DNA of 64,000 nt from contig NZ_JACHFH010000001.1 in assembly GCF_014201835.1 (NCBI RefSeq), forward strand, positions 1 through 64,000, given 5' to 3'. The position numbers and the translations under genes were made by a program. The notes beneath the pieces were generated by a model. That model worked only from the letters and a program-made list of their open reading frames with translations, did no database searches and was not told the origin of the DNA. This DNA comes from Pectinatus brassicae. Lineage in GTDB: Bacteria; Bacillota; Negativicutes; Selenomonadales; Selenomonadaceae. The stretch's first letter is position 1. Every line of letters starts with the position of its first letter. Below are positions 1-64,000 of the stretch, piece after piece.

Positions 1-60
1 GCACATCCGGTTGTTTAACATTAAAACAATGATGTATTGTTCAGTTTTCAAGGTGCCTGC
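1..60 (-). other. rRNA operon leader or spacer sequence running out of the window
   Basis: Read on the minus strand this stretch contains CACCTTGAAAACTGAACA, a sequence type common in the leader or 16S-23S spacer of Bacillota rRNA operons. It lies directly downstream of three consensus promoters pointing the same way. No rRNA body is inside the window, so an rRNA operon beyond base 1 is inference. Confidence 0.55.
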
Positions 61-79
61 CTCAACAGTCAGCTTTTAT

Positions 80-108
80 ATTATATCTAAACTGTCTGGC
101 TCTGTCAA
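80..108 (-). promoter_or_regulatory. Promoter P3 of the leftward stable-RNA cluster
   Basis: A perfect TTGACA box (103-108) and perfect TATAAT box (80-85) are separated by exactly 17 bases on the minus strand. It is the promoter closest to the predicted rRNA operon. Confidence 0.85.
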
Positions 109-172
109 GAACTTTTTTCTTTCGATCTCTCGATGATTTCAAGTCCCTGCCGCTCTCTCAAGCGCAGAAATA

Positions 173-201
173 ATTATATCTTATCTTCTGCTTTGTGTCA
201 A
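173..201 (-). promoter_or_regulatory. Promoter P2 of the leftward stable-RNA cluster
   Basis: Perfect TTGACA (196-201), 17-base spacer and perfect TATAAT (173-178). The block around the -10 box is repeated almost unchanged at the next promoter upstream, which points to duplication. Confidence 0.85.
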
Positions 202-263
202 GAACTTTTTAACTTGATGTTTAATCAGGTTTTGTGCTTGTCACTTCCTTAAGCGCAGAAATA

Positions 264-292
264 ATTATATCTAAATAATATAGTAATGTCAA
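264..292 (-). promoter_or_regulatory. Promoter P1 of the leftward stable-RNA cluster
   Basis: Perfect TTGACA (287-292), 17-base spacer and perfect TATAAT (264-269). Three full-consensus promoters about 92 bases apart are typical of rRNA operons and very rare for protein genes. Confidence 0.85.
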
Positions 293-328
293 GTGTTTTA
301 TAATTGCGTATTCTTCTAATAATATACT

Positions 329-377
329 AATAACCATTAGGAAAATTAATTATTCTGTTGTTTTCCTAATGGTTATT
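329..377. terminator. Perfect 17-bp inverted repeat after aroF
   Basis: The arms 329-345 and 361-377 are exact reverse complements (core AACCATTAGGAAAA) around a 15-base loop. It sits between the end of aroF and the stable-RNA promoters. There is no clean U-tract on the minus strand, so it is a structural candidate for the aroF terminator or an insulator. Confidence 0.55.
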
Positions 378-396
378 TAACTTTAGCTTTTTTTCA

Positions 397-1428
397 TCAT
401 AAGTTAGTTATTGATAAATTTTCATCGAGCATGAACTTTCTTATTTTAAAAATACCACTCATCACTTCATTATAATTTTCCGGGGTAAGTGATTGCTGTC
501 CATCAGATAATGCCTTGGCAGGATTTGGATGCACTTCCATCATTAAACCATCAGCACCGGCAGCCACAGCAGCAAACGCCATTGGTCTTACCATTCTCCA
601 TTTACCGGTTCCGTGACTAGGATCTACAATTATTGGCAAATGGCTAAGATGTTTTACCGCAGCAACTGCACTCATATCAAGTGTATTTCTTGTATAGGTT
701 TCATAGGTACGGATACCGCGTTCACATAGTACAACATTCGTATTACCTTCGCTCATAATATATTCAGCAGCATTAAGCCATTCTTCCAGGGTAGCCGCCA
801 AGCCGCGTTTTAATAATACCGGTTTATCTGATTGTCCTACTTCTTTTAGTAAACGGAAATTCTGCATATTTCTAGCTCCGACCTGCAGCATATCAGCGTA
901 TTTGCTTACTGTTTCTACTGCTTCAACTTCGGTTACTTCAGTTACTACCTTCAGCCCTGTCTGATTTCTAGCTTCTGCCAAATATTTAAGGCCTTCATCT
1001 TTTAATCCCTGAAAGGCATAAGGTGATGTACGTGGTTTATACGCACCACCCCGCAGAAATTGTGCTCCGCCCGCTTTAACTATTTTAGCCGATTCCAATA
1101 ATTGTTCTAATGATTCTACGGCACACGGGCCAGCCATAACAACCAAGTTTCCATCACCAATTTTAACACCATCAACATCTACAACACTTGATTGTGGATG
1201 AAATTCTCTGCTGGCTAATTTATAGCTTTTAGAAATTGCTACAGTATGGTCTACACCTGGTAAGGCTTCTAATGCTAATGGATCAATATTTCTTTTATCG
1301 CCTATCATGCCAACTATCTTTTGCTCAGTCCCTTCCATAATCTGTGCCGTAAGTCCTACATTTTCTATAGCCTTTACCACATTTTCAATTTCTACATTAT
1401 TAGCATCAGGATTCATTATTACTATCAT
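397..1428 (-). CDS. aroF: 3-deoxy-7-phosphoheptulonate (DAHP) synthase, type I beta with N-terminal ACT-like domain
   Basis: This cytoplasmic enzyme condenses phosphoenolpyruvate and erythrose 4-phosphate, the first step of the shikimate pathway. The 343-residue protein has an N-terminal ferredoxin-like regulatory domain (about 1-70), then the TIM-barrel with [11 protein letters not shown] near residue 100 and [16 protein letters not shown] at 126-141, both signatures of the single-domain bacterial DAHP synthases. The N-terminal domain is the feedback site in Thermotoga-type enzymes; which amino acid acts here is not visible. It follows pheA by 22 bases and so shares the phenylalanine T-box leader. 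Family assignment is secure. Confidence 0.93.
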
Positions 1429-1450
1429 TATTTACTTCCTCCAAATATAT

Positions 1451-2287
1451 TTATTTTATTATTGGGAAATATCCCATATTTTTTAACCATAAACATTTTT
1501 CCTGCACTATCTGCAGTGTCTTTCTTAATTGTTCTTCGGACACATTTGCTGTTTCTATCTCAATAAAAAACACATAATTTCCTAAGCCCGTCCTAGCGGG
1601 ACGTGATTCTATTCTTGTCATATTTATATCGCTATTGGCAAAATCATTTAGCACTCCACATAAACTGCCCGCTTTAGAACCATCGATCTGACAAATCAGT
1701 AAGGTTTTAACAGGTTTTTCCTTGTGCAGGATTTCCTGTTTTTTACCTAATAGAATAAACCTTGTAACATTATCACTAATGTCCTGAATTTCAGCATCAG
1801 CTGTTTGCAGATTATATATTTGTCCTGAACGTTTCGACGCAATAGCTGCAGCATCAGGCAATCCATCTGCTACCATTTTGGCTGCATGGGCTGTGCTGAC
1901 CACTTCAATTATTTCAGCCTGTGAATAATTTTTTTGAATATATTTACGGCATTGGGCCAGCGCCTGTGGATGCGAAATTATTTTTTTAATTGCTGTAGTG
2001 CCTTTTTTTAACAATAACTGATTATGCACTTGCCATATTAATTCCATATTTATTTTTAAATCAATATCATCCATTAATGTATCCAAAGTAATTCTGACTG
2101 AGCCTTCTATTGAATTTTCGATAGGTACAAAACAATAGTCAGCATCACCATTATGTACTGCATAAATCGCTTCATGTATTCCCCGGTACGGCTGCAGTGA
2201 CCAATCTTGTTTACAAAAATCATTTATATAAGCAGCAGCTTCTTCACTATGAGTACCATGTGGGCCAAGAAAAGCTAATATAGCCAT
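1451..2287 (-). CDS. pheA: Prephenate dehydratase
   Basis: Monofunctional 278-residue enzyme converting prephenate to phenylpyruvate in phenylalanine synthesis. The catalytic part shows GPHGTHSE near the N-terminus, ENSIEGSV at 57-64 and NVTRF at 173-177, the conserved TRF segment of the active site. The C-terminal ACT domain carries ESRP (227-230) and GLGNYVFF (234-241), the phenylalanine-binding motifs used for feedback inhibition. There is no chorismate mutase domain. It is first in the transcript after the T-box terminator, with a clear GGAGG-like ribosome site, and is followed by aroF. Confidence 0.95.
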   Translation of the reverse strand: MAILAFLGPHGTHSEEAAAYINDFCKQDWSLQPYRGIHEAIYAVHNGDADYCFVPIENSIEGSVRITLDTLMDDIDLKINMELIWQVHNQLLLKKGTTAIKKIISHPQALAQCRKYIQKNYSQAEIIEVVSTAHAAKMVADGLPDAAAIASKRSGQIYNLQTADAEIQDISDNVTRFILLGKKQEILHKEKPVKTLLICQIDGSKAGSLCGVLNDFANSDINMTRIESRPARTGLGNYVFFIEIETANVSEEQLRKTLQIVQEKCLWLKNMGYFPIIK

Positions 2288-2311
2288 AGTTCATCCCTCC
2301 TTTTATGCAAC

Positions 2312-2572
2312 AAAAAAACCTCACCCAATACAAAGGGCGAGGTCTGCTCACGTTACCACCTTATTTAATCGCATCAGCGATTATCTCATCGAAGTACGGG
2401 CCATTAGGCCGATACTCTCCCCTCTTTTAACGGTGGGGCTCCGGCTTCACCTACATAAAACGTTCAGTGAGCAACTCCCGGGTGAACTTGGGTAATTATA
2501 TATATATCCTGCTCGCAGCTACCAGGACTCTCTGTGATAAATATAACAACTTACTTTTCCCGTTCTTCGTTT
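2312..2572 (-). promoter_or_regulatory. T-box riboswitch, phenylalanine specifier (UUC)
   Basis: The minus-strand leader of pheA has the T-box layout. The AG-bulge and apical loop sequence (AGAGAGTCC, GGTAGCTGCGAGC) lies near 2510-2535. A specifier region with TTC followed by A is at 2484-2486. The T-box element AAGGTGGTAACGTGAGC is at 2346-2362, and a strong GC stem with a T run at 2312-2343 is the terminator. Uncharged tRNA-Phe would favour the antiterminator and turn on pheA-aroF. The specifier was read from context, not from a folded model. Confidence 0.88.
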
Positions 2573-2600
2573 TTACACATATACAATTGAAAGTGATATT

Positions 2601-2629
2601 ATAATAACACATGTAGTTTTCCATTGCAA
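2601..2629 (-). promoter_or_regulatory. Promoter of the T-box-pheA-aroF operon
   Basis: TTGCAA (2624-2629) and TATTAT (2601-2606) are separated by 17 bases on the minus strand, just upstream of the T-box leader. Confidence 0.6.
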
Positions 2630-2703
2630 GTATATATTATATATTTTCTTTTTCAGCATAAAATACCCTGCTGTTGCTAATTATACTATTATTTAATTAT
2701 ATA

Positions 2704-2740
2704 AAAACAAAAAAGCTCACCTAATTAAAGGGGAGCTTTT
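2704..2740 (-). terminator. Terminator after tRNA-Leu
   Basis: AAAAGCTC pairs with GAGCTTTT across a short loop and is followed on the minus strand by a T run. Confidence 0.75.
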
Positions 2741-2749
2741 ATTTACAAA

Positions 2750-2836
2750 TGGTGCCGTTGGTGGGAGTCGAACCCACACACCCGTAAAGGCGGCAGATTT
2801 TGAGTCTGCTGCGTCTGCCAATTCCGCCACAACGGC
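2750..2836 (-). tRNA. tRNA-Leu (anticodon CAA)
   Basis: The 87-base cloverleaf reads on the minus strand with acceptor GCCGTTG pairing to CAACGGC, an anticodon loop CTCAAAA giving anticodon CAA (codon UUG), a long variable arm as expected for leucine, GGTTCGACTCC in the T arm, and an encoded 3' CCA (2750-2752). It has its own terminator and lies between xth and the pheA leader. Confidence 0.96.
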
Positions 2837-2899
2837 ATTAAATAATGCTTCAGAACATGTAATATTATATTATTAAAAGCTTATCTTGTCAATGCTTTT

Positions 2900-3655
2900 T
2901 TATATTTTTAATTCTAAGCCTACCGGGCAATGGTCACTGCCCAAAATATCACTATATATCTCCGCTTCGACAATATTATTTTTCAGCATTTCGGATACTA
3001 AAAAATAATCTATGCGCCAACCAGCATTTCTGTCACGTGCTTTACGCAAATACGACCACCAGCTGTACACGGACTCTTTATCTGGATATAAATAGCGAAA
3101 TGTATCCACAAACCCCTTTTCCAGCAAAGTACTAAATTTATTACGTTCTTCATCGGTAAAACCTGCATTTTTGTGATTAGTTTTAGGATTTTTTAAATCA
3201 ATTTCCTTATGTGCAACATTTAAATCACCGCAAATAACTACTGGTTTTTTCTCTTCAAGTTTTTTTAAATAGTCAGCAAACATATCTTCCCATTCCATGC
3301 GATAAGAAAGACGCGCTAATTCATTTTGCGAATTTGGTGTATATACCGTAACTAAATAAAACTGTGGCATTTCCAGTGTTATAACTCGGCCTTCTTTATC
3401 ATGTTCTTCTATTCCTACGCCATAAAAAACGTCTAGTGGTTCATGCTTTGAAAATATTGCCGTACCAGAATAGCCCTTTTTCTCGGCACTATTCCAGTAC
3501 TGACTATAGTCTGGTAAGTCCAATTTTAATTGGTCAGGCTGCATTTTCGTTTCCTGCAGGCAAAAAAAATCAGCATCAAGCTGAGCAAATGATTCCATAA
3601 AGCCTTTTTTAACACAGGCTCTTAATCCATTTACATTCCATGATATAAATTTCAT
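2900..3655 (-). CDS. xth: Exodeoxyribonuclease III (AP endonuclease)
   Basis: Metal-dependent enzyme of base-excision repair that cuts the backbone 5' to abasic sites and has 3'-5' exonuclease activity. The 251-residue length matches the family. Catalytic motifs are intact: LQETK (Glu35), YTPNS, GDLNVAH (143-149), the [10 protein letters not shown] segment, and the C-terminal GSDHCPV with the active-site Asp-His. It follows rsmA on the same strand with a short gap and may be cotranscribed with rnmV-rsmA. The group is close to Bacillus ExoA. Confidence 0.95.
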
Positions 3656-3688
3656 ATTATCACTTCTCCCTTATACCTTTAATAAAAA

Positions 3689-4543
3689 CTATTCATTTTT
3701 TTGTGCCAAAATATCAGCTAATATTTTAAATTCCTGTAATGATAAGGTTTCTCCACGTCGTTTGGCATCAATCTGGGCTTGTGCCAAAAGTTCACGTACT
3801 TCCTCCTTAGGCAGTCCTAACAATCCCAGAGAATTAGTTAAAGTTTTTCTCCGCTGTCCAAAAGCTGCTTTTACCACCTGAAAAAATATTTTATCATCAA
3901 TCGGTTTTACTGGTTTATCGTTATAAATATCGCAGACAATTACAGCCGAATCTACTTCCGGCGGTGGCATAAAGGAATTAGGCGGAACTGTAAAGGCAAT
4001 TTCCGGCCTACTATAGTACTGAACAGCTACGGACAAGGCTCCATATATTTTATTGCCGGGAGCAGCTGCCATTCTCTGTGCCACTTCCTTTTGCACCATT
4101 GTTACTAATTTTGTTATGGGCAAAGCCTCTTCTAATAGTGCCATTATGATTGGTGTTGTTATATAATACGGCAAATTAGCAACTACTTTAAACGGCCTAT
4201 TGCCTATTAATTCTTTTATATCTGTTTTTAATATATCGGCATTAATGATCTGCAGATTTTCATAGCCTTCCAAGGTGTGTTCCAATACTGGCAATAAATT
4301 TTTATCTATTTCTACTGCATAAACCTGTGCCCCTGTTTCTAATAGCCCTTGTGTCAGTGTTCCAATTCCCGGACCTATTTCAAGCACTACATCATCAGAT
4401 GTTATCTCGGCGGCCTCGACTATCCCGGTAATTATTTCTTCATCAATCAAAAAATTCTGCCCTAATTTTTTGTTCATATGAATGCCAAATCTTTTTAAGA
4501 TATACTGCGTTACTTCTTTTTTAGCAATTATTGGATGCTGCAT
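3689..4543 (-). CDS. rsmA: 16S rRNA (adenine1518/1519-N6)-dimethyltransferase
   Basis: SAM-dependent enzyme (KsgA) that dimethylates two adjacent adenines in helix 45 of 16S rRNA late in 30S assembly. The 284-residue protein has GQNFL at 28-32, the SAM-binding EIGPGIGTLT at 55-64, and the catalytic NLPYYIT at 123-129. It overlaps the end of rnmV by 16 bases, so translation is probably coupled. The neighbouring pair rnmV-rsmA (5S and 16S maturation) is conserved in Bacillota. Confidence 0.96.
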   Translation of the reverse strand: MQHPIIAKKEVTQYILKRFGIHMNKKLGQNFLIDEEIITGIVEAAEITSDDVVLEIGPGIGTLTQGLLETGAQVYAVEIDKNLLPVLEHTLEGYENLQIINADILKTDIKELIGNRPFKVVANLPYYITTPIIMALLEEALPITKLVTMVQKEVAQRMAAAPGNKIYGALSVAVQYYSRPEIAFTVPPNSFMPPPEVDSAVIVCDIYNDKPVKPIDDKIFFQVVKAAFGQRRKTLTNSLGLLGLPKEEVRELLAQAQIDAKRRGETLSLQEFKILADILAQKNE

Positions 4544-5091
4544 TCATGCACCTCCTTCTCATTAATTTTCTCTAGTGCCACTATAAATTCTTCTTTTGTT
4601 ACTCCATATGTATTTAAGCGCCTTAAAAATACTTTTGCATTAGCATACCCCACTCCTAATGCTGCTCCAACTTTTGCTCTTTTTGCTGCCGAATCCAATC
4701 CGCCGCTAAGTCCCTCACGAATCAGGTCCTGCGCTGTAAAAGTATTCTGCACCTGCCAATTGGGGGTACGCACTTTTTCTAAAGCTTTTAATATTGATTC
4801 TGGTGAAGCCTGTTCAATTCCGATATCATTATGGGCTGTTGCCTCAACCACTGGCACAAAAGCATGCTTGGCTTTAGGAAACCTTCGTGTAAGCCATGCC
4901 CTGATTCTTTCTCCGGCACTATCTGGATCGGTCATAATAATTATGCCGCGTTTTTTATAAGCATGCCCTATATTTTTTACTGTCTGCCGGCTTAAACCGA
5001 AACCACCTGTGATTATACAATCTGCTTCGAGGGCTTTATTTATGGCTACAACATCCATTTTCCCTTCTACTACCAAAACTTCTTTTATCAT
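4528..5091 (-). CDS. rnmV: Ribonuclease M5 (5S rRNA maturation)
   Basis: Toprim-domain nuclease that cuts both ends of the 5S rRNA precursor in low-GC Gram-positive relatives. The 187-residue protein has the Toprim glutamate motif VVEGKMDV at 7-14 and the acidic motif MTDPDSAG at 53-60. The C-terminal half is the RNase M5-specific domain. It overlaps rsmA downstream. Confidence 0.94.
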   Translation of the reverse strand: MIKEVLVVEGKMDVVAINKALEADCIITGGFGLSRQTVKNIGHAYKKRGIIIMTDPDSAGERIRAWLTRRFPKAKHAFVPVVEATAHNDIGIEQASPESILKALEKVRTPNWQVQNTFTAQDLIREGLSGGLDSAAKRAKVGAALGVGYANAKVFLRRLNTYGVTKEEFIVALEKINEKEVHECSIQ

Positions 5092-5223
5092 TATTCGCTC
5101 CTATTTATATAGCAATCCTACAATGAAAATATATTATTATTATATTTTCTCTTAATCACTATAAAAAATCAATATATTATTTACTATACATGCAAACCAT
5201 ACCATTTTTATCAGTGTTTCAGA

Positions 5224-5253
5224 TAAAAAAAAGCTGTGCCTTTACGGCACAGT
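5224..5253 (-). terminator. Terminator after the yabE-like gene
   Basis: CTGTGCC (5234-5240) pairs with GGCACAG (5246-5252) and is followed by eight Ts on the minus strand. Confidence 0.85.
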
Positions 5254-5256
5254 AAA

Positions 5257-6243
5257 CTATTTCAGTATATATATTCTGACATCACGACGTCCCCAGCCTA
5301 TTGCCTCTGAATAAGACTCCATACATAAATCAATGCGGCGACCGGAAAAACCACCGGTGTCAGCGGCTACTGCCTCACCATATCCTGGTATATATAATCT
5401 GGTTCCATAAGGAATAACATTAGGATCAACAGCCACAACGCCTCTTCCTGCTCTCATGCCTGTTGCTGTATATCCACTGCCGCTGCCATCACTTGGCAGA
5501 TATGCTGTAGCTTCTACATCCATAGCATATTCATACGGAGGAATATAACCAGAATCTGCCTGATATTCCTGATAAGTCCCCTTAGCTACCACTTCTGGTA
5601 CTGGCTGTGCCGTAACAGATTTTTGCAGTATTTCTTCGTCTACCTTGGTACCGCCTTTATAGTATTCTTTTACCATAAGACGCGCTGTTCCCTCCTGCCC
5701 TTGTTGCACAACTTTAGTTTTTCCTTTTTCCAAGGAATCATCTTCACGATAAACCGTTCCAAACGGTTCTTGCATATTACGGAAAGTAATCTTTGCAATT
5801 AGCGGTTCCAATTTTATGAGCATATTAGGTCGCAACTCAGCATGAACCCCAGGTTCAGTATCATAATCCAGTGGATTATACCCCAATTTTTTCACCAATG
5901 CTTTCACATCAGCAGCATTTGTTTCTATTACCTTGGTATTATTATCTACTTGCACTTTAACTGGCACATTACGATGAATAGTTATCGTTGTTCCCGTTGT
6001 TATATTTTGAGTCGATATAGTATATTTGTCACTTGCAGCAAACTTTACACCAGCCTGCTTTATTATGTTTTGCGGATTATCATCACTTGTACGTATGGTC
6101 TTTGTTTGTCCATCCGCAACGATATAGATAGTCTTATTGTTTCCAGAAAAACCGACTACAATTGACATTATAAAAACCAATGTCAAACACAATAATACCT
6201 TGGCAAATTTCGTATGTTGTAAGAATAATTCTTTAATAGTCAT
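5257..6243 (-). CDS. yabE: YabE-like cell-wall protein: DUF348 repeats, G5 domain and 3D domain
   Basis: Secreted or membrane-anchored wall-modifying protein of 328 residues. A hydrophobic segment (about 13-32) serves as signal or anchor. Two ubiquitin-like DUF348 repeats follow (about 37-90 and 93-145), then a G5 domain (about 148-222) and a C-terminal 3D domain with its conserved aspartates at D273, D295 (AADTGG) and D305 (RIDL). The 3D fold is a lytic-transglycosylase-like double-psi barrel. Its place between tatD and rnmV is the same as Bacillus yabE. A consensus promoter lies just upstream and a terminator just after, so it is probably a single-gene transcript. Target and exact activity are inferred. 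Confidence 0.88.
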   Translation of the reverse strand: MTIKELFLQHTKFAKVLLCLTLVFIMSIVVGFSGNNKTIYIVADGQTKTIRTSDDNPQNIIKQAGVKFAASDKYTISTQNITTGTTITIHRNVPVKVQVDNNTKVIETNAADVKALVKKLGYNPLDYDTEPGVHAELRPNMLIKLEPLIAKITFRNMQEPFGTVYREDDSLEKGKTKVVQQGQEGTARLMVKEYYKGGTKVDEEILQKSVTAQPVPEVVAKGTYQEYQADSGYIPPYEYAMDVEATAYLPSDGSGSGYTATGMRAGRGVVAVDPNVIPYGTRLYIPGYGEAVAADTGGFSGRRIDLCMESYSEAIGWGRRDVRIYILK

Positions 6244-6264
6244 TGCCTACCTCCTATTTTGGGG

Positions 6265-6294
6265 ATTATAACATGTTCTTTACACTTATGTCAA
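6265..6294 (-). promoter_or_regulatory. Promoter of the yabE-like gene
   Basis: TTGACA (6289-6294) and TATAAT (6265-6270) are both perfect, with an 18-base spacer, directly upstream of the ribosome site. Confidence 0.82.
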
Positions 6295-6407
6295 ATCGAT
6301 AGGATTTTCAGCATTTTTTCATACTTACCATATACATTTATGCTTTTTTGGCACTATATCGTTATTATTTGCCCACTCTACGAGCAATAAGGATAATATT
6401 GTTATAT

Positions 6408-7175
6408 TTATTCTTTCATAAATAATCTTTTAGCATTTTCTGTTGTTATTGCTGCCAATTCCGCATATGCCATATTCCGGAGCTGCGCTGCTTTTTCTGC
6501 TGTATGTTTTACATAGGCTGGTTCATTTCTTTTTCCTCTATTGGGCACTGGTGCCAAATAAGGACAATCAGTTTCCAGCAACAATCTTTCCAGCGGCATC
6601 ATCTGTACAACATCTGGCAATTTAGCAGCATTTTTAAAAGTAAGCGGTCCATCTATTCCAATATGCCAGCCAAGCTTGAATAATTCTTTAGCCATCTCCA
6701 CACTACCGGAATAACAATGAATTACCCCTTCTATTTTGCGCCCTTCATTTTTTAGGATCTGCATCAAATCACCATGTGCATCTCTGTCATGAATACTAAC
6801 CGGCAGATGCAGCTGACGGGCAATATCCAGCTGTCTGATAAATACCCGCTTTTGTATCTCCTTGTTATCAGTGCGGAAATGATAATCAAGTCCGATTTCG
6901 CCAATAGCTACTACTTTTTTGTTTTCATTAGCCAGTTCCGCTAATATATAATCATCTTTTGCTGTCATCTTATCAGCATCTTCTGGATGAATGCCAACGG
7001 CGGCATAAACCATATCATATGTTTTAGCCAGCTCAACTGATTTATACGAAGATGTTATATCTGCGCCCATATTGATTATCTTTTCAATACCTTCAGCAGT
7101 TGCCCGTTTAATAACATCGGCACGATCCTCATCATATTGAGCATCATCTAAATGTGCATGGGTATCAATGAGCAT
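6408..7175 (-). CDS. tatD: TatD family metal-dependent hydrolase (DNase)
   Basis: TIM-barrel hydrolase of 255 residues; relatives have 3'-5' exonuclease activity on DNA and RNA. Metal ligands are visible: THAHLD at the N-terminus (HxH), IGEIGLDYH in the middle, IHCYSG, and ETDCPYLAP near the C-terminus. Its ATG overlaps the metG stop as TAATG, so the two are translationally coupled, as in Bacillus metS-yabD. The physiological substrate is not evident. Confidence 0.94.
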   Translation of the reverse strand: MLIDTHAHLDDAQYDEDRADVIKRATAEGIEKIINMGADITSSYKSVELAKTYDMVYAAVGIHPEDADKMTAKDDYILAELANENKKVVAIGEIGLDYHFRTDNKEIQKRVFIRQLDIARQLHLPVSIHDRDAHGDLMQILKNEGRKIEGVIHCYSGSVEMAKELFKLGWHIGIDGPLTFKNAAKLPDVVQMMPLERLLLETDCPYLAPVPNRGKRNEPAYVKHTAEKAAQLRNMAYAELAAITTENAKRLFMKE

Positions 7176-9115
7176 TATTTCACCCGGCTTCCGGTCGGCA
7201 TATCGACTTCCACTACTTTCAATGCGTCATCTTTTGAAGCAGCGAGGAGCATACCATGTGACATTACACCGCGTAGTTTAACTGGTTTTAAATTAGCAAC
7301 TAATACAACATGCTTTCCTACAAGTTCTTCAGGCTGATAAAATTTTGCAATTCCTGACACTACTGTGCGCACTTCACCGTCAAGATCTACAGTGATTTTT
7401 AACAATTTTTCGGTCTTAGGAACAGGCTCGGCCGCCTTTATTTCTACAACCCGTAAATCAAGCTTAGAAAAATCATCAATCGTGATCATACCCGCACCAT
7501 CTTTATCATCTTGTGACACTTTAACATTTTTATTATTTTGTTTTTTTGTTTCAGGTATATTTTTTATCTCTTCTTGTTCTTTTTCTATCTCGATACGAGG
7601 GAAAAGCTGTTGCGGTTTATTGACATGAAGTCCTTGTGGCAAGCCCCCCCAGGCAGTTTCTGCAATATTTATTTCACTGATTTTTCCTGTCAAATTTAAC
7701 TGCTGCCAAATTTTTTCAGCTGTAGTCGGCATAAATGGGAAAATCAAAATGCTTATTATCCGCAGGCTTTCTACCAAATCATACAAAACTCTATTTAATT
7801 CATCTTTTTTCGTTTCATCTTTGCCTAATGCCCATGGCATTGTTTCGTCAACATACTTATTGGTACGGCTGATAAACATCCATACTAATTTTATAGTATC
7901 TGATAATTCCATGTTATCCATAAGTTTTTTATATTCATTTACAGTTTTTTCGGCTTCATCAATAAGATTCTGATCTACAGGACGCACTGCTGACAATTCA
8001 CCTAAAACACCATTATTAAATTTTCCAATCATATTAAGGGTTCTATGCAGCAAATTACCTAAGTCATTGGCTAAATCAGAATTTATACGGGATATAAGCG
8101 CATCGCGGGAGAAATTACCATCCTGTCCTAAATTTATCTCTCTTAATAGGAAATATCTTATGGCATCAGCACCAAATTCTTCAATAAGACCAACCGGATC
8201 AACAACATTTCCTTTAGATTTGCTCATCTTATCACCATCAACGATCAGCCAGCCATGACCATATACTTTTTGGGGCAATGGCAAATCAAGCGCCATCAAT
8301 ATAATTGGCCATATTATAGTATGAAAACGTACAATTTCCTTACCGACCAAATGCAAATCAGCCGGCCAGTATTTATTAAATCTTTCCTGGTCATCTAAAA
8401 AGCCGATTGGTGTTAAGTAATTGGACAGAGCATCAAACCACACATAAATAACATGCTTTTCATCAATTGGTACCGGTATTCCCCAGCTAAATGAAGTACG
8501 TGATATACAAAGATCTTCTAAACCTTGTTTAATAAAGTTTATCATTTCGTTACGGCGTGATACGGGCTGAATAAAATCAGGATTTTCTTCTATATATTTT
8601 AGTAAACGATCAGCATATTTAGATATTTTAAAGAAGTAGGCTTCTTCACTGACTTCTTTTACCGGACGTCCACAATCCGGACATTTTCCATCAACTAATT
8701 GGCGTTCCAACCAAAAAGATTCACAAGGTGTACAATAAAGCCCCTTATATTCGCCCTTATAAATATCACCTTTATCATAAATACGACGGAATATCTCCTG
8801 TACGACATCATTATGACGCTTTTGCGTTGTACGAATAAAATCATCATGTGATATATTTAAGCGCTTCCATAAATCTTGAAACCCTGCCACAATCTTATCA
8901 ACATATTCTATTGGTGTTATACCTGCTTCTTCGGCTTTTTGCTGTATTTTTTGCCCATGTTCATCAGAGCCTGTCAAAAAAAATACGTCAAAACCACTAA
9001 GACGTTTATAACGGGCAATAGCATCAGCAATAGTGGTACAATATGCATGTCCAATATGTAATTTGGCACTAGGATAATAAATAGGTGTTGTTATATAAAA
9101 TGATTTTTTTTCCAA
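7175..9115 (-). CDS. metG: Methionyl-tRNA synthetase
   Basis: Class I synthetase charging tRNA-Met, 646 residues. HIGH is at 20-23 and KMSKS at 296-300. One zinc knuckle is visible (C128, C131, C145, C148). The C-terminal 110 residues are the EMAP-II/Arc1p-like tRNA-binding domain (from about 540), separated from the anticodon-binding domain by a charged Lys/Gln/Asn-rich linker. It is followed by tatD with a one-base overlap. No T-box is seen in the short upstream gap. Confidence 0.96.
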   Translation of the reverse strand: MEKKSFYITTPIYYPSAKLHIGHAYCTTIADAIARYKRLSGFDVFFLTGSDEHGQKIQQKAEEAGITPIEYVDKIVAGFQDLWKRLNISHDDFIRTTQKRHNDVVQEIFRRIYDKGDIYKGEYKGLYCTPCESFWLERQLVDGKCPDCGRPVKEVSEEAYFFKISKYADRLLKYIEENPDFIQPVSRRNEMINFIKQGLEDLCISRTSFSWGIPVPIDEKHVIYVWFDALSNYLTPIGFLDDQERFNKYWPADLHLVGKEIVRFHTIIWPIILMALDLPLPQKVYGHGWLIVDGDKMSKSKGNVVDPVGLIEEFGADAIRYFLLREINLGQDGNFSRDALISRINSDLANDLGNLLHRTLNMIGKFNNGVLGELSAVRPVDQNLIDEAEKTVNEYKKLMDNMELSDTIKLVWMFISRTNKYVDETMPWALGKDETKKDELNRVLYDLVESLRIISILIFPFMPTTAEKIWQQLNLTGKISEINIAETAWGGLPQGLHVNKPQQLFPRIEIEKEQEEIKNIPETKKQNNKNVKVSQDDKDGAGMITIDDFSKLDLRVVEIKAAEPVPKTEKLLKITVDLDGEVRTVVSGIAKFYQPEELVGKHVVLVANLKPVKLRGVMSHGMLLAASKDDALKVVEVDMPTGSRVK

Positions 9116-9171
9116 AAGAAGACCTCCAAAATATTAATGAAATTAACTAAAATTAAATTATACTTTATCTG

Positions 9172-9210
9172 TAAAAAAAATGCTACTGTTGTCATAAATA
9201 GCAGCATTTT
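9172..9210 (-). terminator. Terminator after rsmI
   Basis: AAAATGCT pairs with AGCATTTT over a loop and is followed by a T run on the minus strand. It separates rsmI from metG. Confidence 0.8.
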
Positions 9211-9219
9211 CTCTAAATA

Positions 9220-10086
9220 TTAATAGGACTTATTTAACTCCTCGTCCTTAAGCACAGCGTTATAAATTTCCCGCCGACTCATGGATAAATCTTTAGCTGC
9301 TTTTTTTATGGCATCTTTTTTGCTTATATTATCCTGCATAAGCTGCTTTACGTAAGCCACTGGTGCAATTTCTACTGTTTCTTCAACAAGACCAGCCTCA
9401 TTGTTTCCTTCAATAACTAAGACAAATTCACCGCGTGGCTCATTTTGGGCAAAATACTCATTCATTTCTTTTATACTGCCGCGTATGAATTGCTCAAATT
9501 TTTTGGTAAGCTCACGGCAAACAGCAATTTGGCGCTTTTCACCTAATCCTTGTTCCAGTTCCTTTAATATTTTTTTTAAACGATGTGGTGTTTCATAAAA
9601 GATCAGCGTTTCTGTGTTATTCTTTAGTCGCTGCAAAAGCTCCTGACGATTATTTTTCTTCTTAGGTAAAAATCCAATAAAAGAAAATCTAACCGTATCA
9701 AGGCCTGAGGCAATAAGGGCTGTTAAGGCAGCATTAGCTCCTGGAACAGGCACTACCTGTATACTATTTTCAATGGCAAGCTCTGCTATATGACTGCCTG
9801 GATCAGCAATTCCCGGCAGCCCCGCATCACTTACAACTGCAATATTTATTCCATCAAGTAATTTCGCCAATAATTCAGGACCTTTTAGCAATTTATTATG
9901 TTCATGATAGCTGGTCAAAGACACATGAATGTCAAAATGAGTCAATAATTTTCTAGTATGACGAGTATCTTCGGCCGCAATTAAATCCACCTCCTGCAGG
10001 ATTTTTACTGCACGAAAAGTCATATCATCAAGGTTACCAATAGGGGTTGCTACTAAATATAATGTCCCTTTTTCCTTCTTCAGCAT
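9220..10086 (-). CDS. rsmI: 16S rRNA (cytidine1402-2'-O)-methyltransferase
   Basis: Tetrapyrrole-methylase-fold enzyme that methylates the ribose of C1402 in the decoding centre. The 288-residue protein begins GTLYLVATPIGNLDD and contains AEDTRHTRKLL and SDAGLPGIADPG, all hallmarks of the family. The frame stays open 57 codons further upstream, but the ATG used here has a strong AAGGAG 7 bases before it and starts at the conserved N-terminus, while the extension covers a terminator hairpin. It lies upstream of metG as in Bacillus (yabC). Confidence 0.93.
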   Translation of the reverse strand: MLKKEKGTLYLVATPIGNLDDMTFRAVKILQEVDLIAAEDTRHTRKLLTHFDIHVSLTSYHEHNKLLKGPELLAKLLDGINIAVVSDAGLPGIADPGSHIAELAIENSIQVVPVPGANAALTALIASGLDTVRFSFIGFLPKKKNNRQELLQRLKNNTETLIFYETPHRLKKILKELEQGLGEKRQIAVCRELTKKFEQFIRGSIKEMNEYFAQNEPRGEFVLVIEGNNEAGLVEETVEIAPVAYVKQLMQDNISKKDAIKKAAKDLSMSRREIYNAVLKDEELNKSY

Positions 10087-10103
10087 TAGGCACTCCTTAC
10101 ATA

Positions 10104-10132
10104 GAAAAACCACTCTAGCGTGAGTGGTTTTG
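10104..10132 (-). terminator. Terminator after the GGDEF gene, just upstream of rsmI
   Basis: AAACCACTC (10107-10115) pairs with GAGTGGTTT (10122-10130), followed by Ts on the minus strand. It ends about 10 bases before the rsmI ribosome site. Confidence 0.75.
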
Positions 10133-10177
10133 TTAATATTCTCGTTAGTATACTCTAGTAGTATAAGATAAATACGT

Positions 10178-10789
10178 TTATTTGTAAAATACCTGACAAT
10201 TACGTCCGCTGTTTTTTGCCTGATATAATGCAATATCAGCTTGACGATATAATTCACTGAAATTAATTATTTTTTCTTTGTATAATGAAGAAACACCAAT
10301 ACTAATGCTTAAATTCAAAGAAATATTTTGTCTATAACCTTCCCTTTTTATTTTATGCATAAGTTCATTCATTTTCTTTGCAATATCATTTTGATCATTT
10401 ATTCCTGAAAAAAATATAGCAAATTCATCTCCGCCAATACGGGCAGATATTATTTTATCTGAAACTATCTTTTCCACTACCTTGGCAATTAATATTAATG
10501 CCTGATCACCGATTGGATGACCCAATAAGTCATTAATAGTCTTAAAATGGTCAATATCAAATACAGCCAGCGCATAATATTTTTTTGCCTTTTTTACTAT
10601 ATTATTGATAGCATTCATTAAAAATTCACGATTATATAGCCCCGTTAACGCATCCTTATTACTTTTTTCCTTAAGACAAACATTATCTGTAATATTTATA
10701 AGCTTGCCAATGACACTTATTACTTTATGCTCAAAATTAAGCATGCCAATGCCCCTGACCTGCCACCATAAAGCTTTTCCTTCGGCCAT
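10178..10789 (-). CDS. GGDEF diguanylate cyclase domain: 3' part of a PAS-GGDEF gene cut by an amber codon
   Basis: The 203-residue piece carries the end of a PAS/PAC fold (to about residue 45) and a complete GGDEF domain with NKDALTGLYNREF, DIDHFKTIND, an intact IGGDEFAIF active site and ADIALYQAKNSGRN. This domain makes cyclic di-GMP from two GTP. It is in the same frame as the upstream PAS ORF, with one TAG and 21 sense codons between the two. No good ribosome site precedes the ATG used here, which lies inside the PAS sequence. The original product was almost certainly one protein of about 583 residues. Confidence 0.8.
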   Translation of the reverse strand: MAEGKALWWQVRGIGMLNFEHKVISVIGKLINITDNVCLKEKSNKDALTGLYNREFLMNAINNIVKKAKKYYALAVFDIDHFKTINDLLGHPIGDQALILIAKVVEKIVSDKIISARIGGDEFAIFFSGINDQNDIAKKMNELMHKIKREGYRQNISLNLSISIGVSSLYKEKIINFSELYRQADIALYQAKNSGRNCQVFYK

Positions 10790-10852
10790 CTGATAAATTG
10801 TAAAATCAATAATCGGCCTGGTTAAAAACGTCTGCTCTTTTATGATATTTAC

Positions 10853-11929
10853 CTAGTCTTGTAAGCGTTGTATGCTTTCCTCGGAAAATTTATAAAGCTT
10901 TAGCTCTTCTAAGTTTTTTATATATATTTTTTTATTTATATTCTTATTCTTATTATTTTTATATTTTAATAAAATTTCATCTTTTTTCACATCATATTGA
11001 AAAATCACTTCATTCGATAGTTCAAATAAAATATCGTTAGTGTTTTTTTCTATTCTCAACTGTTCCAGTGCTGTATGCAAAGGTGTTATATCATTTATTA
11101 TACTGCTTATTATTGTTTGGTTATTAGCGTTTTTTATTTTTTTGCCAATATCCATCATCCACAGCATTGATCCATCTTTTTTTCTTACACCATATTGGCT
11201 GTTGTATGCCCCTGTCATTTCCAATGATTTTTTCATCTGGGCAATTGTCTTGCCCGCATCCGGCCGATGTATCATTCCCCGCACATTCCCATTGCACATC
11301 TGCATAAATTCTTTATAGTTATAACCTAGTATTTTATAAAGCTGTTTGTTTACATAAAAAATCGTAAATTCATCATCACAATAGCTGCTTCTTATACCAC
11401 CAGCAGTATTATGAATAATCAACTCCATCTGTTTTTTCTTTTCTACAAGTTTTTGCTGCATAAGCGCATAGCTGTCACTATTGATACTTTGAGGGATGTA
11501 GCCATCAGTATCAAAATCATGACTGGGTTTAGCTATATGATAATTTACTACTTTATAAGTATTTTTATACGGTACAAATACGATACTTATACGCCGCAGA
11601 CTTTTATAATATTTACCATATACAGAATCATCTATCTGTAAACAAAACACAACCGCTACCACAATATATTCGTCAGTATTTACCTGCACTTCAGTTTTTA
11701 AATCTTTTAATACGGTTTTTTTGTACTGTATGGAAAAACTCTTTAACTCTTTTTCTAAAAGCTCATGTGATGTTATTGAACTTGCTAAACCAGCTGGAAT
11801 ATAACAAAAATGTTCCGGATGAAATGCCGATAAAGCTGCCTGCCAATTATGATTTTGAAAAAAATCCAGCAAAATCTTTTCTGTATATTTTTTAATTGCA
11901 TCTTTATCCACATTATTCCCTTCTTTCAT
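10853..11929 (-). CDS. Sensor part (SnoaL-like and PAS domains) of the amber-interrupted PAS-GGDEF protein
   Basis: The 358-residue N-terminal part has no signal peptide or membrane segment. The first 130 residues look like a SnoaL/NTF2-like domain. A PAS domain follows at about 160-290 (typical pieces YKEFMQM and KKDGSMLWMMDIGKKI), then the beginning of a second PAS. The frame ends at TAG (10853-10855) within that second PAS; reading through gives VNIIKEQTFLTRPIIDFTIY and then the GGDEF part in the same frame. It occupies the slot where Bacillus has yabA and yazA. SnoaL assignment is tentative. Confidence 0.75.
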   Translation of the reverse strand: MKEGNNVDKDAIKKYTEKILLDFFQNHNWQAALSAFHPEHFCYIPAGLASSITSHELLEKELKSFSIQYKKTVLKDLKTEVQVNTDEYIVVAVVFCLQIDDSVYGKYYKSLRRISIVFVPYKNTYKVVNYHIAKPSHDFDTDGYIPQSINSDSYALMQQKLVEKKKQMELIIHNTAGGIRSSYCDDEFTIFYVNKQLYKILGYNYKEFMQMCNGNVRGMIHRPDAGKTIAQMKKSLEMTGAYNSQYGVRKKDGSMLWMMDIGKKIKNANNQTIISSIINDITPLHTALEQLRIEKNTNDILFELSNEVIFQYDVKKDEILLKYKNNKNKNINKKIYIKNLEELKLYKFSEESIQRLQD

Positions 11930-11950
11930 TTTAGCCCATTATAGTAGCCA

Positions 11951-12688
11951 TCAATCAGGATAATAATATTTAATAAGTTCTTCCGTATAAGTACCATCGT
12001 CATTATGCACTATCAACGACCTATCAACTTTCAAACCACCTATAGCCCCTCCATGAACACCTTCAATAAGCACCATATTCGGCGGCTTGTCAGTTTTCGG
12101 CTGGACAAATCGAATACGTTTGGGTTCGATATTATTTTGCCTCATCTGTACTATTATTTCAGCTAAACGTTCAGGCAAATGCACCATGGTAAATCTGCCG
12201 TGAAAACGCAGCGTATAATGAGCTGCCGCAATAACATCAGCAAGCGTTGCTGTTATTTCATGACGAGCCTTGGCTACACCGTCAATATCATTAATATATC
12301 CCTTCTGCAACGGACGATAAGGTGGATTAACTATAACAAAATCAGCAAATTGTGCTGAAAATATTTCTTTTATATTACGATAATCAGCCTGCTGTACAAT
12401 AATCTTTTCTGATAAATTATTTAAAATAACATTTCGCTTAGCGATATCTGCCGTTACTGGATTTATTTCCAATGCATGTATTTTTGCTGCTTTATTGGCT
12501 AAAAGCAGCGGTATTACACCTGTTCCTGTTCCCAAATCAAGTCCACAGTCTTTTCTATGGACATTAGCAAAATGTGCTAATAATACAGCATCCAAGGAAA
12601 AACAAAACTCATTTTCATTTTGAATTATTTTTAAACCATCTGTTAATAAGTCATCTATACGTTCAAAAGGCTTTAGATCATACATCAT
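11951..12688 (-). CDS. trmN6: tRNA1(Val) (adenine37-N6)-methyltransferase-like protein
   Basis: Rossmann-fold SAM methyltransferase of the YfiC/YabB group, about 245 residues. It has the SAM motif LDLGTGTGVIPLLLA and the adenine N6-methylase motif IVNPPY, preceded by the family start FERIDDLL. The frame is open further upstream but only inside ricT; the two adjacent ATGs at the very end of ricT give the conserved start, so the genes overlap by about 10 bases. Bacillus yabB occupies the same position. The substrate, A37 of a tRNA, follows from the family. Confidence 0.87.
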   Translation of the reverse strand: MMYDLKPFERIDDLLTDGLKIIQNENEFCFSLDAVLLAHFANVHRKDCGLDLGTGTGVIPLLLANKAAKIHALEINPVTADIAKRNVILNNLSEKIIVQQADYRNIKEIFSAQFADFVIVNPPYRPLQKGYINDIDGVAKARHEITATLADVIAAAHYTLRFHGRFTMVHLPERLAEIIVQMRQNNIEPKRIRFVQPKTDKPPNMVLIEGVHGGAIGGLKVDRSLIVHNDDGTYTEELIKYYYPD

Positions 12689-13508
12689 CTTCATCTTTTT
12701 CAATAACATCATCCCATGATGCAACGATAGTATGTTTATCATCAAGCAATATTGTAGCTGTTCTTTTTTGTTCGTTAACGGATATTACTTTTCCCTCTCC
12801 ATCAACAGAAACTACACGGCTGCCTCTTTTGGGCGGAGCAACTATATTATTTTTACAGCATTTAGCATTACAGTACATATCATTTTCATATTTGAGACAG
12901 CACATCAAGCGACCACATATCCCTGATATCTTTGTAGGATTCAACGATAAATTTTGGTCTTTGGCCATTCGTATTGAAACAGGATCAAATTCGCCCAAAA
13001 AAGTTGCGCAACAAAGTGAGCGTCCGCAATAACCAATCCCGCCCATAACCTTGGCTTCATCACGCACGCCTATTTGACGCAATTCAATTCTGGTATGAAA
13101 TATCGCTGCTAAGTCTTTAACTAAATCACGAAAATCCACTCGCCCGTCAGCTGTAAAATAAAATATTATTTTATTCACATCAAAAGTATATTCCACGCCA
13201 ATAAGTTTCATTGGCAGCTGATGGATCGCTATCTTCTTTTCACATATTACAAAAGCTTCTGCTTCTTTTTCTCTATTTTCTGTAACTTTTTTCAAGTCCT
13301 CTGCTGTCGCCTTACGCAAAATATTTTTTAAAGGCTGAACAATATCACTATCGGGAACATCTCTTTTTCCTATAACAACTGTTCCATATTCAACACCGCG
13401 TGCTGTTTCAACTATCACACCATCTTCAACTTTTATATTATGTTTGCCGGGAGAAAAATAATATATTTTACCCGCTTTTTTAAAACGTATTCCTACTACT
13501 GTCTGCAC
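12678..13508 (-). CDS. ricT: RicT/YaaT, PSP1-domain regulatory iron-sulfur protein
   Basis: In Bacillus, RicT (YaaT) with RicA and RicF forms a complex carrying iron-sulfur clusters that directs RNase Y-dependent mRNA processing. The 276-residue protein has the PSP1 C-terminal domain with its cysteine cluster: CGRSLCCATF, CGRLMCCLKYE and the CNAKCCKNN segment. It sits between holB and trmN6 as in Bacillus. No ricA or ricF is visible in this window, so the complex here is inferred only. Confidence 0.9.
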   Translation of the reverse strand: MQTVVGIRFKKAGKIYYFSPGKHNIKVEDGVIVETARGVEYGTVVIGKRDVPDSDIVQPLKNILRKATAEDLKKVTENREKEAEAFVICEKKIAIHQLPMKLIGVEYTFDVNKIIFYFTADGRVDFRDLVKDLAAIFHTRIELRQIGVRDEAKVMGGIGYCGRSLCCATFLGEFDPVSIRMAKDQNLSLNPTKISGICGRLMCCLKYENDMYCNAKCCKNNIVAPPKRGSRVVSVDGEGKVISVNEQKRTATILLDDKHTIVASWDDVIEKDEDDV

Positions 13509-13520
13509 TAGAATAACTCC

Positions 13521-14504
13521 TTATTTTAAATTACGCAATTTCAGTATAAATTCTTCTATTATAAGCCTCATATCAGCATTGGACATCAAACGCTGTTCAG
13601 CTATTTGACTATACTCTACAGCCATAAATATCTGCTGTAAATTCCAAATATATTTTTGCTCAATTAGCTCATCATTCATATCACTATTATATAATTTTAT
13701 ATTATCCTTATTATATAAAATTATCATATCACGCCAAAACATCTGTAAATAAAATATCCATTCATTTAGCTGCTCGCGCTTAAATTTTAATAAAACATCT
13801 GTAATCTGCCAGATATTTTCATCTGAATATATAAAAACATCTTTTAAAAATTTAAAAGCCATATCACGATTTTCTAAGCCATTATTTTCATATAATGTCA
13901 ACGCCTGTCTGATACTTCCACCAGATAAGTCAGCCAATTTAGAAGCAGCACCAGCCGCAATCTCTTTTTTTTGTAATATATTCATTACTGCTTCATTATC
14001 AAGTAATGAAAAATATATATTTACACAGCGTGATAGAATAGTGGCTAAAACTTTTTCCTTATTGTTGGCTGTCAATATGAAATATATATTCCCTACTGGT
14101 TCCTCCAAAGTTTTGAGTAATGCATTGGCAGCTGTTTCATTTATTTTATCAGCTCCATCAATTATTACTACGCGCTTATCCGACAAATATGGTGCCAGTG
14201 ATATATCAGCCTGCATCTGACGAAGCTGCTCAATTTTTATCATTTTTACCGTTTTGCCATCTGGTTCCAACAGGAAAAAATCAGGATGTGTTCCCTTAAT
14301 GAAGGCCTGACAGGACGGGCATTCTCCACAGGGTCTGTTTTTAGCATTACACAGTAAGGCCATTGCCAGCATTTTAGCCGTTAATGCCTTGCCAATTCCC
14401 TCCATGCCAAAAAACAACAAGGCATGTGGTAAATGGTCTGTTTCCAGCATAGTACGCAAATTGCTGATTATCTGCTCATGCCCAACAATATCATTCCACT
14501 GCAT
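13521..14504 (-). CDS. holB: DNA polymerase III delta prime subunit
   Basis: Clamp-loader subunit of 327 residues with AAA+ fold. It has a P-loop-like GMEGIGKA at 33-40, the four-cysteine zinc module (C52, C59, C62, C65), the TLEEPVGN sensor region and LSRC. The C-terminal third is AT-rich and weakly conserved, as usual. The start overlaps the yaaR stop as TAATG, so the two are coupled, and ricT follows after 12 bases. Confidence 0.92.
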   Translation of the reverse strand: MQWNDIVGHEQIISNLRTMLETDHLPHALLFFGMEGIGKALTAKMLAMALLCNAKNRPCGECPSCQAFIKGTHPDFFLLEPDGKTVKMIKIEQLRQMQADISLAPYLSDKRVVIIDGADKINETAANALLKTLEEPVGNIYFILTANNKEKVLATILSRCVNIYFSLLDNEAVMNILQKKEIAAGAASKLADLSGGSIRQALTLYENNGLENRDMAFKFLKDVFIYSDENIWQITDVLLKFKREQLNEWIFYLQMFWRDMIILYNKDNIKLYNSDMNDELIEQKYIWNLQQIFMAVEYSQIAEQRLMSNADMRLIIEEFILKLRNLK

Positions 14505-14959
14505 TACATATATAAATCAACCAGCATGCCGCAAATAGCTTCATGCTTGGCTGCTATTGTCAGTGCACTGGCCTGCCCTAAACGGATTTCTTCTGCCATT
14601 TCTTCCAGCTTATCATCGACCTTGCGTACCGTAGTATAAACTTTTTGCCTGCCTAGTCTATCCCAGCCGCTTTGTGAATTCATTGAATACATTCTGGTAA
14701 CAGCTTCACCAATAAATTTCTTTACAACATCACGATATGATTTCAGCTCGTCATACGTAGGTGTTTTAGTCAACTTAGCACCCTGCTCAGAAACTTTATC
14801 AAACAATTTTTTTAATTGTTCCATAGACATGTCTTCCTGATTTTGTGCCAATTCGGTAGAAAATTCGCCAACCTGTTCCTTTACTTGGACTTCACGGCTT
14901 CCTTCCGTCTTTGTAAAAAATTGTTGCTTAGGATTATTTAAAGGATCTATTTTTAGCAT
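14504..14959 (-). CDS. yaaR: YaaR family protein (DUF327)
   Basis: Small helical cytoplasmic protein of about 151 residues belonging to DUF327, which is found next to holB in many Bacillota. Function is unknown. It ends with the conserved helical stretch containing GWDRLGRQKVYTTVRKVDDKL. The ATG used here has AAGGTG 6 bases upstream; a GTG three codons earlier overlaps that ribosome site and is less likely. It is followed directly by holB. Confidence 0.85.
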   Translation of the reverse strand: MLKIDPLNNPKQQFFTKTEGSREVQVKEQVGEFSTELAQNQEDMSMEQLKKLFDKVSEQGAKLTKTPTYDELKSYRDVVKKFIGEAVTRMYSMNSQSGWDRLGRQKVYTTVRKVDDKLEEMAEEIRLGQASALTIAAKHEAICGMLVDLYM

Positions 14960-15224
14960 ATCATTCACCTTACTCTACAACAAATTACTTAATTATCACT
15001 AATTTATAATATTTTCTTACAGCAAACCATAAATAACATTAATATTTATCAGCATAATTATTCAACCAATGTAATATTTATACCTTTTATATAATAATTA
15101 TAATTGCTTTTATAATTTTTGGCAATAAAACTAACAGCGCAACCATAATGTTTCTTCCAATAAAATATTATTATTCCTATTCTCATAGAATAATATATCA
15201 ACCAATATCAATTAATATATTTAC

Positions 15225-15893
15225 CTACTTTAATAAATCATTTACTAATGCATATATATCATTATGAATATCACTAATTGAGCGAATTTTACCAGCTCTA
15301 GCACACTGTACTGTTTTCCAGCCATATTTATCAGCCATCTGTTTATATACGTCATGACAATGATGCAGATAACCACTGTCTTCTTCATGAATATCTCTGT
15401 TGCCTGATGAAGAACCTCTTTTTTCTAAGAGTTTATCACTTATCTGCACTGGCATATCAAGAAAAACAACCAAATCCGGCTTTGGCAGTCCCATTTTGAC
15501 AAATTCCAAATCCCACAGCCAATCTAAAAATTCATTGCGTTTCTCTTCTATATCTATTTTTCCTGCCTGATGAACCATATTAGAAGTTGTATATCTATCT
15601 GCTAAGATTATAGCGCCGTCTTCATAGGGCTGTTTCCATTTTTTTTGATATGAGGCAAAACGATCAACAGCAAAAAAAGTTGAGGCGGCATAAGCATTAA
15701 CAGAATCCGCGGAATTGCCAAAATCACCGCGCAAATACATTTTTATTAATGCTGATGATTCACTGTCATAATCAGGATATTCTACTTTATATACATTACC
15801 GTATTCTTTTTGCAAACGATTATATAACTCGCTGGTTTGAGTAGCCTTGCCGGAACCATCGCCTGCTTCAATTATAATTAATTTACCTCGCAT
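15225..15893 (-). CDS. tmk: Thymidylate kinase family protein
   Basis: Phosphorylates dTMP to dTDP by family assignment, 222 residues. The P-loop is EAGDGSGKATQ, slightly different from the usual EGxDGxGKSTQ (Gly and Ala at normally Gly/Ser sites). DRYTTSNMVHQ and VVFLDMPV are the expected later motifs. This divergent type is common in Clostridia and Negativicutes. The ATG with AAGGTG 7 bases upstream is preferred over the GTG one codon earlier. It overlaps the decarboxylase gene before it, matching Bacillus yaaO-tmk order. Confidence 0.87.
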   Translation of the reverse strand: MRGKLIIIEAGDGSGKATQTSELYNRLQKEYGNVYKVEYPDYDSESSALIKMYLRGDFGNSADSVNAYAASTFFAVDRFASYQKKWKQPYEDGAIILADRYTTSNMVHQAGKIDIEEKRNEFLDWLWDLEFVKMGLPKPDLVVFLDMPVQISDKLLEKRGSSSGNRDIHEEDSGYLHHCHDVYKQMADKYGWKTVQCARAGKIRSISDIHNDIYALVNDLLK

Positions 15894-17340
15894 CACTAAT
15901 CACCTTTATCTTGTTTAATTTAGCATCAAATGGTCCTGCCACTTTCCCCCCTGCAGCTATTGCCTGCTGCACATAATCGATCAGTTCGGCAGTAATAACC
16001 TCGCCTGGATATATAAGCGGTATTCCCGGCGGATAAAAACTTATAGTTTCTGCGCAGACTTGTCCCACACTTTTCTTAAAATCGATTATCTTATAAGCAG
16101 CATAAACAGCCTCACGCGGCAGTGATTTCATTTGCGGCATAGCTGGCTGAGCAATCACAGGGACTGCAACAGCCACTTTATTATAATTCACCGCCAAGGA
16201 CTGTAATGCCTTTAATAAAATATTAATTTCTTCCTCGCCGTCCGCTAAGGAAATTATAAATAACACATTATACATATCTGCCAGCTCACACTGAATTTTA
16301 TATTTATAACGAAGTATCTGTTCTGCTTCATAGCCCGTAATTCCCAAACCTTTAACAGTAACCGTTACCTTCGTATAATCAATAGCAAAGCAGCCTGGCT
16401 GTCCTTTTATATCATCCCCGAAGCAGTATAAATCAGGAATTTCATTAATAGCATTGCGCAATTTTTGTGCTAATAAATATGCATTATCAATCATATCCGC
16501 ACCAAATTGTGCCATCTGCCAACGGGCGGCATCAAGTCCAGCCAACAGTAAATAATTGGGACTTGTCGACTGAATAAGCCCATTCATCATAGATACACGT
16601 TCTTTTTTTATATAATCATACTTTACATGCAGCATTGAGGTTTGTGTAAAAGCAGATAATATTTTATGAGTGCTTTGTGCCGACATATCTGCACCGGCAT
16701 CTATTGCCTGCTGAGGCAAATGCTGGGAAAATTTCAAATGAGGTCCATGAGCCTCATCTACTAATAAAGGCATATTATATGTATGTACCAATTCTGCTAT
16801 CTTTTTTATATCACTAGCTACACCATAATAAGTCGGATAAACCAATAAAACAGCCTTAGCATCAGTATTTTTTTCAATAACTTCCTGAAGTTTTTCCATA
16901 GTTACGCCCATTGCCAAACCAAGCTCATTATTAATAACCGGTTCAACAAAAACAGGCTGTGCTCCCGCTAGTATAATTGCCCCTAATATACTCTTATGAA
17001 CATTACGCGGCACAATGATTTTTTCTCCTGGACCCACGACTGACATTATCATTACATGAATTGCCCCAGTCGTACCATTTATCATAAACAATGAATCATC
17101 TGCGCCATAAAGTTCAGCGGCCAAATCTTGTGCCTCTTTTATACATCCCTCTGGTTCAAACAAGTCATCGAGCTCTGCCATCAAAGAAACATCCATTTTA
17201 AAGCCCAACGGTGTTACCATATCCTTTATTTTTTCCGGTACTGATTTGCCCTGTTTATGACCGGGTGTATGAAAAGCTACAGCTCCATCAGCAACATATT
17301 TATACAGTGCTTCTATAATTGGTACATTACTTTGTCTCAT
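15883..17340 (-). CDS. yaaO: Orn/Lys/Arg decarboxylase family protein, fold type I (YaaO-like)
   Basis: PLP enzyme of 485 residues in the aspartate-aminotransferase-fold decarboxylase group (SpeA/CadA-like, short form). TPGHKQGK is near the N-terminus, DEAHGPH at 195-201 and the PLP lysine is K226 in STHKILS. The C-terminal domain contains ISFYPPGIPLIYPGE. Bacillus SpeA of this group makes agmatine from arginine; other members take lysine, so the substrate is open. Its position before tmk is conserved in Bacillota. Confidence 0.88.
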   Translation of the reverse strand: MRQSNVPIIEALYKYVADGAVAFHTPGHKQGKSVPEKIKDMVTPLGFKMDVSLMAELDDLFEPEGCIKEAQDLAAELYGADDSLFMINGTTGAIHVMIMSVVGPGEKIIVPRNVHKSILGAIILAGAQPVFVEPVINNELGLAMGVTMEKLQEVIEKNTDAKAVLLVYPTYYGVASDIKKIAELVHTYNMPLLVDEAHGPHLKFSQHLPQQAIDAGADMSAQSTHKILSAFTQTSMLHVKYDYIKKERVSMMNGLIQSTSPNYLLLAGLDAARWQMAQFGADMIDNAYLLAQKLRNAINEIPDLYCFGDDIKGQPGCFAIDYTKVTVTVKGLGITGYEAEQILRYKYKIQCELADMYNVLFIISLADGEEEINILLKALQSLAVNYNKVAVAVPVIAQPAMPQMKSLPREAVYAAYKIIDFKKSVGQVCAETISFYPPGIPLIYPGEVITAELIDYVQQAIAAGGKVAGPFDAKLNKIKVISDAR

Positions 17341-17429
17341 AAATTATCTCTCACTTTTGCTTCATAATTAAACTATTATGCCTAGTATACTTAATCTTAT
17401 GCTGTTAGCCGGCTAAATATATTTACTGA

Positions 17430-17473
17430 CAAAAAAATGCCGCCAGAAAATAGCATCTATATTCAGGCGGCAT
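17430..17473 (-). terminator. Terminator between the decarboxylase genes
   Basis: ATGCCGCC (17437-17444) pairs with GGCGGCAT (17466-17473) and is followed by Ts on the minus strand. It ends the transcript of the lysine/ornithine decarboxylase and the small ORF after it. Confidence 0.82.
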
Positions 17474-17499
17474 AAATCATTATTTCACTACATATTTTA

Positions 17500-17682
17500 C
17501 TATTTTTTTCTATATCGATTCCAATACATTTTAATAACAATAACGATTGCTGCTATCAAAACAATTCCTGCTATATGTATATTTTTTAAGCCGGGATCAC
17601 CTTGGCTTCCCATACTATAGTACATAAATAATATTATAGCAGTCAGTATAAAAACATTTATTATACTTGAGATAAAATCACC
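17500..17682 (-). CDS. Possible small membrane protein, start unclear
   Basis: An open frame of 60 codons follows the ldc stop by about 10 bases. It encodes two hydrophobic segments, one around FILTAIILF and one around GIVLIAAIVIVI, ending in the basic tail MYWNRYRKK. The first ATG (17623-17625) gives only 41 residues with one membrane segment and no ribosome site; a GGGGTG lies before the upstream part but no ATG, GTG or TTG is in frame there. It ends just before the terminator, so it is in the ldc transcript. I do not recognise a family. Confidence 0.4.
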   Translation of the reverse strand, partial: GDFISSIINVFILTAIILFMYYSMGSQGDPGLKNIHIAGIVLIAAIVIVIKMYWNRYRKK

Positions 17683-17691
17683 CCATTAGCA

Positions 17692-18867
17692 TTAAATAGC
17701 CTGCTCACAATTGTCTTTTTCAGCAAGTACTTTTACCAACTGAGCTTTTTCAGCTTCCCAATGGAGTATTTTTGCCTTTTCAAAACCATTGAAGTCAGTT
17801 GAAGCAGCTGTAGTATAAGCCCCGCAATCACAAGCTACTACAATATCATCCATATCTAAATCAGGACTCAAATAGCTTTTGCTGATAACATCAAGTGAAT
17901 CACAGGTAGGTCCAAAAAATGTTGATGGCAGCATTTTTCCTGCTTTATAAGTATTAAGTTCATATTCCCAATGATCATAAAAAACCCCTGTAAATATGCC
18001 ATATACACCATCGTCTAAATAATAACACATCTGACCATCACGAGCCTGTTTGCCAATAACTCGCATAACAGCATTCATCGCTGTCCCACAGATATAGCGT
18101 CCTGGTTCTGACCAAATTTCTATATCAGGGAAAGTTTTTTCCAAACTTTCATTTATATCTTTAACCATTGCTTCTAAATTCACACAGGTATCTGGTGCCG
18201 GAACAGGCAGACCACCACCAATATCCAGTACTTTTAAATCAAGCCCCTGTTTTTTTGCTTCATCTATAATAGTTCGACACATAGCAAAAGCTTCGTGGTA
18301 CGGTTCTGTAGACAGAGTCTGACTACCAACATGAATTGCCAGTCCAATCGGATTAAGCCCCTGTTCTTTTGCTTTTTGCAATAAACTTATCGCTTCATCA
18401 GGACCCGCCCCAAATTTTTCATTCAAATTAACAAGTGCTTTGGCATTCTTTATACGTAAACGAAGAAGTACTTTTGCGCCAGGATTGTATTGCGCCATCC
18501 TAGCAATTTCCTGCTCAGTATCATAAGTGAACTTATCCACATTACACTCGGCAGCAGTTTTAAGACCCTGCACAGTTTTTATGGGATTTGCATATATCAT
18601 TTTATCACCGCTAACGCCCATTTGCGTTAGTGTGTTTATTTCTCCGCCAGATGCAACATCAAAGCTTGCTCCAAGTTCCATCATTTTATTAATAATTATC
18701 GGTGAAGGATTTGCCTTCATAGCATAAAACACCCTTACTCGCGGCATATTTTTCTGCAAAAAACGATAATTTTCTTCTATTTTATCAGTTGAAATGATAG
18801 CAAGCGGTGTAGGATACTTCTTAGCCAACAACTCCGCTTGATTTTTTGTTAATTTGAAACTCTTCAT
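17692..18867 (-). CDS. ldc: Lysine/ornithine decarboxylase, fold type III (Selenomonas ruminantium LDC type)
   Basis: PLP-dependent alanine-racemase-fold enzyme of 391 residues, closely resembling S. ruminantium LDC. The PLP lysine is K51 in FYAMKAN, followed by HVGSQ, GGGLPVP, EPGRY and the catalytic cysteine C322 in FGPTCDS. In Selenomonas the product cadaverine is linked to peptidoglycan and holds the outer membrane through SLH-domain proteins. Residues before the lysine read PRVRV where S. ruminantium has PRAGV; those positions affect lysine versus ornithine preference, so specificity may differ. The ATG with GGGGAG 4-5 bases upstream is chosen over one eight codons earlier. Confidence 0.9.
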   Translation of the reverse strand: MKSFKLTKNQAELLAKKYPTPLAIISTDKIEENYRFLQKNMPRVRVFYAMKANPSPIIINKMMELGASFDVASGGEINTLTQMGVSGDKMIYANPIKTVQGLKTAAECNVDKFTYDTEQEIARMAQYNPGAKVLLRLRIKNAKALVNLNEKFGAGPDEAISLLQKAKEQGLNPIGLAIHVGSQTLSTEPYHEAFAMCRTIIDEAKKQGLDLKVLDIGGGLPVPAPDTCVNLEAMVKDINESLEKTFPDIEIWSEPGRYICGTAMNAVMRVIGKQARDGQMCYYLDDGVYGIFTGVFYDHWEYELNTYKAGKMLPSTFFGPTCDSLDVISKSYLSPDLDMDDIVVACDCGAYTTAASTDFNGFEKAKILHWEAEKAQLVKVLAEKDNCEQAI

Positions 18868-19113
18868 AACACTCCCCTTATTCTTTGCCATACATCTCTG
18901 TACTTATTATATAATCAAGCTGTATTTAAACAGCCGTAATTATTATTGAATAAAAATACATCGCATATTTATCATATTAATCACGTAACTAAATATATAA
19001 CTATCACTATAAAAAAGCAATATATTTTTCCTTTTATTTTAACAAAAAAATGCTTTGCCCGCTACTTTTTATCATAAAAATTTTTAAAGTTATTGTCCCT
19101 ATGGCAAATAAGC
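18868..19113. other. Intergenic region upstream of ldc
   Basis: AT-rich spacer between the metQ terminator and ldc. A TATAAT-like box lies near 18906 on the minus strand, but no convincing -35 box was found. No gene is seen. Confidence 0.5.
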
Positions 19114-19149
19114 AAAAAAAAATCGCCAGACATATGCCTGACGATTTTT
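19114..19149 (-). terminator. Terminator of the methionine transporter operon
   Basis: An AAAATCG...CGATTTT stem with an internal CAG/CTG pairing is followed by eight Ts on the minus strand, a few bases after the metQ stop. Confidence 0.82.
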
Positions 19150-19157
19150 AAACTATA

Positions 19158-19976
19158 TTAAAATGCTGGAACTATAGCGCCTTTATATTTTTCCTGAATA
19201 AATTTCTTTATTTTTTCCGATTGCAGTGCTGCTACTAGCTTTTTGATTTCAGGGCGGTTTTCGTCGCCTTTTCTTACAACAACAATATTAACATATGGAG
19301 ATGAGGAATCTTCAATTATCAAAGCATCCTTCGTTGGTACAAGGTTAGCCTGAACTGCAAAATTAGTGTTAATAACAGCCGCATCGACATCATCAAGCGA
19401 ACGTGGCAGCTGAGCCGCTTCAATTTCAGTAATCTTGATATGTTTTGGGTTATCAACAATATCCTGTACAGTAGCTGTTACGCCTACACCGTCTTTTAAT
19501 TTAATAAGCTTAGCTTTTTGTAACAGCAATAATGCCCGTCCACCATTAGTAGGGTCATTAGGAATTGCTATTTGTGCACCATCTTTAATATCAGCAAGCT
19601 TTTTTACTTTATGTGAATACACACCCATTGGTTCAATATGAATACCACCAGCATTTACCAACTGCATATTATGTTCTTTATTAAAATTATCTAGATAAGG
19701 TGTATGCTGAAAGAAATTGGCATCAAGTTCTTTATCATTAAGTGCTATATTAGGCTGTACATAGTCATTAAATTCCTTAATTTGCAAATCAATTCCTTCT
19801 TTAGCCAAATCCGCTTTTACCTGTTCTAAAAGTTCAGCATGCGGTACAGGTGTAGCCCCTACCTTGAGTACTGTTTTACCTGACGCAGCCTTATCTGCCT
19901 GCTGGTTAGAACCACAGCCAGCAAAAGCCATCATCATGATTCCCAACGCTGCAATTATCAATAATACCTTTTTCAA
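19158..19976 (-). CDS. metQ: Methionine ABC transporter substrate-binding lipoprotein
   Basis: Solute-binding protein of 272 residues for methionine uptake. A lipoprotein signal peptide ends at AFAGC (about residue 21). The mature part matches the NlpA/MetQ family, with VGATPVPHAELLEQ, FFQHTPYLD, EPMGVYSHK and IPNDPTNGGRALLLLQ. It is the last gene of metN-metI-metQ and has its own strong ribosome site. NlpA relatives can bind other ligands, but the gene order supports methionine. Confidence 0.93.
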   Translation of the reverse strand: MKKVLLIIAALGIMMMAFAGCGSNQQADKAASGKTVLKVGATPVPHAELLEQVKADLAKEGIDLQIKEFNDYVQPNIALNDKELDANFFQHTPYLDNFNKEHNMQLVNAGGIHIEPMGVYSHKVKKLADIKDGAQIAIPNDPTNGGRALLLLQKAKLIKLKDGVGVTATVQDIVDNPKHIKITEIEAAQLPRSLDDVDAAVINTNFAVQANLVPTKDALIIEDSSSPYVNIVVVRKGDENRPEIKKLVAALQSEKIKKFIQEKYKGAIVPAF

Positions 19977-20054
19977 AATAATTCCTCCTTATTAATTATA
20001 AGTGTTTTGCTATTAATTGTACCCTATAATTAATTATTTCGCAACAAATACATA

Positions 20055-20708
20055 CTATTTTTTATTCAATTTCTTAGCAGTATAATTGCCGGCAAATTGA
20101 ACAATCTGCACCAATACAATTAAAATTATTACTGTTATTAGCATAATATCAGGACGAAATCGCTGATATCCATAGCGTATGGCTAAATCCCCAATTCCGC
20201 CGCCGCCAATTGTACCAGCCATAGCGGAAGCTCCTATCAATGCAATTATAACAGTGGTCAGCTGCGCTACAATACTCGACAAAGCTTCTGGCAGCAATAC
20301 ATGGCGAATTATCTGAAATGGTGTAGCCCCCAAGGATAATGCTGCTTCAACTAAACCATAGGGAACTTCCCTGATAGAATTTTCTACCTGACGTCCAATA
20401 AATGGAATCGCCGATAAGGTTAATGGTACCATAGCCGCCGTCGTACCAATAGATGTACCTACCAGCATACGAGTCAAGGGAATAATTGCCACCATTAAAA
20501 TGATAAATGGTACTGAACGAACAGCATTAACAATAGTGGCAATAATACGATTTAATACCTGACATTCCAATATTTGTTCCTTAGCTGTTGTCACTAATAA
20601 TATACCCAATGGTATCCCAATAACAGAAGCAATTGCCATTGATACACAAACCATGTAAACTGTCTGCCACAATGATTTACCTAGCAGCAATATCATGTCG
20701 TTTGACAT
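20055..20708 (-). CDS. metI: Methionine ABC transporter permease
   Basis: Inner-membrane component of 217 residues with about five membrane segments. The family motif ALSLGATPFQIIRHVLLPEA contacts the ATPase. Start: the ATG with GAGGTG 7 bases upstream, lying inside the end of metN, so the two overlap by about 30 bases and are probably coupled. Confidence 0.94.
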   Translation of the reverse strand: MSNDMILLLGKSLWQTVYMVCVSMAIASVIGIPLGILLVTTAKEQILECQVLNRIIATIVNAVRSVPFIILMVAIIPLTRMLVGTSIGTTAAMVPLTLSAIPFIGRQVENSIREVPYGLVEAALSLGATPFQIIRHVLLPEALSSIVAQLTTVIIALIGASAMAGTIGGGGIGDLAIRYGYQRFRPDIMLITVIILIVLVQIVQFAGNYTAKKLNKK

Positions 20709-21738
20709 AGCCAATCACCTCTACTTTCAAATCTTGTTCCTTAAGCCACTCTTCAGCCATTTTTACTTTATCAGTATCACCAGTAATACCTATTATCATT
20801 CGTCCATATGGCACCATCTGTATCTGGTCTAAGTCACCAAATAAAATACTTACATCAATATCATCATATTTTTTTATCAGGCGCATTATAACCGGTTCAT
20901 CGGCGGATTCCCCAATAAATGTGAGCCGCATCAATAAATGGCCATCTTCTATCGGTACTGCTGATACCGGCTGATTTCTAAAGGCACTGGGAAGCTCGTC
21001 ACTTAGCAGCACACTAATGAAATCGTGTGTTATCTCCTGTTGCGGCTCGGTAAATACTTTTATAACAGTACCTTTTTCAGCAATAATACCATGGTCTATT
21101 ACCGCTACCTTATCACAAATATCTTTTATTACCTGCATTTCATGCGTTATTATTACTACGGTAATATTTAGTTTTTTATTAATATCCTTAATCAATTTTA
21201 AAATAGACTGCGTTGTCTGCGGATCAAGCGCTGAAGTTGCTTCATCGCACAAAAGAATCTTAGGGTCACTGGCAAGGGCCCTAGCTATACCTACACGCTG
21301 TTTTTGTCCCCCAGATAGCTGAGAAGGATACTGCCCAGCTTTATTTTCCAGCCCCACCATCTCTAATAATGGTTCTACCTTTTGGCTAATAGTTTTTTTA
21401 TCAATACCTGCTAGTTTTAAGGGAAAAGCAACATTATCATAAACCGTTGCCGACGATAATAAATTAAACTGCTGAAATATCATCCCTATATTTTTCCGTA
21501 CTTTTCGCAATTGGCTGTCATCAAGCTTAGTTAAATCCTGTCCATCAATTTCCACTGTACCTGCTGTAGGCCGCTCCAACATATTTATACAGCGAACCAA
21601 AGTTGATTTACCTGCTCCTGACAGTCCAATAATCCCATAGATTTCTCCATCTGCAATTGTCAGGCTAACATCTTTTAATGCCGGCAATGGTCCTGCTGGA
21701 GTATCATATACTTTCTTTATATGGGAAAGCTTTATCAT
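20677..21738 (-). CDS. metN: Methionine ABC transporter ATP-binding protein
   Basis: ATPase of 353 residues driving methionine import. Walker A GLSGAGKST, signature LSGGQKQRV, Walker B ILLCDEATSALD and the H-loop THE are intact. The C-terminal 90 residues are a NIL (ACT-like) domain, which senses cytoplasmic methionine and shuts the transporter down. It is first in the operon. A TTGACA box lies at 21801-21806 on the minus strand with a poor -10, and no S-box (SAM riboswitch) sequence is seen in the leader. Confidence 0.95.
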   Translation of the reverse strand: MIKLSHIKKVYDTPAGPLPALKDVSLTIADGEIYGIIGLSGAGKSTLVRCINMLERPTAGTVEIDGQDLTKLDDSQLRKVRKNIGMIFQQFNLLSSATVYDNVAFPLKLAGIDKKTISQKVEPLLEMVGLENKAGQYPSQLSGGQKQRVGIARALASDPKILLCDEATSALDPQTTQSILKLIKDINKKLNITVVIITHEMQVIKDICDKVAVIDHGIIAEKGTVIKVFTEPQQEITHDFISVLLSDELPSAFRNQPVSAVPIEDGHLLMRLTFIGESADEPVIMRLIKKYDDIDVSILFGDLDQIQMVPYGRMIIGITGDTDKVKMAEEWLKEQDLKVEVIGYVKRHDIAAR

Positions 21739-21936
21739 TGTTTACACTTTCCTTTCTCACAATATCTATAATATATTTGTTTATCATAAAAACAATGTAA
21801 TGTCAATGTAAATGCCTTCTTTACAGTGTTCATAAAAGCCCATAAAAGCAATACAGGCATTGACTTTAGAAGCAATACAACGTAAAATAAATAAAGTTAA
21901 CAGCATTTATCTGATTAAAATAAGGATGGAATTATA

Positions 21937-22332
21937 ATGGGAATTTTTTCTCGCTTTTTTAATAAGCGTACTAATCAACAGGCTCCAATAAAAAACACTG
22001 TTCCTGAAGAAAAAAAGACTATCAGAAAAGCTTTTGGCGTTTATTGCCATGCTCATCACAACACTGCGGGCAAAGCTTTATGTCCTAAATGCAATGCTCT
22101 TTTAATGACGGTAATGACAAAAATCCAGCGCTGTCCATATGGTATTACTAAGCCATTATGTCATATTTGCGATACTCCCTGCTTTGGCCAAAAACAAACT
22201 TTAGAATTTCGCAAAATAATGAAAGGTTCACAAAAAAGGATGTTTTTCCGTCACCCTATAATGTTTGTCAAACAAAAGATGAAAGAATGGGGCTTTGCTT
22301 ATATGAAGCAAAAACAAGGTCAGAAAAAATAA
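21937..22332 (+). CDS. YgbA-like protein (nitrous-oxide-stimulated promoter family)
   Basis: A basic, cysteine-rich protein of 131 residues. The family signature is visible as paired cysteines and histidines: YCHAHH, LCPKCN, RCPYG and LCHICDTPCFGQ, a likely metal or cluster site. Enterobacterial YgbA is induced by nitric oxide, but its biochemical function is not established here. It stands alone between the met operon and an amino-acid transporter, with its own ribosome site AAGGATGG and a strong terminator. Confidence 0.75.
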   Translation: MGIFSRFFNKRTNQQAPIKNTVPEEKKTIRKAFGVYCHAHHNTAGKALCPKCNALLMTVMTKIQRCPYGITKPLCHICDTPCFGQKQTLEFRKIMKGSQKRMFFRHPIMFVKQKMKEWGFAYMKQKQGQKK

Positions 22333-22333
22333 A

Positions 22334-22386
22334 TAAACTAAAAAAGATGCATCTCACTTTTAAGTGAATGCATCTTTTTTAGTTTA
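22334..22386. terminator. Bidirectional terminator
   Basis: TAAACTAAAAAAGATGCAT pairs almost fully with ATGCATCTTTTTTAGTTTA around an inner TCACTT/AAGTGA stem. It serves the plus-strand ygbA-like gene and the converging minus-strand binding protein gene. Confidence 0.85.
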
Positions 22387-22387
22387 T

Positions 22388-23185
22388 TTATTTCTTTGTT
22401 ATATCTTTTCCAAACCATTTTTGTGATATCTTAGCCATTGTTCCATCTTTTTTCATTTCATTTAACACTTTTTGTACTTCATCCCGCAATTTTTGATTAT
22501 CTTTGGCAAAGCCTATACCAAAGCTGGTTATATCACCAATTACAATATCACGCGCAGCAAATTTATCAGGATGTTTACTCATATAATAACGTCCTGTAAT
22601 TTCGTCACCAACAATTGCATCAATACGTCCATTTTCCAAGTCCATAAATGCTGCAATAAAATCAGGATATGCTTTTACTTCTTTTAAGGATGATTTTAAT
22701 TTAGCATCTTTATTTATATTTTCTTCGCCAGTAGAACCACTTTGCGTACCAACTATTTTCCCTTTTAAATCAGCTGCTGTCTTTATTGCAGAATCATTTC
22801 TGACAAAAACTATCTGGCGATTATCCATATAAGGATCACTAAACAGCATATTTTCTTTACGTTTTTCTGTTATATCAAGACCGTTCCACAATACATCAAC
22901 ACGTCCGCTTTTAAGTTCCGCTTCTTTACTTGACCAGTCAATCGGCTTAAATTCAACTTCTCTTTTTAAACGCTTTGCAGCTTCTTTAGCTAAATCAACA
23001 TCAAAACCAGTTATATTATTATTCTCATCCCTAAAGCCCATTGGTGGATAATTATCATCAAGACCAACAACTATTTTGCCAGCCTTGCCAGCATCTGGTG
23101 CTGCCTGCTTTGCCTGCTGTCCACAGCCAGCAAGGACAAGACCTGCTGTCATAATACCTAAGCACAGCATAATTATTTTTTTCAT
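22388..23185 (-). CDS. Polar amino-acid ABC transporter substrate-binding lipoprotein
   Basis: Family 3 solute-binding protein of 265 residues. The lipoprotein signal ends at VLAGC. The mature part has the family sequences VGLDDNYPPMGF, GFDVDLAKEAAKRL, VLWNGLDITEKRK and VGTQSGSTG. It is divergently transcribed from the permease-ATPase pair, with two promoters back to back between them, so it probably serves them. Ligand (glutamine, cystine or another) cannot be decided. Confidence 0.9.
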   Translation of the reverse strand: MKKIIMLCLGIMTAGLVLAGCGQQAKQAAPDAGKAGKIVVGLDDNYPPMGFRDENNNITGFDVDLAKEAAKRLKREVEFKPIDWSSKEAELKSGRVDVLWNGLDITEKRKENMLFSDPYMDNRQIVFVRNDSAIKTAADLKGKIVGTQSGSTGEENINKDAKLKSSLKEVKAYPDFIAAFMDLENGRIDAIVGDEITGRYYMSKHPDKFAARDIVIGDITSFGIGFAKDNQKLRDEVQKVLNEMKKDGTMAKISQKWFGKDITKK

Positions 23186-23250
23186 TTACTATTCCCCCAA
23201 ATTAAATATATAAAACACTCGATTTATATAGCCTCACGCACAATAATTAT

Positions 23251-23279
23251 ATTATAATTCAGCAATTACTTTATTGCAA
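23251..23279 (-). promoter_or_regulatory. Promoter of the binding-protein gene
   Basis: TTGCAA (23274-23279) and perfect TATAAT (23251-23256) with a 17-base spacer on the minus strand. Confidence 0.75.
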
Positions 23280-23335
23280 TAAAAAATTAAAATGTAAAAG
23301 GAATAAAAAAATATACTTATTTTACTATATTTTTT

Positions 23336-23364
23336 TTGTAATTTCATCATATTTATTGTAAAAT
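23336..23364 (+). promoter_or_regulatory. Promoter of the permease-ATPase operon
   Basis: TTGTAA (23336-23341), 17-base spacer and TAAAAT (23359-23364) on the plus strand, back to back with the binding-protein promoter. Confidence 0.65.
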
Positions 23365-23427
23365 AGTGCTTGGACTTTCTTAATACTTTAATTAGTTACA
23401 AAACTAAATTTTCTTAGGAGCTTACGT

Positions 23428-24072
23428 ATGGACAATCTCGTTAATACTATTTTATTAATGCTGGAAGGCACAAAAACCACATTAAACATATTTTTTATAA
23501 CTCTTATACTGTCAATTCCAATTGGATTACTAGTATCCTTATCACGTTTATCAACAATAAAGCCGCTAAGCTGGCTTATGGAGTTGTATATCTGGATAAT
23601 GCGTGGTACCCCCTTAATGCTTCAATTATTATTTGTTTATTTTGCCCTGCCTATGGTTGGTATCAGACTTTCTGATATAAGTGCTGCTTTATTAGCTTTT
23701 GTTTTAAACTATGCCGCATACTTTGCCGAGATCTTCCGTGCCGGTATCCAATCAATAAACCGCGGTCAATATGAAGCCGCTAAAACCCTTGGCATGTCCT
23801 ATCCTCAGACCATGCGCCGCATAATTTTACCTCAGGTAATTCGCCGCGTATTACCGCCAATCAGCAACGAAACCATCAATTTGGTTAAAGACACTTCCCT
23901 TATTTATATTTTGGCTATGAATGATTTACTGCGTGTAGCCCGAACAATTGTACAAAGAGAATTCGATATGACACCATTTATTGTTGCTGCTATTTTCTAT
24001 CTTGTTATGACTTTTATCCTAACATGGATATTCAAACGTCTTGAAGCACATTACGGAAAATATGAGGTGTAA
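23428..24072 (+). CDS. Polar amino-acid ABC transporter permease
   Basis: Inner-membrane subunit of 214 residues with about five membrane segments. It belongs to the HisM/GlnP group, shown by [14 protein letters not shown], the [21 protein letters not shown] motif that contacts the ATPase, and [13 protein letters not shown]. It is separated by two bases from the ATPase gene, so translation is coupled. Only one permease gene is present, so the transporter should use a homodimeric channel. Confidence 0.93.
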
Positions 24073-24074
24073 TA

Positions 24075-24842
24075 ATGAATAATCAGCCTATAATTAAAAT
24101 GCATAATATCCATAAAAGCTTTAATGGTATTTCTGTTTTAAAAGGAATAGACATTGAAGTAAACAAAAGTGATGTTTTAGCTGTTATCGGCCCGTCTGGT
24201 TCTGGTAAATCCACTCTTTTGCGTTGCTTAAATAATCTCGAGACTATCGATGACGGCACTATTCAGGTTGCCGAAGATTTTCTCACAACCAGCGTCAACA
24301 ATAAAGCTGTATATGCCGATAAAATTACGCAAAAACGTATTTTATCCCGCATGGGTATGGTCTTTCAGCAGTTTAATCTTTTTCCTCATATGACTGTATT
24401 AGAAAACTTATTAGAAGCACCCGTACAGGTAAAAAACATGAAAAAAGATGAAGTCTTACCCATTGCTGAAGATCTATTGCATAAAATCGGCCTGTTCGAC
24501 AAAAAAGATGCTTATCCCAGCCGCTTATCCGGTGGACAGCAGCAGCGTGTTGCTATTGCCAGAGCCCTGTGCATGTCACCTGATATAATGCTGTTTGATG
24601 AACCAACCTCAGCTCTTGATCCAGAGCTGACAATCGGCGTCTTAAATACAATGCGGCAATTAGCCGAAGAACATATGACCATGATTGTCGTAACACACGA
24701 AATGGGATTTGCCAGAGATGTTGCCAGTAATGTTATCTTTATGGCAGATGGCAATATTGTTGAGCAAGGCAATCCTGAAACATTTTTCACCCATCCGCAG
24801 GAAGAAAGAACAAAATCTTTTCTTACTAATATGTTAAAATAA
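24075..24842 (+). CDS. Polar amino-acid ABC transporter ATP-binding protein
   Basis: ATPase of 255 residues of the GlnQ/TcyC type. Walker [11 protein letters not shown]-loop [14 protein letters not shown], signature [15 protein letters not shown], Walker [14 protein letters not shown] and H-loop [12 protein letters not shown] are intact. There is a slightly longer insert between Walker A and the Q-loop (about 70-95) than in standard GlnQ. A strong terminator ends the operon. Confidence 0.94.
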
Positions 24843-24880
24843 AAAACCAGTCAGAATCAATGATTCTGACTGGTTTTTTA
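24841..24880. terminator. Bidirectional terminator
   Basis: AAAAAACCAGTCAGAATCA pairs with TGATTCTGACTGGTTTTTT. It separates the transporter operon from the converging hypothetical gene. Confidence 0.9.
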
Positions 24881-24888
24881 CATTGCGC

Positions 24889-25515
24889 TCATTTTTTTTC
24901 GTATGTTTTTAATATTTCCTGTATCTTTTGTTTTGCTGTTTTATGTGATGACTGGTCTTTAACTAATGACTTATCGTCAGTATCTATTTTTAAACCATGA
25001 CGCTCAATAATTTCCTGCTTATGTTCATTAGCATATTCAATTATTTTATTATAAAAAATATTATCAAGATTTTTATCCGTCATTTCATCAATTTTATCAA
25101 CTCGATTCGACGCTATCTGTGCTATCTGATTCCAATTACTATCAAGATAACTTTGCTGCACATAAGTAGCTGTACGTGCTTTTAAATCAATACGTACAAT
25201 TGATTCACTGCCCCATAAATCATTGAAATTACTAACGTCTTCATTATTCCAACGCCTTTTTTCGATTACATCCTGTATTTCTATCCAATCATATTGTTCT
25301 AATATAGGTACTTCTAAAACATCTGTATTGGTTGTTCCATCATCTTTAGCTGGATATTTCATTTCTTGTTTATTAAAATAGTAACTTATACGCGGTGATG
25401 CCTGCACCCACTCATAAATATCGGTTGGCACTACTACACTGGCAATTGCTATATTACTCATAAGCATGGTTGCCAGCACAAAAACTATTCCTAAAATACT
25501 CTTTTTTCCATACAC
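24889..25515 (-). CDS. Secreted hypothetical protein
   Basis: I do not recognise a family. The 208-residue product has a cleavable signal peptide (basic MYGKKS start, hydrophobic core, cleavage after SNIAIA) and then a hydrophilic, Asp/Lys-rich domain with no cysteines. The C-terminal 60 residues are charged and probably helical. It has a good ribosome site and its own terminator, and it converges on the transporter operon. Its likely location is the periplasm or cell surface. Confidence 0.7.
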   Translation of the reverse strand: MYGKKSILGIVFVLATMLMSNIAIASVVVPTDIYEWVQASPRISYYFNKQEMKYPAKDDGTTNTDVLEVPILEQYDWIEIQDVIEKRRWNNEDVSNFNDLWGSESIVRIDLKARTATYVQQSYLDSNWNQIAQIASNRVDKIDEMTDKNLDNIFYNKIIEYANEHKQEIIERHGLKIDTDDKSLVKDQSSHKTAKQKIQEILKTYEKK

Positions 25516-25871
25516 CTCTTTTTACCTCCTACTTTATTTGAATTTAATTATATCATACTATTATTGTAAAACAAATAAGACATCTTTCATTATATAATAC
25601 GCTTTTTACTTTTATCCGTTGTTTTTTAGGGATTTATTAAGCATAATTTGCTATTTTTAGCATATTTAGCTTTACAAACATCCTTCTTTGTTAAGTAAGT
25701 ATTATTTATTTCACCTTGCCTAATTAACACTATTTTAGTACAATTATATGGCAAGTTATATTATGTCACCATTTATTGATAATTAATCGTAATAAAAACG
25801 TTATTTTGTGCATAGTATAATATTTTTGAAATGAAAATTTCATTTATTATTTTTAGGAGGATGATCTTTTA
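25516..25871. other. Intergenic region upstream of the purine permease
   Basis: About 350 AT-rich bases between divergent genes. A TATAAT box at 25816-25821 has no good -35 partner. An 8-base inverted repeat AAATGAAA/TTTCATTT (25829-25845) lies at the expected transcription start and could be an operator. No purine riboswitch core was found. A strong AGGAGG precedes the permease start. Confidence 0.4.
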
Positions 25872-27176
25872 ATGTTTTTGAACGACAAATTTAAGTTCAA
25901 TGAACGTAATACCACCTTATCTACTGAAATATTAGCTGGTATTACTACATTTGTCTCAATGTCCTATATCATTATTGTTAACCCCAGCGTGCTAAACAAA
26001 ACCGGTATGGATTTTCACGGTGTATTTGTTGCTACTATTTTAGCGTCTATAGTTGGTACTTTAATAATGGGACTTATTGCTAATTACCCTATTGCTATCG
26101 CACCAGGTATGGGAATGAATGCGTATTTTGCCTTTGTTATCGTATTAGGTATGGGCATCCCTTGGCAATCTGCCTTAGGCAGTGTATTTATTGCCTCTGT
26201 CATCTTCTTATTATTGTCTTTAACTGGCTTTCGACAGTCACTGATTGAAGCCATCCCTATTTCACTAAAAGCTGGTATAAGCGGTGGTATTGGTCTGTTC
26301 ATTGCTTTTATCGGCATGCAGAATGCCCATTTGGTAGTAGCATCCCCTGCTACAATCATAACTTTAGGCAATTTCTCTGAACCAGTCGCTTATATGTCTA
26401 TTTTAGGCCTTATCGTAACTATTATATTACTCGTAAATGATGTACCCGCTGCAATATTTTTAGGCATGCTCATTACTGCTATTGTTTCATTTTGCTTAGG
26501 TTATATACCTTTGCCTCATTCCATCCTCAGTCTGCCTACTGGACTTGATGCTACTTTTATGCATCTTGATATTGCGGGAGCCTTTTCACCAAACCTCTTC
26601 GCTATAATTTTCACCTTTTTCCTTGTTACCTTATTTGATACCACTGGTACAATGATTGGTGTTGCCTCCCAAGCAGGATTAATGAAAAACGGTCATTTTC
26701 CTAATGTAAAAAGTGCACTTTTAGCCGATGCGGTTGCTAGTACTATCGGCTCTATCTTCGGTACTTCCCCAACTTCTTCTTATGTCGAATCTGGTACTGG
26801 TGTTGCGGCTGGTGGCCGTACTGGTTTTACCGCTGTTGTCGTAGCATTTTTATTTTTCTGCATGCTGTTTTTTGCGCCAGTAGCTCAGGTATTAGCTTCA
26901 GCTCCTGCCATAACCTCACCGGCTTTAATCATCGTAGGCTTTTTGATGATGGGTAACCTTAATCAGGTTAATTGGACAGATATTGAAGAATCCCTGCCAG
27001 CATTTTTTGTCCTATTTTGGATGCCTTTATCTTACAGCATAACTAATGGCGTCGGTGCTGGTCTTATCCTTTATCCATTAATTAAAATATTCCGTGGTAA
27101 ATATCGTCAGGTACATCCACTTTTATATGTATTTTTAGTACTATTTGTTATACAATTTATTATGATGAATCATTAA
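25872..27176 (+). CDS. Purine permease, AzgA/PbuG type (NCS2-like)
   Basis: Integral membrane transporter of 434 residues with about 12-14 membrane segments, importing hypoxanthine, guanine or adenine with protons. Family motifs include STEILAGITTFVSMSYII at the N-terminus, APGMGMNAYFAF, GGIGLFIAFIGMQNA, LFDTTGTMIGVA and GTSPTSSYVESGTGVAAGGRTG. The substrate among the purines cannot be fixed from sequence. The neighbouring glucosaminidase gene follows closely and may be cotranscribed. Confidence 0.9.
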   Translation: MFLNDKFKFNERNTTLSTEILAGITTFVSMSYIIIVNPSVLNKTGMDFHGVFVATILASIVGTLIMGLIANYPIAIAPGMGMNAYFAFVIVLGMGIPWQSALGSVFIASVIFLLLSLTGFRQSLIEAIPISLKAGISGGIGLFIAFIGMQNAHLVVASPATIITLGNFSEPVAYMSILGLIVTIILLVNDVPAAIFLGMLITAIVSFCLGYIPLPHSILSLPTGLDATFMHLDIAGAFSPNLFAIIFTFFLVTLFDTTGTMIGVASQAGLMKNGHFPNVKSALLADAVASTIGSIFGTSPTSSYVESGTGVAAGGRTGFTAVVVAFLFFCMLFFAPVAQVLASAPAITSPALIIVGFLMMGNLNQVNWTDIEESLPAFFVLFWMPLSYSITNGVGAGLILYPLIKIFRGKYRQVHPLLYVFLVLFVIQFIMMNH

Positions 27177-27193
27177 TTCAGGAGGCTTTCTTA

Positions 27194-27910
27194 TTGTTTA
27201 AACTAAAATCATCGACAATTATTTTGTTAACAGTTGTTGTATTTATTTTAACCACTACTCCATACAGCTATGCTGCTCGTCATCACGATAATATTGATTC
27301 TACTAAAAATAATACTGCGGCTGGACAAGCCCATTTATTTTCTGATAAAATACAGCAAATACTAACACAATATGATAACAAACCAGCTGCCCCTCCTGTT
27401 GCCGATAACGATTCCATATTGGGAAAACCACTGGCAACACCTGAACAGTGTGTTCGTTATCTGCTCGAAGTAAATCCTAATCCTGAAATTTCGGTCACCC
27501 CTAAACAGCTTGTTTCTTATTATTACAAAGAAGGCAGCCGCGAAGGTGTGCGCCCAGATGTTGCTTTTGCCCAGGCTCTTGTAGAAACTGGATTTTTCCG
27601 CTATGGCGGTACAGTAACACCTGACCAAAACAATTACTGTGGTCTTGGAACCACCAGTACTATTGTAAAAGGAGCCTATTTCTCTAATTCATTATTAGGT
27701 GTTCGGGCCCATATTCAGCATTTGTTAGCTTATGCTTCCAATCGCCAACCTAGTGAACCCATCGTTGATCCCCGCTATTCACTAGTACGTTCGGTTTATC
27801 GTCCCAATACATTAAATACTTGGAAGGATCTTAATGGTCGCTGGGCCGTTCCCGGTAAAACCTATGGACAAAATATTTTAAAAATATATGAAGCTATATT
27901 AAACTCCTGA
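27194..27910 (+). CDS. Secreted N-acetylglucosaminidase (GH73-like)
   Basis: Peptidoglycan hydrolase of 238 residues. A signal peptide covers about 1-27 (cleavage near SYA). A low-complexity linker follows, then a glucosaminidase domain from about 100, with ALVETGFFRYGG holding the predicted catalytic Glu131 and NNYCGLGT after it. The start is TTG at 27194, supported by AGGAGG about 8 bases upstream. It cleaves glycan strands after N-acetylglucosamine by family inference. Confidence 0.82.
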   Translation: MFKLKSSTIILLTVVVFILTTTPYSYAARHHDNIDSTKNNTAAGQAHLFSDKIQQILTQYDNKPAAPPVADNDSILGKPLATPEQCVRYLLEVNPNPEISVTPKQLVSYYYKEGSREGVRPDVAFAQALVETGFFRYGGTVTPDQNNYCGLGTTSTIVKGAYFSNSLLGVRAHIQHLLAYASNRQPSEPIVDPRYSLVRSVYRPNTLNTWKDLNGRWAVPGKTYGQNILKIYEAILNS

Positions 27911-28043
27911 TACTTATTTTACTACCGTCATTCTTTTTTGATTGGCGGTATTTTCTTGCCATAAAATTTTTATATTTTTATTTTCAACGCTTATATAATG
28001 CCGCTTTAGCTTAATCATACTATTACTAGATATTGTATTTAAA

Positions 28044-28072
28044 TTGACATAGATATCTATATATAGTATAAT
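28044..28072 (+). promoter_or_regulatory. Promoter of nrdD with palindromic operators inside the spacer
   Basis: Perfect TTGACA (28044-28049), 17-base spacer and perfect TATAAT (28067-28072). The spacer is made of two overlapping exact palindromes, ATAGATATCTAT (28049-28060) and CTATATATAG (28057-28066). The latter matches the core of NrdR boxes (ACACTATATATAGTGT in other bacteria), so repression by NrdR is a reasonable inference. Confidence 0.78.
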
Positions 28073-28125
28073 TTCATTATTAATTTCAGTGCATCGTATT
28101 TGTATAATATCAATTTCCACTTCAT

Positions 28126-28173
28126 TTAATCCGCTTTACTACATAGTTTTGGCTATGCAGTAAAGCGGATTAA
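28126..28173 (+). promoter_or_regulatory. 21-bp stem-loop in the nrdD leader
   Basis: Arms 28126-28146 and 28153-28173 pair with one mismatch around a 6-base loop (core CCGCTTTACT/AGTAAAGCGG). It is inside the predicted 5' leader, ends 63 bases before the start codon and has no U-tract, so it is not a standard terminator. Confidence 0.6.
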
Positions 28174-28236
28174 TCATCGAATAAATGGATTTAATTGATT
28201 TCAAATACTTAATTTATGCACATATAGGAGCATACA

Positions 28237-30507
28237 ATGATAAAATCAGTTATTAAATCGATAAAAAAACGTACCGGTGATATCGTTCCTTTTAATCTCC
28301 CCAAAATAACTAATGCAATAAAAAAGGCTAATTTAGAATCTATCGATGCTACTTTTTCAACAGATAAATTAAATATACTCAGCAATAAGGTTATTGAAGA
28401 AATAGCAAAATTTAATCTTCCTACCGTGGAACAAATTCAAGATGCTGTAGAGCGTGTACTGATTGCCGATAATTGTGCCAGCACGGCCAAAGCTTATATT
28501 CTCTATCGGGCTGAGCATACAAAAATGCGTGAAGCCAAAGTTGATTTAATGGATATATATAGTGAGCTTACCTTTAAAAATGCCGCTGACGCTGATTTAA
28601 AACGCGAAAATGCCAATATTGATGCCGACACTGCCATGGGAACAATGCTGAAATATGGCTCTGAAGGCTCCAAATATTTTATTGATAATTATATTTTACC
28701 TAAAGATATTGCTGCGGCTCACGTCGACGGCGATATCCATATTCATGATATGGATTTTTACATGCTCACTGAAACCTGTTGCCAGATTGATTTATTAAAG
28801 TTATTCCATAATGGCTTTTCTACTGGTCATGGTGCATTGCGTGAACCAAATGATATTCGCTCTTATGCTGCTTTAGCCTGCATTGCCATCCAGGCTAATC
28901 AAAATGAAATGCACGGCGGTCAGGCCGTACCTAATTTTGATTTCTCTATGGCTCCCGGTGTTGGTAAAACCTTCCGCAAACAATATTTTAAAGCACTAGC
29001 ACAATATTTTACTATAATTCTTGATATGTCCCTCACTGATGCCAAATTATTGGCTAAAGAAATCGAAAACAGCCTTGCAATAAAATTAACAATAACTGAT
29101 GCTCCTGCTTTTGGTGAAGCCTTAGTCAATTTTCTGCCGCTGCATCAGTCTGAGCACAATTATCAATCTATTGATGCTAATGCCGCCCAACAAGCGCATA
29201 ATTATGCTTTTACAACGGGCTTAAATGAAACTGATGCTATCACTTATCAGGCTATGGAAGCTTTTATCCATAATTTAAACACCATGAATTCACGTGCTGG
29301 TGCCCAGGTACCATTCAGCTCTGTCAACTATGGTACTGACACTTCACCTGAAGGACGCATGGCTATTAAAAATCTATTATTGGCAACAGAAGCCGGACTG
29401 GGCAATAATGAAACACCTATTTTCCCTGTACAGATATTTAAAGTAAAAGAAGGAATAAATTACAACAGCACAGATCCTAACTATGATCTGTTTCAACTAG
29501 CTATAAAAACTTCAGCTAAAAGATTATTTCCTAATTTTAGTTTTCTTGATGCTCCCTTTAATAAAAAGTTCTATAAAAAGGGCGATTATAATACAGAAGT
29601 TGCTTATATGGGCTGTCGTACCCGTGTTATGGGTAATGTTTATGACCCTTCGCATGAAACGACCTGCGGCCGCGGCAATTTGAGCTTTACCAGCATCAAT
29701 CTGCCACGTTTGGGTATTGAAGCGCATGGTGATATCAATAAATTCTTTACTGATCTTGATGGTATGCTTGAGCTTGTTATCCGGCAATTACTGCATCGCT
29801 TTAAAATTCAAGCAGCTAAATTAGGCCGTAATTATCCTTTCCTGATGGGAGAACATATCTGGCTTGATTCAGAAAAAATATCTGCTGACGATACTATTGG
29901 CGATATATTAAAACACGGTACTTTGACGGTAGGTTTTATCGGTTTAGCCGAAACCTTAAAAGCACTTATTGGCAAACATCACGGTGAAAGTGAAGAAGCA
30001 CAGCAGCTTGGTCTTAAAATCATCAATCATATGCGTCAGCGTATGGATGAAGCATCTAATCGTTCCCACCTCAATTTCTCGGTTATTGCTACTCCGGCTG
30101 AAGGTTTAAGTGGTCGTTTTGTAAAAATTGATACCAAACGCTATGGTAAAATTACTGGTGTTACTGACCGCGATTACTATACAAATTCCTTCCATGTTCC
30201 CGTCTATTATCCAATAAGTGCCTATAAAAAAATTCAATTAGAAGCTCCCTATCATGCTTTAACCAACGGTGGTCATATAAGCTATGTTGAAATGGATGGT
30301 GACCCAACTAAAAACGTTAAAGCATTTGAAGCTATAATCCGCTGTATGCATGACAGCGGCATCGGCTACGGTTCCGTTAATCATCCTGTTGACCGTGATC
30401 CTATTTGCGGCTATACCGGCATCATTGATGATGTCTGCCCTAAGTGCGGCCGCCGCGAAGAAGAACATCTGCACCATCTTGTAATCCCGCGTATCAAAAT
30501 ACAATAA
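28237..30507 (+). CDS. nrdD: Anaerobic ribonucleoside-triphosphate reductase, catalytic subunit lacking the glycyl-radical C-terminus
   Basis: Class III reductase converting ribonucleotides to deoxyribonucleotides without oxygen. The 756-residue protein has an N-terminal ATP-cone (about 1-95, allosteric), cysteines C181/C182 in TETCCQIDL and C460 in MGCRT, the likely thiyl-radical cysteine, and RAGAQVPFSS at 353-362. The C-terminus holds a partial zinc-site motif (C724, C734, C737 in CPKCG) but stops after it. The usual final segment with the radical glycine, IRRxTGYL, is absent and is encoded by the next gene. A ribosome site for that gene follows after about 20 bases. Confidence 0.93.
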   Translation: MIKSVIKSIKKRTGDIVPFNLPKITNAIKKANLESIDATFSTDKLNILSNKVIEEIAKFNLPTVEQIQDAVERVLIADNCASTAKAYILYRAEHTKMREAKVDLMDIYSELTFKNAADADLKRENANIDADTAMGTMLKYGSEGSKYFIDNYILPKDIAAAHVDGDIHIHDMDFYMLTETCCQIDLLKLFHNGFSTGHGALREPNDIRSYAALACIAIQANQNEMHGGQAVPNFDFSMAPGVGKTFRKQYFKALAQYFTIILDMSLTDAKLLAKEIENSLAIKLTITDAPAFGEALVNFLPLHQSEHNYQSIDANAAQQAHNYAFTTGLNETDAITYQAMEAFIHNLNTMNSRAGAQVPFSSVNYGTDTSPEGRMAIKNLLLATEAGLGNNETPIFPVQIFKVKEGINYNSTDPNYDLFQLAIKTSAKRLFPNFSFLDAPFNKKFYKKGDYNTEVAYMGCRTRVMGNVYDPSHETTCGRGNLSFTSINLPRLGIEAHGDINKFFTDLDGMLELVIRQLLHRFKIQAAKLGRNYPFLMGEHIWLDSEKISADDTIGDILKHGTLTVGFIGLAETLKALIGKHHGESEEAQQLGLKIINHMRQRMDEASNRSHLNFSVIATPAEGLSGRFVKIDTKRYGKITGVTDRDYYTNSFHVPVYYPISAYKKIQLEAPYHALTNGGHISYVEMDGDPTKNVKAFEAIIRCMHDSGIGYGSVNHPVDRDPICGYTGIIDDVCPKCGRREEEHLHHLVIPRIKIQ

Positions 30508-30540
30508 TATAAATTTATTTATCTTAAAGGAGTGTTTTCT

Positions 30541-30825
30541 ATGTTAGTAAATGGTATTGAAGTAACTGTAAATAATGTGCCTGATATGTCACAAAACGAA
30601 ATCGTTAATTATATCAATCACATTGAAAAATTATCCGCTAATAAATTACAATATCTTAATATTGCCGCTAATAATGACGGTAATGTTGAACTTGATTATA
30701 AACTGCGTCCGGCAAAATTTGAAAGAATCCGCCGCATAACCGGCTATTTAGTTGGAACTACTGAACGTTTTAACAATGCCAAAAAGGCCGAAGTACATGA
30801 TCGTGTAAAACATGGTCTCAATTAA
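30541..30825 (+). CDS. Separate glycyl-radical domain of the anaerobic ribonucleotide reductase
   Basis: A 94-residue protein whose last 37 residues match the C-terminus of normal NrdD: FERIRRITGYLVGT, with G68 as the predicted radical glycine, then FNNAKKAE and DRVKHG. The first 57 residues are an extension without cysteines that I do not recognise and may dock onto NrdD. The ATG has AAAGGAG 8 bases upstream, so this is a designed gene start rather than a frameshift product. nrdG overlaps its end by 14 bases. It should be activated by NrdG and complete NrdD in trans, much as YfiD completes cut pyruvate formate-lyase. Confidence 0.85.
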   Translation: MLVNGIEVTVNNVPDMSQNEIVNYINHIEKLSANKLQYLNIAANNDGNVELDYKLRPAKFERIRRITGYLVGTTERFNNAKKAEVHDRVKHGLN

Positions 30826-31315
30826 AATTGCTGGTACTGTTGATGATTCAATAGTAGACGGTGAGGGCTATCGTTTTACCATTTTTACCCAAGGCTGTCC
30901 CCATAATTGTCCTGGCTGCCATAATCCGCAGACACATGACTGCAATAAGGGTAAATTAGTCGATGCCGATGATTTAATCCAGCGTATTAAACAAAATCCT
31001 TTATTATCCGGTGTTACCTTTAGCGGTGGTGAGCCGTTTTTGCAGCCGCTGCCACTAAATTATATTGCTGAAAAAATTCATACGCTTAGTCTTGATTTAA
31101 CAATATATACCGGCTACACTTTGGAACAGCTGCAGGATATGCACAATGCTGCTATTGATAAATTATTGAGTCTCACCGATACTCTGATTGATGGCCGATT
31201 TTTATTGGAGCAGCGCGATTTAACACTAACTTTTCGCGGCAGCCGTAATCAGCGTATTATTGATATGAATGCCAGCCGCCAACAAAATAAAATTGTCCTT
31301 AAACTTCTTGATTAA
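30812..31315 (+). CDS. nrdG: Anaerobic ribonucleotide reductase-activating protein (radical SAM)
   Basis: Installs the glycyl radical on the reductase using SAM and a 4Fe-4S cluster. The 167-residue protein has the cluster motif C29-x3-C33-x2-C36 in TQGCPHNCPGCHN and the SAM-binding GGEPFLQP. It overlaps the preceding small gene by 14 bases, so production of activator and radical subunit is coupled. A strong terminator follows. Confidence 0.95.
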   Translation: MVSIKIAGTVDDSIVDGEGYRFTIFTQGCPHNCPGCHNPQTHDCNKGKLVDADDLIQRIKQNPLLSGVTFSGGEPFLQPLPLNYIAEKIHTLSLDLTIYTGYTLEQLQDMHNAAIDKLLSLTDTLIDGRFLLEQRDLTLTFRGSRNQRIIDMNASRQQNKIVLKLLD

Positions 31316-31352
31316 AAAATGCTAAGCAGAAAATTTCTGCTTAGCATTTTTT
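31313..31352. terminator. Bidirectional terminator between nrdG and sbcC
   Basis: AAAAAATGCTAAGCAGAAA pairs exactly with TTTCTGCTTAGCATTTTTT. Confidence 0.9.
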
Positions 31353-34095
31353 ATGTAATAATTTCTAATGTACTTCCTTTATACATATTTTTACTGACTA
31401 CTATCTGTTTATCAATACGCTGTTTTAATGCCGGTACATGTGATATTATCCCTACAAGTTTATTGCCTTCAGTCAGGCTGTGCAATACTTTTATCGCCTG
31501 TTTTAAGGATTCCTCATCAAGCGTCCCAAAACCTTCATCAACAAACATTGTATCTATTTGTATACCACCAGCCGAAGACTGTATTTCATCGGCGAGTCCC
31601 AAAGCCAGAGCCAATGATGCCTTAAAGGATTCTCCGCCTGACAATGTTTTTATGCTGCGCGTTGTCCCATTATAATGGTCAATAACGTCTAATTCCAAGC
31701 CACTTTGACTGCGCAGATTTTCTGCATCTATCCGCCTTTTTAGTTCATATTGTCCACTGCTCATAACCATGAACCTTGTATTGGCACGAGTAATGATTCT
31801 ATCAAAATAATTCATCTGCACATATGTTTCCAACGTCACTTTATCCTTACCACTTTGCATGCCATTGACAGTCTGAGCTAAATCTTTTTGCCAAATAAAT
31901 TCTGTTAATATTTTTTCGTAAGCAGCAGCTTGCTTAACAATATTTTCTCGCACTTTATTATTATTTACCACCCGCATATTTACCTGCTGACTGCTGGCTG
32001 TCAATTCTTCCTTTTGTTGCAGCAATGTATTATGCTCATTTTGCAATTGCTCCATATCATAGATACTATCATCGTTTAATTGTTTATTTAATACCTCAAG
32101 CTTTGCTTTTTCATTGGCTATAAAGTTGACTTTTTCATCGTAATATTTTTTTGCCTGCAAAACATTATCATTTAATACATTGCTGTATTCTTCTTTATTT
32201 TGCAACGCTTGCAGCGCTGTCTGTTTATCAGCGAAAGTCAGCTTTTTCGTTAATTCTTCATATTTGATATTGCTGCTTTCGATATTTGCAGCTAAAACTG
32301 CTATGTCCTGTTCCAGCTTATATATCTGGTTATTTTTTTCATCGTGCTGCTGCTGCAATAATGGCAATTTTTTATCCAACTGCTCTTTTAATAAAACATT
32401 TTTTTCGATAGTTACCAGCTTTTCCTGTTCGGACTGCTGCTCTGTTTCAATAATAACCGATTTTTCCTTAACCTGTTCTCTTATCAGGCTTTTGTCTACC
32501 CTTCCGATTATTTGCCGGGCTTTTTCCATTATAGCTGTTCCTAAAGCATCATAACGTCCTTTTATATTCCCTGCCTGGCTGCTGAGCTCATTAACCTTTT
32601 TTTCCAATAACTGCAATTTTTGTTTTTCATCGGCAAGCTGTTGCTGTGATGGCGCTGTTACTGTTAATAGTGCTGGTTGTGGATGCTGGCAGGAACCACA
32701 CACAGGACAAGGTTCATTTTCCTGTAACCCCTGCGCTAAAAATCCAGCTTGTTCATCAAGATAAGCCTTTTCCTGTACAGCATAATTTTTTTGCCCAGAC
32801 TGGTATTCCTGCTGTTTTTCCTTATACTGCTGCTGTAGCTTTCTGCATTGCAACAGCATATCATTGTACTCATTTATCTGTTGCTGTATATTCTTTAGTT
32901 CATTCAGCTGCCTAGCCATGTCTGCACATATTTTTTCACAGCGTTCTTTTTCTACCAGAATATTTTCTAAACTAGTCTTTTTTTCTTTTATCTGCAGCAG
33001 CTGTGTTTCCATACTTTTTTTCTCCATAGCTGCTGCTGTTTTTTTATTGTTTAGCTGCTGCATATTAAGCTGCCCTGTATTTATTTCCTGCATCAGGCTG
33101 TCCAATTCATTATATAAACGCATATTATCCTTTATCGTTACTATTTCAGCTAATACCTGCTTATATTCTTTGTCATAGCAATTTTGGGCTGCTATGTATT
33201 TGTGCTTGTACTCCTCCTTAATATTTTGACTGTCTTTTATGGCTTGTTCACTGTTTTTTATATCATGGCGAATCTTTATAATGGTCTGAGCCTGACCAAT
33301 GAATGTATTATTTTGGGCTGTTTTTTCTTCATTTTCCCGTAATAATTTATCCAGCTGTTTTTGCTGCTCTTTATCAGTATTTATATATGTGTCAAGCGCT
33401 GTAATAAACTCATCCAATACAGGCGTATTTGGTAATTGTTGCCCAGCTGACAATAAAATATTATTTTTATAATACTCTATTTCCTGACTTATCTTTTCTA
33501 ACTTTTTACTGCTGCTGTCAGCACTTTTTTTTATCTGCTCCTGTAGCTGCTGATAACGACTGGTATTAAATATTTTGCGAAATATTTCACTGCGTTCTTT
33601 TGTCGCCGTCAACAATACTCGTAAAAAATCCCCTTGTGCTATCATCGCAATCTGAGTGAACTGGCTTCGATCAAGACCAATTAAATTTTCAATATACTCA
33701 GTGACTTCCTTTAATCCTGTTAGCGGCTCCATATCAGCTGCTTCCAATTGAGCTGAAGGTTTTTGCACAACCATTTTGTCACCACGCTTAGCTGGACGCT
33801 CATATTCAGGATTGCGTCTTAGCTTATATGTTTTATTATTATATAAAAATACCAGCTCCACAAATGTTTCGGTGTTTTTATCAGCATATTTGCTGCGAAA
33901 CATATTGCTTTCCCTAATGCTGCCGCTGGGCTCCCCATATAGAGCATAAATAATCGCATCGAAAATAGTAGTTTTACCAGCTCCAGTATCACCGCTAATA
34001 AGATAAAGACCTTTTGCTCCTAGTTTACTAAAGTCAACCTCAAGTTTATCAGCATAAGGACCAAATGCTGATAATATCAATTGTAGAGGACGCAT
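31351..34095 (-). CDS. sbcC: Nuclease SbcCD subunit C
   Basis: SMC-like ATPase (Rad50 type) of 914 residues that with SbcD opens hairpins and processes DNA ends. Walker A is GDTGAGKTTIFDAI near residue 35. A long coiled coil is broken by the zinc hook CPVCGSC near the middle, and the C-terminal lobe has signature TLSGGESFKASLALAL and Walker B MFVDEGFGTLDEES. The start overlaps the sbcD stop as TAATG, preceded by GGGAGG. An ATG five codons earlier lies inside sbcD and is rejected. Confidence 0.95.
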   Translation of the reverse strand: MRPLQLILSAFGPYADKLEVDFSKLGAKGLYLISGDTGAGKTTIFDAIIYALYGEPSGSIRESNMFRSKYADKNTETFVELVFLYNNKTYKLRRNPEYERPAKRGDKMVVQKPSAQLEAADMEPLTGLKEVTEYIENLIGLDRSQFTQIAMIAQGDFLRVLLTATKERSEIFRKIFNTSRYQQLQEQIKKSADSSSKKLEKISQEIEYYKNNILLSAGQQLPNTPVLDEFITALDTYINTDKEQQKQLDKLLRENEEKTAQNNTFIGQAQTIIKIRHDIKNSEQAIKDSQNIKEEYKHKYIAAQNCYDKEYKQVLAEIVTIKDNMRLYNELDSLMQEINTGQLNMQQLNNKKTAAAMEKKSMETQLLQIKEKKTSLENILVEKERCEKICADMARQLNELKNIQQQINEYNDMLLQCRKLQQQYKEKQQEYQSGQKNYAVQEKAYLDEQAGFLAQGLQENEPCPVCGSCQHPQPALLTVTAPSQQQLADEKQKLQLLEKKVNELSSQAGNIKGRYDALGTAIMEKARQIIGRVDKSLIREQVKEKSVIIETEQQSEQEKLVTIEKNVLLKEQLDKKLPLLQQQHDEKNNQIYKLEQDIAVLAANIESSNIKYEELTKKLTFADKQTALQALQNKEEYSNVLNDNVLQAKKYYDEKVNFIANEKAKLEVLNKQLNDDSIYDMEQLQNEHNTLLQQKEELTASSQQVNMRVVNNNKVRENIVKQAAAYEKILTEFIWQKDLAQTVNGMQSGKDKVTLETYVQMNYFDRIITRANTRFMVMSSGQYELKRRIDAENLRSQSGLELDVIDHYNGTTRSIKTLSGGESFKASLALALGLADEIQSSAGGIQIDTMFVDEGFGTLDEESLKQAIKVLHSLTEGNKLVGIISHVPALKQRIDKQIVVSKNMYKGSTLEIIT

Positions 34096-35234
34096 TATTT
34101 TTCCTCCCATATTTCTTCAATAATTTTTTGCGCAAAATCACATTGTTTACTGCTAAGCTCTTTATTATTTTGCAGTTTATAAAACTCGTTCATTAAATCC
34201 AGTGGTTTTTTTTGTAAGGCAGTGTTAGTGTTATCAACAACATTATTGCTGCCTGTTCTTGTATTATCATAATCTATCTTCATAATATTAGGATAAATAC
34301 TGCGTAATTTGCCAATAGCATCGGGAATCTCTTCTTCGTCAGTCAATGTTACGCTAATATAATCGTCTATAGCAGTACTTTCATAATTGGCTTTTAATGT
34401 TATATCTTTATATAATCCTTTTACTTTTCGTAAGTCATGCTGCGGCAATAAATCAATAAATGATATTTTCATATTATTTTTTTCTTTTATTTCAATAATC
34501 GGCAGTGTTTTTTTATGGCTGGTTTCCGAAAAAGAGTATTTGAGCGGTGAGCCGGCGTAGCGTATATTGTTCTTAATTATCTTTTGCGGTCGATGAATAT
34601 GGCCCAATGCCACATAGTCAAAATCAGCAAAACAATCAACCGAAATATTATCGAGTCCACCTACGCTTAATTCCTCGGAATCACTTGTAGCTGCTCCTGT
34701 AATGAATTGGTGGGCTATTATTATATTACGCTGCTTTTTGTCCAGTTCCATTTTATCTATAACTAAATGTACTGCATCATCATAAGTTAATATGTGTTCT
34801 GCTTCTTCCTGCCAAATTTTTCTTATTTGTATCGGCTTTATAAATGGCAGCATATAAATATTTACCAGTCCATATTTATCTTCAATAGCTATTGGTTGTG
34901 TATTGCCCTCAAACACTGAATGAATATATACATTATTTTTTTCCAACAGTCTGGCTGCAAAAGCCAATCTATCAGCGGAATCATGATTACCGCTGATAAT
35001 AAAAATCTTTATTCGCAGCTGCACCAAATGCGTTAAAAATTCATCAAACAGTCGTACTGCCTCTATGGGCGGCAAAGGCGTATCATAAATATCACCAGCC
35101 ATTAGAACAGCATCCACTTTATTTTCCTGCAGCACTCCTATTATCTGTTTTAATATATATCGCTGATCTTCGAGCATTGAAAAACCATTTACACGTTTTC
35201 CTATATGTAAGTCACCAATATGGGCAAATTTCAT
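34095..35234 (-). CDS. sbcD: Nuclease SbcCD subunit D
   Basis: Mre11-type metallophosphoesterase of 379 residues, the nuclease of the SbcCD complex. Metal-binding motifs are GDLHIGK at the N-terminus, MAGDIYDTP, SGNHDSA, AHQF and GHIHRPQ. It is the first gene of sbcDC and overlaps sbcC by one base. Confidence 0.95.
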   Translation of the reverse strand: MKFAHIGDLHIGKRVNGFSMLEDQRYILKQIIGVLQENKVDAVLMAGDIYDTPLPPIEAVRLFDEFLTHLVQLRIKIFIISGNHDSADRLAFAARLLEKNNVYIHSVFEGNTQPIAIEDKYGLVNIYMLPFIKPIQIRKIWQEEAEHILTYDDAVHLVIDKMELDKKQRNIIIAHQFITGAATSDSEELSVGGLDNISVDCFADFDYVALGHIHRPQKIIKNNIRYAGSPLKYSFSETSHKKTLPIIEIKEKNNMKISFIDLLPQHDLRKVKGLYKDITLKANYESTAIDDYISVTLTDEEEIPDAIGKLRSIYPNIMKIDYDNTRTGSNNVVDNTNTALQKKPLDLMNEFYKLQNNKELSSKQCDFAQKIIEEIWEEK

Positions 35235-35274
35235 TATTATTCTCCTAAATATAACCGTCTTTACTATATTTCTA

Positions 35275-35312
35275 TAAAAAAGAAGTTATTGTAAATTATT
35301 ACAATAACTTCT
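35275..35312 (-). terminator. Terminator after cheR
   Basis: AGAAGTTATTGTAA (35281-35294) pairs exactly with TTACAATAACTTCT (35299-35312), followed by a T run on the minus strand. Confidence 0.85.
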
Positions 35313-35342
35313 CATTGCTGCTAACAGCATAATTCCATTATA

Positions 35343-36125
35343 TTATAATGGTCTTCTGTAAAAGAACGGACGATGGTTCTCATAGCCCATATCACGATAA
35401 TTCAGTACAGCTTCCGTTCCACCTACAAATAAAATACCGCCCGGTTTTAAAGCCTGGAAAAAATTACGATATAATTTATCTTTAGCTTCTTCTGTAAAAT
35501 AAATAACAACATTGCGGCATAAAATCAAATCAAAATTAGATTCAAATGGATCTTTTAATAAATTATGGCGGCGAAATTCAATTTTTGCTTTGATATCAGG
35601 ACTTACCACATATTTATTATTCTCATTTCTAGTAAAATATTTTTGCTTACGTCCCAAGGAAATAGCCTTTAATTCATTTTCTGTATAAATACCTTCCTTG
35701 GCTTTTTCCAATATATCAACATCAAGATCTGAGGCTAAAATACGATGTCTGGCGCCTGGCGTCTTTTCTGCCAATATCATTGCCAATGAATACGGTTCAG
35801 CTCCGATAGAGCAGCCAGCACTCCAAATATTAAGTTTAGAACTTCTTTTTAAGAGTTCTGGAATTATAGTAGTTTCCAGCTCCGAAAATTTCTCCGGCGT
35901 ACGAAAAAACTCTGATACATTTATAGTTAGATACTCAATAAATGAAGCAAACTCATCTTTATCCTTAACCACAAAATCAAAATATTCAGTAAAACCTTTA
36001 AAACCCTTACGCATAACAAGATTATTAATACGACGCTTCATCTGTGCTTCTTTATATAAATCTAAATCTATACCTGCTTTGGCATTTAATTTTTGTTTAA
36101 AAGTACTCCAATCCCGTTCATCCAT
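35343..36125 (-). CDS. cheR: CheR-type chemoreceptor glutamate methyltransferase
   Basis: SAM-dependent enzyme that methylates glutamates of chemoreceptors. The 260-residue protein has an N-terminal helical domain and a SAM domain with WSAGCSIGAEPYSLAM and LCRNVVIYF. The first glutamate of the usual GEEPYS is Ala here. The frame is open 62 codons further upstream but that part is not CheR-like; the ATG with GGGGG upstream is used. No other chemotaxis gene is in the window, so it is an orphan here with its own terminator. Confidence 0.9.
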   Translation of the reverse strand: MDERDWSTFKQKLNAKAGIDLDLYKEAQMKRRINNLVMRKGFKGFTEYFDFVVKDKDEFASFIEYLTINVSEFFRTPEKFSELETTIIPELLKRSSKLNIWSAGCSIGAEPYSLAMILAEKTPGARHRILASDLDVDILEKAKEGIYTENELKAISLGRKQKYFTRNENNKYVVSPDIKAKIEFRRHNLLKDPFESNFDLILCRNVVIYFTEEAKDKLYRNFFQALKPGGILFVGGTEAVLNYRDMGYENHRPFFYRRPL

Positions 36126-36555
36126 ATTATCCCTGCCCCCTATTTTGTTATGTTTAATAGTATACGTGGGTACTCCCCATGTTTTGTCTACGTGTAAATT
36201 ATGGCATATCTTCCTCTTATTCATATTCCATTCATCCTTGATTAAAACTAAAATCCAGAAAAAGCGCTTCCTGCGACTTAGCCGTTCTTTACACGCCAAT
36301 GAAAATATCAAGTATTGAACAAGCAGTCCTCGGATAAATCAGGGATTTTTAACTATCTTCTTTTACCACTCAAGTCATATTACTGTCAATAAAACTATCC
36401 CTTAGTCTCTCTTCTGGTTACTGTTAATAATTCATTCCCGCTTAAAACAGGACTAAACTATCTTAGTTCTTATTCGTCCTGGAAGTTGTAAATACCTGTC
36501 TAAATATATAAATACCCATTATTCTTTTACGCTTGTAATTTAAAGACTTATTTAC
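36126..36555. other. Long intergenic region upstream of cheR
   Basis: About 430 bases without a convincing gene. A hairpin CAGGAC/GTCCTG (36448-36481) with an inner AACTA/TAGTT lies after the radical SAM gene and may end its transcript. A TTGACA box on the minus strand near 36389 lacks a good -10. An imperfect palindrome around AAGCGCTT (36256-36273) lies in the cheR leader. No cyclic di-GMP aptamer was recognised. Confidence 0.45.
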
Positions 36556-37764
36556 TTAACTATTACTAATGGCAGTAATGGCCATATCAGGAAATTCGCC
36601 TTTTAAACCACCTAAAAACATTTTAAGCCCTAAGGCATCTTCTAACTGCGGCATAACTGCTAAAAAAACATCAGGATCAATATTTAAATTGCGTACCTGA
36701 ATCTTATCAACTGACGTTTTTCGTAAAAATTTACGCCAAGCTGCTGCTTCTTTTTTATCATCATTAAAACCTGGAAAATACAGCATGTCCAATGTGATAT
36801 ATACGCCCTTGCTTTTAGCATAAATCAGTGACTGCATAACATCATCAAAATCATAATCAGAACGATAATAAGCCTTATAATTTTCCGGTATGGCACTTAT
36901 AATATTCACGCACATTCTGTCAAGCCCGGCATCAACGATTTTCATTATCGCCGCTGTATTGCCAGCATTCGTATTAATATTTATTTGGCCTTTATCCGTT
37001 TTACTACGTATCATTTTTATCGCTGCCGCAATATCATCAGCAATGAGTGCCGGTTCCCCTTCACAATTATGCCCAAAACTTAGTACGGCATCATTACCAT
37101 TACTTAAATGATATGTCCCTACATCTGCCATTTCCTGTGCAATAGCTATACTATCAACTTCATCGCTTTGAGCCTCAAGCAAACAGTTTAAACATTTAGC
37201 ATTACAGCATTCTGTTACTGGAATTTCCGTTTCCCAGCGGCGATAAAACAAGTTTTGCGCTGTACAACTATAAAGTTCCAGTGCATATTCAGCCATCTTA
37301 TTTACCAGATTATTCTGTGGCAAATCCCGCTTAGTCTGATTAATAAGGCCAGCCAAACTTTCGGTGTTATAGCGACTTGAATCCCACATATCGTCAAATT
37401 CAGTATAAGCGGCCGCTGCATATATTTCCCCCTTATATAAGGCTACTGCCGTATAGGCTTCTGCAGATAATTCCTCAGCCACTTCTTCTTTAGCAAAAGC
37501 AGGTGCATATAATCTTATATAGCCGGCTGGTAAAATCGCAGCTACTGCCTGCCCCAAAATTGGCAGCAGCTCATTATTTTTTTCTCCCAAGGGCATTCTT
37601 TGCGGCAGGGCAATTAATTCTGCATCTTCCGGTAATGGAATCAAATCTTTTTTGCTCAGTGCAATATTTTTTGTGCCACTTTTTCCCATTGCCGCTACTC
37701 CCGGGGCATCAAAAATATCGCCGCTGTCATCAGCATAAAGCAGTGTAATACTGGCCGTACTCAT
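36556..37764 (-). CDS. Radical SAM protein of unknown function
   Basis: The 402-residue protein has the radical SAM cluster motif C-x3-C-x2-C in CCNAKCLNC at about 187-194, followed by HNCEGEPAL (the GGEP-like SAM motif) and INTNAGNT. The first 180 residues form a separate domain of unknown kind with no cysteine cluster. The ATG used has GGAG 7 bases upstream; the one two codons earlier touches the ribosome site. It starts 11 bases after pth and is probably cotranscribed with it. I cannot name a substrate. Confidence 0.8.
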   Translation of the reverse strand: MSTASITLLYADDSGDIFDAPGVAAMGKSGTKNIALSKKDLIPLPEDAELIALPQRMPLGEKNNELLPILGQAVAAILPAGYIRLYAPAFAKEEVAEELSAEAYTAVALYKGEIYAAAAYTEFDDMWDSSRYNTESLAGLINQTKRDLPQNNLVNKMAEYALELYSCTAQNLFYRRWETEIPVTECCNAKCLNCLLEAQSDEVDSIAIAQEMADVGTYHLSNGNDAVLSFGHNCEGEPALIADDIAAAIKMIRSKTDKGQININTNAGNTAAIMKIVDAGLDRMCVNIISAIPENYKAYYRSDYDFDDVMQSLIYAKSKGVYITLDMLYFPGFNDDKKEAAAWRKFLRKTSVDKIQVRNLNIDPDVFLAVMPQLEDALGLKMFLGGLKGEFPDMAITAISNS

Positions 37765-37775
37765 CTTCATTCTCC

Positions 37776-38360
37776 TTATTTATTATTCTTTTTATTTTTA
37801 CGCGGATTATACTTATTCATGGCTCTATCCACAGATTCCGTTACAATACATTCCACAGCTGGTATTAAATCATTAATGGCTTTATCCACTGCAGCTTGAT
37901 CTTCTGGTAAAAACTTGGACAAAACATGGTCATTTACCTTCCAGTTAGGCAGCGGTCTGCCTATTCCTATACGCACATGCACAAATTCATCACTGCCGGT
38001 ACAGTTAATTATTGATTTGATGCCGTTATGACCGCCTGAACTTCCTTTACTGCGAATTCTTATCAATCCTGGCGGCAAATCCATATCATCATGAACTACA
38101 ATAAGCTCATCAGAATTACTTTTATACCAATTCATTGCCGGTGCAATTGCCTCACCACTTAAATTCATATAGGTCAATGGTTTTACCAATAATACTTTTT
38201 CTGAACCTATCATCGCCTGCGCTGTAAGTGCCTTAAATTTTTCCTGCCAATTAGTCACCGCTAATTTTTTTGCCAATGCGTCAATAAACATAAACCCCAC
38301 ATTATGCCTTGTTTTGCTATATTCCAGTCCGGGATTGCCTAATCCGGTAATTATTTTCAT
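37776..38360 (-). CDS. pth: Peptidyl-tRNA hydrolase
   Basis: Frees tRNA from peptidyl-tRNA that drops off ribosomes. The 194-residue enzyme has GLGNPGLEYSKTRHNVGF with the catalytic histidine, the VHDDMDLPPG motif and GSSGGHNGI. The ribosome site AGGAGG is strong. A Lys/Asn-rich tail (NPRKNKKNNK) ends it. The neighbourhood glmU-prs-pth is conserved in Bacillota. Confidence 0.96.
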   Translation of the reverse strand: MKIITGLGNPGLEYSKTRHNVGFMFIDALAKKLAVTNWQEKFKALTAQAMIGSEKVLLVKPLTYMNLSGEAIAPAMNWYKSNSDELIVVHDDMDLPPGLIRIRSKGSSGGHNGIKSIINCTGSDEFVHVRIGIGRPLPNWKVNDHVLSKFLPEDQAAVDKAINDLIPAVECIVTESVDRAMNKYNPRKNKKNNK

Positions 38361-38469
38361 CGTAAAAAATCCTCCTATATTGTCTCCCTAGCTTGTAATT
38401 ATTAGTATTAATATGTGTACTACGCAATAATATAAACCAATATTTTATCCATGATATTTCTTATGTAAT

Positions 38470-39255
38470 TTACTTATTTTTATCAAGCGGCGAACATTCT
38501 ATTAACTCCTCAAACTCTTTATTTGCCATAGGGCGATAATAAAAAAATCCTTGCGCATAAATGCAGCCTATTTTACGTAAAAAATCTACTTGTTCCTGCT
38601 TCTCCACGCCTTCTGGTATTATCAACATATTAAGCCATTGTCCCATATGAACAACTGTTTTAATTATATCGCGACCTTTTTTGCTACTTGATTCTAAAAA
38701 TCGCATATCAATTTTTAAAATATTAGCCTTTATGTCCTTTAATATATTAAGCGAGGAATAACCACTGCCAAAATCATCAATTAGAACATTAAAACCATAA
38801 TCCATTAACTTGGCTGATAGATTTATAATCTGCTCAGATTTATCGACATAAATACTTTCGGTTATTTCCAGTTCTAACAGTTTTGGACTTATATCATACT
38901 TTTCTATTAGTTCTGTTAAAATTTTATATACATCTATATCAACTACATCCATACGCGATATATTCACTGAAATTGGAGTTACATTTTTTTTATTATCAAT
39001 ACGGTTGCGCAGCCATCGTACGGCCTCTTCCCATATATATGTATCAAGTCGTTCAATAAACCCTGACTCCTCAAATAAAGGAATAAACTTTCCCGGTGAA
39101 ATGATTCCTTTTTGCGGATGCTCCCAGCGAACAAGTATTTCAGCGCCGACAATTTCGCCGTTATTCATATTACATTTAGGTTGAAAATAAAGTTTAAACT
39201 CGCCCTTTGCCAATGCTTTATTGGAATCGTTGAGCAGCTCTTGTGCTTCCTGCAT
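38470..39255 (-). CDS. EAL domain: 3' part of a GGDEF-EAL gene split by a one-base shift
   Basis: Cyclic di-GMP phosphodiesterase domain of 261 residues. The first motif is EILVRW, with Ile in place of Ala in EAL, but the metal-binding Glu is kept. VNISRMD, LEITESIY, IDDFGSGYSSL, KIDMRF, EGVE and QGFFYYRPM retain all main catalytic residues, so it is probably active. The ATG lies at the end of a run of seven As with no ribosome site before it. The protein is best read as the continuation of the GGDEF frame after a -1 shift. Confidence 0.8.
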   Translation of the reverse strand: MQEAQELLNDSNKALAKGEFKLYFQPKCNMNNGEIVGAEILVRWEHPQKGIISPGKFIPLFEESGFIERLDTYIWEEAVRWLRNRIDNKKNVTPISVNISRMDVVDIDVYKILTELIEKYDISPKLLELEITESIYVDKSEQIINLSAKLMDYGFNVLIDDFGSGYSSLNILKDIKANILKIDMRFLESSSKKGRDIIKTVVHMGQWLNMLIIPEGVEKQEQVDFLRKIGCIYAQGFFYYRPMANKEFEELIECSPLDKNK

Positions 39256-39791
39256 TTTTTTCTTGTTGCATTATTAAAATAAGCTACATGCTTAAAATAA
39301 TTCTTTTTTACCGAGCGAAGAGCCATTACAGCCCCATCATATAAAAAATTGGCTGTTGCCGCTTCATCGGAAGGACAAATGCCAATTGCCGGAACTACTT
39401 CCATGGGAACAGAAAGTGCGGCAAAAATTTCAAATATACTCTCTATTGTTTTTTTCTCATTGTCAGCACTGGTAAATATAGCAAAAACATCGCCAGCCAT
39501 GCGACTTAAAACATATTCCGGCTCCATAAACTTTTTTTGCAGACTGCCAGCAATACTGCACAATATTTTATCGCCTATTTTTATACCATAGATTGAATTT
39601 ATAAAACTAAATTTTTCTATATCTACACAAATCATTATTTTTTCCGCATTACTATTAAGCAACCTACTTACTTTTTCGTAAAATATCTGTCTGTTATTTA
39701 AACCGGTTAGAATATCACAATTCTTATGATAGTCCAGCTGTTTTTGCAAATTTTCAAGTTGTGCCAAAACAGCCACATCATTGGCAAACAT
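39165..39791 (-). CDS. Degenerate GGDEF domain: 5' part of the split GGDEF-EAL gene
   Basis: The first 175 residues form a GGDEF fold: NCDILTGLNNRQIFYEKV, CVDIEKFSFINSIYG, and AGDVF in place of GGDEF, so cyclase activity is unlikely. A coil of about 20 residues precedes it and no sensor domain is present. After AYFNNATRKK the frame leaves the family and runs 33 residues of unrelated sequence to a stop, while the EAL frame opens exactly there. Such inactive GGDEF domains often regulate the attached EAL. Confidence 0.78.
   Translation of the reverse strand: MFANDVAVLAQLENLQKQLDYHKNCDILTGLNNRQIFYEKVSRLLNSNAEKIMICVDIEKFSFINSIYGIKIGDKILCSIAGSLQKKFMEPEYVLSRMAGDVFAIFTSADNEKKTIESIFEIFAALSVPMEVVPAIGICPSDEAATANFLYDGAVMALRSVKKNYFKHVAYFNNATRKKCRKHKSCSTIPIKHWQRASLNFIFNLNVI
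39255..39261 (-). other. A_AAA_AAA heptamer at the GGDEF/EAL frame change
   Basis: On the minus strand the codons AGA AAA AAA TGC place the seven As in the X_XXY_YYZ phase of a classical -1 slippery site. A -1 slip continues as ATG CAG GAA, the EAL frame. One added A would do the same. Confidence 0.7.
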
Positions 39792-39856
39792 AAATATACC
39801 TCCTTTTGAATATATTTATTATAGCAAATATCAGTCTTTCTGATATGATTATCAAC

Positions 39857-39895
39857 AAAAAAATAAAAGCTTTCATTTGCTGAATGAAAACTTTT
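39857..39895 (-). terminator. Terminator after uppP
   Basis: AAAAGCTTTCATT (39865-39877) pairs with AATGAAAACTTTT (39883-39895) with one mismatch, followed by a T-rich stretch on the minus strand. Confidence 0.75.
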
Positions 39896-39914
39896 ATTCA
39901 ATCACAATTATATT

Positions 39915-40739
39915 TTACCCTAAGACAATAAAATATGCAAAGACTATCAGTCCTAAAATTATTCTATACCAACCAAAAGCTTTAAAATCATTATTTTTTA
40001 TATAACGCAATAAAAATTTAATCGATATAATTGATACGATATAGGCAACAATCATCCCCACTACTAATACCACAAGTTCCTGCATTGAATAGTTCAAGCC
40101 AAATTTTACTATTTTCAAAAAACTGGCACCAAACATCACTGGTATTGCTAAAAAAAATGTAAATTCAGTTGCTACATAACGCGATGTCCCAAACAATAAG
40201 CCACCGATAATTGTTGATCCTGAGCGTGATGTTCCCGGAACAAGTGCCAACACCTGAAAAACACCAATAATGAATGCTCTTTTATAATCAAGCTCTTCGA
40301 GTGTATTTATTACCGGCTGACGATGTTTGTTATAATTTTCAATGATAATAAACAAAATACCATATAAAACTAAAGTAAAAGCAACAACATGAGCATTCAT
40401 AAAATGCTTTTCCATGTAGTTATTGAAAATCAGCCCAATGACTGCTGCGGGTATGCAGGCAATTATAACTTTTTGCCAAAGCAAAAATGTCTGCTTTTTT
40501 TCTACGCTTGTCTTTTTAGTACTAAAAGGATTTAAGCGAGTAAAGTTTAATACCACGACAGCTAAAATAGCCCCCAATTGTATCACGACCAAAAACATAT
40601 CCATAAACTTAGGACTTACCTGCATATTTATGAATTCATTGACTAAAATCATATGACCGGTACTGCTTATAGGCAGCCATTCGGTCAACCCCTCAACGAT
40701 TCCTAAAATTACCGCTTTTAGTATTATAATTACATCCAA
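39915..40739 (-). CDS. uppP: Undecaprenyl-diphosphatase
   Basis: Integral membrane enzyme (BacA type) of 274 residues with about eight membrane segments that recycles the lipid carrier for peptidoglycan and other surface polymers. Family motifs are EGLTEWLPISSTGHM near residue 16 and LVPGTSRSGSTI near residue 166. The gene has its own terminator. Confidence 0.96.
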   Translation of the reverse strand: MDVIIILKAVILGIVEGLTEWLPISSTGHMILVNEFINMQVSPKFMDMFLVVIQLGAILAVVVLNFTRLNPFSTKKTSVEKKQTFLLWQKVIIACIPAAVIGLIFNNYMEKHFMNAHVVAFTLVLYGILFIIIENYNKHRQPVINTLEELDYKRAFIIGVFQVLALVPGTSRSGSTIIGGLLFGTSRYVATEFTFFLAIPVMFGASFLKIVKFGLNYSMQELVVLVVGMIVAYIVSIISIKFLLRYIKNNDFKAFGWYRIILGLIVFAYFIVLG

Positions 40740-40778
40740 AATTAATATTCTCCCATAATAAATCTTTTATTATATTTC

Positions 40779-40812
40779 CTAAAAAAAGCCTTTCCTTAAT
40801 AAGGAAAGGCTG
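40779..40812 (-). terminator. Terminator after prs
   Basis: GCCTTTCCTT (40788-40797) pairs exactly with AAGGAAAGGC (40801-40810), with a T run on the minus strand. Confidence 0.88.
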
Positions 40813-40837
40813 GATTTAGTGCATATTACAACAAGAG

Positions 40838-41812
40838 TTATACCTTAGTCTGTACAGCATCTGCCATGTCAAACAATTTACTTACTGATGTTTGTGTGTA
40901 TATGCGGGCAATAGCTTCACCAATAGCCGGTGCCATTGACAATGTAATTACTTTACTGGAAACCTTGTCTTCAGATAATGCTATAGTATTAGTTATAACT
41001 AATTCATCAATCGGAGACTCATCAATGCGCTGAATTGCCGGATCACTCAATATACCATGAGTACAGCAAGCATATATTGATTTAACGCCACGAGCTTTTA
41101 AGGCTTTAGCGCCTTCACATAAAGAACCAGCTGTATCAACGATATCATCGATTATTATAGCATCTTTGCCCTCTACGTCACCAATAAGGCTCATAACTTC
41201 GGCCTTACCTGGCATTGGACGTCTTTTTTCAATAATTGCAATTGGGGCATTTAATCTATCCGCTAAGCTGCGGGCACGTGTAACACCACCAAGATCTGGT
41301 GATACAACAACAATATTAGATAATTTCTTTTCCCGAATATATCTAGCTAATACTGGCGCTGCTGCTAAATGATCAACTGGGATATCAAAAAATCCCTGTA
41401 TCTGACCAGCATGTAAATCAACAGTAACTACTCTGTCTACACCAGCAGTTGTCATTAAATTGGCGATTAACTTTGCTGAAATAGGTTCACGACCGCGTGT
41501 TTTTCTGTCCTGACGCGCATACGCATAATATGGCACTACTGCTGTTATATTGCGTGCTGATGCTCTTTTACAAGCATCTACCATTATAAGCAATTCCATC
41601 AGATTATCATTTACCGGCTGACTTGTCGGCTGAATAATAAAAACATCCTTACCTCTGATGCTTTCACTAATCATAACCTGAGTTTCACCGTTGTTAAAGT
41701 GTCCCACAAACGCATGGCATAGTTCAACACCTATATAATCTACCACCTCTTGTGCCAACTGAGAATTGGCGTTACCGGTAAGAATACATAGTTTGTCTGT
41801 GTCCAAAATCAT
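40838..41812 (-). CDS. prs: Ribose-phosphate pyrophosphokinase
   Basis: Makes PRPP from ribose 5-phosphate and ATP for nucleotide, histidine and tryptophan synthesis. The 324-residue protein has the full family set: FNNGETQV, DLHAGQIQGFFDIPVDHL, SPDLGGVTRAR, KRRP and the PRPP loop IIDDIVDTAGSL. It follows glmU on the same strand as in Bacillus, but with a hairpin between them. Confidence 0.97.
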   Translation of the reverse strand: MILDTDKLCILTGNANSQLAQEVVDYIGVELCHAFVGHFNNGETQVMISESIRGKDVFIIQPTSQPVNDNLMELLIMVDACKRASARNITAVVPYYAYARQDRKTRGREPISAKLIANLMTTAGVDRVVTVDLHAGQIQGFFDIPVDHLAAAPVLARYIREKKLSNIVVVSPDLGGVTRARSLADRLNAPIAIIEKRRPMPGKAEVMSLIGDVEGKDAIIIDDIVDTAGSLCEGAKALKARGVKSIYACCTHGILSDPAIQRIDESPIDELVITNTIALSEDKVSSKVITLSMAPAIGEAIARIYTQTSVSKLFDMADAVQTKV

Positions 41813-41910
41813 TAACTCTCCTCCTGCAATTCATATGCATAAATAAATTTTTATTATAAAAGATACATATTTTATAATATGTTCTTTATAAACCATATCC
41901 CCATAATTAT

Positions 41911-41961
41911 AAATGAGCAAAACTATAATAGGTTCTTCTATTATATATCTTGCTCACTTAT
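41911..41961 (-). repeat. Imperfect inverted repeat between glmU and prs
   Basis: AATGAGCAA and TTGCTCACTT arms with an inner CTATAATAG/CTATTATA pairing form a long hairpin. The minus-strand sequence after it is AT-rich but lacks a pure T run, so it may be a weak terminator or processing site. Confidence 0.5.
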
Positions 41962-41978
41962 AATTTCAATACATTATT

Positions 41979-43355
41979 TTAATTTCTTTTGTCTTTCCAT
42001 TTAGCTATATTTTTTTGGCGTGATCTGCCCACAGCTAATTCACCAGCCGGAACATCCTGAGTAATAGTAGAGCCAGCTCCCACATAAGAGCCTTTACCTA
42101 CAGTCACTGGAGCAATTAAATTAGAATTACAGCCAACAAAAGCATCATCTTCAATAACAGTGCGTTGTTTTACTTTACCGTCATAATTTACTGTTATTGT
42201 ACCACAGCCCATATTTACACCAGAACCAATATCACTATCGCCAATATAACTCAAATGCGGCAATTTAGTGCCTTCCCCAACATTAGAATTTTTTACTTCA
42301 ACAAAATTACCAATATGCACACCAGCGGCAATTTTGGTATTTGGACGCAAATGTACATATGGTCCTATAGTAGTTTTTGCCCCTATCTCACATTCATGAG
42401 CATATGTAAAAGAAATGACGGCTTCATCACCAATCATGGTATCACTAAAACGGCTGCATGGACCGATCTCACAATTGCTGCCAATTTTTGACTGGCCTTC
42501 AATCCATGTTGACGGATAAATAATTGTATCACGACCTACAGTTACGTCAACGTCAATATATGTAGTAGCCGGATCCATTATCGTCACACCTTCCGCCATT
42601 AACTGACGATTTTTACGGCGATGTAATATACGTTCCGCTTCGGATAAATTTTGACGGGAATTTATCCCTAAAGTTGCTTCGTAATTTTTTACAGCCATAG
42701 CTGCTATTTTTTTACCCTGCTGCTGCAATATTTCTAATACATCGGGTAAGTAGTATTCTCCCTGGGCATTATCATGACCGACCTTATCAAGTGCTGCAAA
42801 TAAATCTTTGCCATTAAAACAGTATATACCTGTATTAACTTCGGTTATTGCTTTTTCAGCAGTAGTGGCATCTTTTTCTTCAACAATTCTTTTAACATCC
42901 CCGTTAAAAGCCCTGATAATTCGACCATAGCCGGTAGGATTAGGCATAACAGCCGTTAGCACTGATGCCTGAGCATGCTCAGATTTATGCATATCATAAA
43001 AATTGGCCAGCATTTTAGCTGTCAATAATGGTGTATCACCGCATAAAACCATGACAGTGTCATCATCATTTATTAATTTTTTTGCCTGCAATACAGCATG
43101 ACCAGTTCCTAACTGTTCTTCCTGTACTACGACCTGTACAGCATCACCGACAACTTCTGCTACTTTGTCACGACCAAAACCGACAACTACAATATTTTTC
43201 ACAGCTCCAGCAGCTACTGCCGCATCAATCACATGATTCACCATAGCCTTACCGCCAACACGATGCAAAACTTTTGGCAAATCAGATTTCATGCGTGTGC
43301 CTTTACCAGCTGCTAATATTATTGTAGAAAATTCCCCAGTACTCAAATTATTCAC
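41979..43355 (-). CDS. glmU: Bifunctional UDP-N-acetylglucosamine pyrophosphorylase / glucosamine-1-phosphate N-acetyltransferase
   Basis: Makes UDP-GlcNAc for peptidoglycan and lipopolysaccharide. The 458-residue protein has an N-terminal nucleotidyltransferase with LAAGKGTRMKSDLPKVLH and a C-terminal left-handed beta-helix of hexapeptide repeats (about 250-450) containing GPYVHLRP and EVKNS. The start is a GTG that overlaps the gntR-type gene by 8 bases; a TTG three codons later is also possible. It belongs to an ispE-gntR-glmU operon. Confidence 0.95.
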   Translation of the reverse strand: MNNLSTGEFSTIILAAGKGTRMKSDLPKVLHRVGGKAMVNHVIDAAVAAGAVKNIVVVGFGRDKVAEVVGDAVQVVVQEEQLGTGHAVLQAKKLINDDDTVMVLCGDTPLLTAKMLANFYDMHKSEHAQASVLTAVMPNPTGYGRIIRAFNGDVKRIVEEKDATTAEKAITEVNTGIYCFNGKDLFAALDKVGHDNAQGEYYLPDVLEILQQQGKKIAAMAVKNYEATLGINSRQNLSEAERILHRRKNRQLMAEGVTIMDPATTYIDVDVTVGRDTIIYPSTWIEGQSKIGSNCEIGPCSRFSDTMIGDEAVISFTYAHECEIGAKTTIGPYVHLRPNTKIAAGVHIGNFVEVKNSNVGEGTKLPHLSYIGDSDIGSGVNMGCGTITVNYDGKVKQRTVIEDDAFVGCNSNLIAPVTVGKGSYVGAGSTITQDVPAGELAVGRSRQKNIAKWKDKRN

Positions 43356-44064
43356 TTTCCTTTTCTTCTATATCATCATCTTGCTGTAAATCTTTCATGC
43401 TTTTTAATAATGTCTGCTCGGATTTTTCCATATGTTTTTCGGCTGCTTTTTGTGCCTCCAAAACATTGCCCTGAGCAATCGTATCGACAATACGGCGATG
43501 CTCATCGAGCGTTTCCCGCAAACGTCCCGGATAAGACATTGACTTGGTTCGATAACTGGTCAGCTGTTCACGTAGATTGGAAATAATTCCCACCAATCGA
43601 TTGTTACGGCTGGCTTTATATAATAAATCATGAAATTTAGTATCGATCTCTACTATTTTATTCATGTCATTTTTTTCGATATATTCACCTATTTTTACCA
43701 GTAAACGCTGTAATTCCTCAAGCTCATCATCAGAAATGCGTTCAGCAGCCAAACCATTAGCCAGTGAGTCCAAAGCAGTTCGTATCTCAAATACTTCATT
43801 GACATCACGAATAGATAAATTAGCTACATATGTTCCCCGCCGCGGCATCATTATAACATAGCCTTCTAGTTCCAGTTTGCGGATTGCTTCGCGCACTGGT
43901 GTGCGGCTTACACCTAATTCTTCCGCTACATGTATCTCCATCAAACGCTGACCGGGTCTTAATATTCCTGTCCTTATTGCATTGCGCATAGTTTCAAAAA
44001 CAACTTCCCGCAACGGTTGATAGCTGTCAAGCTTTATAGGCATAAGTTTTTTTCTTGTTTCCAC
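43348..44064 (-). CDS. GntR family transcriptional regulator (FadR/FCD type)
   Basis: DNA-binding regulator of 238 residues. The winged helix (about 13-75) has GILRPGQRLMEIHVAEELGV and SRTPVREAIRKLELEGYV, and the C-terminal helical FCD domain binds a ligand. The start is GTG with AAGGGGAG 7 bases before it. In Bacillus this spot between ispE and glmU holds purR and others, so this is a replacement. Ligand and targets are unknown. Confidence 0.88.
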   Translation of the reverse strand: METRKKLMPIKLDSYQPLREVVFETMRNAIRTGILRPGQRLMEIHVAEELGVSRTPVREAIRKLELEGYVIMMPRRGTYVANLSIRDVNEVFEIRTALDSLANGLAAERISDDELEELQRLLVKIGEYIEKNDMNKIVEIDTKFHDLLYKASRNNRLVGIISNLREQLTSYRTKSMSYPGRLRETLDEHRRIVDTIAQGNVLEAQKAAEKHMEKSEQTLLKSMKDLQQDDDIEEKESE

Positions 44065-44067
44065 TTT

Positions 44068-44943
44068 TTATCTCCCCTTATTTTCATTTACGGGTGATGT
44101 CACATATACACTGAGATCTTTATATTTTGCCGCAAATTTTTGGGCTACATCTTCAGCCTTTTTTTTATCATCACAAACAGCAAAAACACTAGGACCGCTG
44201 CCGGACATAAGTGCTGCCTTGGCCCCATATGTACAAAGCATTTTTTTATACTCCTGCAGCTGAGGATATCTATTTATAGTTACACTTTCCAAGACATTAT
44301 CCAAGGTTTTGCATATTGTATCCAAACTCTTATTGCATAACGCCGCCAGCATGGATTTTGTTGCCGGATGCTGCTCAACTATTTCCGCTTTATAATTATT
44401 ATATACCCAGGCTGTGGAAACACCTATTTTAGGTTTTACTACTACAAAGGCACAATCCGGCATCGCATCAACAGCTGCAATTTTTTCACCGCGGCCTGTT
44501 GCCAGCATTGTCCCCCCCTTTATACAAAAAGGAATATCTGAGCCTAACTGCCCGCCCAGTTCGCATAAATCGTCATCGCTTTTATTTAAAGCAAACAACT
44601 CATTTAAGCCGCGCAGTACCGCTGCTGCGTCAGCACTGCCACCGGCCAGACCGGCAGCTATCGGGATATTTTTTTGCAGGGATATATTTACTCCACAATT
44701 TACATCATATGTTTTTAAAAATAATTGGGCCGCTTTATATATAAGATTATCTTTATCATCGTCGACACCGTCTACTTTACAATCTAGTATTATATCGCAA
44801 CTATCATTTTTTTCAACCATAATTACATCATGCAAATCTATCGCTTGCATAATCATTTCTACTTCATGATAACCATCATCACGTTTACCAAGAATATCCA
44901 GTGTTAAATTTATCTTTCCATTAGCTGTTATTTTCAAAAACAA
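44068..44943 (-). CDS. ispE: 4-diphosphocytidyl-2-C-methyl-D-erythritol kinase
   Basis: GHMP kinase of the MEP pathway for isoprenoid precursors, about 292 residues. The core starts KITANGKINLTLDILGKRDDGYHE, with the phosphate-binding loop PIAAGLAGGSADAAAVLRGL in the middle and GSGPSVFAV near the end. The frame is open 33 codons further upstream without similarity. A TTG with GGAG 4 bases upstream, or a TTG two codons later, fits the conserved N-terminus. Confidence 0.92.
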   Translation of the reverse strand: MFLKITANGKINLTLDILGKRDDGYHEVEMIMQAIDLHDVIMVEKNDSCDIILDCKVDGVDDDKDNLIYKAAQLFLKTYDVNCGVNISLQKNIPIAAGLAGGSADAAAVLRGLNELFALNKSDDDLCELGGQLGSDIPFCIKGGTMLATGRGEKIAAVDAMPDCAFVVVKPKIGVSTAWVYNNYKAEIVEQHPATKSMLAALCNKSLDTICKTLDNVLESVTINRYPQLQEYKKMLCTYGAKAALMSGSGPSVFAVCDDKKKAEDVAQKFAAKYKDLSVYVTSPVNENKGR

Positions 44944-45035
44944 TTCACTCCATTGGGAAATACTTCTATTATATACAAATATAATAAGATTGTAACAATT
45001 TTTTCCGCAAACAGCAATACTTTCTCCCTTTCTTC

Positions 45036-45064
45036 TTGACAATATTAGTTATAAATCGCATAAT
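45036..45064 (+). promoter_or_regulatory. Promoter of the P-type ATPase-like operon
   Basis: Perfect TTGACA (45036-45041), 17-base spacer and CATAAT (45059-45064), followed by an 86-base AT-rich leader. Confidence 0.72.
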
Positions 45065-45150
45065 GAAGTTGAAATAATCCTATTTTATAATTTAATATAT
45101 TAAAATTATAATTTTTCTTACTAATAATTATCATTTAGAGGATACCCCTT

Positions 45151-47343
45151 ATGTTACAATATATTTTTCAGCTTTATAACACATCAATTGATTTTAACAG
45201 CAACGATATAAATTTGCTTTTTTCCTCACACTTTGCTATTAAAAATATTAGTTTTGTTCCTGAAAATAACCAAGTTATAATTGTTGCCAAAAAACTTGAC
45301 CCTGATTTTACACTTACTATTTTAAACACTGCCGGCTACGAAGCCGCTTTTATCGAAAAAATTCCACTATTTTTCTCAAAAATAAAAGTTTTTTCCGCTA
45401 TTTTATCTATAATAATATTTATTTTCTGCTTATTACTATATTTTTCGGATAGTGAAAAATTATTTTTGTCAACAAACGTTATGCAGCTATTCCGTACAGA
45501 ATTTATCCCCTATAGTCAATTAACACTTGCCCTTATAACAATGCTGCTAAATTACTACTATTATGCCCATAGTTTTAAATCTTTATTTAAAAAAAGTCTC
45601 TCACCCGATTTACCCATTGCTGTAAGCACCTGCAGTTTATTTTTATTTAGCTGCTACCAATTATTTATGCAGTCCTACGATAAACTTTATTTTATGCCGC
45701 TGATTACTATATTGGTGCTGTCAACAACACTAAGGCTTATCGCCGATATAATAAAAAAAGAATTTTTTCGTACAGCTGAATATCCTATAGGTAATCTGCC
45801 AGCAACGGCATGCCGGCTTGATCTTGATAGCGATGAAGAAAAAACCATTCCCATTGCTGAACTACAAAAGGATGATATTCTTATAATAAAACCCGGCAAT
45901 ATTCTTCCGGCTGACGGTGAAATCTCGTGGGGCAATGCCCAGATAGATGAGTCAATCATTACTGGCGATTCCTCCCTTAAAGCTAAATCAACTAATGACT
46001 TAGTTTATGCTCAGACGAAAAACATCAAGGGTACTTTTCAATACCGTATCACTGCTGCCAATTCCAATACTCTTTTATATAAACTACGACAACTATCTTA
46101 TAATGCATTAATAAATTCGCCAGCTGCCTATCCCCGTATAAACAAGCTTAGTAATATTCTTACTATCCTATCATTATTCGTAGCATGTATTGCTGCTTCC
46201 TATTGGTTTTTTGCCGGCAAATCGTCATCATTTATAATAACAATTTTTGCCGCAGTAACAATCATTATTTGTCCATACAATATTGTTGCAGCCAAGAATT
46301 TATTGTTAAGTGCTGCTATAATAAGATGCGCTCGCCTTGGTATCTTTATTAAAAATATTGGTGCCTTAAGCAATCTTGGTAATATTGATACTCTCATTTT
46401 AGGAAAATCCGGCATTATAACTACCGGTCAATCCAAAGTAATCGCCCTTCATCCAGAGGGTCTATTACCAAAAAGCCTGTTGGCATTAGCCGCTAGTGCC
46501 GAATATGGTCATGAACACCATCTAGCCTCAGCTATAATAAATTCTGCAATAAAAAATAAAGTTCATACTCAGCGTATTTCTTCGTCGCAGTTAATTGCCG
46601 GTAATGGTGTTGAAGCTATTATTAACAGAGAAATTATTCGCGTAGGCAAAGCTGCCTGGCTTAAAGCTGAAGGTATTAATATAAGCGCTGAATTAAAAGA
46701 CAAAGCTTATCAGGCTGCTCGTGATGGTTTCACTCCAATATTTATTTCGCTTGACAAATATTGTCATGGTGTCTTAATAATTGAAGATCCGCTGCGCAAT
46801 GACTTATCGCATGAACTACATAATTTAAATAAAATAAATACTATCCTGTTTACCAGTGATGACAACCATACCGCTAAGGCGCTTGCCAAAAAACTTGGAA
46901 TAAATCAGTTCCGCTCGGAATTATCCTTAACTGATAAAGCCAAAGAAATTGCTTTATTGCATACACGGGGACTCACAATTGCTTTTATCAGTAATAAGGG
47001 CCGTGATACAGATGCGTTTAAAACCTCTGATATTGGCATACTTTTTAATAACAAAAATCCTGATAGTATTGCTATTGATGCCGCTGATATAGTTTGCCTC
47101 AACGATAATTTCAGCAGTCTTTGCCATATTATCACTTTTGCTCGCAAATCAATAAAAAGTATGAAACAAAATATTCTTTTAGCTTTATTAATGAGTATAA
47201 TAGGTGGTATAATTGCTGCTGGCGGTATTTATCACTGGATATCAATAAGTCTTTCACCCATAACCGCAGCTTGTCTTTGTGCCATAATCAATATTTTAAT
47301 TATGGGCAGAACTATATTTACCACATTGATTTTTAATAAATAA
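45151..47343 (+). CDS. P1B-type ATPase homologue with degenerate catalytic motifs (pseudoenzyme)
   Basis: The 730-residue protein has the layout of a heavy-metal P-type ATPase: an HMA-like N-terminal domain without CxxC (1-70), four membrane segments, an A-domain with ESIITGDS (267-274), two segments with CPY at 374-376 instead of CPC, P/N domains and two last segments. The phosphorylation motif DKTGT is GKSGI (418-422), so the acceptor Asp is missing; GDGxNDAPAL is replaced by SNKGRDTDAF (614-623), and the SEHPLA-type motif by HEHHLA. The frame is intact, so it is maintained, but cannot pump by the normal cycle. It leads a three-gene operon. The role is unknown. Confidence 0.85.
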   Translation: MLQYIFQLYNTSIDFNSNDINLLFSSHFAIKNISFVPENNQVIIVAKKLDPDFTLTILNTAGYEAAFIEKIPLFFSKIKVFSAILSIIIFIFCLLLYFSDSEKLFLSTNVMQLFRTEFIPYSQLTLALITMLLNYYYYAHSFKSLFKKSLSPDLPIAVSTCSLFLFSCYQLFMQSYDKLYFMPLITILVLSTTLRLIADIIKKEFFRTAEYPIGNLPATACRLDLDSDEEKTIPIAELQKDDILIIKPGNILPADGEISWGNAQIDESIITGDSSLKAKSTNDLVYAQTKNIKGTFQYRITAANSNTLLYKLRQLSYNALINSPAAYPRINKLSNILTILSLFVACIAASYWFFAGKSSSFIITIFAAVTIIICPYNIVAAKNLLLSAAIIRCARLGIFIKNIGALSNLGNIDTLILGKSGIITTGQSKVIALHPEGLLPKSLLALAASAEYGHEHHLASAIINSAIKNKVHTQRISSSQLIAGNGVEAIINREIIRVGKAAWLKAEGINISAELKDKAYQAARDGFTPIFISLDKYCHGVLIIEDPLRNDLSHELHNLNKINTILFTSDDNHTAKALAKKLGINQFRSELSLTDKAKEIALLHTRGLTIAFISNKGRDTDAFKTSDIGILFNNKNPDSIAIDAADIVCLNDNFSSLCHIITFARKSIKSMKQNILLALLMSIIGGIIAAGGIYHWISISLSPITAACLCAIINILIMGRTIFTTLIFNK

Positions 47344-47366
47344 TTGCTTACAGGGAGGGTAATACT

Positions 47367-47576
47367 ATGCTTAAACTCTATATTGAAAAATCCTTTGATG
47401 AAGATTGTGCTAAATGTATAATTGCCGCACTGGGTGACTTGGAAGGCATGCATAAAATTTATGAAACAAACTTAACAGACAACTATATATCACTAGATTG
47501 TTCCACTGAGGAAAGCATATTATATGATGCCCTCAAAGATGAGGGATTTACTATCAGCAAAATCGAACACTCTTAA
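47367..47576 (+). CDS. Small heavy-metal-associated-like protein with CxxC
   Basis: The 69-residue product has the size and pattern of an HMA copper-chaperone fold: a first strand, then DEDCAKCIIAALGDLEGM with C14 and C17 placed like the metal-binding CxxC, and the remaining strands. The usual GMTC is DEDC here, so metal specificity may differ. It lies 23 bases after the ATPase-like gene with a GGGAGG ribosome site. It probably works with that protein, whose own HMA-like domain has no CxxC. Confidence 0.7.
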   Translation: MLKLYIEKSFDEDCAKCIIAALGDLEGMHKIYETNLTDNYISLDCSTEESILYDALKDEGFTISKIEHS

Positions 47577-47600
47577 AAAAAATTAAAGGATATTGAATCT

Positions 47601-48254
47601 ATGAAAAAAATCTTATTTGTTTTATTACTGCTCTTTTTTATTGTTCCACTAAAAGCTAATGCCGAAATTCGTCAAAGTGAAGTCAACAACACCGTTGCTA
47701 TGGAAAGTGCCTTTACCTACAAGGAACCACTATCTGAAAATAGTCCCGCTCAAACCACTGCCATCAAAACAGCAGATATTTTTTCTATTTATGTAAAATC
47801 AACACGCTTTTATAATCGCAGCAAAACAAACTTCCGTGCCCATATTGAATTAGATATAACTTCCAAGACTGAATTAATTGATTTATTATTTGATAAGGAC
47901 TGCCCACCCCAAATTGAATATACAAAAGATGGGCAAACACATGTTTTACCGTTAAAAAAAGTTTATTATAATGACCAATATTTTATTTCATTCAAACTAA
48001 AAAGCGCTGACCTTGATGCATTGTACACTGCTGATACCGTAAATGTTATTTTCCCTGTAATTACCAATGGCAGTAATGTAGATTATAAAAAAGATAAAAA
48101 TGGCCAGATGCAAAAAATTTATGTAAAACAATCACTGGAAAAAAATTCTACTACAATTGAAAAAAGTTATACAATTCCCCATTCGATAATTGCCGAATGG
48201 CAAAAAGTATTAACGAGTGATTTACAACCTGGCAGTATTACCGATACGTTATAA
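47601..48254 (+). CDS. Secreted hypothetical protein of the P-type ATPase-like operon
   Basis: No family recognised. The 217-residue product starts with a typical signal peptide (MKKILFVLLLLFF, cleavage after KANA) and continues as a single beta-rich domain with one cysteine. It is 24 bases after the HMA-like gene and ends at a strong terminator, so it is the third gene of the operon. It should act outside the inner membrane. Confidence 0.7.
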   Translation: MKKILFVLLLLFFIVPLKANAEIRQSEVNNTVAMESAFTYKEPLSENSPAQTTAIKTADIFSIYVKSTRFYNRSKTNFRAHIELDITSKTELIDLLFDKDCPPQIEYTKDGQTHVLPLKKVYYNDQYFISFKLKSADLDALYTADTVNVIFPVITNGSNVDYKKDKNGQMQKIYVKQSLEKNSTTIEKSYTIPHSIIAEWQKVLTSDLQPGSITDTL

Positions 48255-48257
48255 TAT

Positions 48258-48300
48258 GTAAAAAACCAGCTTATGCTAAAAGCACAAGCTGGTTTTTTAC
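48258..48300. terminator. Bidirectional terminator
   Basis: GTAAAAAACCAGCTT (48258-48272) pairs exactly with AAGCTGGTTTTTTAC (48286-48300). It includes the stop codon of the converging dhaM-like gene. Confidence 0.9.
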
Positions 48301-48689
48301 ATATTTTTCTTTGACAAATACTTTACTTGTTCAGCAACCTTTAACACTTTTTCCACCGAACTGCCTAACGACGCCTCTACTGTTGCCACAATAGTTCCTT
48401 CTAAAATAGGTGCATCAGCAATAAATATTTTAGCATTATTTATATTATCTTTTAACTTTATCATTTCGGCACAAATAATAGCACTATTTAAATCAACAAA
48501 TATAACAACACCATCTTTTTTCTCTAATCCTTCAATAGTTTCTTCAACCATATCCAAATCTATTCCTAATTTTCCCTTATCACCGCCAACAGCTTCAATT
48601 ACCTGTCCGGGAATTGCCATTTCCTTAGCAATATCTCTTATTCCTTCAGCTGCTTTTAAGCTATGTGATATAATTACTATTTCTACCAT
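48297..48689 (-). CDS. dhaM: DhaM-like PTS phosphocarrier (EIIA-mannose fold)
   Basis: A 130-residue single-domain protein of the mannose EIIA fold that in Dha systems passes phosphate from HPr to DhaL-ADP for dihydroxyacetone phosphorylation. The active histidine is H9 in IISHSLKAAEGI, and FVDLNSA and ILEGTIVA match the family. No dhaK or dhaL is next to it, so the partner must be elsewhere or the protein is regulatory. Confidence 0.8.
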   Translation of the reverse strand: MVEIVIISHSLKAAEGIRDIAKEMAIPGQVIEAVGGDKGKLGIDLDMVEETIEGLEKKDGVVIFVDLNSAIICAEMIKLKDNINNAKIFIADAPILEGTIVATVEASLGSSVEKVLKVAEQVKYLSKKNM

Positions 48690-48910
48690 ATATCATCCAC
48701 CTTGCTTATTGAATTATTTAAATAATCTTGAAATTACCATTATGAACAACGACTACTTTCCTTAGTAATTATAATCCTTAAACAAATGGTTTTATTATTT
48801 ATACCTATTAAAAATATATAGCCAAAAGATATATTTATTATATCATATATCCTTTGGCCAATGCATATTATACAATATTTTTTTAAATCATACACAATAA
48901 AAGCTATTTT
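48690..48910. other. Intergenic region with hairpin after the thioredoxin-like gene
   Basis: GCCAAAAGATATAT and ATATATCCTTTGGC (48822-48859) form an imperfect hairpin followed by an AT-rich stretch on the minus strand, probably ending the ArsP-type operon. Nothing else is seen. Confidence 0.5.
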
Positions 48911-49138
48911 TTATAACATTTGTTTTATTTCATCTTTTGATATGACTTTGCCCGCAGCTCTTACCTTGCCATCTATAACTAATGCCGGAGTGGTCATAAC
49001 ACCATACTGCATTATTTGCTTTATATCTTCTACTTTGTTTATCTGAGCTTCTATTCCCACTTCCTGTACGGCCTGCTCAGCCGCCATATATAAATCCTTG
49101 CATTTTGCACAACCCATACCTAAAATCTCAATTTTCAT
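48911..49138 (-). CDS. Small thioredoxin-family protein (redox-active disulfide protein 2 type)
   Basis: A 75-residue thioredoxin-like fold with active-site CAKC (C10, C13) in GMGCAKCKDL and the cis-proline TTPALVIDG. These mini-thioredoxins often lie in operons with ArsR and DUF318 permeases. Start: the ATG giving MKIEILG, with AAAGGA about 9 bases upstream. It is third in permease-arsR-thioredoxin. Confidence 0.85.
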   Translation of the reverse strand: MKIEILGMGCAKCKDLYMAAEQAVQEVGIEAQINKVEDIKQIMQYGVMTTPALVIDGKVRAAGKVISKDEIKQML

Positions 49139-49163
49139 TATAAACAATCCTTTCTTTTCTATG

Positions 49164-49487
49164 TTATTGTAAAAATTTCAACAAATTATGACTGGCGTTT
49201 ATCTGCTTACTCAATATCATTTCAACAATCCCCAGAAGCTCCAATACCTGTGGATAGGCAATCCAATAAATGACCCGCTGTCCATCCTTGCGTGAGTCGA
49301 TAATGCCCTGTTTTTTTAGCATTCCTAAATGCTGTGATAGGTTGGACTGCTCTATATCAATTTTATCTATCATCTCACAAACGCATAACTCGCCGCCTTT
49401 TAGCAGATTTAATATTTTTATTCGCACCGGGTGTCCCAGTGTCTTAAAAAAATCTGCTGACAATTTAAATACGATATCCTCAGCCAT
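49164..49487 (-). CDS. ArsR/SmtB family metalloregulator
   Basis: Winged-helix repressor of 107 residues. The HTH contains QSNLSQHLGMLKKQGI, and ELCVCEM at the alpha-3 position gives the paired cysteines that bind arsenic or antimony (type CVC) in ArsR. It should repress its own operon. It lies between the permease and the thioredoxin-like gene. Confidence 0.9.
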   Translation of the reverse strand: MAEDIVFKLSADFFKTLGHPVRIKILNLLKGGELCVCEMIDKIDIEQSNLSQHLGMLKKQGIIDSRKDGQRVIYWIAYPQVLELLGIVEMILSKQINASHNLLKFLQ

Positions 49488-49496
49488 AAGAGCCTC

Positions 49497-50444
49497 CTAC
49501 ATTAAAAAATTAAATAAATATCCTGTAAACATAATGCTTATAAATAATATTACCACAAAAATGACTAACAATGGTGTTTTTAAAACATTGCGCAGAATAA
49601 TCATTTCAGGAAAACTCAATGCTGTCACCGCCATCATAAATGCCAGTGCCGTTCCCAAACTCAGACCTTTTTGAATAAGCACTGTAATAATAGGCATTAT
49701 ACCCGCGGCATTGGAATATAAAGGCACTCCTATTAATACTGCTGCGGGTACTGCTAAAATACTGTCACGCCCAGCATACTGAACTAATAAATCTTCTGGA
49801 GCATAGCCATGGATAAAACCACCAATGGCAATTGCTATTATTACATAAAGCCCTACCTTTTTTAATATTTGTCTAGTATAATTTGCAGCATACTCCATGC
49901 GTTCCCTTAAGGATTGATCAGCAATTTCATTTTCTCCCAGTTTCATTTCATAAACATAGTCCTGTACAAATCTTTCCAGTCTTAGTCGTCCCATTATAAT
50001 ACCAGCAATTATGGCAATCACTAACCCTGATATAATATATATCAACATGATTTTCCATCCCAACAAGCCCCAGAGCATTATTACGGCTACTTCATTTACC
50101 ATGGGGGACGCTATCAAAAAAGAAAATGTAATCCCAAGCGGTACTCCCGACTCAATAAAGCCAATAAAAACCGGTACAGCCGAACATGAACAAAACGGTG
50201 TTACTATCCCTAATAAAGCTGCCGCTATATTGCCAAAAAACTGCCGTCTATGGCTTAAAAGTTTTTTAGTTCGTTCCGCTGGAAAATATGAGCGCAATAT
50301 TGATACAAAAAAAATAATAATAGACAGCATTAAAAATATTTTTATACTATCATAAATAAAAAAATTTAAAGCTGCTCCCAACATACTTTGGGCTGATAAT
50401 CCTAATAAATCATATACCAGCGTATCCGCTAATGTCTGTAACAT
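49497..50444 (-). CDS. ArsP/DUF318 family permease
   Basis: Integral membrane protein of 315 residues with about eight membrane segments. The family motif TPFCSCSAVPVFIGFIESGVP has paired cysteines, and a second repeat is SNAAGIMPI. ArsP members export trivalent organoarsenicals; the true substrate here is not proven. It is the first gene of an operon with ArsR and a thioredoxin. The AT-rich promoter region upstream has ATATAACTATATGATAATAT, resembling an ArsR-type operator. Confidence 0.85.
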   Translation of the reverse strand: MLQTLADTLVYDLLGLSAQSMLGAALNFFIYDSIKIFLMLSIIIFFVSILRSYFPAERTKKLLSHRRQFFGNIAAALLGIVTPFCSCSAVPVFIGFIESGVPLGITFSFLIASPMVNEVAVIMLWGLLGWKIMLIYIISGLVIAIIAGIIMGRLRLERFVQDYVYEMKLGENEIADQSLRERMEYAANYTRQILKKVGLYVIIAIAIGGFIHGYAPEDLLVQYAGRDSILAVPAAVLIGVPLYSNAAGIMPIITVLIQKGLSLGTALAFMMAVTALSFPEMIILRNVLKTPLLVIFVVILFISIMFTGYLFNFLM

Positions 50445-50568
50445 ATTTTCCTCCTTCTATATAACTATATGATAATATTATAATATATTAATGAAAATTG
50501 CAATAAAATATTGCTGTTTATAATCATAAATCATGCTTTTTATTTTACAAACAGCAAATATCATCTTA

Positions 50569-51555
50569 TTATTTCGCTTGGAAACTTTCACGTTCGACTA
50601 AATTAGCTGTAAACAGCATCTTTGTCGGCACTGTTTCATTATTCATTAATTTGGTTAAAACCTCTATTGCCGCCTTACATAAAATATCCAGCCTGTTGTC
50701 AATACTACTTAATGCAGGCGTAGAACACTGGGCCAAAATAGAATTGTTACAGCCGATAATAGGCATAGTCCTATTTTCCTGCAACAAGATTTTCTGGGCA
50801 GCAATTGCTAAAATATCTTCTGACGTAACTAAAGCATCAAAAAAAACTTTTTCGGCAAGTAATTTTTTTATAAGCGTATTCATCTGTTCAAATGATTTTT
50901 CAACCTTATATTCCAGCTCACATTTTGCGTTCAAATGATATTTTTTTATTCCAGCTCGGTAACCCGTGAGTTTTTGCCGTCCACTATATGTTAAAGAATC
51001 ATAAAAATAGGCAATTGAATTACAGCCCTGCTGCTGTAATTTATCAACAGCATCCTGCACTGCTGCCGCTTCATCGCAGATAATCCCATATACATTTGGC
51101 AGCTCCATATAGCTGTTAATCATTATTATAGGAATTCTACTCCCAAGTTTTTCAAAATGATACAGATCTTTTTTATGCACAAATGGTGTTCCAATAATTA
51201 TTAAGGCATCAATATGTTTATTTAATAAAAACTCAACAAATTTGTATTTTTCCTCCTTGCCATGGCCTGTACAAGTTAAAAGGACATTCCAATCTATTTG
51301 TCGCGAATATTCTTCAATAAGTGAAACTGCTTTAGCATAAAAAGCATCCGATACATCTGTGCATATTACCCCGATCATTTTCATGCTATCAAGCCCCAAT
51401 CCTCGTGCAAACGGATTAGGCTGATAATTTTGTTTTTTCATTACAGCCAAAACTTTTTCTTTTGTCTTAGAACTTACCCTGCCGCTGCCATTTAATACCC
51501 GTGATACCGTAGCAATAGATACCCCGCATTCTTTAGCAACATCATATATTGTCAT
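50569..51555 (-). CDS. LacI family transcriptional regulator
   Basis: Repressor of 328 residues. The N-terminal HTH is TIYDVAKECGVSIATVSRVLNGSGRVS with hinge PNPFARGL, followed by a periplasmic-binding-type ligand domain. It is divergent from uxaC, which has a LacI-type palindrome at its start point, so it probably controls hexuronate use. The ligand is not known. Confidence 0.9.
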   Translation of the reverse strand: MTIYDVAKECGVSIATVSRVLNGSGRVSSKTKEKVLAVMKKQNYQPNPFARGLGLDSMKMIGVICTDVSDAFYAKAVSLIEEYSRQIDWNVLLTCTGHGKEEKYKFVEFLLNKHIDALIIIGTPFVHKKDLYHFEKLGSRIPIIMINSYMELPNVYGIICDEAAAVQDAVDKLQQQGCNSIAYFYDSLTYSGRQKLTGYRAGIKKYHLNAKCELEYKVEKSFEQMNTLIKKLLAEKVFFDALVTSEDILAIAAQKILLQENRTMPIIGCNNSILAQCSTPALSSIDNRLDILCKAAIEVLTKLMNNETVPTKMLFTANLVERESFQAK

Positions 51556-51591
51556 ATTGTACCCCGACCTGTTAGTTTTTACATTATTATA

Positions 51592-51818
51592 ACATAATTC
51601 GTGTTGTGCTAGTTAATAAACTAGTGTGTCCTTAAAGCCGTCCCTGCACAGTGTGTACTGTATTTCTAAAGTGCTAAAGCACTAAGAACTACAGCATAGG
51701 GAAGGTGGCTTGACGAAGTCAAGTTGGAAGGGTTAACCCCTCAGGCAGCTTTGCTGCCAGCTCCCCTACAGGGGAGCCTTTCAGGCATCTAAATTTCAAT
51801 TAGCACAATGCGAAACAT
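51592..51818. mobile_element. MITE-like repeat element with terminal inverted repeats
   Basis: The ends ATTCGTGTTGTGCTAGTT and AATTAGCACAATGCGAA are imperfect inverted copies (about 16 of 21 positions). The interior contains GGGAAGGTGGC, GGAAGGGTTAACCCCTCAG, a CAGCTTTGCTG hairpin and CTCCCCTACAGGGGAG, a sequence type seen as dispersed repeats in gut Bacillota genomes. It is more GC-rich than its surroundings and encodes nothing. It sits between the LacI gene and the uxaC promoter. Confidence 0.65.
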
Positions 51819-51868
51819 AATATAATTGTATTTATTTTTTATTGAATTAACTGAATTTTTTTTATATA

Positions 51869-51897
51869 TTGACAAACATGTTTTAAAGTGGTATTTT
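51869..51897 (+). promoter_or_regulatory. Promoter of uxaC
   Basis: Perfect TTGACA (51869-51874), 17-base spacer and TATTTT (51892-51897). Confidence 0.75.
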
Positions 51898-51909
51898 ATG
51901 TTTATAAAT

Positions 51910-51923
51910 TGTAAGTGCTTACA
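51910..51923 (+). promoter_or_regulatory. LacI-family operator at the uxaC start point
   Basis: TGTAAGTGCTTACA is a palindrome with TGTAAG/CTTACA arms, close to the cre-type consensus but with TG at the centre. It begins 13 bases after the -10 box, so a bound repressor would block initiation. Confidence 0.75.
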
Positions 51924-51944
51924 TTATAAAAAGAAGGTAAATAT

Positions 51945-53354
51945 ATGAAAAGTTTTATGGATGATGATTTTATATTAGAAAGCCCTACTGCTAAAATATT
52001 ATTTCATGACTATGCCCAAAAAATGCCCATAATAGATTACCACTGCCATATCTCACCGCAGGAAATCGCCCAAAACAAACAATTCAGCAATATTACCCAG
52101 GTTTGGCTGGGTGGTGACCATTACAAATGGCGTTTGATACGCAGTAATGGTACTCCCGAAGAAAAAATTACTGGCAATACTTGTTCTGATAAAGAAAAAT
52201 TTCTAGAATTTGTGAAAGCCCTTTCAAAATCAATTGGCAATCCCCTATATCATTGGACTCATTTGGAACTAAAACGTTTTTTTGACTGTGATTTAATCAT
52301 AAACGAACATAATGCTGAAGAAATATGGAATATCTGCAATGAAAAACTACAGCAGGATTCATTTCGCGTACAAGGTTTAATTGCCAAATCAAATGTAAAG
52401 ATTATTTGTACTACTGATGATCCAGCAGATGATTTGCAATGGCATAAACAAATACAAGCGGAAAAGCTCTGCTCAGCCAAAGTTTTTCCGGCAATGCGTC
52501 CTGATGCCCTTATGCGTATTGACAGCAGCACTTTTTCCGATTACATAAATAAATTGGAAAAAATTGTTGGTTTTACCATAAAAACTATGGATAATATTCG
52601 TGCTGCAATGAAGCTGCGTATGGATTATTTTGCACAAATGGGCTGCCGGGTTACTGACCATGCCTTAGAATATATGTTCTATACTCCTGCTGACGAAGGA
52701 ACTATAAACAGCATTGTACAAAAAGCCTTGCATAATGGAGTAATCAGCCTCCAAGAAAAAGAACAATACCAAACCTGCTTATTATCTTTTTTAGCCGAAG
52801 AATATAGTAAACGCAACTGGGCTATGCAAATCCATTACTCTGCTCTGCGCAATAACAGTAAAATTATGTTTGATAAATTGGGGCCTGATACCGGCTTTGA
52901 TTGTATTGCAACTTATAATTGCGCAGAAGGGATTGTTGCTTTTCTCAATGCCCTGCAATACAAAAATATTCTGCCAAAAACTATTTTATATTCGCTTAAT
53001 CCGGCAGATAATGCTTTAATAGGTTCGATAATTGGCTCCTTTCAGGGGCCTGATATATATGGCAAAATTCAGCAAGGCTGCTCCTGGTGGTTTAATGATA
53101 CTAAAAATGGTATCCTTAATCAGATGACCAGTATCGCTAATTTATCTGTTTTTGGCAATATCTTAGGCATGGTAACTGATTCACGCTCTTTCCTGTCATA
53201 TCCCCGTCATGAATATTATCGCCGTATTCTTTGTAATTTCATAGGTAATTTAGTAGAAAATGGTGAATATCCTAATGATCTTAATTACCTTGGCAAATTA
53301 GTCCAAAATATCTCATATAATAATGCCATAAATTATTTTAAATTTACCTTATAA
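51945..53354 (+). CDS. uxaC: Glucuronate/galacturonate isomerase
   Basis: First step of hexuronate catabolism: D-glucuronate to D-fructuronate and D-galacturonate to D-tagaturonate. The 469-residue enzyme of the amidohydrolase superfamily has IIDYHCHISP with metal ligands H33 and H35, GGDHYKWRLIRSNG, and the family segment near VTDSRSFLSYPRHEYYRRILC. It is followed by a hexuronide-type transporter and is probably controlled by the divergent LacI protein. Confidence 0.95.
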   Translation: MKSFMDDDFILESPTAKILFHDYAQKMPIIDYHCHISPQEIAQNKQFSNITQVWLGGDHYKWRLIRSNGTPEEKITGNTCSDKEKFLEFVKALSKSIGNPLYHWTHLELKRFFDCDLIINEHNAEEIWNICNEKLQQDSFRVQGLIAKSNVKIICTTDDPADDLQWHKQIQAEKLCSAKVFPAMRPDALMRIDSSTFSDYINKLEKIVGFTIKTMDNIRAAMKLRMDYFAQMGCRVTDHALEYMFYTPADEGTINSIVQKALHNGVISLQEKEQYQTCLLSFLAEEYSKRNWAMQIHYSALRNNSKIMFDKLGPDTGFDCIATYNCAEGIVAFLNALQYKNILPKTILYSLNPADNALIGSIIGSFQGPDIYGKIQQGCSWWFNDTKNGILNQMTSIANLSVFGNILGMVTDSRSFLSYPRHEYYRRILCNFIGNLVENGEYPNDLNYLGKLVQNISYNNAINYFKFTL

Positions 53355-53365
53355 TCATTAACAAC

Positions 53366-53407
53366 AATATTTACATTTTATTAACAGTAATAAAATGTAA
53401 ATATTGC
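53366..53407. repeat. Perfect 19-bp inverted repeat between uxaC and the transporter gene
   Basis: CAATATTTACATTTTATTA (53366-53384) and its exact complement (53389-53407) enclose a 4-base loop. There is no U-tract, so it looks more like an mRNA 3'-stabilising stem or partial terminator than a full stop. Confidence 0.7.
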
Positions 53408-53478
53408 AGCTTAAATAACTATATTAAATATAATTCATTGAATTTTATAAATATTATTTATTTTAGGAGGATATATAT

Positions 53479-54927
53479 ATGCAACATGCAATACCGCATC
53501 CATCTGGCAGCGTGTCACATGAAGAAAATGGTACACAGGTAGTTGAATCACAAATATCCCATTTCAAAAAACTATCCTGGAAAGAAAAAATTTCCTATGG
53601 TTTCGGCGATTTCGGCAACGGTTTTATGTTCGACTTAGGCCAAGCCTATTTAACAAAATACTGGATAGATATCTGCATCATACCAGCAGCTGCTGTTGCC
53701 GGCATATTTGCTTTCACCAAAATATTTGATGCTTTTATGGATCCTATTGCTGGTTCTTTAATTGATAAACGGAAAAATATCGGTGCCCGTGGTAAATTCC
53801 GACCGGTAATGATGATATCAAGTATATTGCTTGCACTTTTAACTATTGTTACTTTTACTATGCCGAATTTTTCCACACCAGAAAAAATATTATTTGCCTA
53901 TGGTGCCTACATGGCTTGGGGACTTGTTTATTCTTTTACCAATATTCCCTATGGTTCCTTAGCCAGCGTAATGACCCGTGATGTCAACGAACGCAGCCAG
54001 CTGGCCACCACTCGTCAAGCAGGCTCTATCGGCGCTCAATTAATCACCGGCATTGCTTTTGTTCCCATTGTAATGTCTTTTGACAATCCTCATCATGGTT
54101 TTTTTGTCGCTGCTATATTTATGGCGATAATAGGTGTTCTTGGTTTTTATATATGTTATCGCAATACCAAAGAACATGTACCAGTAATGCGTAACACCAA
54201 AGCTGAACAAAAAGCCGGCTTTTCCGCTTATCTCAAGGTAGTTTTCACCAACAAGCCCCTGCTGTGTCTTATCTTAATGACTTTATTTACAATATCTGCT
54301 ATGAATACCAATAATCAAATGATGATCTTCTTCTGCCAATATAATTTAGGCAGTATGGCTCTACAGCCTATAGTAAACGGTATCATGATGGGCTGCTCAG
54401 TTTTAGGCATTCTCCTTATCCCTAAATTAGTCAGTAAATTTGGCAAGAAAAAAACCGCGGTTACTGGTTTAATAATAGGTTTTATTGCTAATATTCTCAA
54501 TTTTGTAATTACAACCAATATTTATGCTTTTGTTATTTTAGTTACTATTGGTTACGTTGCCTTGGCAATTCCTAATGGTATTACCTGGGCCTTTGTCTCC
54601 GATGTTATTGACTATGGTGAATGGCATAATGGCATACGCAAAGAAGGGATTACTTATGCTGCTTTTAATTTCTCCCGCAAAATTGCCCAAGCAATTGCGG
54701 CTATCATAAGCTCTGGTATTTTAGTATTAACTGGTTATATGGCTAATTCGACTCAATCCCCTGAAACACTTACGGGCATCAAAGCTGCCATGACACTTTA
54801 TCCTGGTATTGCTCTCGGTGCCGCTGCGATTATAATTGGCATCTTTTATAAATTATCCGATAAAAATTATCGCAAAGTTGCCGATGATCTTAGTAATGGT
54901 CTTTGGGAAAAAGGAAAAATAGAATAA
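53479..54927 (+). CDS. GPH-family sugar:cation symporter (hexuronide type)
   Basis: Twelve-segment MFS-type transporter of 482 residues in the glycoside-pentoside-hexuronide family. The hydrophilic N-terminus (about 30 residues) is followed by SYGFGDFGNGFMFDLG, AFMDPIAGSLIDKRK and SDVIDYGEWHNGIRKEG, all family motifs. Adjacency to uxaC suggests hexuronates or their oligomers as substrate. Strong AGGAGG ribosome site; a terminator follows. Confidence 0.88.
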   Translation: MQHAIPHPSGSVSHEENGTQVVESQISHFKKLSWKEKISYGFGDFGNGFMFDLGQAYLTKYWIDICIIPAAAVAGIFAFTKIFDAFMDPIAGSLIDKRKNIGARGKFRPVMMISSILLALLTIVTFTMPNFSTPEKILFAYGAYMAWGLVYSFTNIPYGSLASVMTRDVNERSQLATTRQAGSIGAQLITGIAFVPIVMSFDNPHHGFFVAAIFMAIIGVLGFYICYRNTKEHVPVMRNTKAEQKAGFSAYLKVVFTNKPLLCLILMTLFTISAMNTNNQMMIFFCQYNLGSMALQPIVNGIMMGCSVLGILLIPKLVSKFGKKKTAVTGLIIGFIANILNFVITTNIYAFVILVTIGYVALAIPNGITWAFVSDVIDYGEWHNGIRKEGITYAAFNFSRKIAQAIAAIISSGILVLTGYMANSTQSPETLTGIKAAMTLYPGIALGAAAIIIGIFYKLSDKNYRKVADDLSNGLWEKGKIE

Positions 54928-54941
54928 TATTATAATTTATA

Positions 54942-54991
54942 AAAACGAGCCGTTAAATACTGTTTCTATGTATTTAACGGCTCATTTTTTT
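54942..54991 (+). terminator. Terminator after the hexuronide-type transporter
   Basis: GAGCCGTTAAATA (54947-54959) pairs exactly with TATTTAACGGCTC (54971-54983), followed by ATTTTTTT. Confidence 0.92.
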
Positions 54992-55125
54992 CGCAAATTC
55001 CACTATATAATTTTCTTTATATTGCCTGTTCTATCAACAAATGTTAATATATATCAATACTCATTTATAAAACTTCTTATCAGGCAATTTTATAAATATA
55101 AACAATTATATGGGGAGGTTTTACC

Positions 55126-56052
55126 ATGAATAAGAAAGATACATGCTTAGGGCTATTGACCGTTGTTATATGGGGACTAAATTTCATTGCCATACACATC
55201 GGCCTTAATACTGTTCCACCATTATTGTTAGGCTCACTACGCTTTTGTGCCGTAACTTTCCCCTTGATTTTTATCATACCGCGTCCACCTATTGCTTGGC
55301 GCTGGCTTATTGCCTTAGGCCTTACTATAAATACCGGACAATTCGCCTTTTTGTTTATGGGCATGAAGCTGGGAATGCCATCAGGGCTTGCCTCTCTAAT
55401 AATACAAGCGCAGGTTTTCTTTACCCTGATATTTGCGGCTGCGCTTTTAGCCGAAAAATGGCATATTAACCATATTCTTGGCCTATTGACAGCTGCCTGT
55501 GGTATGGCTGTCATTGGTGCACAGCATGGCGTTAATATGACCTTACTGGGATTTATTTTAACTGTAGGTGCTGCTGCCAGCTGGGCCATGGGGAATATCA
55601 TAACCCGCAAATCAAGTATTGGTACTCCTGCCTATTCTGCCTTATCACTAGTCGTCTGGTCAGGCGCCATTGCTATTATTCCCTTGCTCATCTTATCGTA
55701 TTTTATCGAGGGGCCTGCCGCATGGTTAAACGCCTGGCATTTAGCTGACATAACAACAATTTCCTCACTGATTTACTTAGCATATATCGCCAGCTTGGTT
55801 GGCTATGTTATCTGGAGTAAGCTTCTAGCCAAATATCCAGCTGGTCTTGTTTCCCCGCTTGCGCTCTTAGTTCCTGTTGTCGGTATTGCCAGCTCAGCTA
55901 TTTTATTTAATGAACATTTATCAGTTTATCAAATTATCGGTGTACTATTAGTTATGCTGGGACTTTTAATTCATGTCTTTGGTCAAAAATATCTAGAAAA
56001 TTTTTCCAGTATATTAATAAAAAATTTTAAACCCACTCATAATAAAACTTAA
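55126..56052 (+). CDS. EamA/DMT family transporter
   Basis: Membrane protein of 308 residues with ten predicted segments in two EamA repeats (starts at about 8 and 150). The family opening LLTVVIWGLNFIAIHIGL and the later GYVIWSKLLAKYPAGLVSPLALLVPVVG are clear. Relatives export amino acids or metabolites; the substrate is unknown. It stands alone between terminators with a GGGGAGG ribosome site. Confidence 0.88.
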   Translation: MNKKDTCLGLLTVVIWGLNFIAIHIGLNTVPPLLLGSLRFCAVTFPLIFIIPRPPIAWRWLIALGLTINTGQFAFLFMGMKLGMPSGLASLIIQAQVFFTLIFAAALLAEKWHINHILGLLTAACGMAVIGAQHGVNMTLLGFILTVGAAASWAMGNIITRKSSIGTPAYSALSLVVWSGAIAIIPLLILSYFIEGPAAWLNAWHLADITTISSLIYLAYIASLVGYVIWSKLLAKYPAGLVSPLALLVPVVGIASSAILFNEHLSVYQIIGVLLVMLGLLIHVFGQKYLENFSSILIKNFKPTHNKT

Positions 56053-56055
56053 TAT

Positions 56056-56110
56056 AAATAATGCCGTCAGTCATACCATTAATATCATATGACCGACGGC
56101 ATTATTATTT
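56056..56110. terminator. Bidirectional terminator after the EamA gene
   Basis: AATGCCGTCAGTCAT pairs with ATGACCGACGGCATT with one mismatch, flanked by A and T runs. Confidence 0.85.
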
Positions 56111-56265
56111 TAATGTGCAAAAACTTCATTCACGATTTTGGCAATCATATCACCAGCATAATTTCCTGCTGGATTGTATGCCTGCAAATGGTTTTTGGCA
56201 TTAATATCTTTATCTTTTTGATATATATCCGCATAGGCTTTCTGTCCAGCCAGCTGCTTTATTAT
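56110..56265 (-). pseudogene. C-terminal remnant of an unidentified gene
   Basis: A 51-codon open frame on the minus strand reads like the end of a real protein, with QLAGQKAYADIYQKD, LQAYNPAGNYAGDM and the end AKIVNEVFAH, but has no start codon and is preceded by a stop and AT-rich sequence. It ends at the bidirectional terminator. The parent family is not recognised. Confidence 0.5.
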
Positions 56266-56302
56266 TTATCGAATTTTTTAAAATTTTTATAAATAAAAAT
56301 TA

Positions 56303-57193
56303 CTAATTACTACTAAAAAATTTTTTTCGATAATCTGATGGTGTCGTTCCTACTATTTTTTTAAACTGCTTAGAAAAATAAGCTTTATCATTAAAACCTA
56401 TTTGCTCAGCAATAGTTTCAATTGGCATTTTATTTTCTTGTAATAATTGCTGTGCTTTTTCTATGCGTAAATGCAAAAATAATTGCAGTGGCGTTATACC
56501 ATATTGCTTTTTTACACAGCGTATAATATGACCTGGATGAAATGAAAAAATATCTGCCAATTTTTTTAAATCAAAAGCTTCACGATAATGCAACTGTAAG
56601 TAATCAAAAATATTTTCTGCTGTATTTTTTTTATTTACCAAGCGTTCAGTATCACATAGTAATGTTAATATCGTAAAAAATAACTGTTGATTTTTTATCT
56701 GCGAAACTGCCGAAGCATAAAAATTTTTACGATGAATATTTTTATCAATTCTTACCTGCACTATTTTATCTAAACATTTTTCTAATTCCCCTGAATTTTC
56801 TTTATTAACGTCACCATATTGTGCTATTGATATATGAAAAGGCTCTTTAGTAAACTGGTAATTTGCTTTTTGTGGAGCATTGCGATTATATAACGGTTGC
56901 TGGGCAAAAAAGAAATCTCCTGTCGTATAAAAATGCAGCCAATAAAAATCTGTTTCACTATCACAGCATTTATAGCCTTTATGAAGTCGCTGTGGTGGTA
57001 ATATAAGATATTGATTTTTTTCCACAATAAATCTATTCCTATCTTCTTCCATATATAAGCGACCACTTTTTACATAAATAACATCAAATGTATGTGGCAT
57101 AATACGGCGTAAATGACTATCTCCTTTCCTATATAATGATATTCCCCCGACAATTAAATATGGCAATGGTGGACATTCAAATATTATGTACAT
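56303..57193 (-). CDS. AraC family transcriptional regulator
   Basis: Regulator of about 296 residues with an N-terminal cupin-like ligand domain (FIVEKNQYLILPPQRLHKG) and a C-terminal double HTH (FDLKKLADIFSFHPGHIIRCVKKQYGITP, then IAEQIGFNDKAYFSKQFKK). The ATG with GGAGGGAG upstream is chosen over one seven codons earlier. It is divergent from the transporter-GH127 genes and probably activates them in response to an arabinose-containing sugar. Confidence 0.9.
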   Translation of the reverse strand: MYIIFECPPLPYLIVGGISLYRKGDSHLRRIMPHTFDVIYVKSGRLYMEEDRNRFIVEKNQYLILPPQRLHKGYKCCDSETDFYWLHFYTTGDFFFAQQPLYNRNAPQKANYQFTKEPFHISIAQYGDVNKENSGELEKCLDKIVQVRIDKNIHRKNFYASAVSQIKNQQLFFTILTLLCDTERLVNKKNTAENIFDYLQLHYREAFDLKKLADIFSFHPGHIIRCVKKQYGITPLQLFLHLRIEKAQQLLQENKMPIETIAEQIGFNDKAYFSKQFKKIVGTTPSDYRKKFFSSN

Positions 57194-57305
57194 CTTTACT
57201 CCCTCCATGTGCATTTTATTATATTACTTAGATCGGCAATTTTTATTTATATATTTTATTATCTGATGTTTTTTATCTCTTAAAAAATTAAATTTCCTAC
57301 AAAAA

Positions 57306-57345
57306 ATGTTAATTATATTATACTTATTATGTTAATTATATTATA
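57306..57345. promoter_or_regulatory. Tandem 17-bp direct repeats, likely AraC-type binding sites
   Basis: ATGTTAATTATATTATA occurs twice, at 57306-57322 and 57329-57345, with a period of 23 bases, about two helical turns. Such direct repeats fit the two half-sites of AraC-family proteins. Confidence 0.55.
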
Positions 57346-57401
57346 TTTTCTGTCTATTTTATTAATTATTTTTTTTCAAAAAATATAATATACTACATAC
57401 A

Positions 57402-57413
57402 AGTTGTACAACT
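57402..57413. promoter_or_regulatory. 12-bp palindrome upstream of the GPH transporter
   Basis: AGTTGTACAACT is an exact palindrome just after a TATAAT-like stretch (near 57383), at the expected transcript start. It could be an operator. Confidence 0.4.
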
Positions 57414-57454
57414 ATGTTCTCTAAAATCTATTTTATCTAAACAAGGTGAATACT

Positions 57455-58804
57455 ATGAAAGATAATTCTGTTCATGAAAAACAGCTGCCGTTGGTTTGTC
57501 GTCTCAGTTATGCTTTGACCGACGGCTGCGGTAATTTACTATATTGCATTATTGGTTCATATCTGCTTTATTTCTATACTGATGTTTACGGATTATCTAT
57601 TGGCGTGACTGGCACAATTTTGTTGGCTACTCGATTATTAGATGCCATAGATGCCCCCAGTATGGGGATTCATTGTTGACCACACCAAAACAAAATATGG
57701 ACAAAGCCGGCCATATTTTCTCTGGTTGAGCATTCCTTTTGCCTTTTTAATGTGGCTGACATTTACCACGCCCAACCTTTCTGGTAATAGTAAAATTATT
57801 TACGCTGTAATCACCTACATTTTTGCCGGTATAATTTACACAGGTATCCAGACAGCTATTACTTCCATTTTACCTAATTTAACCACCCATGCCAGCGAAC
57901 GTATTATTTTAAATACCTTCCGCATGACAGGCGGTGCCATTGGTGCCTTTATCTGTATGACCTTTACGCTCCCCCTCGTAGGTCTTTTTGGTAATGGCAA
58001 TGAACACGTGGTTTCTCACTTACCCTGGCTTTTTTTGGTATTATTGCTGCTGCTTTGCTCATCTTTGCCTTTAAGCATCTTCATGAAGTAAATGTTCAAA
58101 AAATAAAACGCATCCCCATAAAAGATAGTATAAAAGCCATAAAAGGCAATTGGCCATGGATATTAATCGTAACATCCAACCTGATATTTTGGATTGGTCT
58201 TACCATAAGGCAATCGACCGTAGTATATTATTGCCAATACTATTTAGATGATAAATCCCTGACCGCTTTGTTTAATGGTTTAATCTCTATTGGGATAATT
58301 GGCACAATGCTTATTCCTCTCTTTGTAAGATATCTGCATAAATTCGGCGTTATGATTGCAGGATTTATAATTCTTATAATAGCCCATATATCTATATTTT
58401 ATGTTGGCAAAAACATGAATGCCCTTATCGCTATATGGATTTTCAGTGCCTTCGGTCATTTTATCGCCTGCTCGATGCCATTTGCCATGCTATCTGACAC
58501 AGTTGACTTTGGTGAATGGAAAACAGGTATCCGAGCCAGCGGCTTTCTTACCGCTATCGGCAGTGCTTTTTGCATAAAAGCGGGCTCTGGTATTGGTGGT
58601 TTTATACCTGCTATGGTAATGAATGCCTTTGGCTATATTCCCAATCAGTTGCAATCAGCATCATCACTTTTAGGAATACGCCTTATTTTCACCTGGCTTC
58701 CTGCTTTAATATTTGCTTTAGGCATTATACCTTTAATTTTCTATCGTAAATACGAAGCTAACGAAGCGACTATTTTAACTGATTTAGCAAAAAAGAATAA
58801 TTAA
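57455..58804 (+). pseudogene. GPH-family sugar:cation symporter interrupted by two frameshifts
   Basis: Three overlapping frames together give one GPH transporter of about 450 residues. Frame one runs from MKDNSVHEKQ to LLDAIDAP, frame two from GFIVDHTKTKYGQSRPYF to SHLPWL, frame three from IIAAALLIFAFKHLHE to LTDLAKKNN. The first shift is near a CCCCC/GGGG stretch (57654-57667), the second at a run of seven Ts (58030-58036). Removing one base in the first and adding one T in the second restores the whole family. GH127 follows directly, so the substrate was probably an arabinoside. Either a decayed gene or sequencing errors. Confidence 0.82.
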
Positions 58805-58819
58805 ATGAAAGGCACTATC

Positions 58820-60790
58820 ATGAATAATATTAATATAAAAATCACTACACCATTTTGGCTAAATTATTTTAAACTGATAAAAAATGAAATGCTGCCTTAT
58901 CAGTGGGCAGTATTAAATGATACAGCTGATATAGTTATCGAAAAAGAACGTGATGCTGCCTACATTCCCTCTCAAAAAAGCCATGCTATTGAAAACTTTA
59001 AGATAGCTGCCGGTCTAAAAACTGGTCATCATTATGGCATGGTTTTCCAAGACAGCGACGTTTATAAATGGCTTGAAGCAGCTGCCTATTGCCTAAAACG
59101 CTTTCCCGATAAAGAAGTCCAAAAAATCACTGACGATCTTATTAATCTAATCGGCAAAGCTCAAGAAAGCAATGGTTATCTTAATACTTATTTTACTATT
59201 GAGGCTCCTACTAGAAAATTTAAACGACTTTACCAAAGTCATGAACTTTACTGTGCTGGTCATTTTATCGAAGCAGCCGTTGCATACTATGAAGCTGTAA
59301 ATAATAAGCACGCACTCAATATTGCCTGTAAACTGGCTGATCACCTTTGCCATACTTTCGGCAATGCGCCCAATCAAATACACGACTATGACGGTCATGA
59401 AGAAATTGAAATAGGCCTGCTGCGTTTATATAAAATAACAAAAAATAAAAATTATCTTAATTTAGCACATTTTTTTCTATATGAGCGTGGTAAAGACCCC
59501 GAATTTTTTCATAAACAAGTCTCTGCTGATCCTGATAAAAGTGTACTTATTGAAGGTATGGATAATTTTAAAGCCTCGTATTATCAAAATCATAAACCGA
59601 TTTTGGAACAAACAACAGCAGAAGGACATGCCGTGCGGGTAACCTATATGTGCACAGCAATGGCAATGCTGGCCAATGAAGCTGATGATACAGCTATACT
59701 GGAAGCTGCTAAAAAGCTTTGGCAAAACATCACACAAAAACGAATGTACATTACTGGCGGCATTGGCTCCACTGTAATTGGTGAAGCTTTTACTACGGAT
59801 TATGACCTGCCTAATGACTCCATGTATTGTGAAACCTGTGCTTCCATCGGTTTGATATTTTTTGCTGGTAATATGCTGAAAAATGATATCAACAGCCACT
59901 ATAGTAATATCATGGAAAAAGCTCTGTATAATACAGTAATTGGCGGGATGGCTCTTGATGGCAAGCACTTTTTTTATGTTAATCCGCTTGAAGTAAATCC
60001 TGCCATCTGTCATACTAACCCCAGCAAAAGTCATGTAAAAACTACCAGACCTGCATGGTTTGGCTGTGCCTGCTGTCCGCCTAATATTGCCCGACTTATA
60101 GCTTCTCTAGATAGCTATATATATACTATTAAAAATAATATTATCTATTGTAATTTATATTTAGCCAATTGCTGTACTTTGTCAGTGAATGGTAAAAATA
60201 TTGCTTTTACAGAAGAAACTAATTATCCTTGGGATGGCAATATTAATTTCACTATCAATACAGCCAGGCAATTTGGCTTAGGTCTGCGCATTCCCGATTG
60301 GTGTGAATCCTTTACTTTAAAACTCAATGATAAAAACCTTCTTTATAATATAAAAAACGGCTTTATTATTATTGACCGTAACTGGTCAGTCAATGACCAA
60401 ATTGAACTAATATTATCAATGCCTGTACAAATATATACATCACATCCATCTATAATAGCTGATAGCGGCAAATTAGCTATACAGCGCGGCCCCCTTATGT
60501 ATTGTCTGGAAGGTGTTGATAATGGATCCAACTTACATTTACTCTATTTAAGTAAAAATGCCATATTTACGGAACAACAAAAAAACAGTGCCTTAGGAAA
60601 TATTATTACGCTTGAAACTACTGCCCAAAAATTATGTTCTGATTTTAATTGGCATAATCATCTATATTATAATGCCCGACATATAAAAAACAAATTCATT
60701 CCCCAAAAGATACAGCTGATTCCTTATTATACCTGGGGGAATCGCGGTGAGAACGAAATGCGTCTCTGGTTAAATGAATACAATAGCTAA
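58820..60790 (+). CDS. Beta-L-arabinofuranosidase, GH127
   Basis: Releases L-arabinose from beta-linked arabino-oligosaccharides, 656 residues. Counting from the ATG with AAAGG 7 bases upstream, E322 (in IGEAF) is the expected acid/base, and E338, C340, C418 and C419 (YCETC and CACCPPN) match the zinc and nucleophile set of HypBA1 from Bifidobacterium almost position for position. No signal peptide is present, so it acts in the cytoplasm on imported sugars. It lies 15 bases after the GPH transporter gene. Confidence 0.93.
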   Translation: MNNINIKITTPFWLNYFKLIKNEMLPYQWAVLNDTADIVIEKERDAAYIPSQKSHAIENFKIAAGLKTGHHYGMVFQDSDVYKWLEAAAYCLKRFPDKEVQKITDDLINLIGKAQESNGYLNTYFTIEAPTRKFKRLYQSHELYCAGHFIEAAVAYYEAVNNKHALNIACKLADHLCHTFGNAPNQIHDYDGHEEIEIGLLRLYKITKNKNYLNLAHFFLYERGKDPEFFHKQVSADPDKSVLIEGMDNFKASYYQNHKPILEQTTAEGHAVRVTYMCTAMAMLANEADDTAILEAAKKLWQNITQKRMYITGGIGSTVIGEAFTTDYDLPNDSMYCETCASIGLIFFAGNMLKNDINSHYSNIMEKALYNTVIGGMALDGKHFFYVNPLEVNPAICHTNPSKSHVKTTRPAWFGCACCPPNIARLIASLDSYIYTIKNNIIYCNLYLANCCTLSVNGKNIAFTEETNYPWDGNINFTINTARQFGLGLRIPDWCESFTLKLNDKNLLYNIKNGFIIIDRNWSVNDQIELILSMPVQIYTSHPSIIADSGKLAIQRGPLMYCLEGVDNGSNLHLLYLSKNAIFTEQQKNSALGNIITLETTAQKLCSDFNWHNHLYYNARHIKNKFIPQKIQLIPYYTWGNRGENEMRLWLNEYNS

Positions 60791-60791
60791 T

Positions 60792-60844
60792 TAAAAAAAC
60801 ATCTCCTAATAACCCATTATGGTTGTTAAGAGATGTTTTTTTTA
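60792..60844. terminator. Bidirectional terminator after the GH127 gene
   Basis: AAAAAAACATCTC pairs with GAGATGTTTTTTT, with an inner imperfect TAATAACC/GGTTGTTA stem. Confidence 0.87.
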
Positions 60845-61756
60845 ATCGCCCAATTTGTATATATCAATCATACATGAATTTATATCAGGAAAAAGAAAAA
60901 TGAATTTTTCTTCCAATAATCGCCGCGGATAAGCATTTTGATCTACCAATAATAGCTCTTCCACTATTTTCCCCCAAAGCAGATGCGCCAAAAATTTAGG
61001 CATATGAATTTTTGAAGGAACCGCAAAATTTTCGGCAACATTTTTCATAAACACACTAAGGGGGACGGGATTAGGCGATGTCAAATTATATACCCCCTGC
61101 ATATTACTAACTTCTAATGCCAATAAAAAAGCACGGCGCACATCTTTATAGTTTATCCAGGAAATACGCTGTTTGCCATTTCCCATAATACCTGATAGCT
61201 TAAACCGACTAGGATTTTCCATCATTTGGAGTACTCCACCATTCGGTCCCAATACTATTCCCATTCGAAAAATTACCACACGTATGCCTAATGGTATCGC
61301 ACTATTGGCAACTTCTTCCCATTTTTCGCAAACTGCTGCCAAAAAACCATAGCCCTTTGGTGTTGTTTCTGTTTGCTGTTCTTCATGTGGTTCATAACCA
61401 TAAAAACCAATGGCTGAGGCACTGACTAAAATTTGTGGATAATTTTTTTCATTATTTTTATTGCGTTCAATTGACTGCACTATACAACGTGTAGTCTTTA
61501 TTCGGCTATTTATTATTTCCTGCTTTACTTTTTCGTTCCATTTTTTCCCAACATCGGAACCTGCTAAATTTACTACTGCATCCATTGTTGCCAAAATATC
61601 TTCAACCATCAAACCTTCTTTATCGACAATTTTACTTTTGCCGATTTTAAAATCTTCGCTGCTCAATGACATAACATTGTAACCATTTTCACGAAAATAT
61701 TTAGCTAAAATTTTTCCTACAAATCCTGTTCCGCCAGTAAGTAAAACATTTTTCAT
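60842..61756 (-). CDS. TIGR01777 family NAD-dependent epimerase (SDR, YfcH-like)
   Basis: Atypical short-chain dehydrogenase of 304 residues. The cofactor loop is TGGTGFVG at the N-terminus, followed by VVNLAGSDVGKKW, SASAIGFYG, the long segment RMGIVLGPNGG, and ISWINYKDVRRA; the C-terminal DUF1731-like part ends the protein. Members are found widely and their substrate is unknown. Confidence 0.88.
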   Translation of the reverse strand: MKNVLLTGGTGFVGKILAKYFRENGYNVMSLSSEDFKIGKSKIVDKEGLMVEDILATMDAVVNLAGSDVGKKWNEKVKQEIINSRIKTTRCIVQSIERNKNNEKNYPQILVSASAIGFYGYEPHEEQQTETTPKGYGFLAAVCEKWEEVANSAIPLGIRVVIFRMGIVLGPNGGVLQMMENPSRFKLSGIMGNGKQRISWINYKDVRRAFLLALEVSNMQGVYNLTSPNPVPLSVFMKNVAENFAVPSKIHMPKFLAHLLWGKIVEELLLVDQNAYPRRLLEEKFIFLFPDINSCMIDIYKLGD

Positions 61757-61876
61757 ATTTATTGACTCCTATCATGCAGTAGTATCGAAATCATACTAAA
61801 TCTTCCTATTTCTTTAGTATAATTTTTTTATTGTATAGCGTCAACATTATTCTTAATAATATTTAATACCGCATTG

Positions 61877-62698
61877 TCATTGCAAGTCAAACAAAGTATC
61901 TATATGAAATTTTTCCCTTAATTTTATCAAATTTTTACCAAAACTTTGTTCTAATATCTCTTCATGTTCTTTTAATATTTCTAATAAATAAAGATCATGG
62001 ATTATCATCTGTGTTATTGGCACAACCAGTCCAGGATGATAACTCCAAGCGGCCCGGCATTCATTTTCAGGCAGGGAAACAATGCCGGCTAAAGCTTCCT
62101 TACTATCAGCACTGAACATAAACCAGCGACCATTACTCTCATTTTTTTCCAAAGGATAATGGATATGCACATCAGCAAAGTCTAAAATCAAATCACCATA
62201 GGCAACAACGGTAATTTTTACCCCTCGCTTAGCAGCCATTCGTAATTGAGGAATTATTTCATCACTGTCTTCTTGCCAGATTTCCAGTAAAATATCTTTT
62301 TCACTTCGCCCAACAACCTCAGCAATACGCGAAAAAATCTCGGTCCGGCCTTTTATGTTCCATATATTATCTTGTATTTGAACTTGTGTTTCGTATGACG
62401 CTAATAATTTCTGGGCTTCAGCAAAAGTCTTTTCTGTTCTTTTTTTTCTGTTTTTCAATAAAATTTCTGGTGATACAGGTAAATACTGTGCGGGGGCTGC
62501 ATGACTTGCTATGATATCGCCACGTTTTTCCAAATTACTCAAGATATCATAAATACGGGAACGCGGCACTCCCGACTGTAAAGCTGCTGCATAACCAGAC
62601 AAAGGTTCATTGGCTGCCAAGAGTGCCAAATAGGCCTTGGCTTCATATTCCGAAAAAGATAATTCCTGTAATATTTTATAAATACGTTTTTGTTCCAT
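61877..62698 (-). CDS. TrmB family transcriptional regulator
   Basis: Regulator of 273 residues with an N-terminal winged helix (LSFSEYEAKAYLALL, VPRSRIYDILSNLEKRG) and a C-terminal phospholipase-D-like domain, the standard architecture of bacterial TrmB-like sugar regulators. It is divergent from the AEC transporter, which may be its target. The ligand is unknown. Confidence 0.86.
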   Translation of the reverse strand: MEQKRIYKILQELSFSEYEAKAYLALLAANEPLSGYAAALQSGVPRSRIYDILSNLEKRGDIIASHAAPAQYLPVSPEILLKNRKKRTEKTFAEAQKLLASYETQVQIQDNIWNIKGRTEIFSRIAEVVGRSEKDILLEIWQEDSDEIIPQLRMAAKRGVKITVVAYGDLILDFADVHIHYPLEKNESNGRWFMFSADSKEALAGIVSLPENECRAAWSYHPGLVVPITQMIIHDLYLLEILKEHEEILEQSFGKNLIKLREKFHIDTLFDLQ

Positions 62699-62788
62699 AA
62701 AAACCTCTTTACTTTTTTATAACAATAACTTCCATTAAAGTCATCTCGTATAGTGCTTCTCTAATATTTTTATAGTATAGCACAAATA

Positions 62789-62817
62789 TTGACACCACAA
62801 ATAAATAGCGTTATCAT
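62789..62817 (+). promoter_or_regulatory. Promoter of the AEC transporter
   Basis: Perfect TTGACA (62789-62794), 17-base spacer and TATCAT (62812-62817). Confidence 0.7.
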
Positions 62818-62865
62818 TTATTAGTCGCTACTTTAATAGCTACTATTTTTTTGAAGGGAGTTATA

Positions 62866-62889
62866 GTGAAATTAATTTTTCAATATTAA
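62866..62889 (+). CDS. Seven-codon upstream ORF before the AEC transporter
   Basis: GTG with GAAGGGAG a few bases upstream opens MKLIFQY and stops one base before the transporter ATG, which itself has no ribosome site. Translation of the transporter is therefore likely coupled to this short ORF. Confidence 0.45.
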   Translation: MKLIFQY

Positions 62890-62890
62890 T

Positions 62891-63820
62891 ATGATATTTA
62901 TTACAATTTTTAATCAGGTACTTGTATTATTTCTGCTAATGGGATTAGGTTACGGGCTTGCCAAAAAAGGAAAACTTGATAAATCATGTTCCGATCAAAT
63001 GACTTTTTTGCTTTGCTATATAATAATGCCTTGTGTCATCTTATCAGCCTTTCAATTAAAATTTGATCAGCAAATGTTCCATAACTTAATAATTGTAGCT
63101 GTTTTTACTATAATTATACACATTGTCAGCATTATCGCTGCCCATATTATTTTCAATAAAAAAACTATTAGTGATAAAAACAGCCGGGCGATGCTGCGCT
63201 TTGCTTCTATTTATTCTAATTGCGGCTTTATGGGTTTTCCTTTGTTAATAACTATGTTGGGTACAACCGGTGTCTTTTACGGCTCTGCATTTAATAGTAT
63301 TTATGGTATTTTTTTATGGACACATGGACTACTTCTATATACCAGACGACTTGATTTTCATTCATTAGTCCGTGTATTAATCAATCCCAATATTATTGTT
63401 TCTGTCGTTGGCGTTTTATTATATTATTTTTCGATAAAATTACCTACACCAATTTTTTTAACAGCAAAATTCATTGCTGAATTAAATACCGCCTTATCAA
63501 TGATAATAGTTGGCTCTACCATGACTAAAATTCCCTTTAAAAGTATTTTTTCCAGTGGTAAAACATGGTTTTGCGTTATTTTAAAAAATTTAATTTTCCC
63601 CTTGCTTATTTTATGCTTATTACATTTTTATAACGTTAAGGGCAATGTGCTTATTTCTATTGTTATATTAGCCACCTGTCCTACCGCTGGTTTATCTGTA
63701 TTATTTGCTAAGCTAACTGGAAAAGATGAAGCTTTTCCCGGAAAAATACTAGCTCTGTCCACCCTTTGTTCTTTGTTTACCATGCCTCTAGTTATTGTTT
63801 TAAGTAAATACTGGTCATAA
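62891..63820 (+). CDS. AEC (auxin efflux carrier) family transporter
   Basis: Membrane protein of 309 residues with ten predicted segments. The opening MIFITIFNQVLVLFLLMGLG and the pieces SIYSNCGFMGFPL and ATCPTAGLSVLFA are typical of the bacterial AEC/malate-permease group. Relatives carry malate, malonate or other acids; the substrate is unknown. Its ATG overlaps the end of a seven-codon ORF and lacks its own ribosome site. Confidence 0.87.
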   Translation: MIFITIFNQVLVLFLLMGLGYGLAKKGKLDKSCSDQMTFLLCYIIMPCVILSAFQLKFDQQMFHNLIIVAVFTIIIHIVSIIAAHIIFNKKTISDKNSRAMLRFASIYSNCGFMGFPLLITMLGTTGVFYGSAFNSIYGIFLWTHGLLLYTRRLDFHSLVRVLINPNIIVSVVGVLLYYFSIKLPTPIFLTAKFIAELNTALSMIIVGSTMTKIPFKSIFSSGKTWFCVILKNLIFPLLILCLLHFYNVKGNVLISIVILATCPTAGLSVLFAKLTGKDEAFPGKILALSTLCSLFTMPLVIVLSKYWS

Positions 63821-63826
63821 GCAGCA

Positions 63827-63876
63827 AAAAGCGGAATAGGCCCAGTTTTATTTCAACTGAGCCTATCCCGCTTTTT
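63827..63876 (+). terminator. Terminator after the AEC transporter
   Basis: AAAAAGCGG pairs with CCGCTTTTT with inner ATAGGC/GCCTAT and CAGTT/AACTG stems. Confidence 0.9.
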
Positions 63877-63883
63877 GCAGTAA

Positions 63884-63912
63884 TTGACTATAAAAATATA
63901 AGGGTATATACT
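63884..63912 (+). promoter_or_regulatory. Promoter of the last, partial gene
   Basis: TTGACT (63884-63889), 17-base spacer and TATACT (63907-63912). Confidence 0.65.
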
Positions 63913-63949
63913 GAATTATAATTTACTGCTAAAAGGAGTGGTACTGTCC

Positions 63950-64000
63950 ATGAAACTTCTATTATTGATTGTAATAGGCTTATTTTTATTGTCATTAGCA
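63950..64000 (+). CDS. Start of a gene cut by the window end
   Basis: ATG with AAAGGAG about 11 bases upstream opens MKLLLLIVIGLFLLSLA, a membrane segment or signal peptide. Only 17 codons are visible, so no function can be given. Confidence 0.6.
   Translation, partial: MKLLLLIVIGLFLLSLA

Follow-up and report, generated by a model that had tools for sequence, protein, structure and literature searches.

Catalytically dead CopA-lineage ATPases of Selenomonadaceae conserve their nucleotide-binding domain

A single phosphorylated aspartate defines the P-type ATPases, which are textbook enzymes. In pseudoenzymes generally, catalytic residues have been lost while the fold and the ligand pocket are retained under purifying selection. 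To our knowledge, no family-wide pseudoenzyme has been described among the P-type ATPases. A search of a library of open-access papers for pseudo-, inactive, or degenerate P-type ATPases gave no match to the proteins described here, and the parts of a 2023 review of the superfamily reached by a term search mention no such pseudo-P-type ATPase. The isolated nucleotide-binding (N) domain of ATP7B binds ATP on its own, and its residues G1099, G1101, and G1149 make contacts with ATP by NMR (PMC3203118). The mapping of ATP7B residues onto the proteins described below is our own assignment and not that of the cited study.

The window analyzed here is a stretch of 64,000 nucleotides from Pectinatus brassicae (contig NZ_JACHFH010000001.1, positions 1 to 64,000). 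It contains a three-gene operon whose first gene encodes a catalytically dead relative of the copper pump CopA. The features of the locus are given in window positions.

44068-45042, minus strand: ispE, followed by gntR, glmU, and prs, the divergent neighbors that mark the locus across the family (neighborhood comparison).
45036-45064, plus strand: promoter-like TTGACA-17-CATAAT ahead of the operon, identified by consensus match alone (11/12).
45151-47343, plus strand: P1B-type (CopA-lineage) ATPase, catalytically dead, 730 aa (family profile matches, AlphaFold2 model).
45151-45366, plus strand: N-terminal HMA-like beta-alpha-beta-beta-alpha-beta domain without CxxC, residues 1-72 (model secondary structure; the CxxC columns hold Ile and Asn).
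45805-46056, plus strand: actuator (A) domain, residues 219-302, with TGES changed to TGDS (profile match, alignment, model).
46270-46278, plus strand: CPY where the transmembrane metal motif CPC is expected, residues 374-376 (sequence, alignment).
46402-46416, plus strand: GKSGI in place of DKTGT, residues 418-422, the phosphate-acceptor Asp gone (sequence, alignment).
46447-46761, plus strand: N domain, residues 433-537, retaining E451, H456, G484, G486, and G499; no other part of the dead family is as conserved.
46510-46527, plus strand: HEHHLA in place of SEHPLA, residues 454-459 (sequence, alignment).
46990-47007, plus strand: SNKGRD in place of GDGxND, residues 614-619, the Mg2+/hinge motif gone (sequence, alignment).
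47367-47576, plus strand: CopZ-like protein, 69 aa, with a displaced Cys pair (homologous to CopZ of the intact csoR-copA-copZ operons L036 and L039).
47601-48254, plus strand: secreted protein, 217 aa, with a signal peptide, beta-rich, of no known family (ORF, profile searches, model).
48258-48299, plus strand: inverted repeat AAAAAACCAGCTT...AAGCTGGTTTTTT resembling a terminator, located between the operon and a convergent EIIA gene (read by eye; absent from a scan with a loop limit of 8).

The ATPase has kept the architecture of a copper pump and lost its working residues. ORF 1 (45151-47343) starts with ATG and encodes 730 aa with zero internal stops. It is followed on the plus strand by ORFs 2 and 3, with gaps of 23 and 24 bp, a spacing that suggests co-transcription of the three genes in the window's genus. 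The protein matches the E1-E2_ATPase profile at 1.6e-33, and it scores 307 bits against TIGR01525 and 249.8 bits against TIGR01511, under the curated cut-offs of 346.25 and 397. Its AlphaFold2 model has a mean pLDDT of 82, and the closest solved structures are CopAs, with 7r0g near the best match (TM 0.77/0.85). By descent and overall fold the protein belongs to the P1B-type ATPases. It fails as a functional CopA on the DKTGT Asp, GDGxND, the TGE of the A domain, the two TIGR scores, and the metal ligands: besides CPC, the Tyr-Asn pair of M5, the Met-Ser-x-Ser-Ser site of M6, and the CxxC of the N-terminal metal-binding domain are gone.

The nucleotide pocket has fared differently. A P1B-type N domain contacts nucleotide through a Glu, the His of the HP motif, GxG, and the Gly of VxVG, and all of these occur in the window ATPase as E451, H456, G484 with G486, and G499. 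Judged from these residues, its nucleotide pocket appears to be retained. A preliminary description of this DNA had called the protein a dead ATPase homolog that keeps the domain layout and a long intact frame. Its motif readings (GKSGI, SNKGRD, CPY, HEHHLA) are all correct, and the open frame of 730 aa, the CopA-like domain order, and the predicted fold bear it out. It went too far in counting HEHHLA with the lost sites. The Asp, GDGxND, and CPC are indeed gone, but HEHHLA retains the ATP-contacting H456, and the pocket is not lost. The motif losses are not due to chance, since the pattern is conserved in orthologs at the equivalent locus across Selenomonadaceae.

The dead ATPase of the window belongs to a family-wide group and is no isolated oddity. 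A profile search covered 189 Selenomonadaceae genomes, and about 60 loci were retrieved. Dead orthologs occur in 22 of the 30 sampled genera; 20 of these have complete proteins (57 in all), and two have partial or split copies only. The carriers include gut, oral, and environmental bacteria. It had been proposed that the substitutions be checked for conservation in homologs, and they hold up well: the catalytic Asp is absent from 56 of the 57 complete proteins (its position is occupied by G, S, N, A, P, C, or another residue), CPC is intact in none of the 57, and no dead relative has a full GDGxND motif. The M5 and M6 ligand columns are degraded as well. In most genera the protein is shorter (362-485 aa) and starts just before M3, the metal-binding domain, first helices, and A-domain having been deleted. 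Nine of the best matches from outside Selenomonadaceae were checked for dead forms, and all nine are intact CopAs.

There are a few irregular cases. The only member of the dead clade with an acceptor Asp (L168:3844-5787) has it in the sequence DRSGT, and the A-domain and GDGxND are absent there. In G032 a stop splits the dead ATPase into ORFs of 415 and 166 aa (L150:4127-5887), possibly by true decay or by an assembly error. The dead ATPase was not found in g7, the sister of the window's genus. A CsoR/RcnR-like regulator with a His-rich N-terminus lies there immediately upstream of ispE and is co-directional with it (L171:974-1303, L172:2539-2889).

The locus originally encoded a copper efflux system. 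The position divergent from ispE is shared in most genera, and in G018 (L036) and G027 (L039) it is occupied by csoR-copA-copZ with all motifs of CopA intact; in L039 the order continues as csoR-copA-copZ-cydABDC. Intact CopAs of the same lineage are also found in G012, G159, and G026 (the G026 copy runs off its contig). Four genera in all retain an intact CopA of this lineage. The ancestral arrangement is csoR-copA-copZ, divergent from ispE. In the gene trees, all dead sequences form a single clade inside the intact locus-type CopAs (bootstrap 100, 401 columns). The N domain alone recovers the dead clade with support of 89/80 (bootstrap 89), and an AU test disfavors placing the window's genus outside it (p 0.012). 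A species tree from RpoB and SecA interleaves intact and dead genera. Long dead branches could pull the dead sequences together, so that the support values overstate the reliability of the gene tree. One old loss with paralog sorting or transfer and parallel losses are both possible.

One working copper pump of this class seems to be retained in most genomes, because the dead copy accompanies an 855-aa CopA and genomes with the intact locus (G012, G159, G018, G026, G027, G093) show no second CopA-class match in a profile search. In the window's genome, the normal copper ATPase that had been suggested as a thing to look for is present as a full 855-aa CopA located elsewhere, beside csoR (L031).

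The dead genes are under purifying selection. Whole-gene dN/dS in close pairs across the family lies at 0.06-0.20, and ispE gives similar values in those pairs; in the window's genus dS is saturated, and only frame maintenance and operon conservation are informative there. These values are far below 1, so there is no simple decay across the family. With the 57 open frames in 20 genera, they agree with the earlier suggestion of a maintained gene with a new role. The preliminary description had taken an intact DKTGT in the same operon of close relatives as a sign of simple decay. An intact motif does occur at this locus in two other genera (L036, L039) and never inside the window's genus. Considered together with the low dN/dS, the intact copies therefore represent the ancestor rather than a stage of decay.

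The constraint map is inverted: working CopAs are least conserved in the N domain, and the dead set is most conserved there. Mean pairwise identity in the dead proteins, compared with the working 855-aa CopAs of the same family, is 0.23 vs 0.76 in M3-M4, 0.25 vs 0.81 in M5-M6, and 0.31-0.32 vs 0.66-0.74 in the P domain, while in the N domain it is 0.46 vs 0.43. In close dead pairs, mean dN is 0.178 for the transmembrane regions, 0.117 for P, and 0.052 for N. Within genus g8, three pairs have an N-domain dN of 0.000-0.006 at dS 0.59-1.05. For the pair L144/L145 the N-domain dN is 0.000 at dS 0.59. Intact pairs do not have the pattern of the dead set, and it is reversed in the pair L036/L038 (dN/dS 0.030 in the transmembrane regions and 0.192 in N). 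The nucleotide contacts are retained in most of the 57 dead proteins (Glu in 53, His in 53, the VxVG Gly in all). The second Gly of GxG is likewise present in all 57, and the first in 43.

The best reading of these data is that the copA gene of a csoR-copA-copZ copper-efflux operon beside ispE came to encode a pseudoenzyme in most of the family. Phosphoryl transfer is abolished by loss of the acceptor Asp and the GDGxND Mg2+ site, and metal transport by loss of CPC, M5 YN, M6 MxSS, and usually the A-domain. Both activities are excluded because of these residue losses, given the established P-type mechanism, and copper export in cells with the dead protein would be carried out by the separate 855-aa CopA. 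Selection still preserves the N domain, including the residues that contact nucleotide, and M3-M4 plus M5-M6 at the minimum anchor it in the membrane. The dead protein may bind ATP or ADP reversibly without hydrolysis, and nucleotide occupancy may determine how the cytosolic head is presented to a membrane partner, giving a nucleotide-gated adaptor or sensor. Because the constraint is inverted, a membrane-tethered, non-hydrolyzing, non-transporting nucleotide-binding adaptor or sensor is the simplest reading, and on sequence grounds we hold it to be somewhat probable. Its partner and regulatory output are conjectural. A narrower version, in which the pump has turned into a dedicated adenine-nucleotide sensor, with N reading ATP/ADP and the degenerate P domain and helices only anchoring and relaying, without ion movement, is tentative and falls short of an even chance.

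Several observations weigh against the adaptor or sensor. The first Gly of GxG is replaced by Ser, His, or Asn in 14 of the 57 proteins, and the residue at the position of ATP7B N1150 differs from Asn in most of the dead set and also in the intact L036. No partner is conserved family-wide: CopZ and the secreted protein accompany the dead gene in the window's genus only, and adjacency to cydABDC is limited to about eight genera. Also, constraint on the N domain would look alike if the domain were purely a protein-protein interface.

A pure docking domain is the main rival to the nucleotide-binding reading. The protein would be a membrane scaffold whose N domain docks a partner in the cytosol, with the working CopA or a component of the envelope or of respiration as conceivable candidates. 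Constraint on the N domain equals or exceeds that in working pumps, the domain is anchored in helices whose sequence drifts almost freely, and the whole domain of 105 residues is constrained rather than the pocket alone, all of which suits an interface. However, the invariant or nearly invariant residues of the 57 sequences include E451, H456, G486, and G499, which pure docking would not specially protect. The scaffold is a rather unlikely alternative.

The neighborhood of some dead genes hints at respiration. In 26 dead loci from eight genera, cydA lies downstream in the same direction, mostly at 4-330 bp (up to about 640), followed by cydB and cydDC; examples of a dead ATPase gene directly upstream of cydA-cydB-cydDC are L041, L042, L043, L046, and L138. 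The protein could then be a dedicated factor of the cydABDC operon for biogenesis or regulation of cytochrome bd oxidase. The intact locus L039 has the same genes after copZ, and csoR-copA-copZ-cydABDC seems to be the ancestral order, so that the adjacency is explained by shared ancestry of gene order. The dead gene also persists in G009, G016, G024, and G194 (98-100% completeness), where no cydA match was found, and cydA is elsewhere in the genome in the window's genus and others. A bd oxidase factor is improbable.

The genes for the dead ATPase, CopZ-like protein, and secreted protein occur in the same order, divergent from ispE-gntR-glmU-prs, in all five genomes of the genus. Identities to the window's proteins within the genus are 34-40% for the ATPases, 49-57% for the CopZ-like proteins, and 55-58% for the secreted proteins. 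All five ATPases lack the acceptor Asp (G or A is found there), and two have lost the N-terminal HMA-like domain. Co-occurrence of the three genes, which had been proposed as a check, holds for the genus and does not extend to most other genera. The small partner had been described as a CxxC HMA-like protein. It is HMA-like and a homolog of CopZ, but its CxxC is not the CopZ site: the alignment puts an Asp where CopZ has its first Cys, with the second Cys in place and an extra Cys three residues downstream. It therefore lacks the loop 1 CxxC of a CopZ chaperone, and it scores 14 bits against NF047957 (cut-off 85). Both canonical Cys are present in one of the five genus members, and another member has neither.

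The secreted protein belongs to no known family, as had been said. Its AlphaFold2 model, built with five sequences, has a pLDDT of 73. The best match in a PDB structure search (E 0.023, TM 0.24) is not a confident relative, and a profile search of PDB sequences gave no match. Homologs are present in the five genus genomes, in g7, and weakly in other families. Those of g7 (L206:5688-6347, L207:5525-6166) have a HAD phosphatase gene as neighbor and rRNA-like sequence in the vicinity, and no ATPase gene lies close by. An obligate three-protein machine is ruled out family-wide, as g7 has the secreted protein far from any ATPase and no dead ATPase was detected there; in most genera, in turn, the dead ATPase has neither CopZ nor the secreted protein with it. 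The degenerating CopZ-like protein and the secreted protein are candidate partners in the window's genus only. Two neighboring elements were also observed. A stand-alone PTS EIIA-man protein of 130 aa, perhaps DhaM-like (48297-48689, minus strand), is convergent with the operon and conserved beside it in the genus. An ArsR-family regulator, an ArsP_1-type permease, and a small CxxC thioredoxin (Thioredoxin_3) form a cluster (48911-50444, minus strand) resembling known permease sets for metalloid or redox functions.

The preliminary description had proposed metal sensing or a channel-like partner, and a metal scavenger may be added to these. Descent from a copper operon, the CopZ-like neighbor, and scattered Cys and His residues of the window's ATPase speak for such a role. 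The idea is not sustained by the family, in which the Cu-coordinating residues of the pump (CPC, M5 YN, M6 MxSS, and the metal-binding domain CxxC) have been lost and the CopZ-like partner is losing its Cys, with both present in only one of five genus members. Among the columns conserved across the 57 sequences there is no substitute Cys/His site. Metal sensing is disfavored because no ligand set is conserved, and all three metal-related roles are very unlikely. Slow decay of a redundant copA, a pseudogene in progress, could draw on the second CopA in the family, the lack of a dead ATPase gene beside ispE in G010, G013, and G025, and the stop in L150, yet for the family as a whole it is ruled out by dN/dS and the intact frames, with N-domain dN near zero in several pairs and L150 as the single exception, and it is the least credible reading.

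Returning to the nucleotide-binding adaptor or sensor, the dead family suggests that a P-type pump can be split into modules. A lineage that has discarded the Asp, the metal site, and often the A-domain keeps an N domain at least as constrained as in pumps, which implies that the N domain of a P-type ATPase can be selected on its own. The family is a natural experiment on the role of this domain apart from the catalytic cycle. It is also a warning for annotation, since the dead proteins score as heavy-metal ATPases (for example with TIGR01494) and yet cannot pump. If the proposed function is true, we know of no earlier pseudo-pump family among P-type ATPases that is conserved throughout a family of bacteria, and this would be the first.

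The window protein resembles the CopA-type Cu(I) P1B-1 ATPases (TIGR01511/TIGR01525; 7r0g, 3rfu) in domain order, predicted fold, N-domain sequence, and descent from csoR-copA-copZ. Unlike them, the dead proteins have no acceptor Asp, GDGxND, CPC, or M5/M6 ligands and score below both TIGR cut-offs, and most members are without the A-domain and first membrane helices. The 69-aa protein of the window is similar to the CopZ chaperones (NF047957 and relatives) and homologous to the CopZ of L036 and L039, but the first Cys of its CxxC is lost. Like the ATP7B N domain (PMC3203118), the dead family retains Gly contacts at equivalent positions; unlike that domain in isolation, its N domain is natively tethered to membrane helices and is conserved above every other part of the protein. 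As in pseudoenzymes generally, catalysis has been lost while the fold and pocket are retained under purifying selection, and the dead family is a pseudoenzyme from a superfamily for which we know of no other family-wide example.
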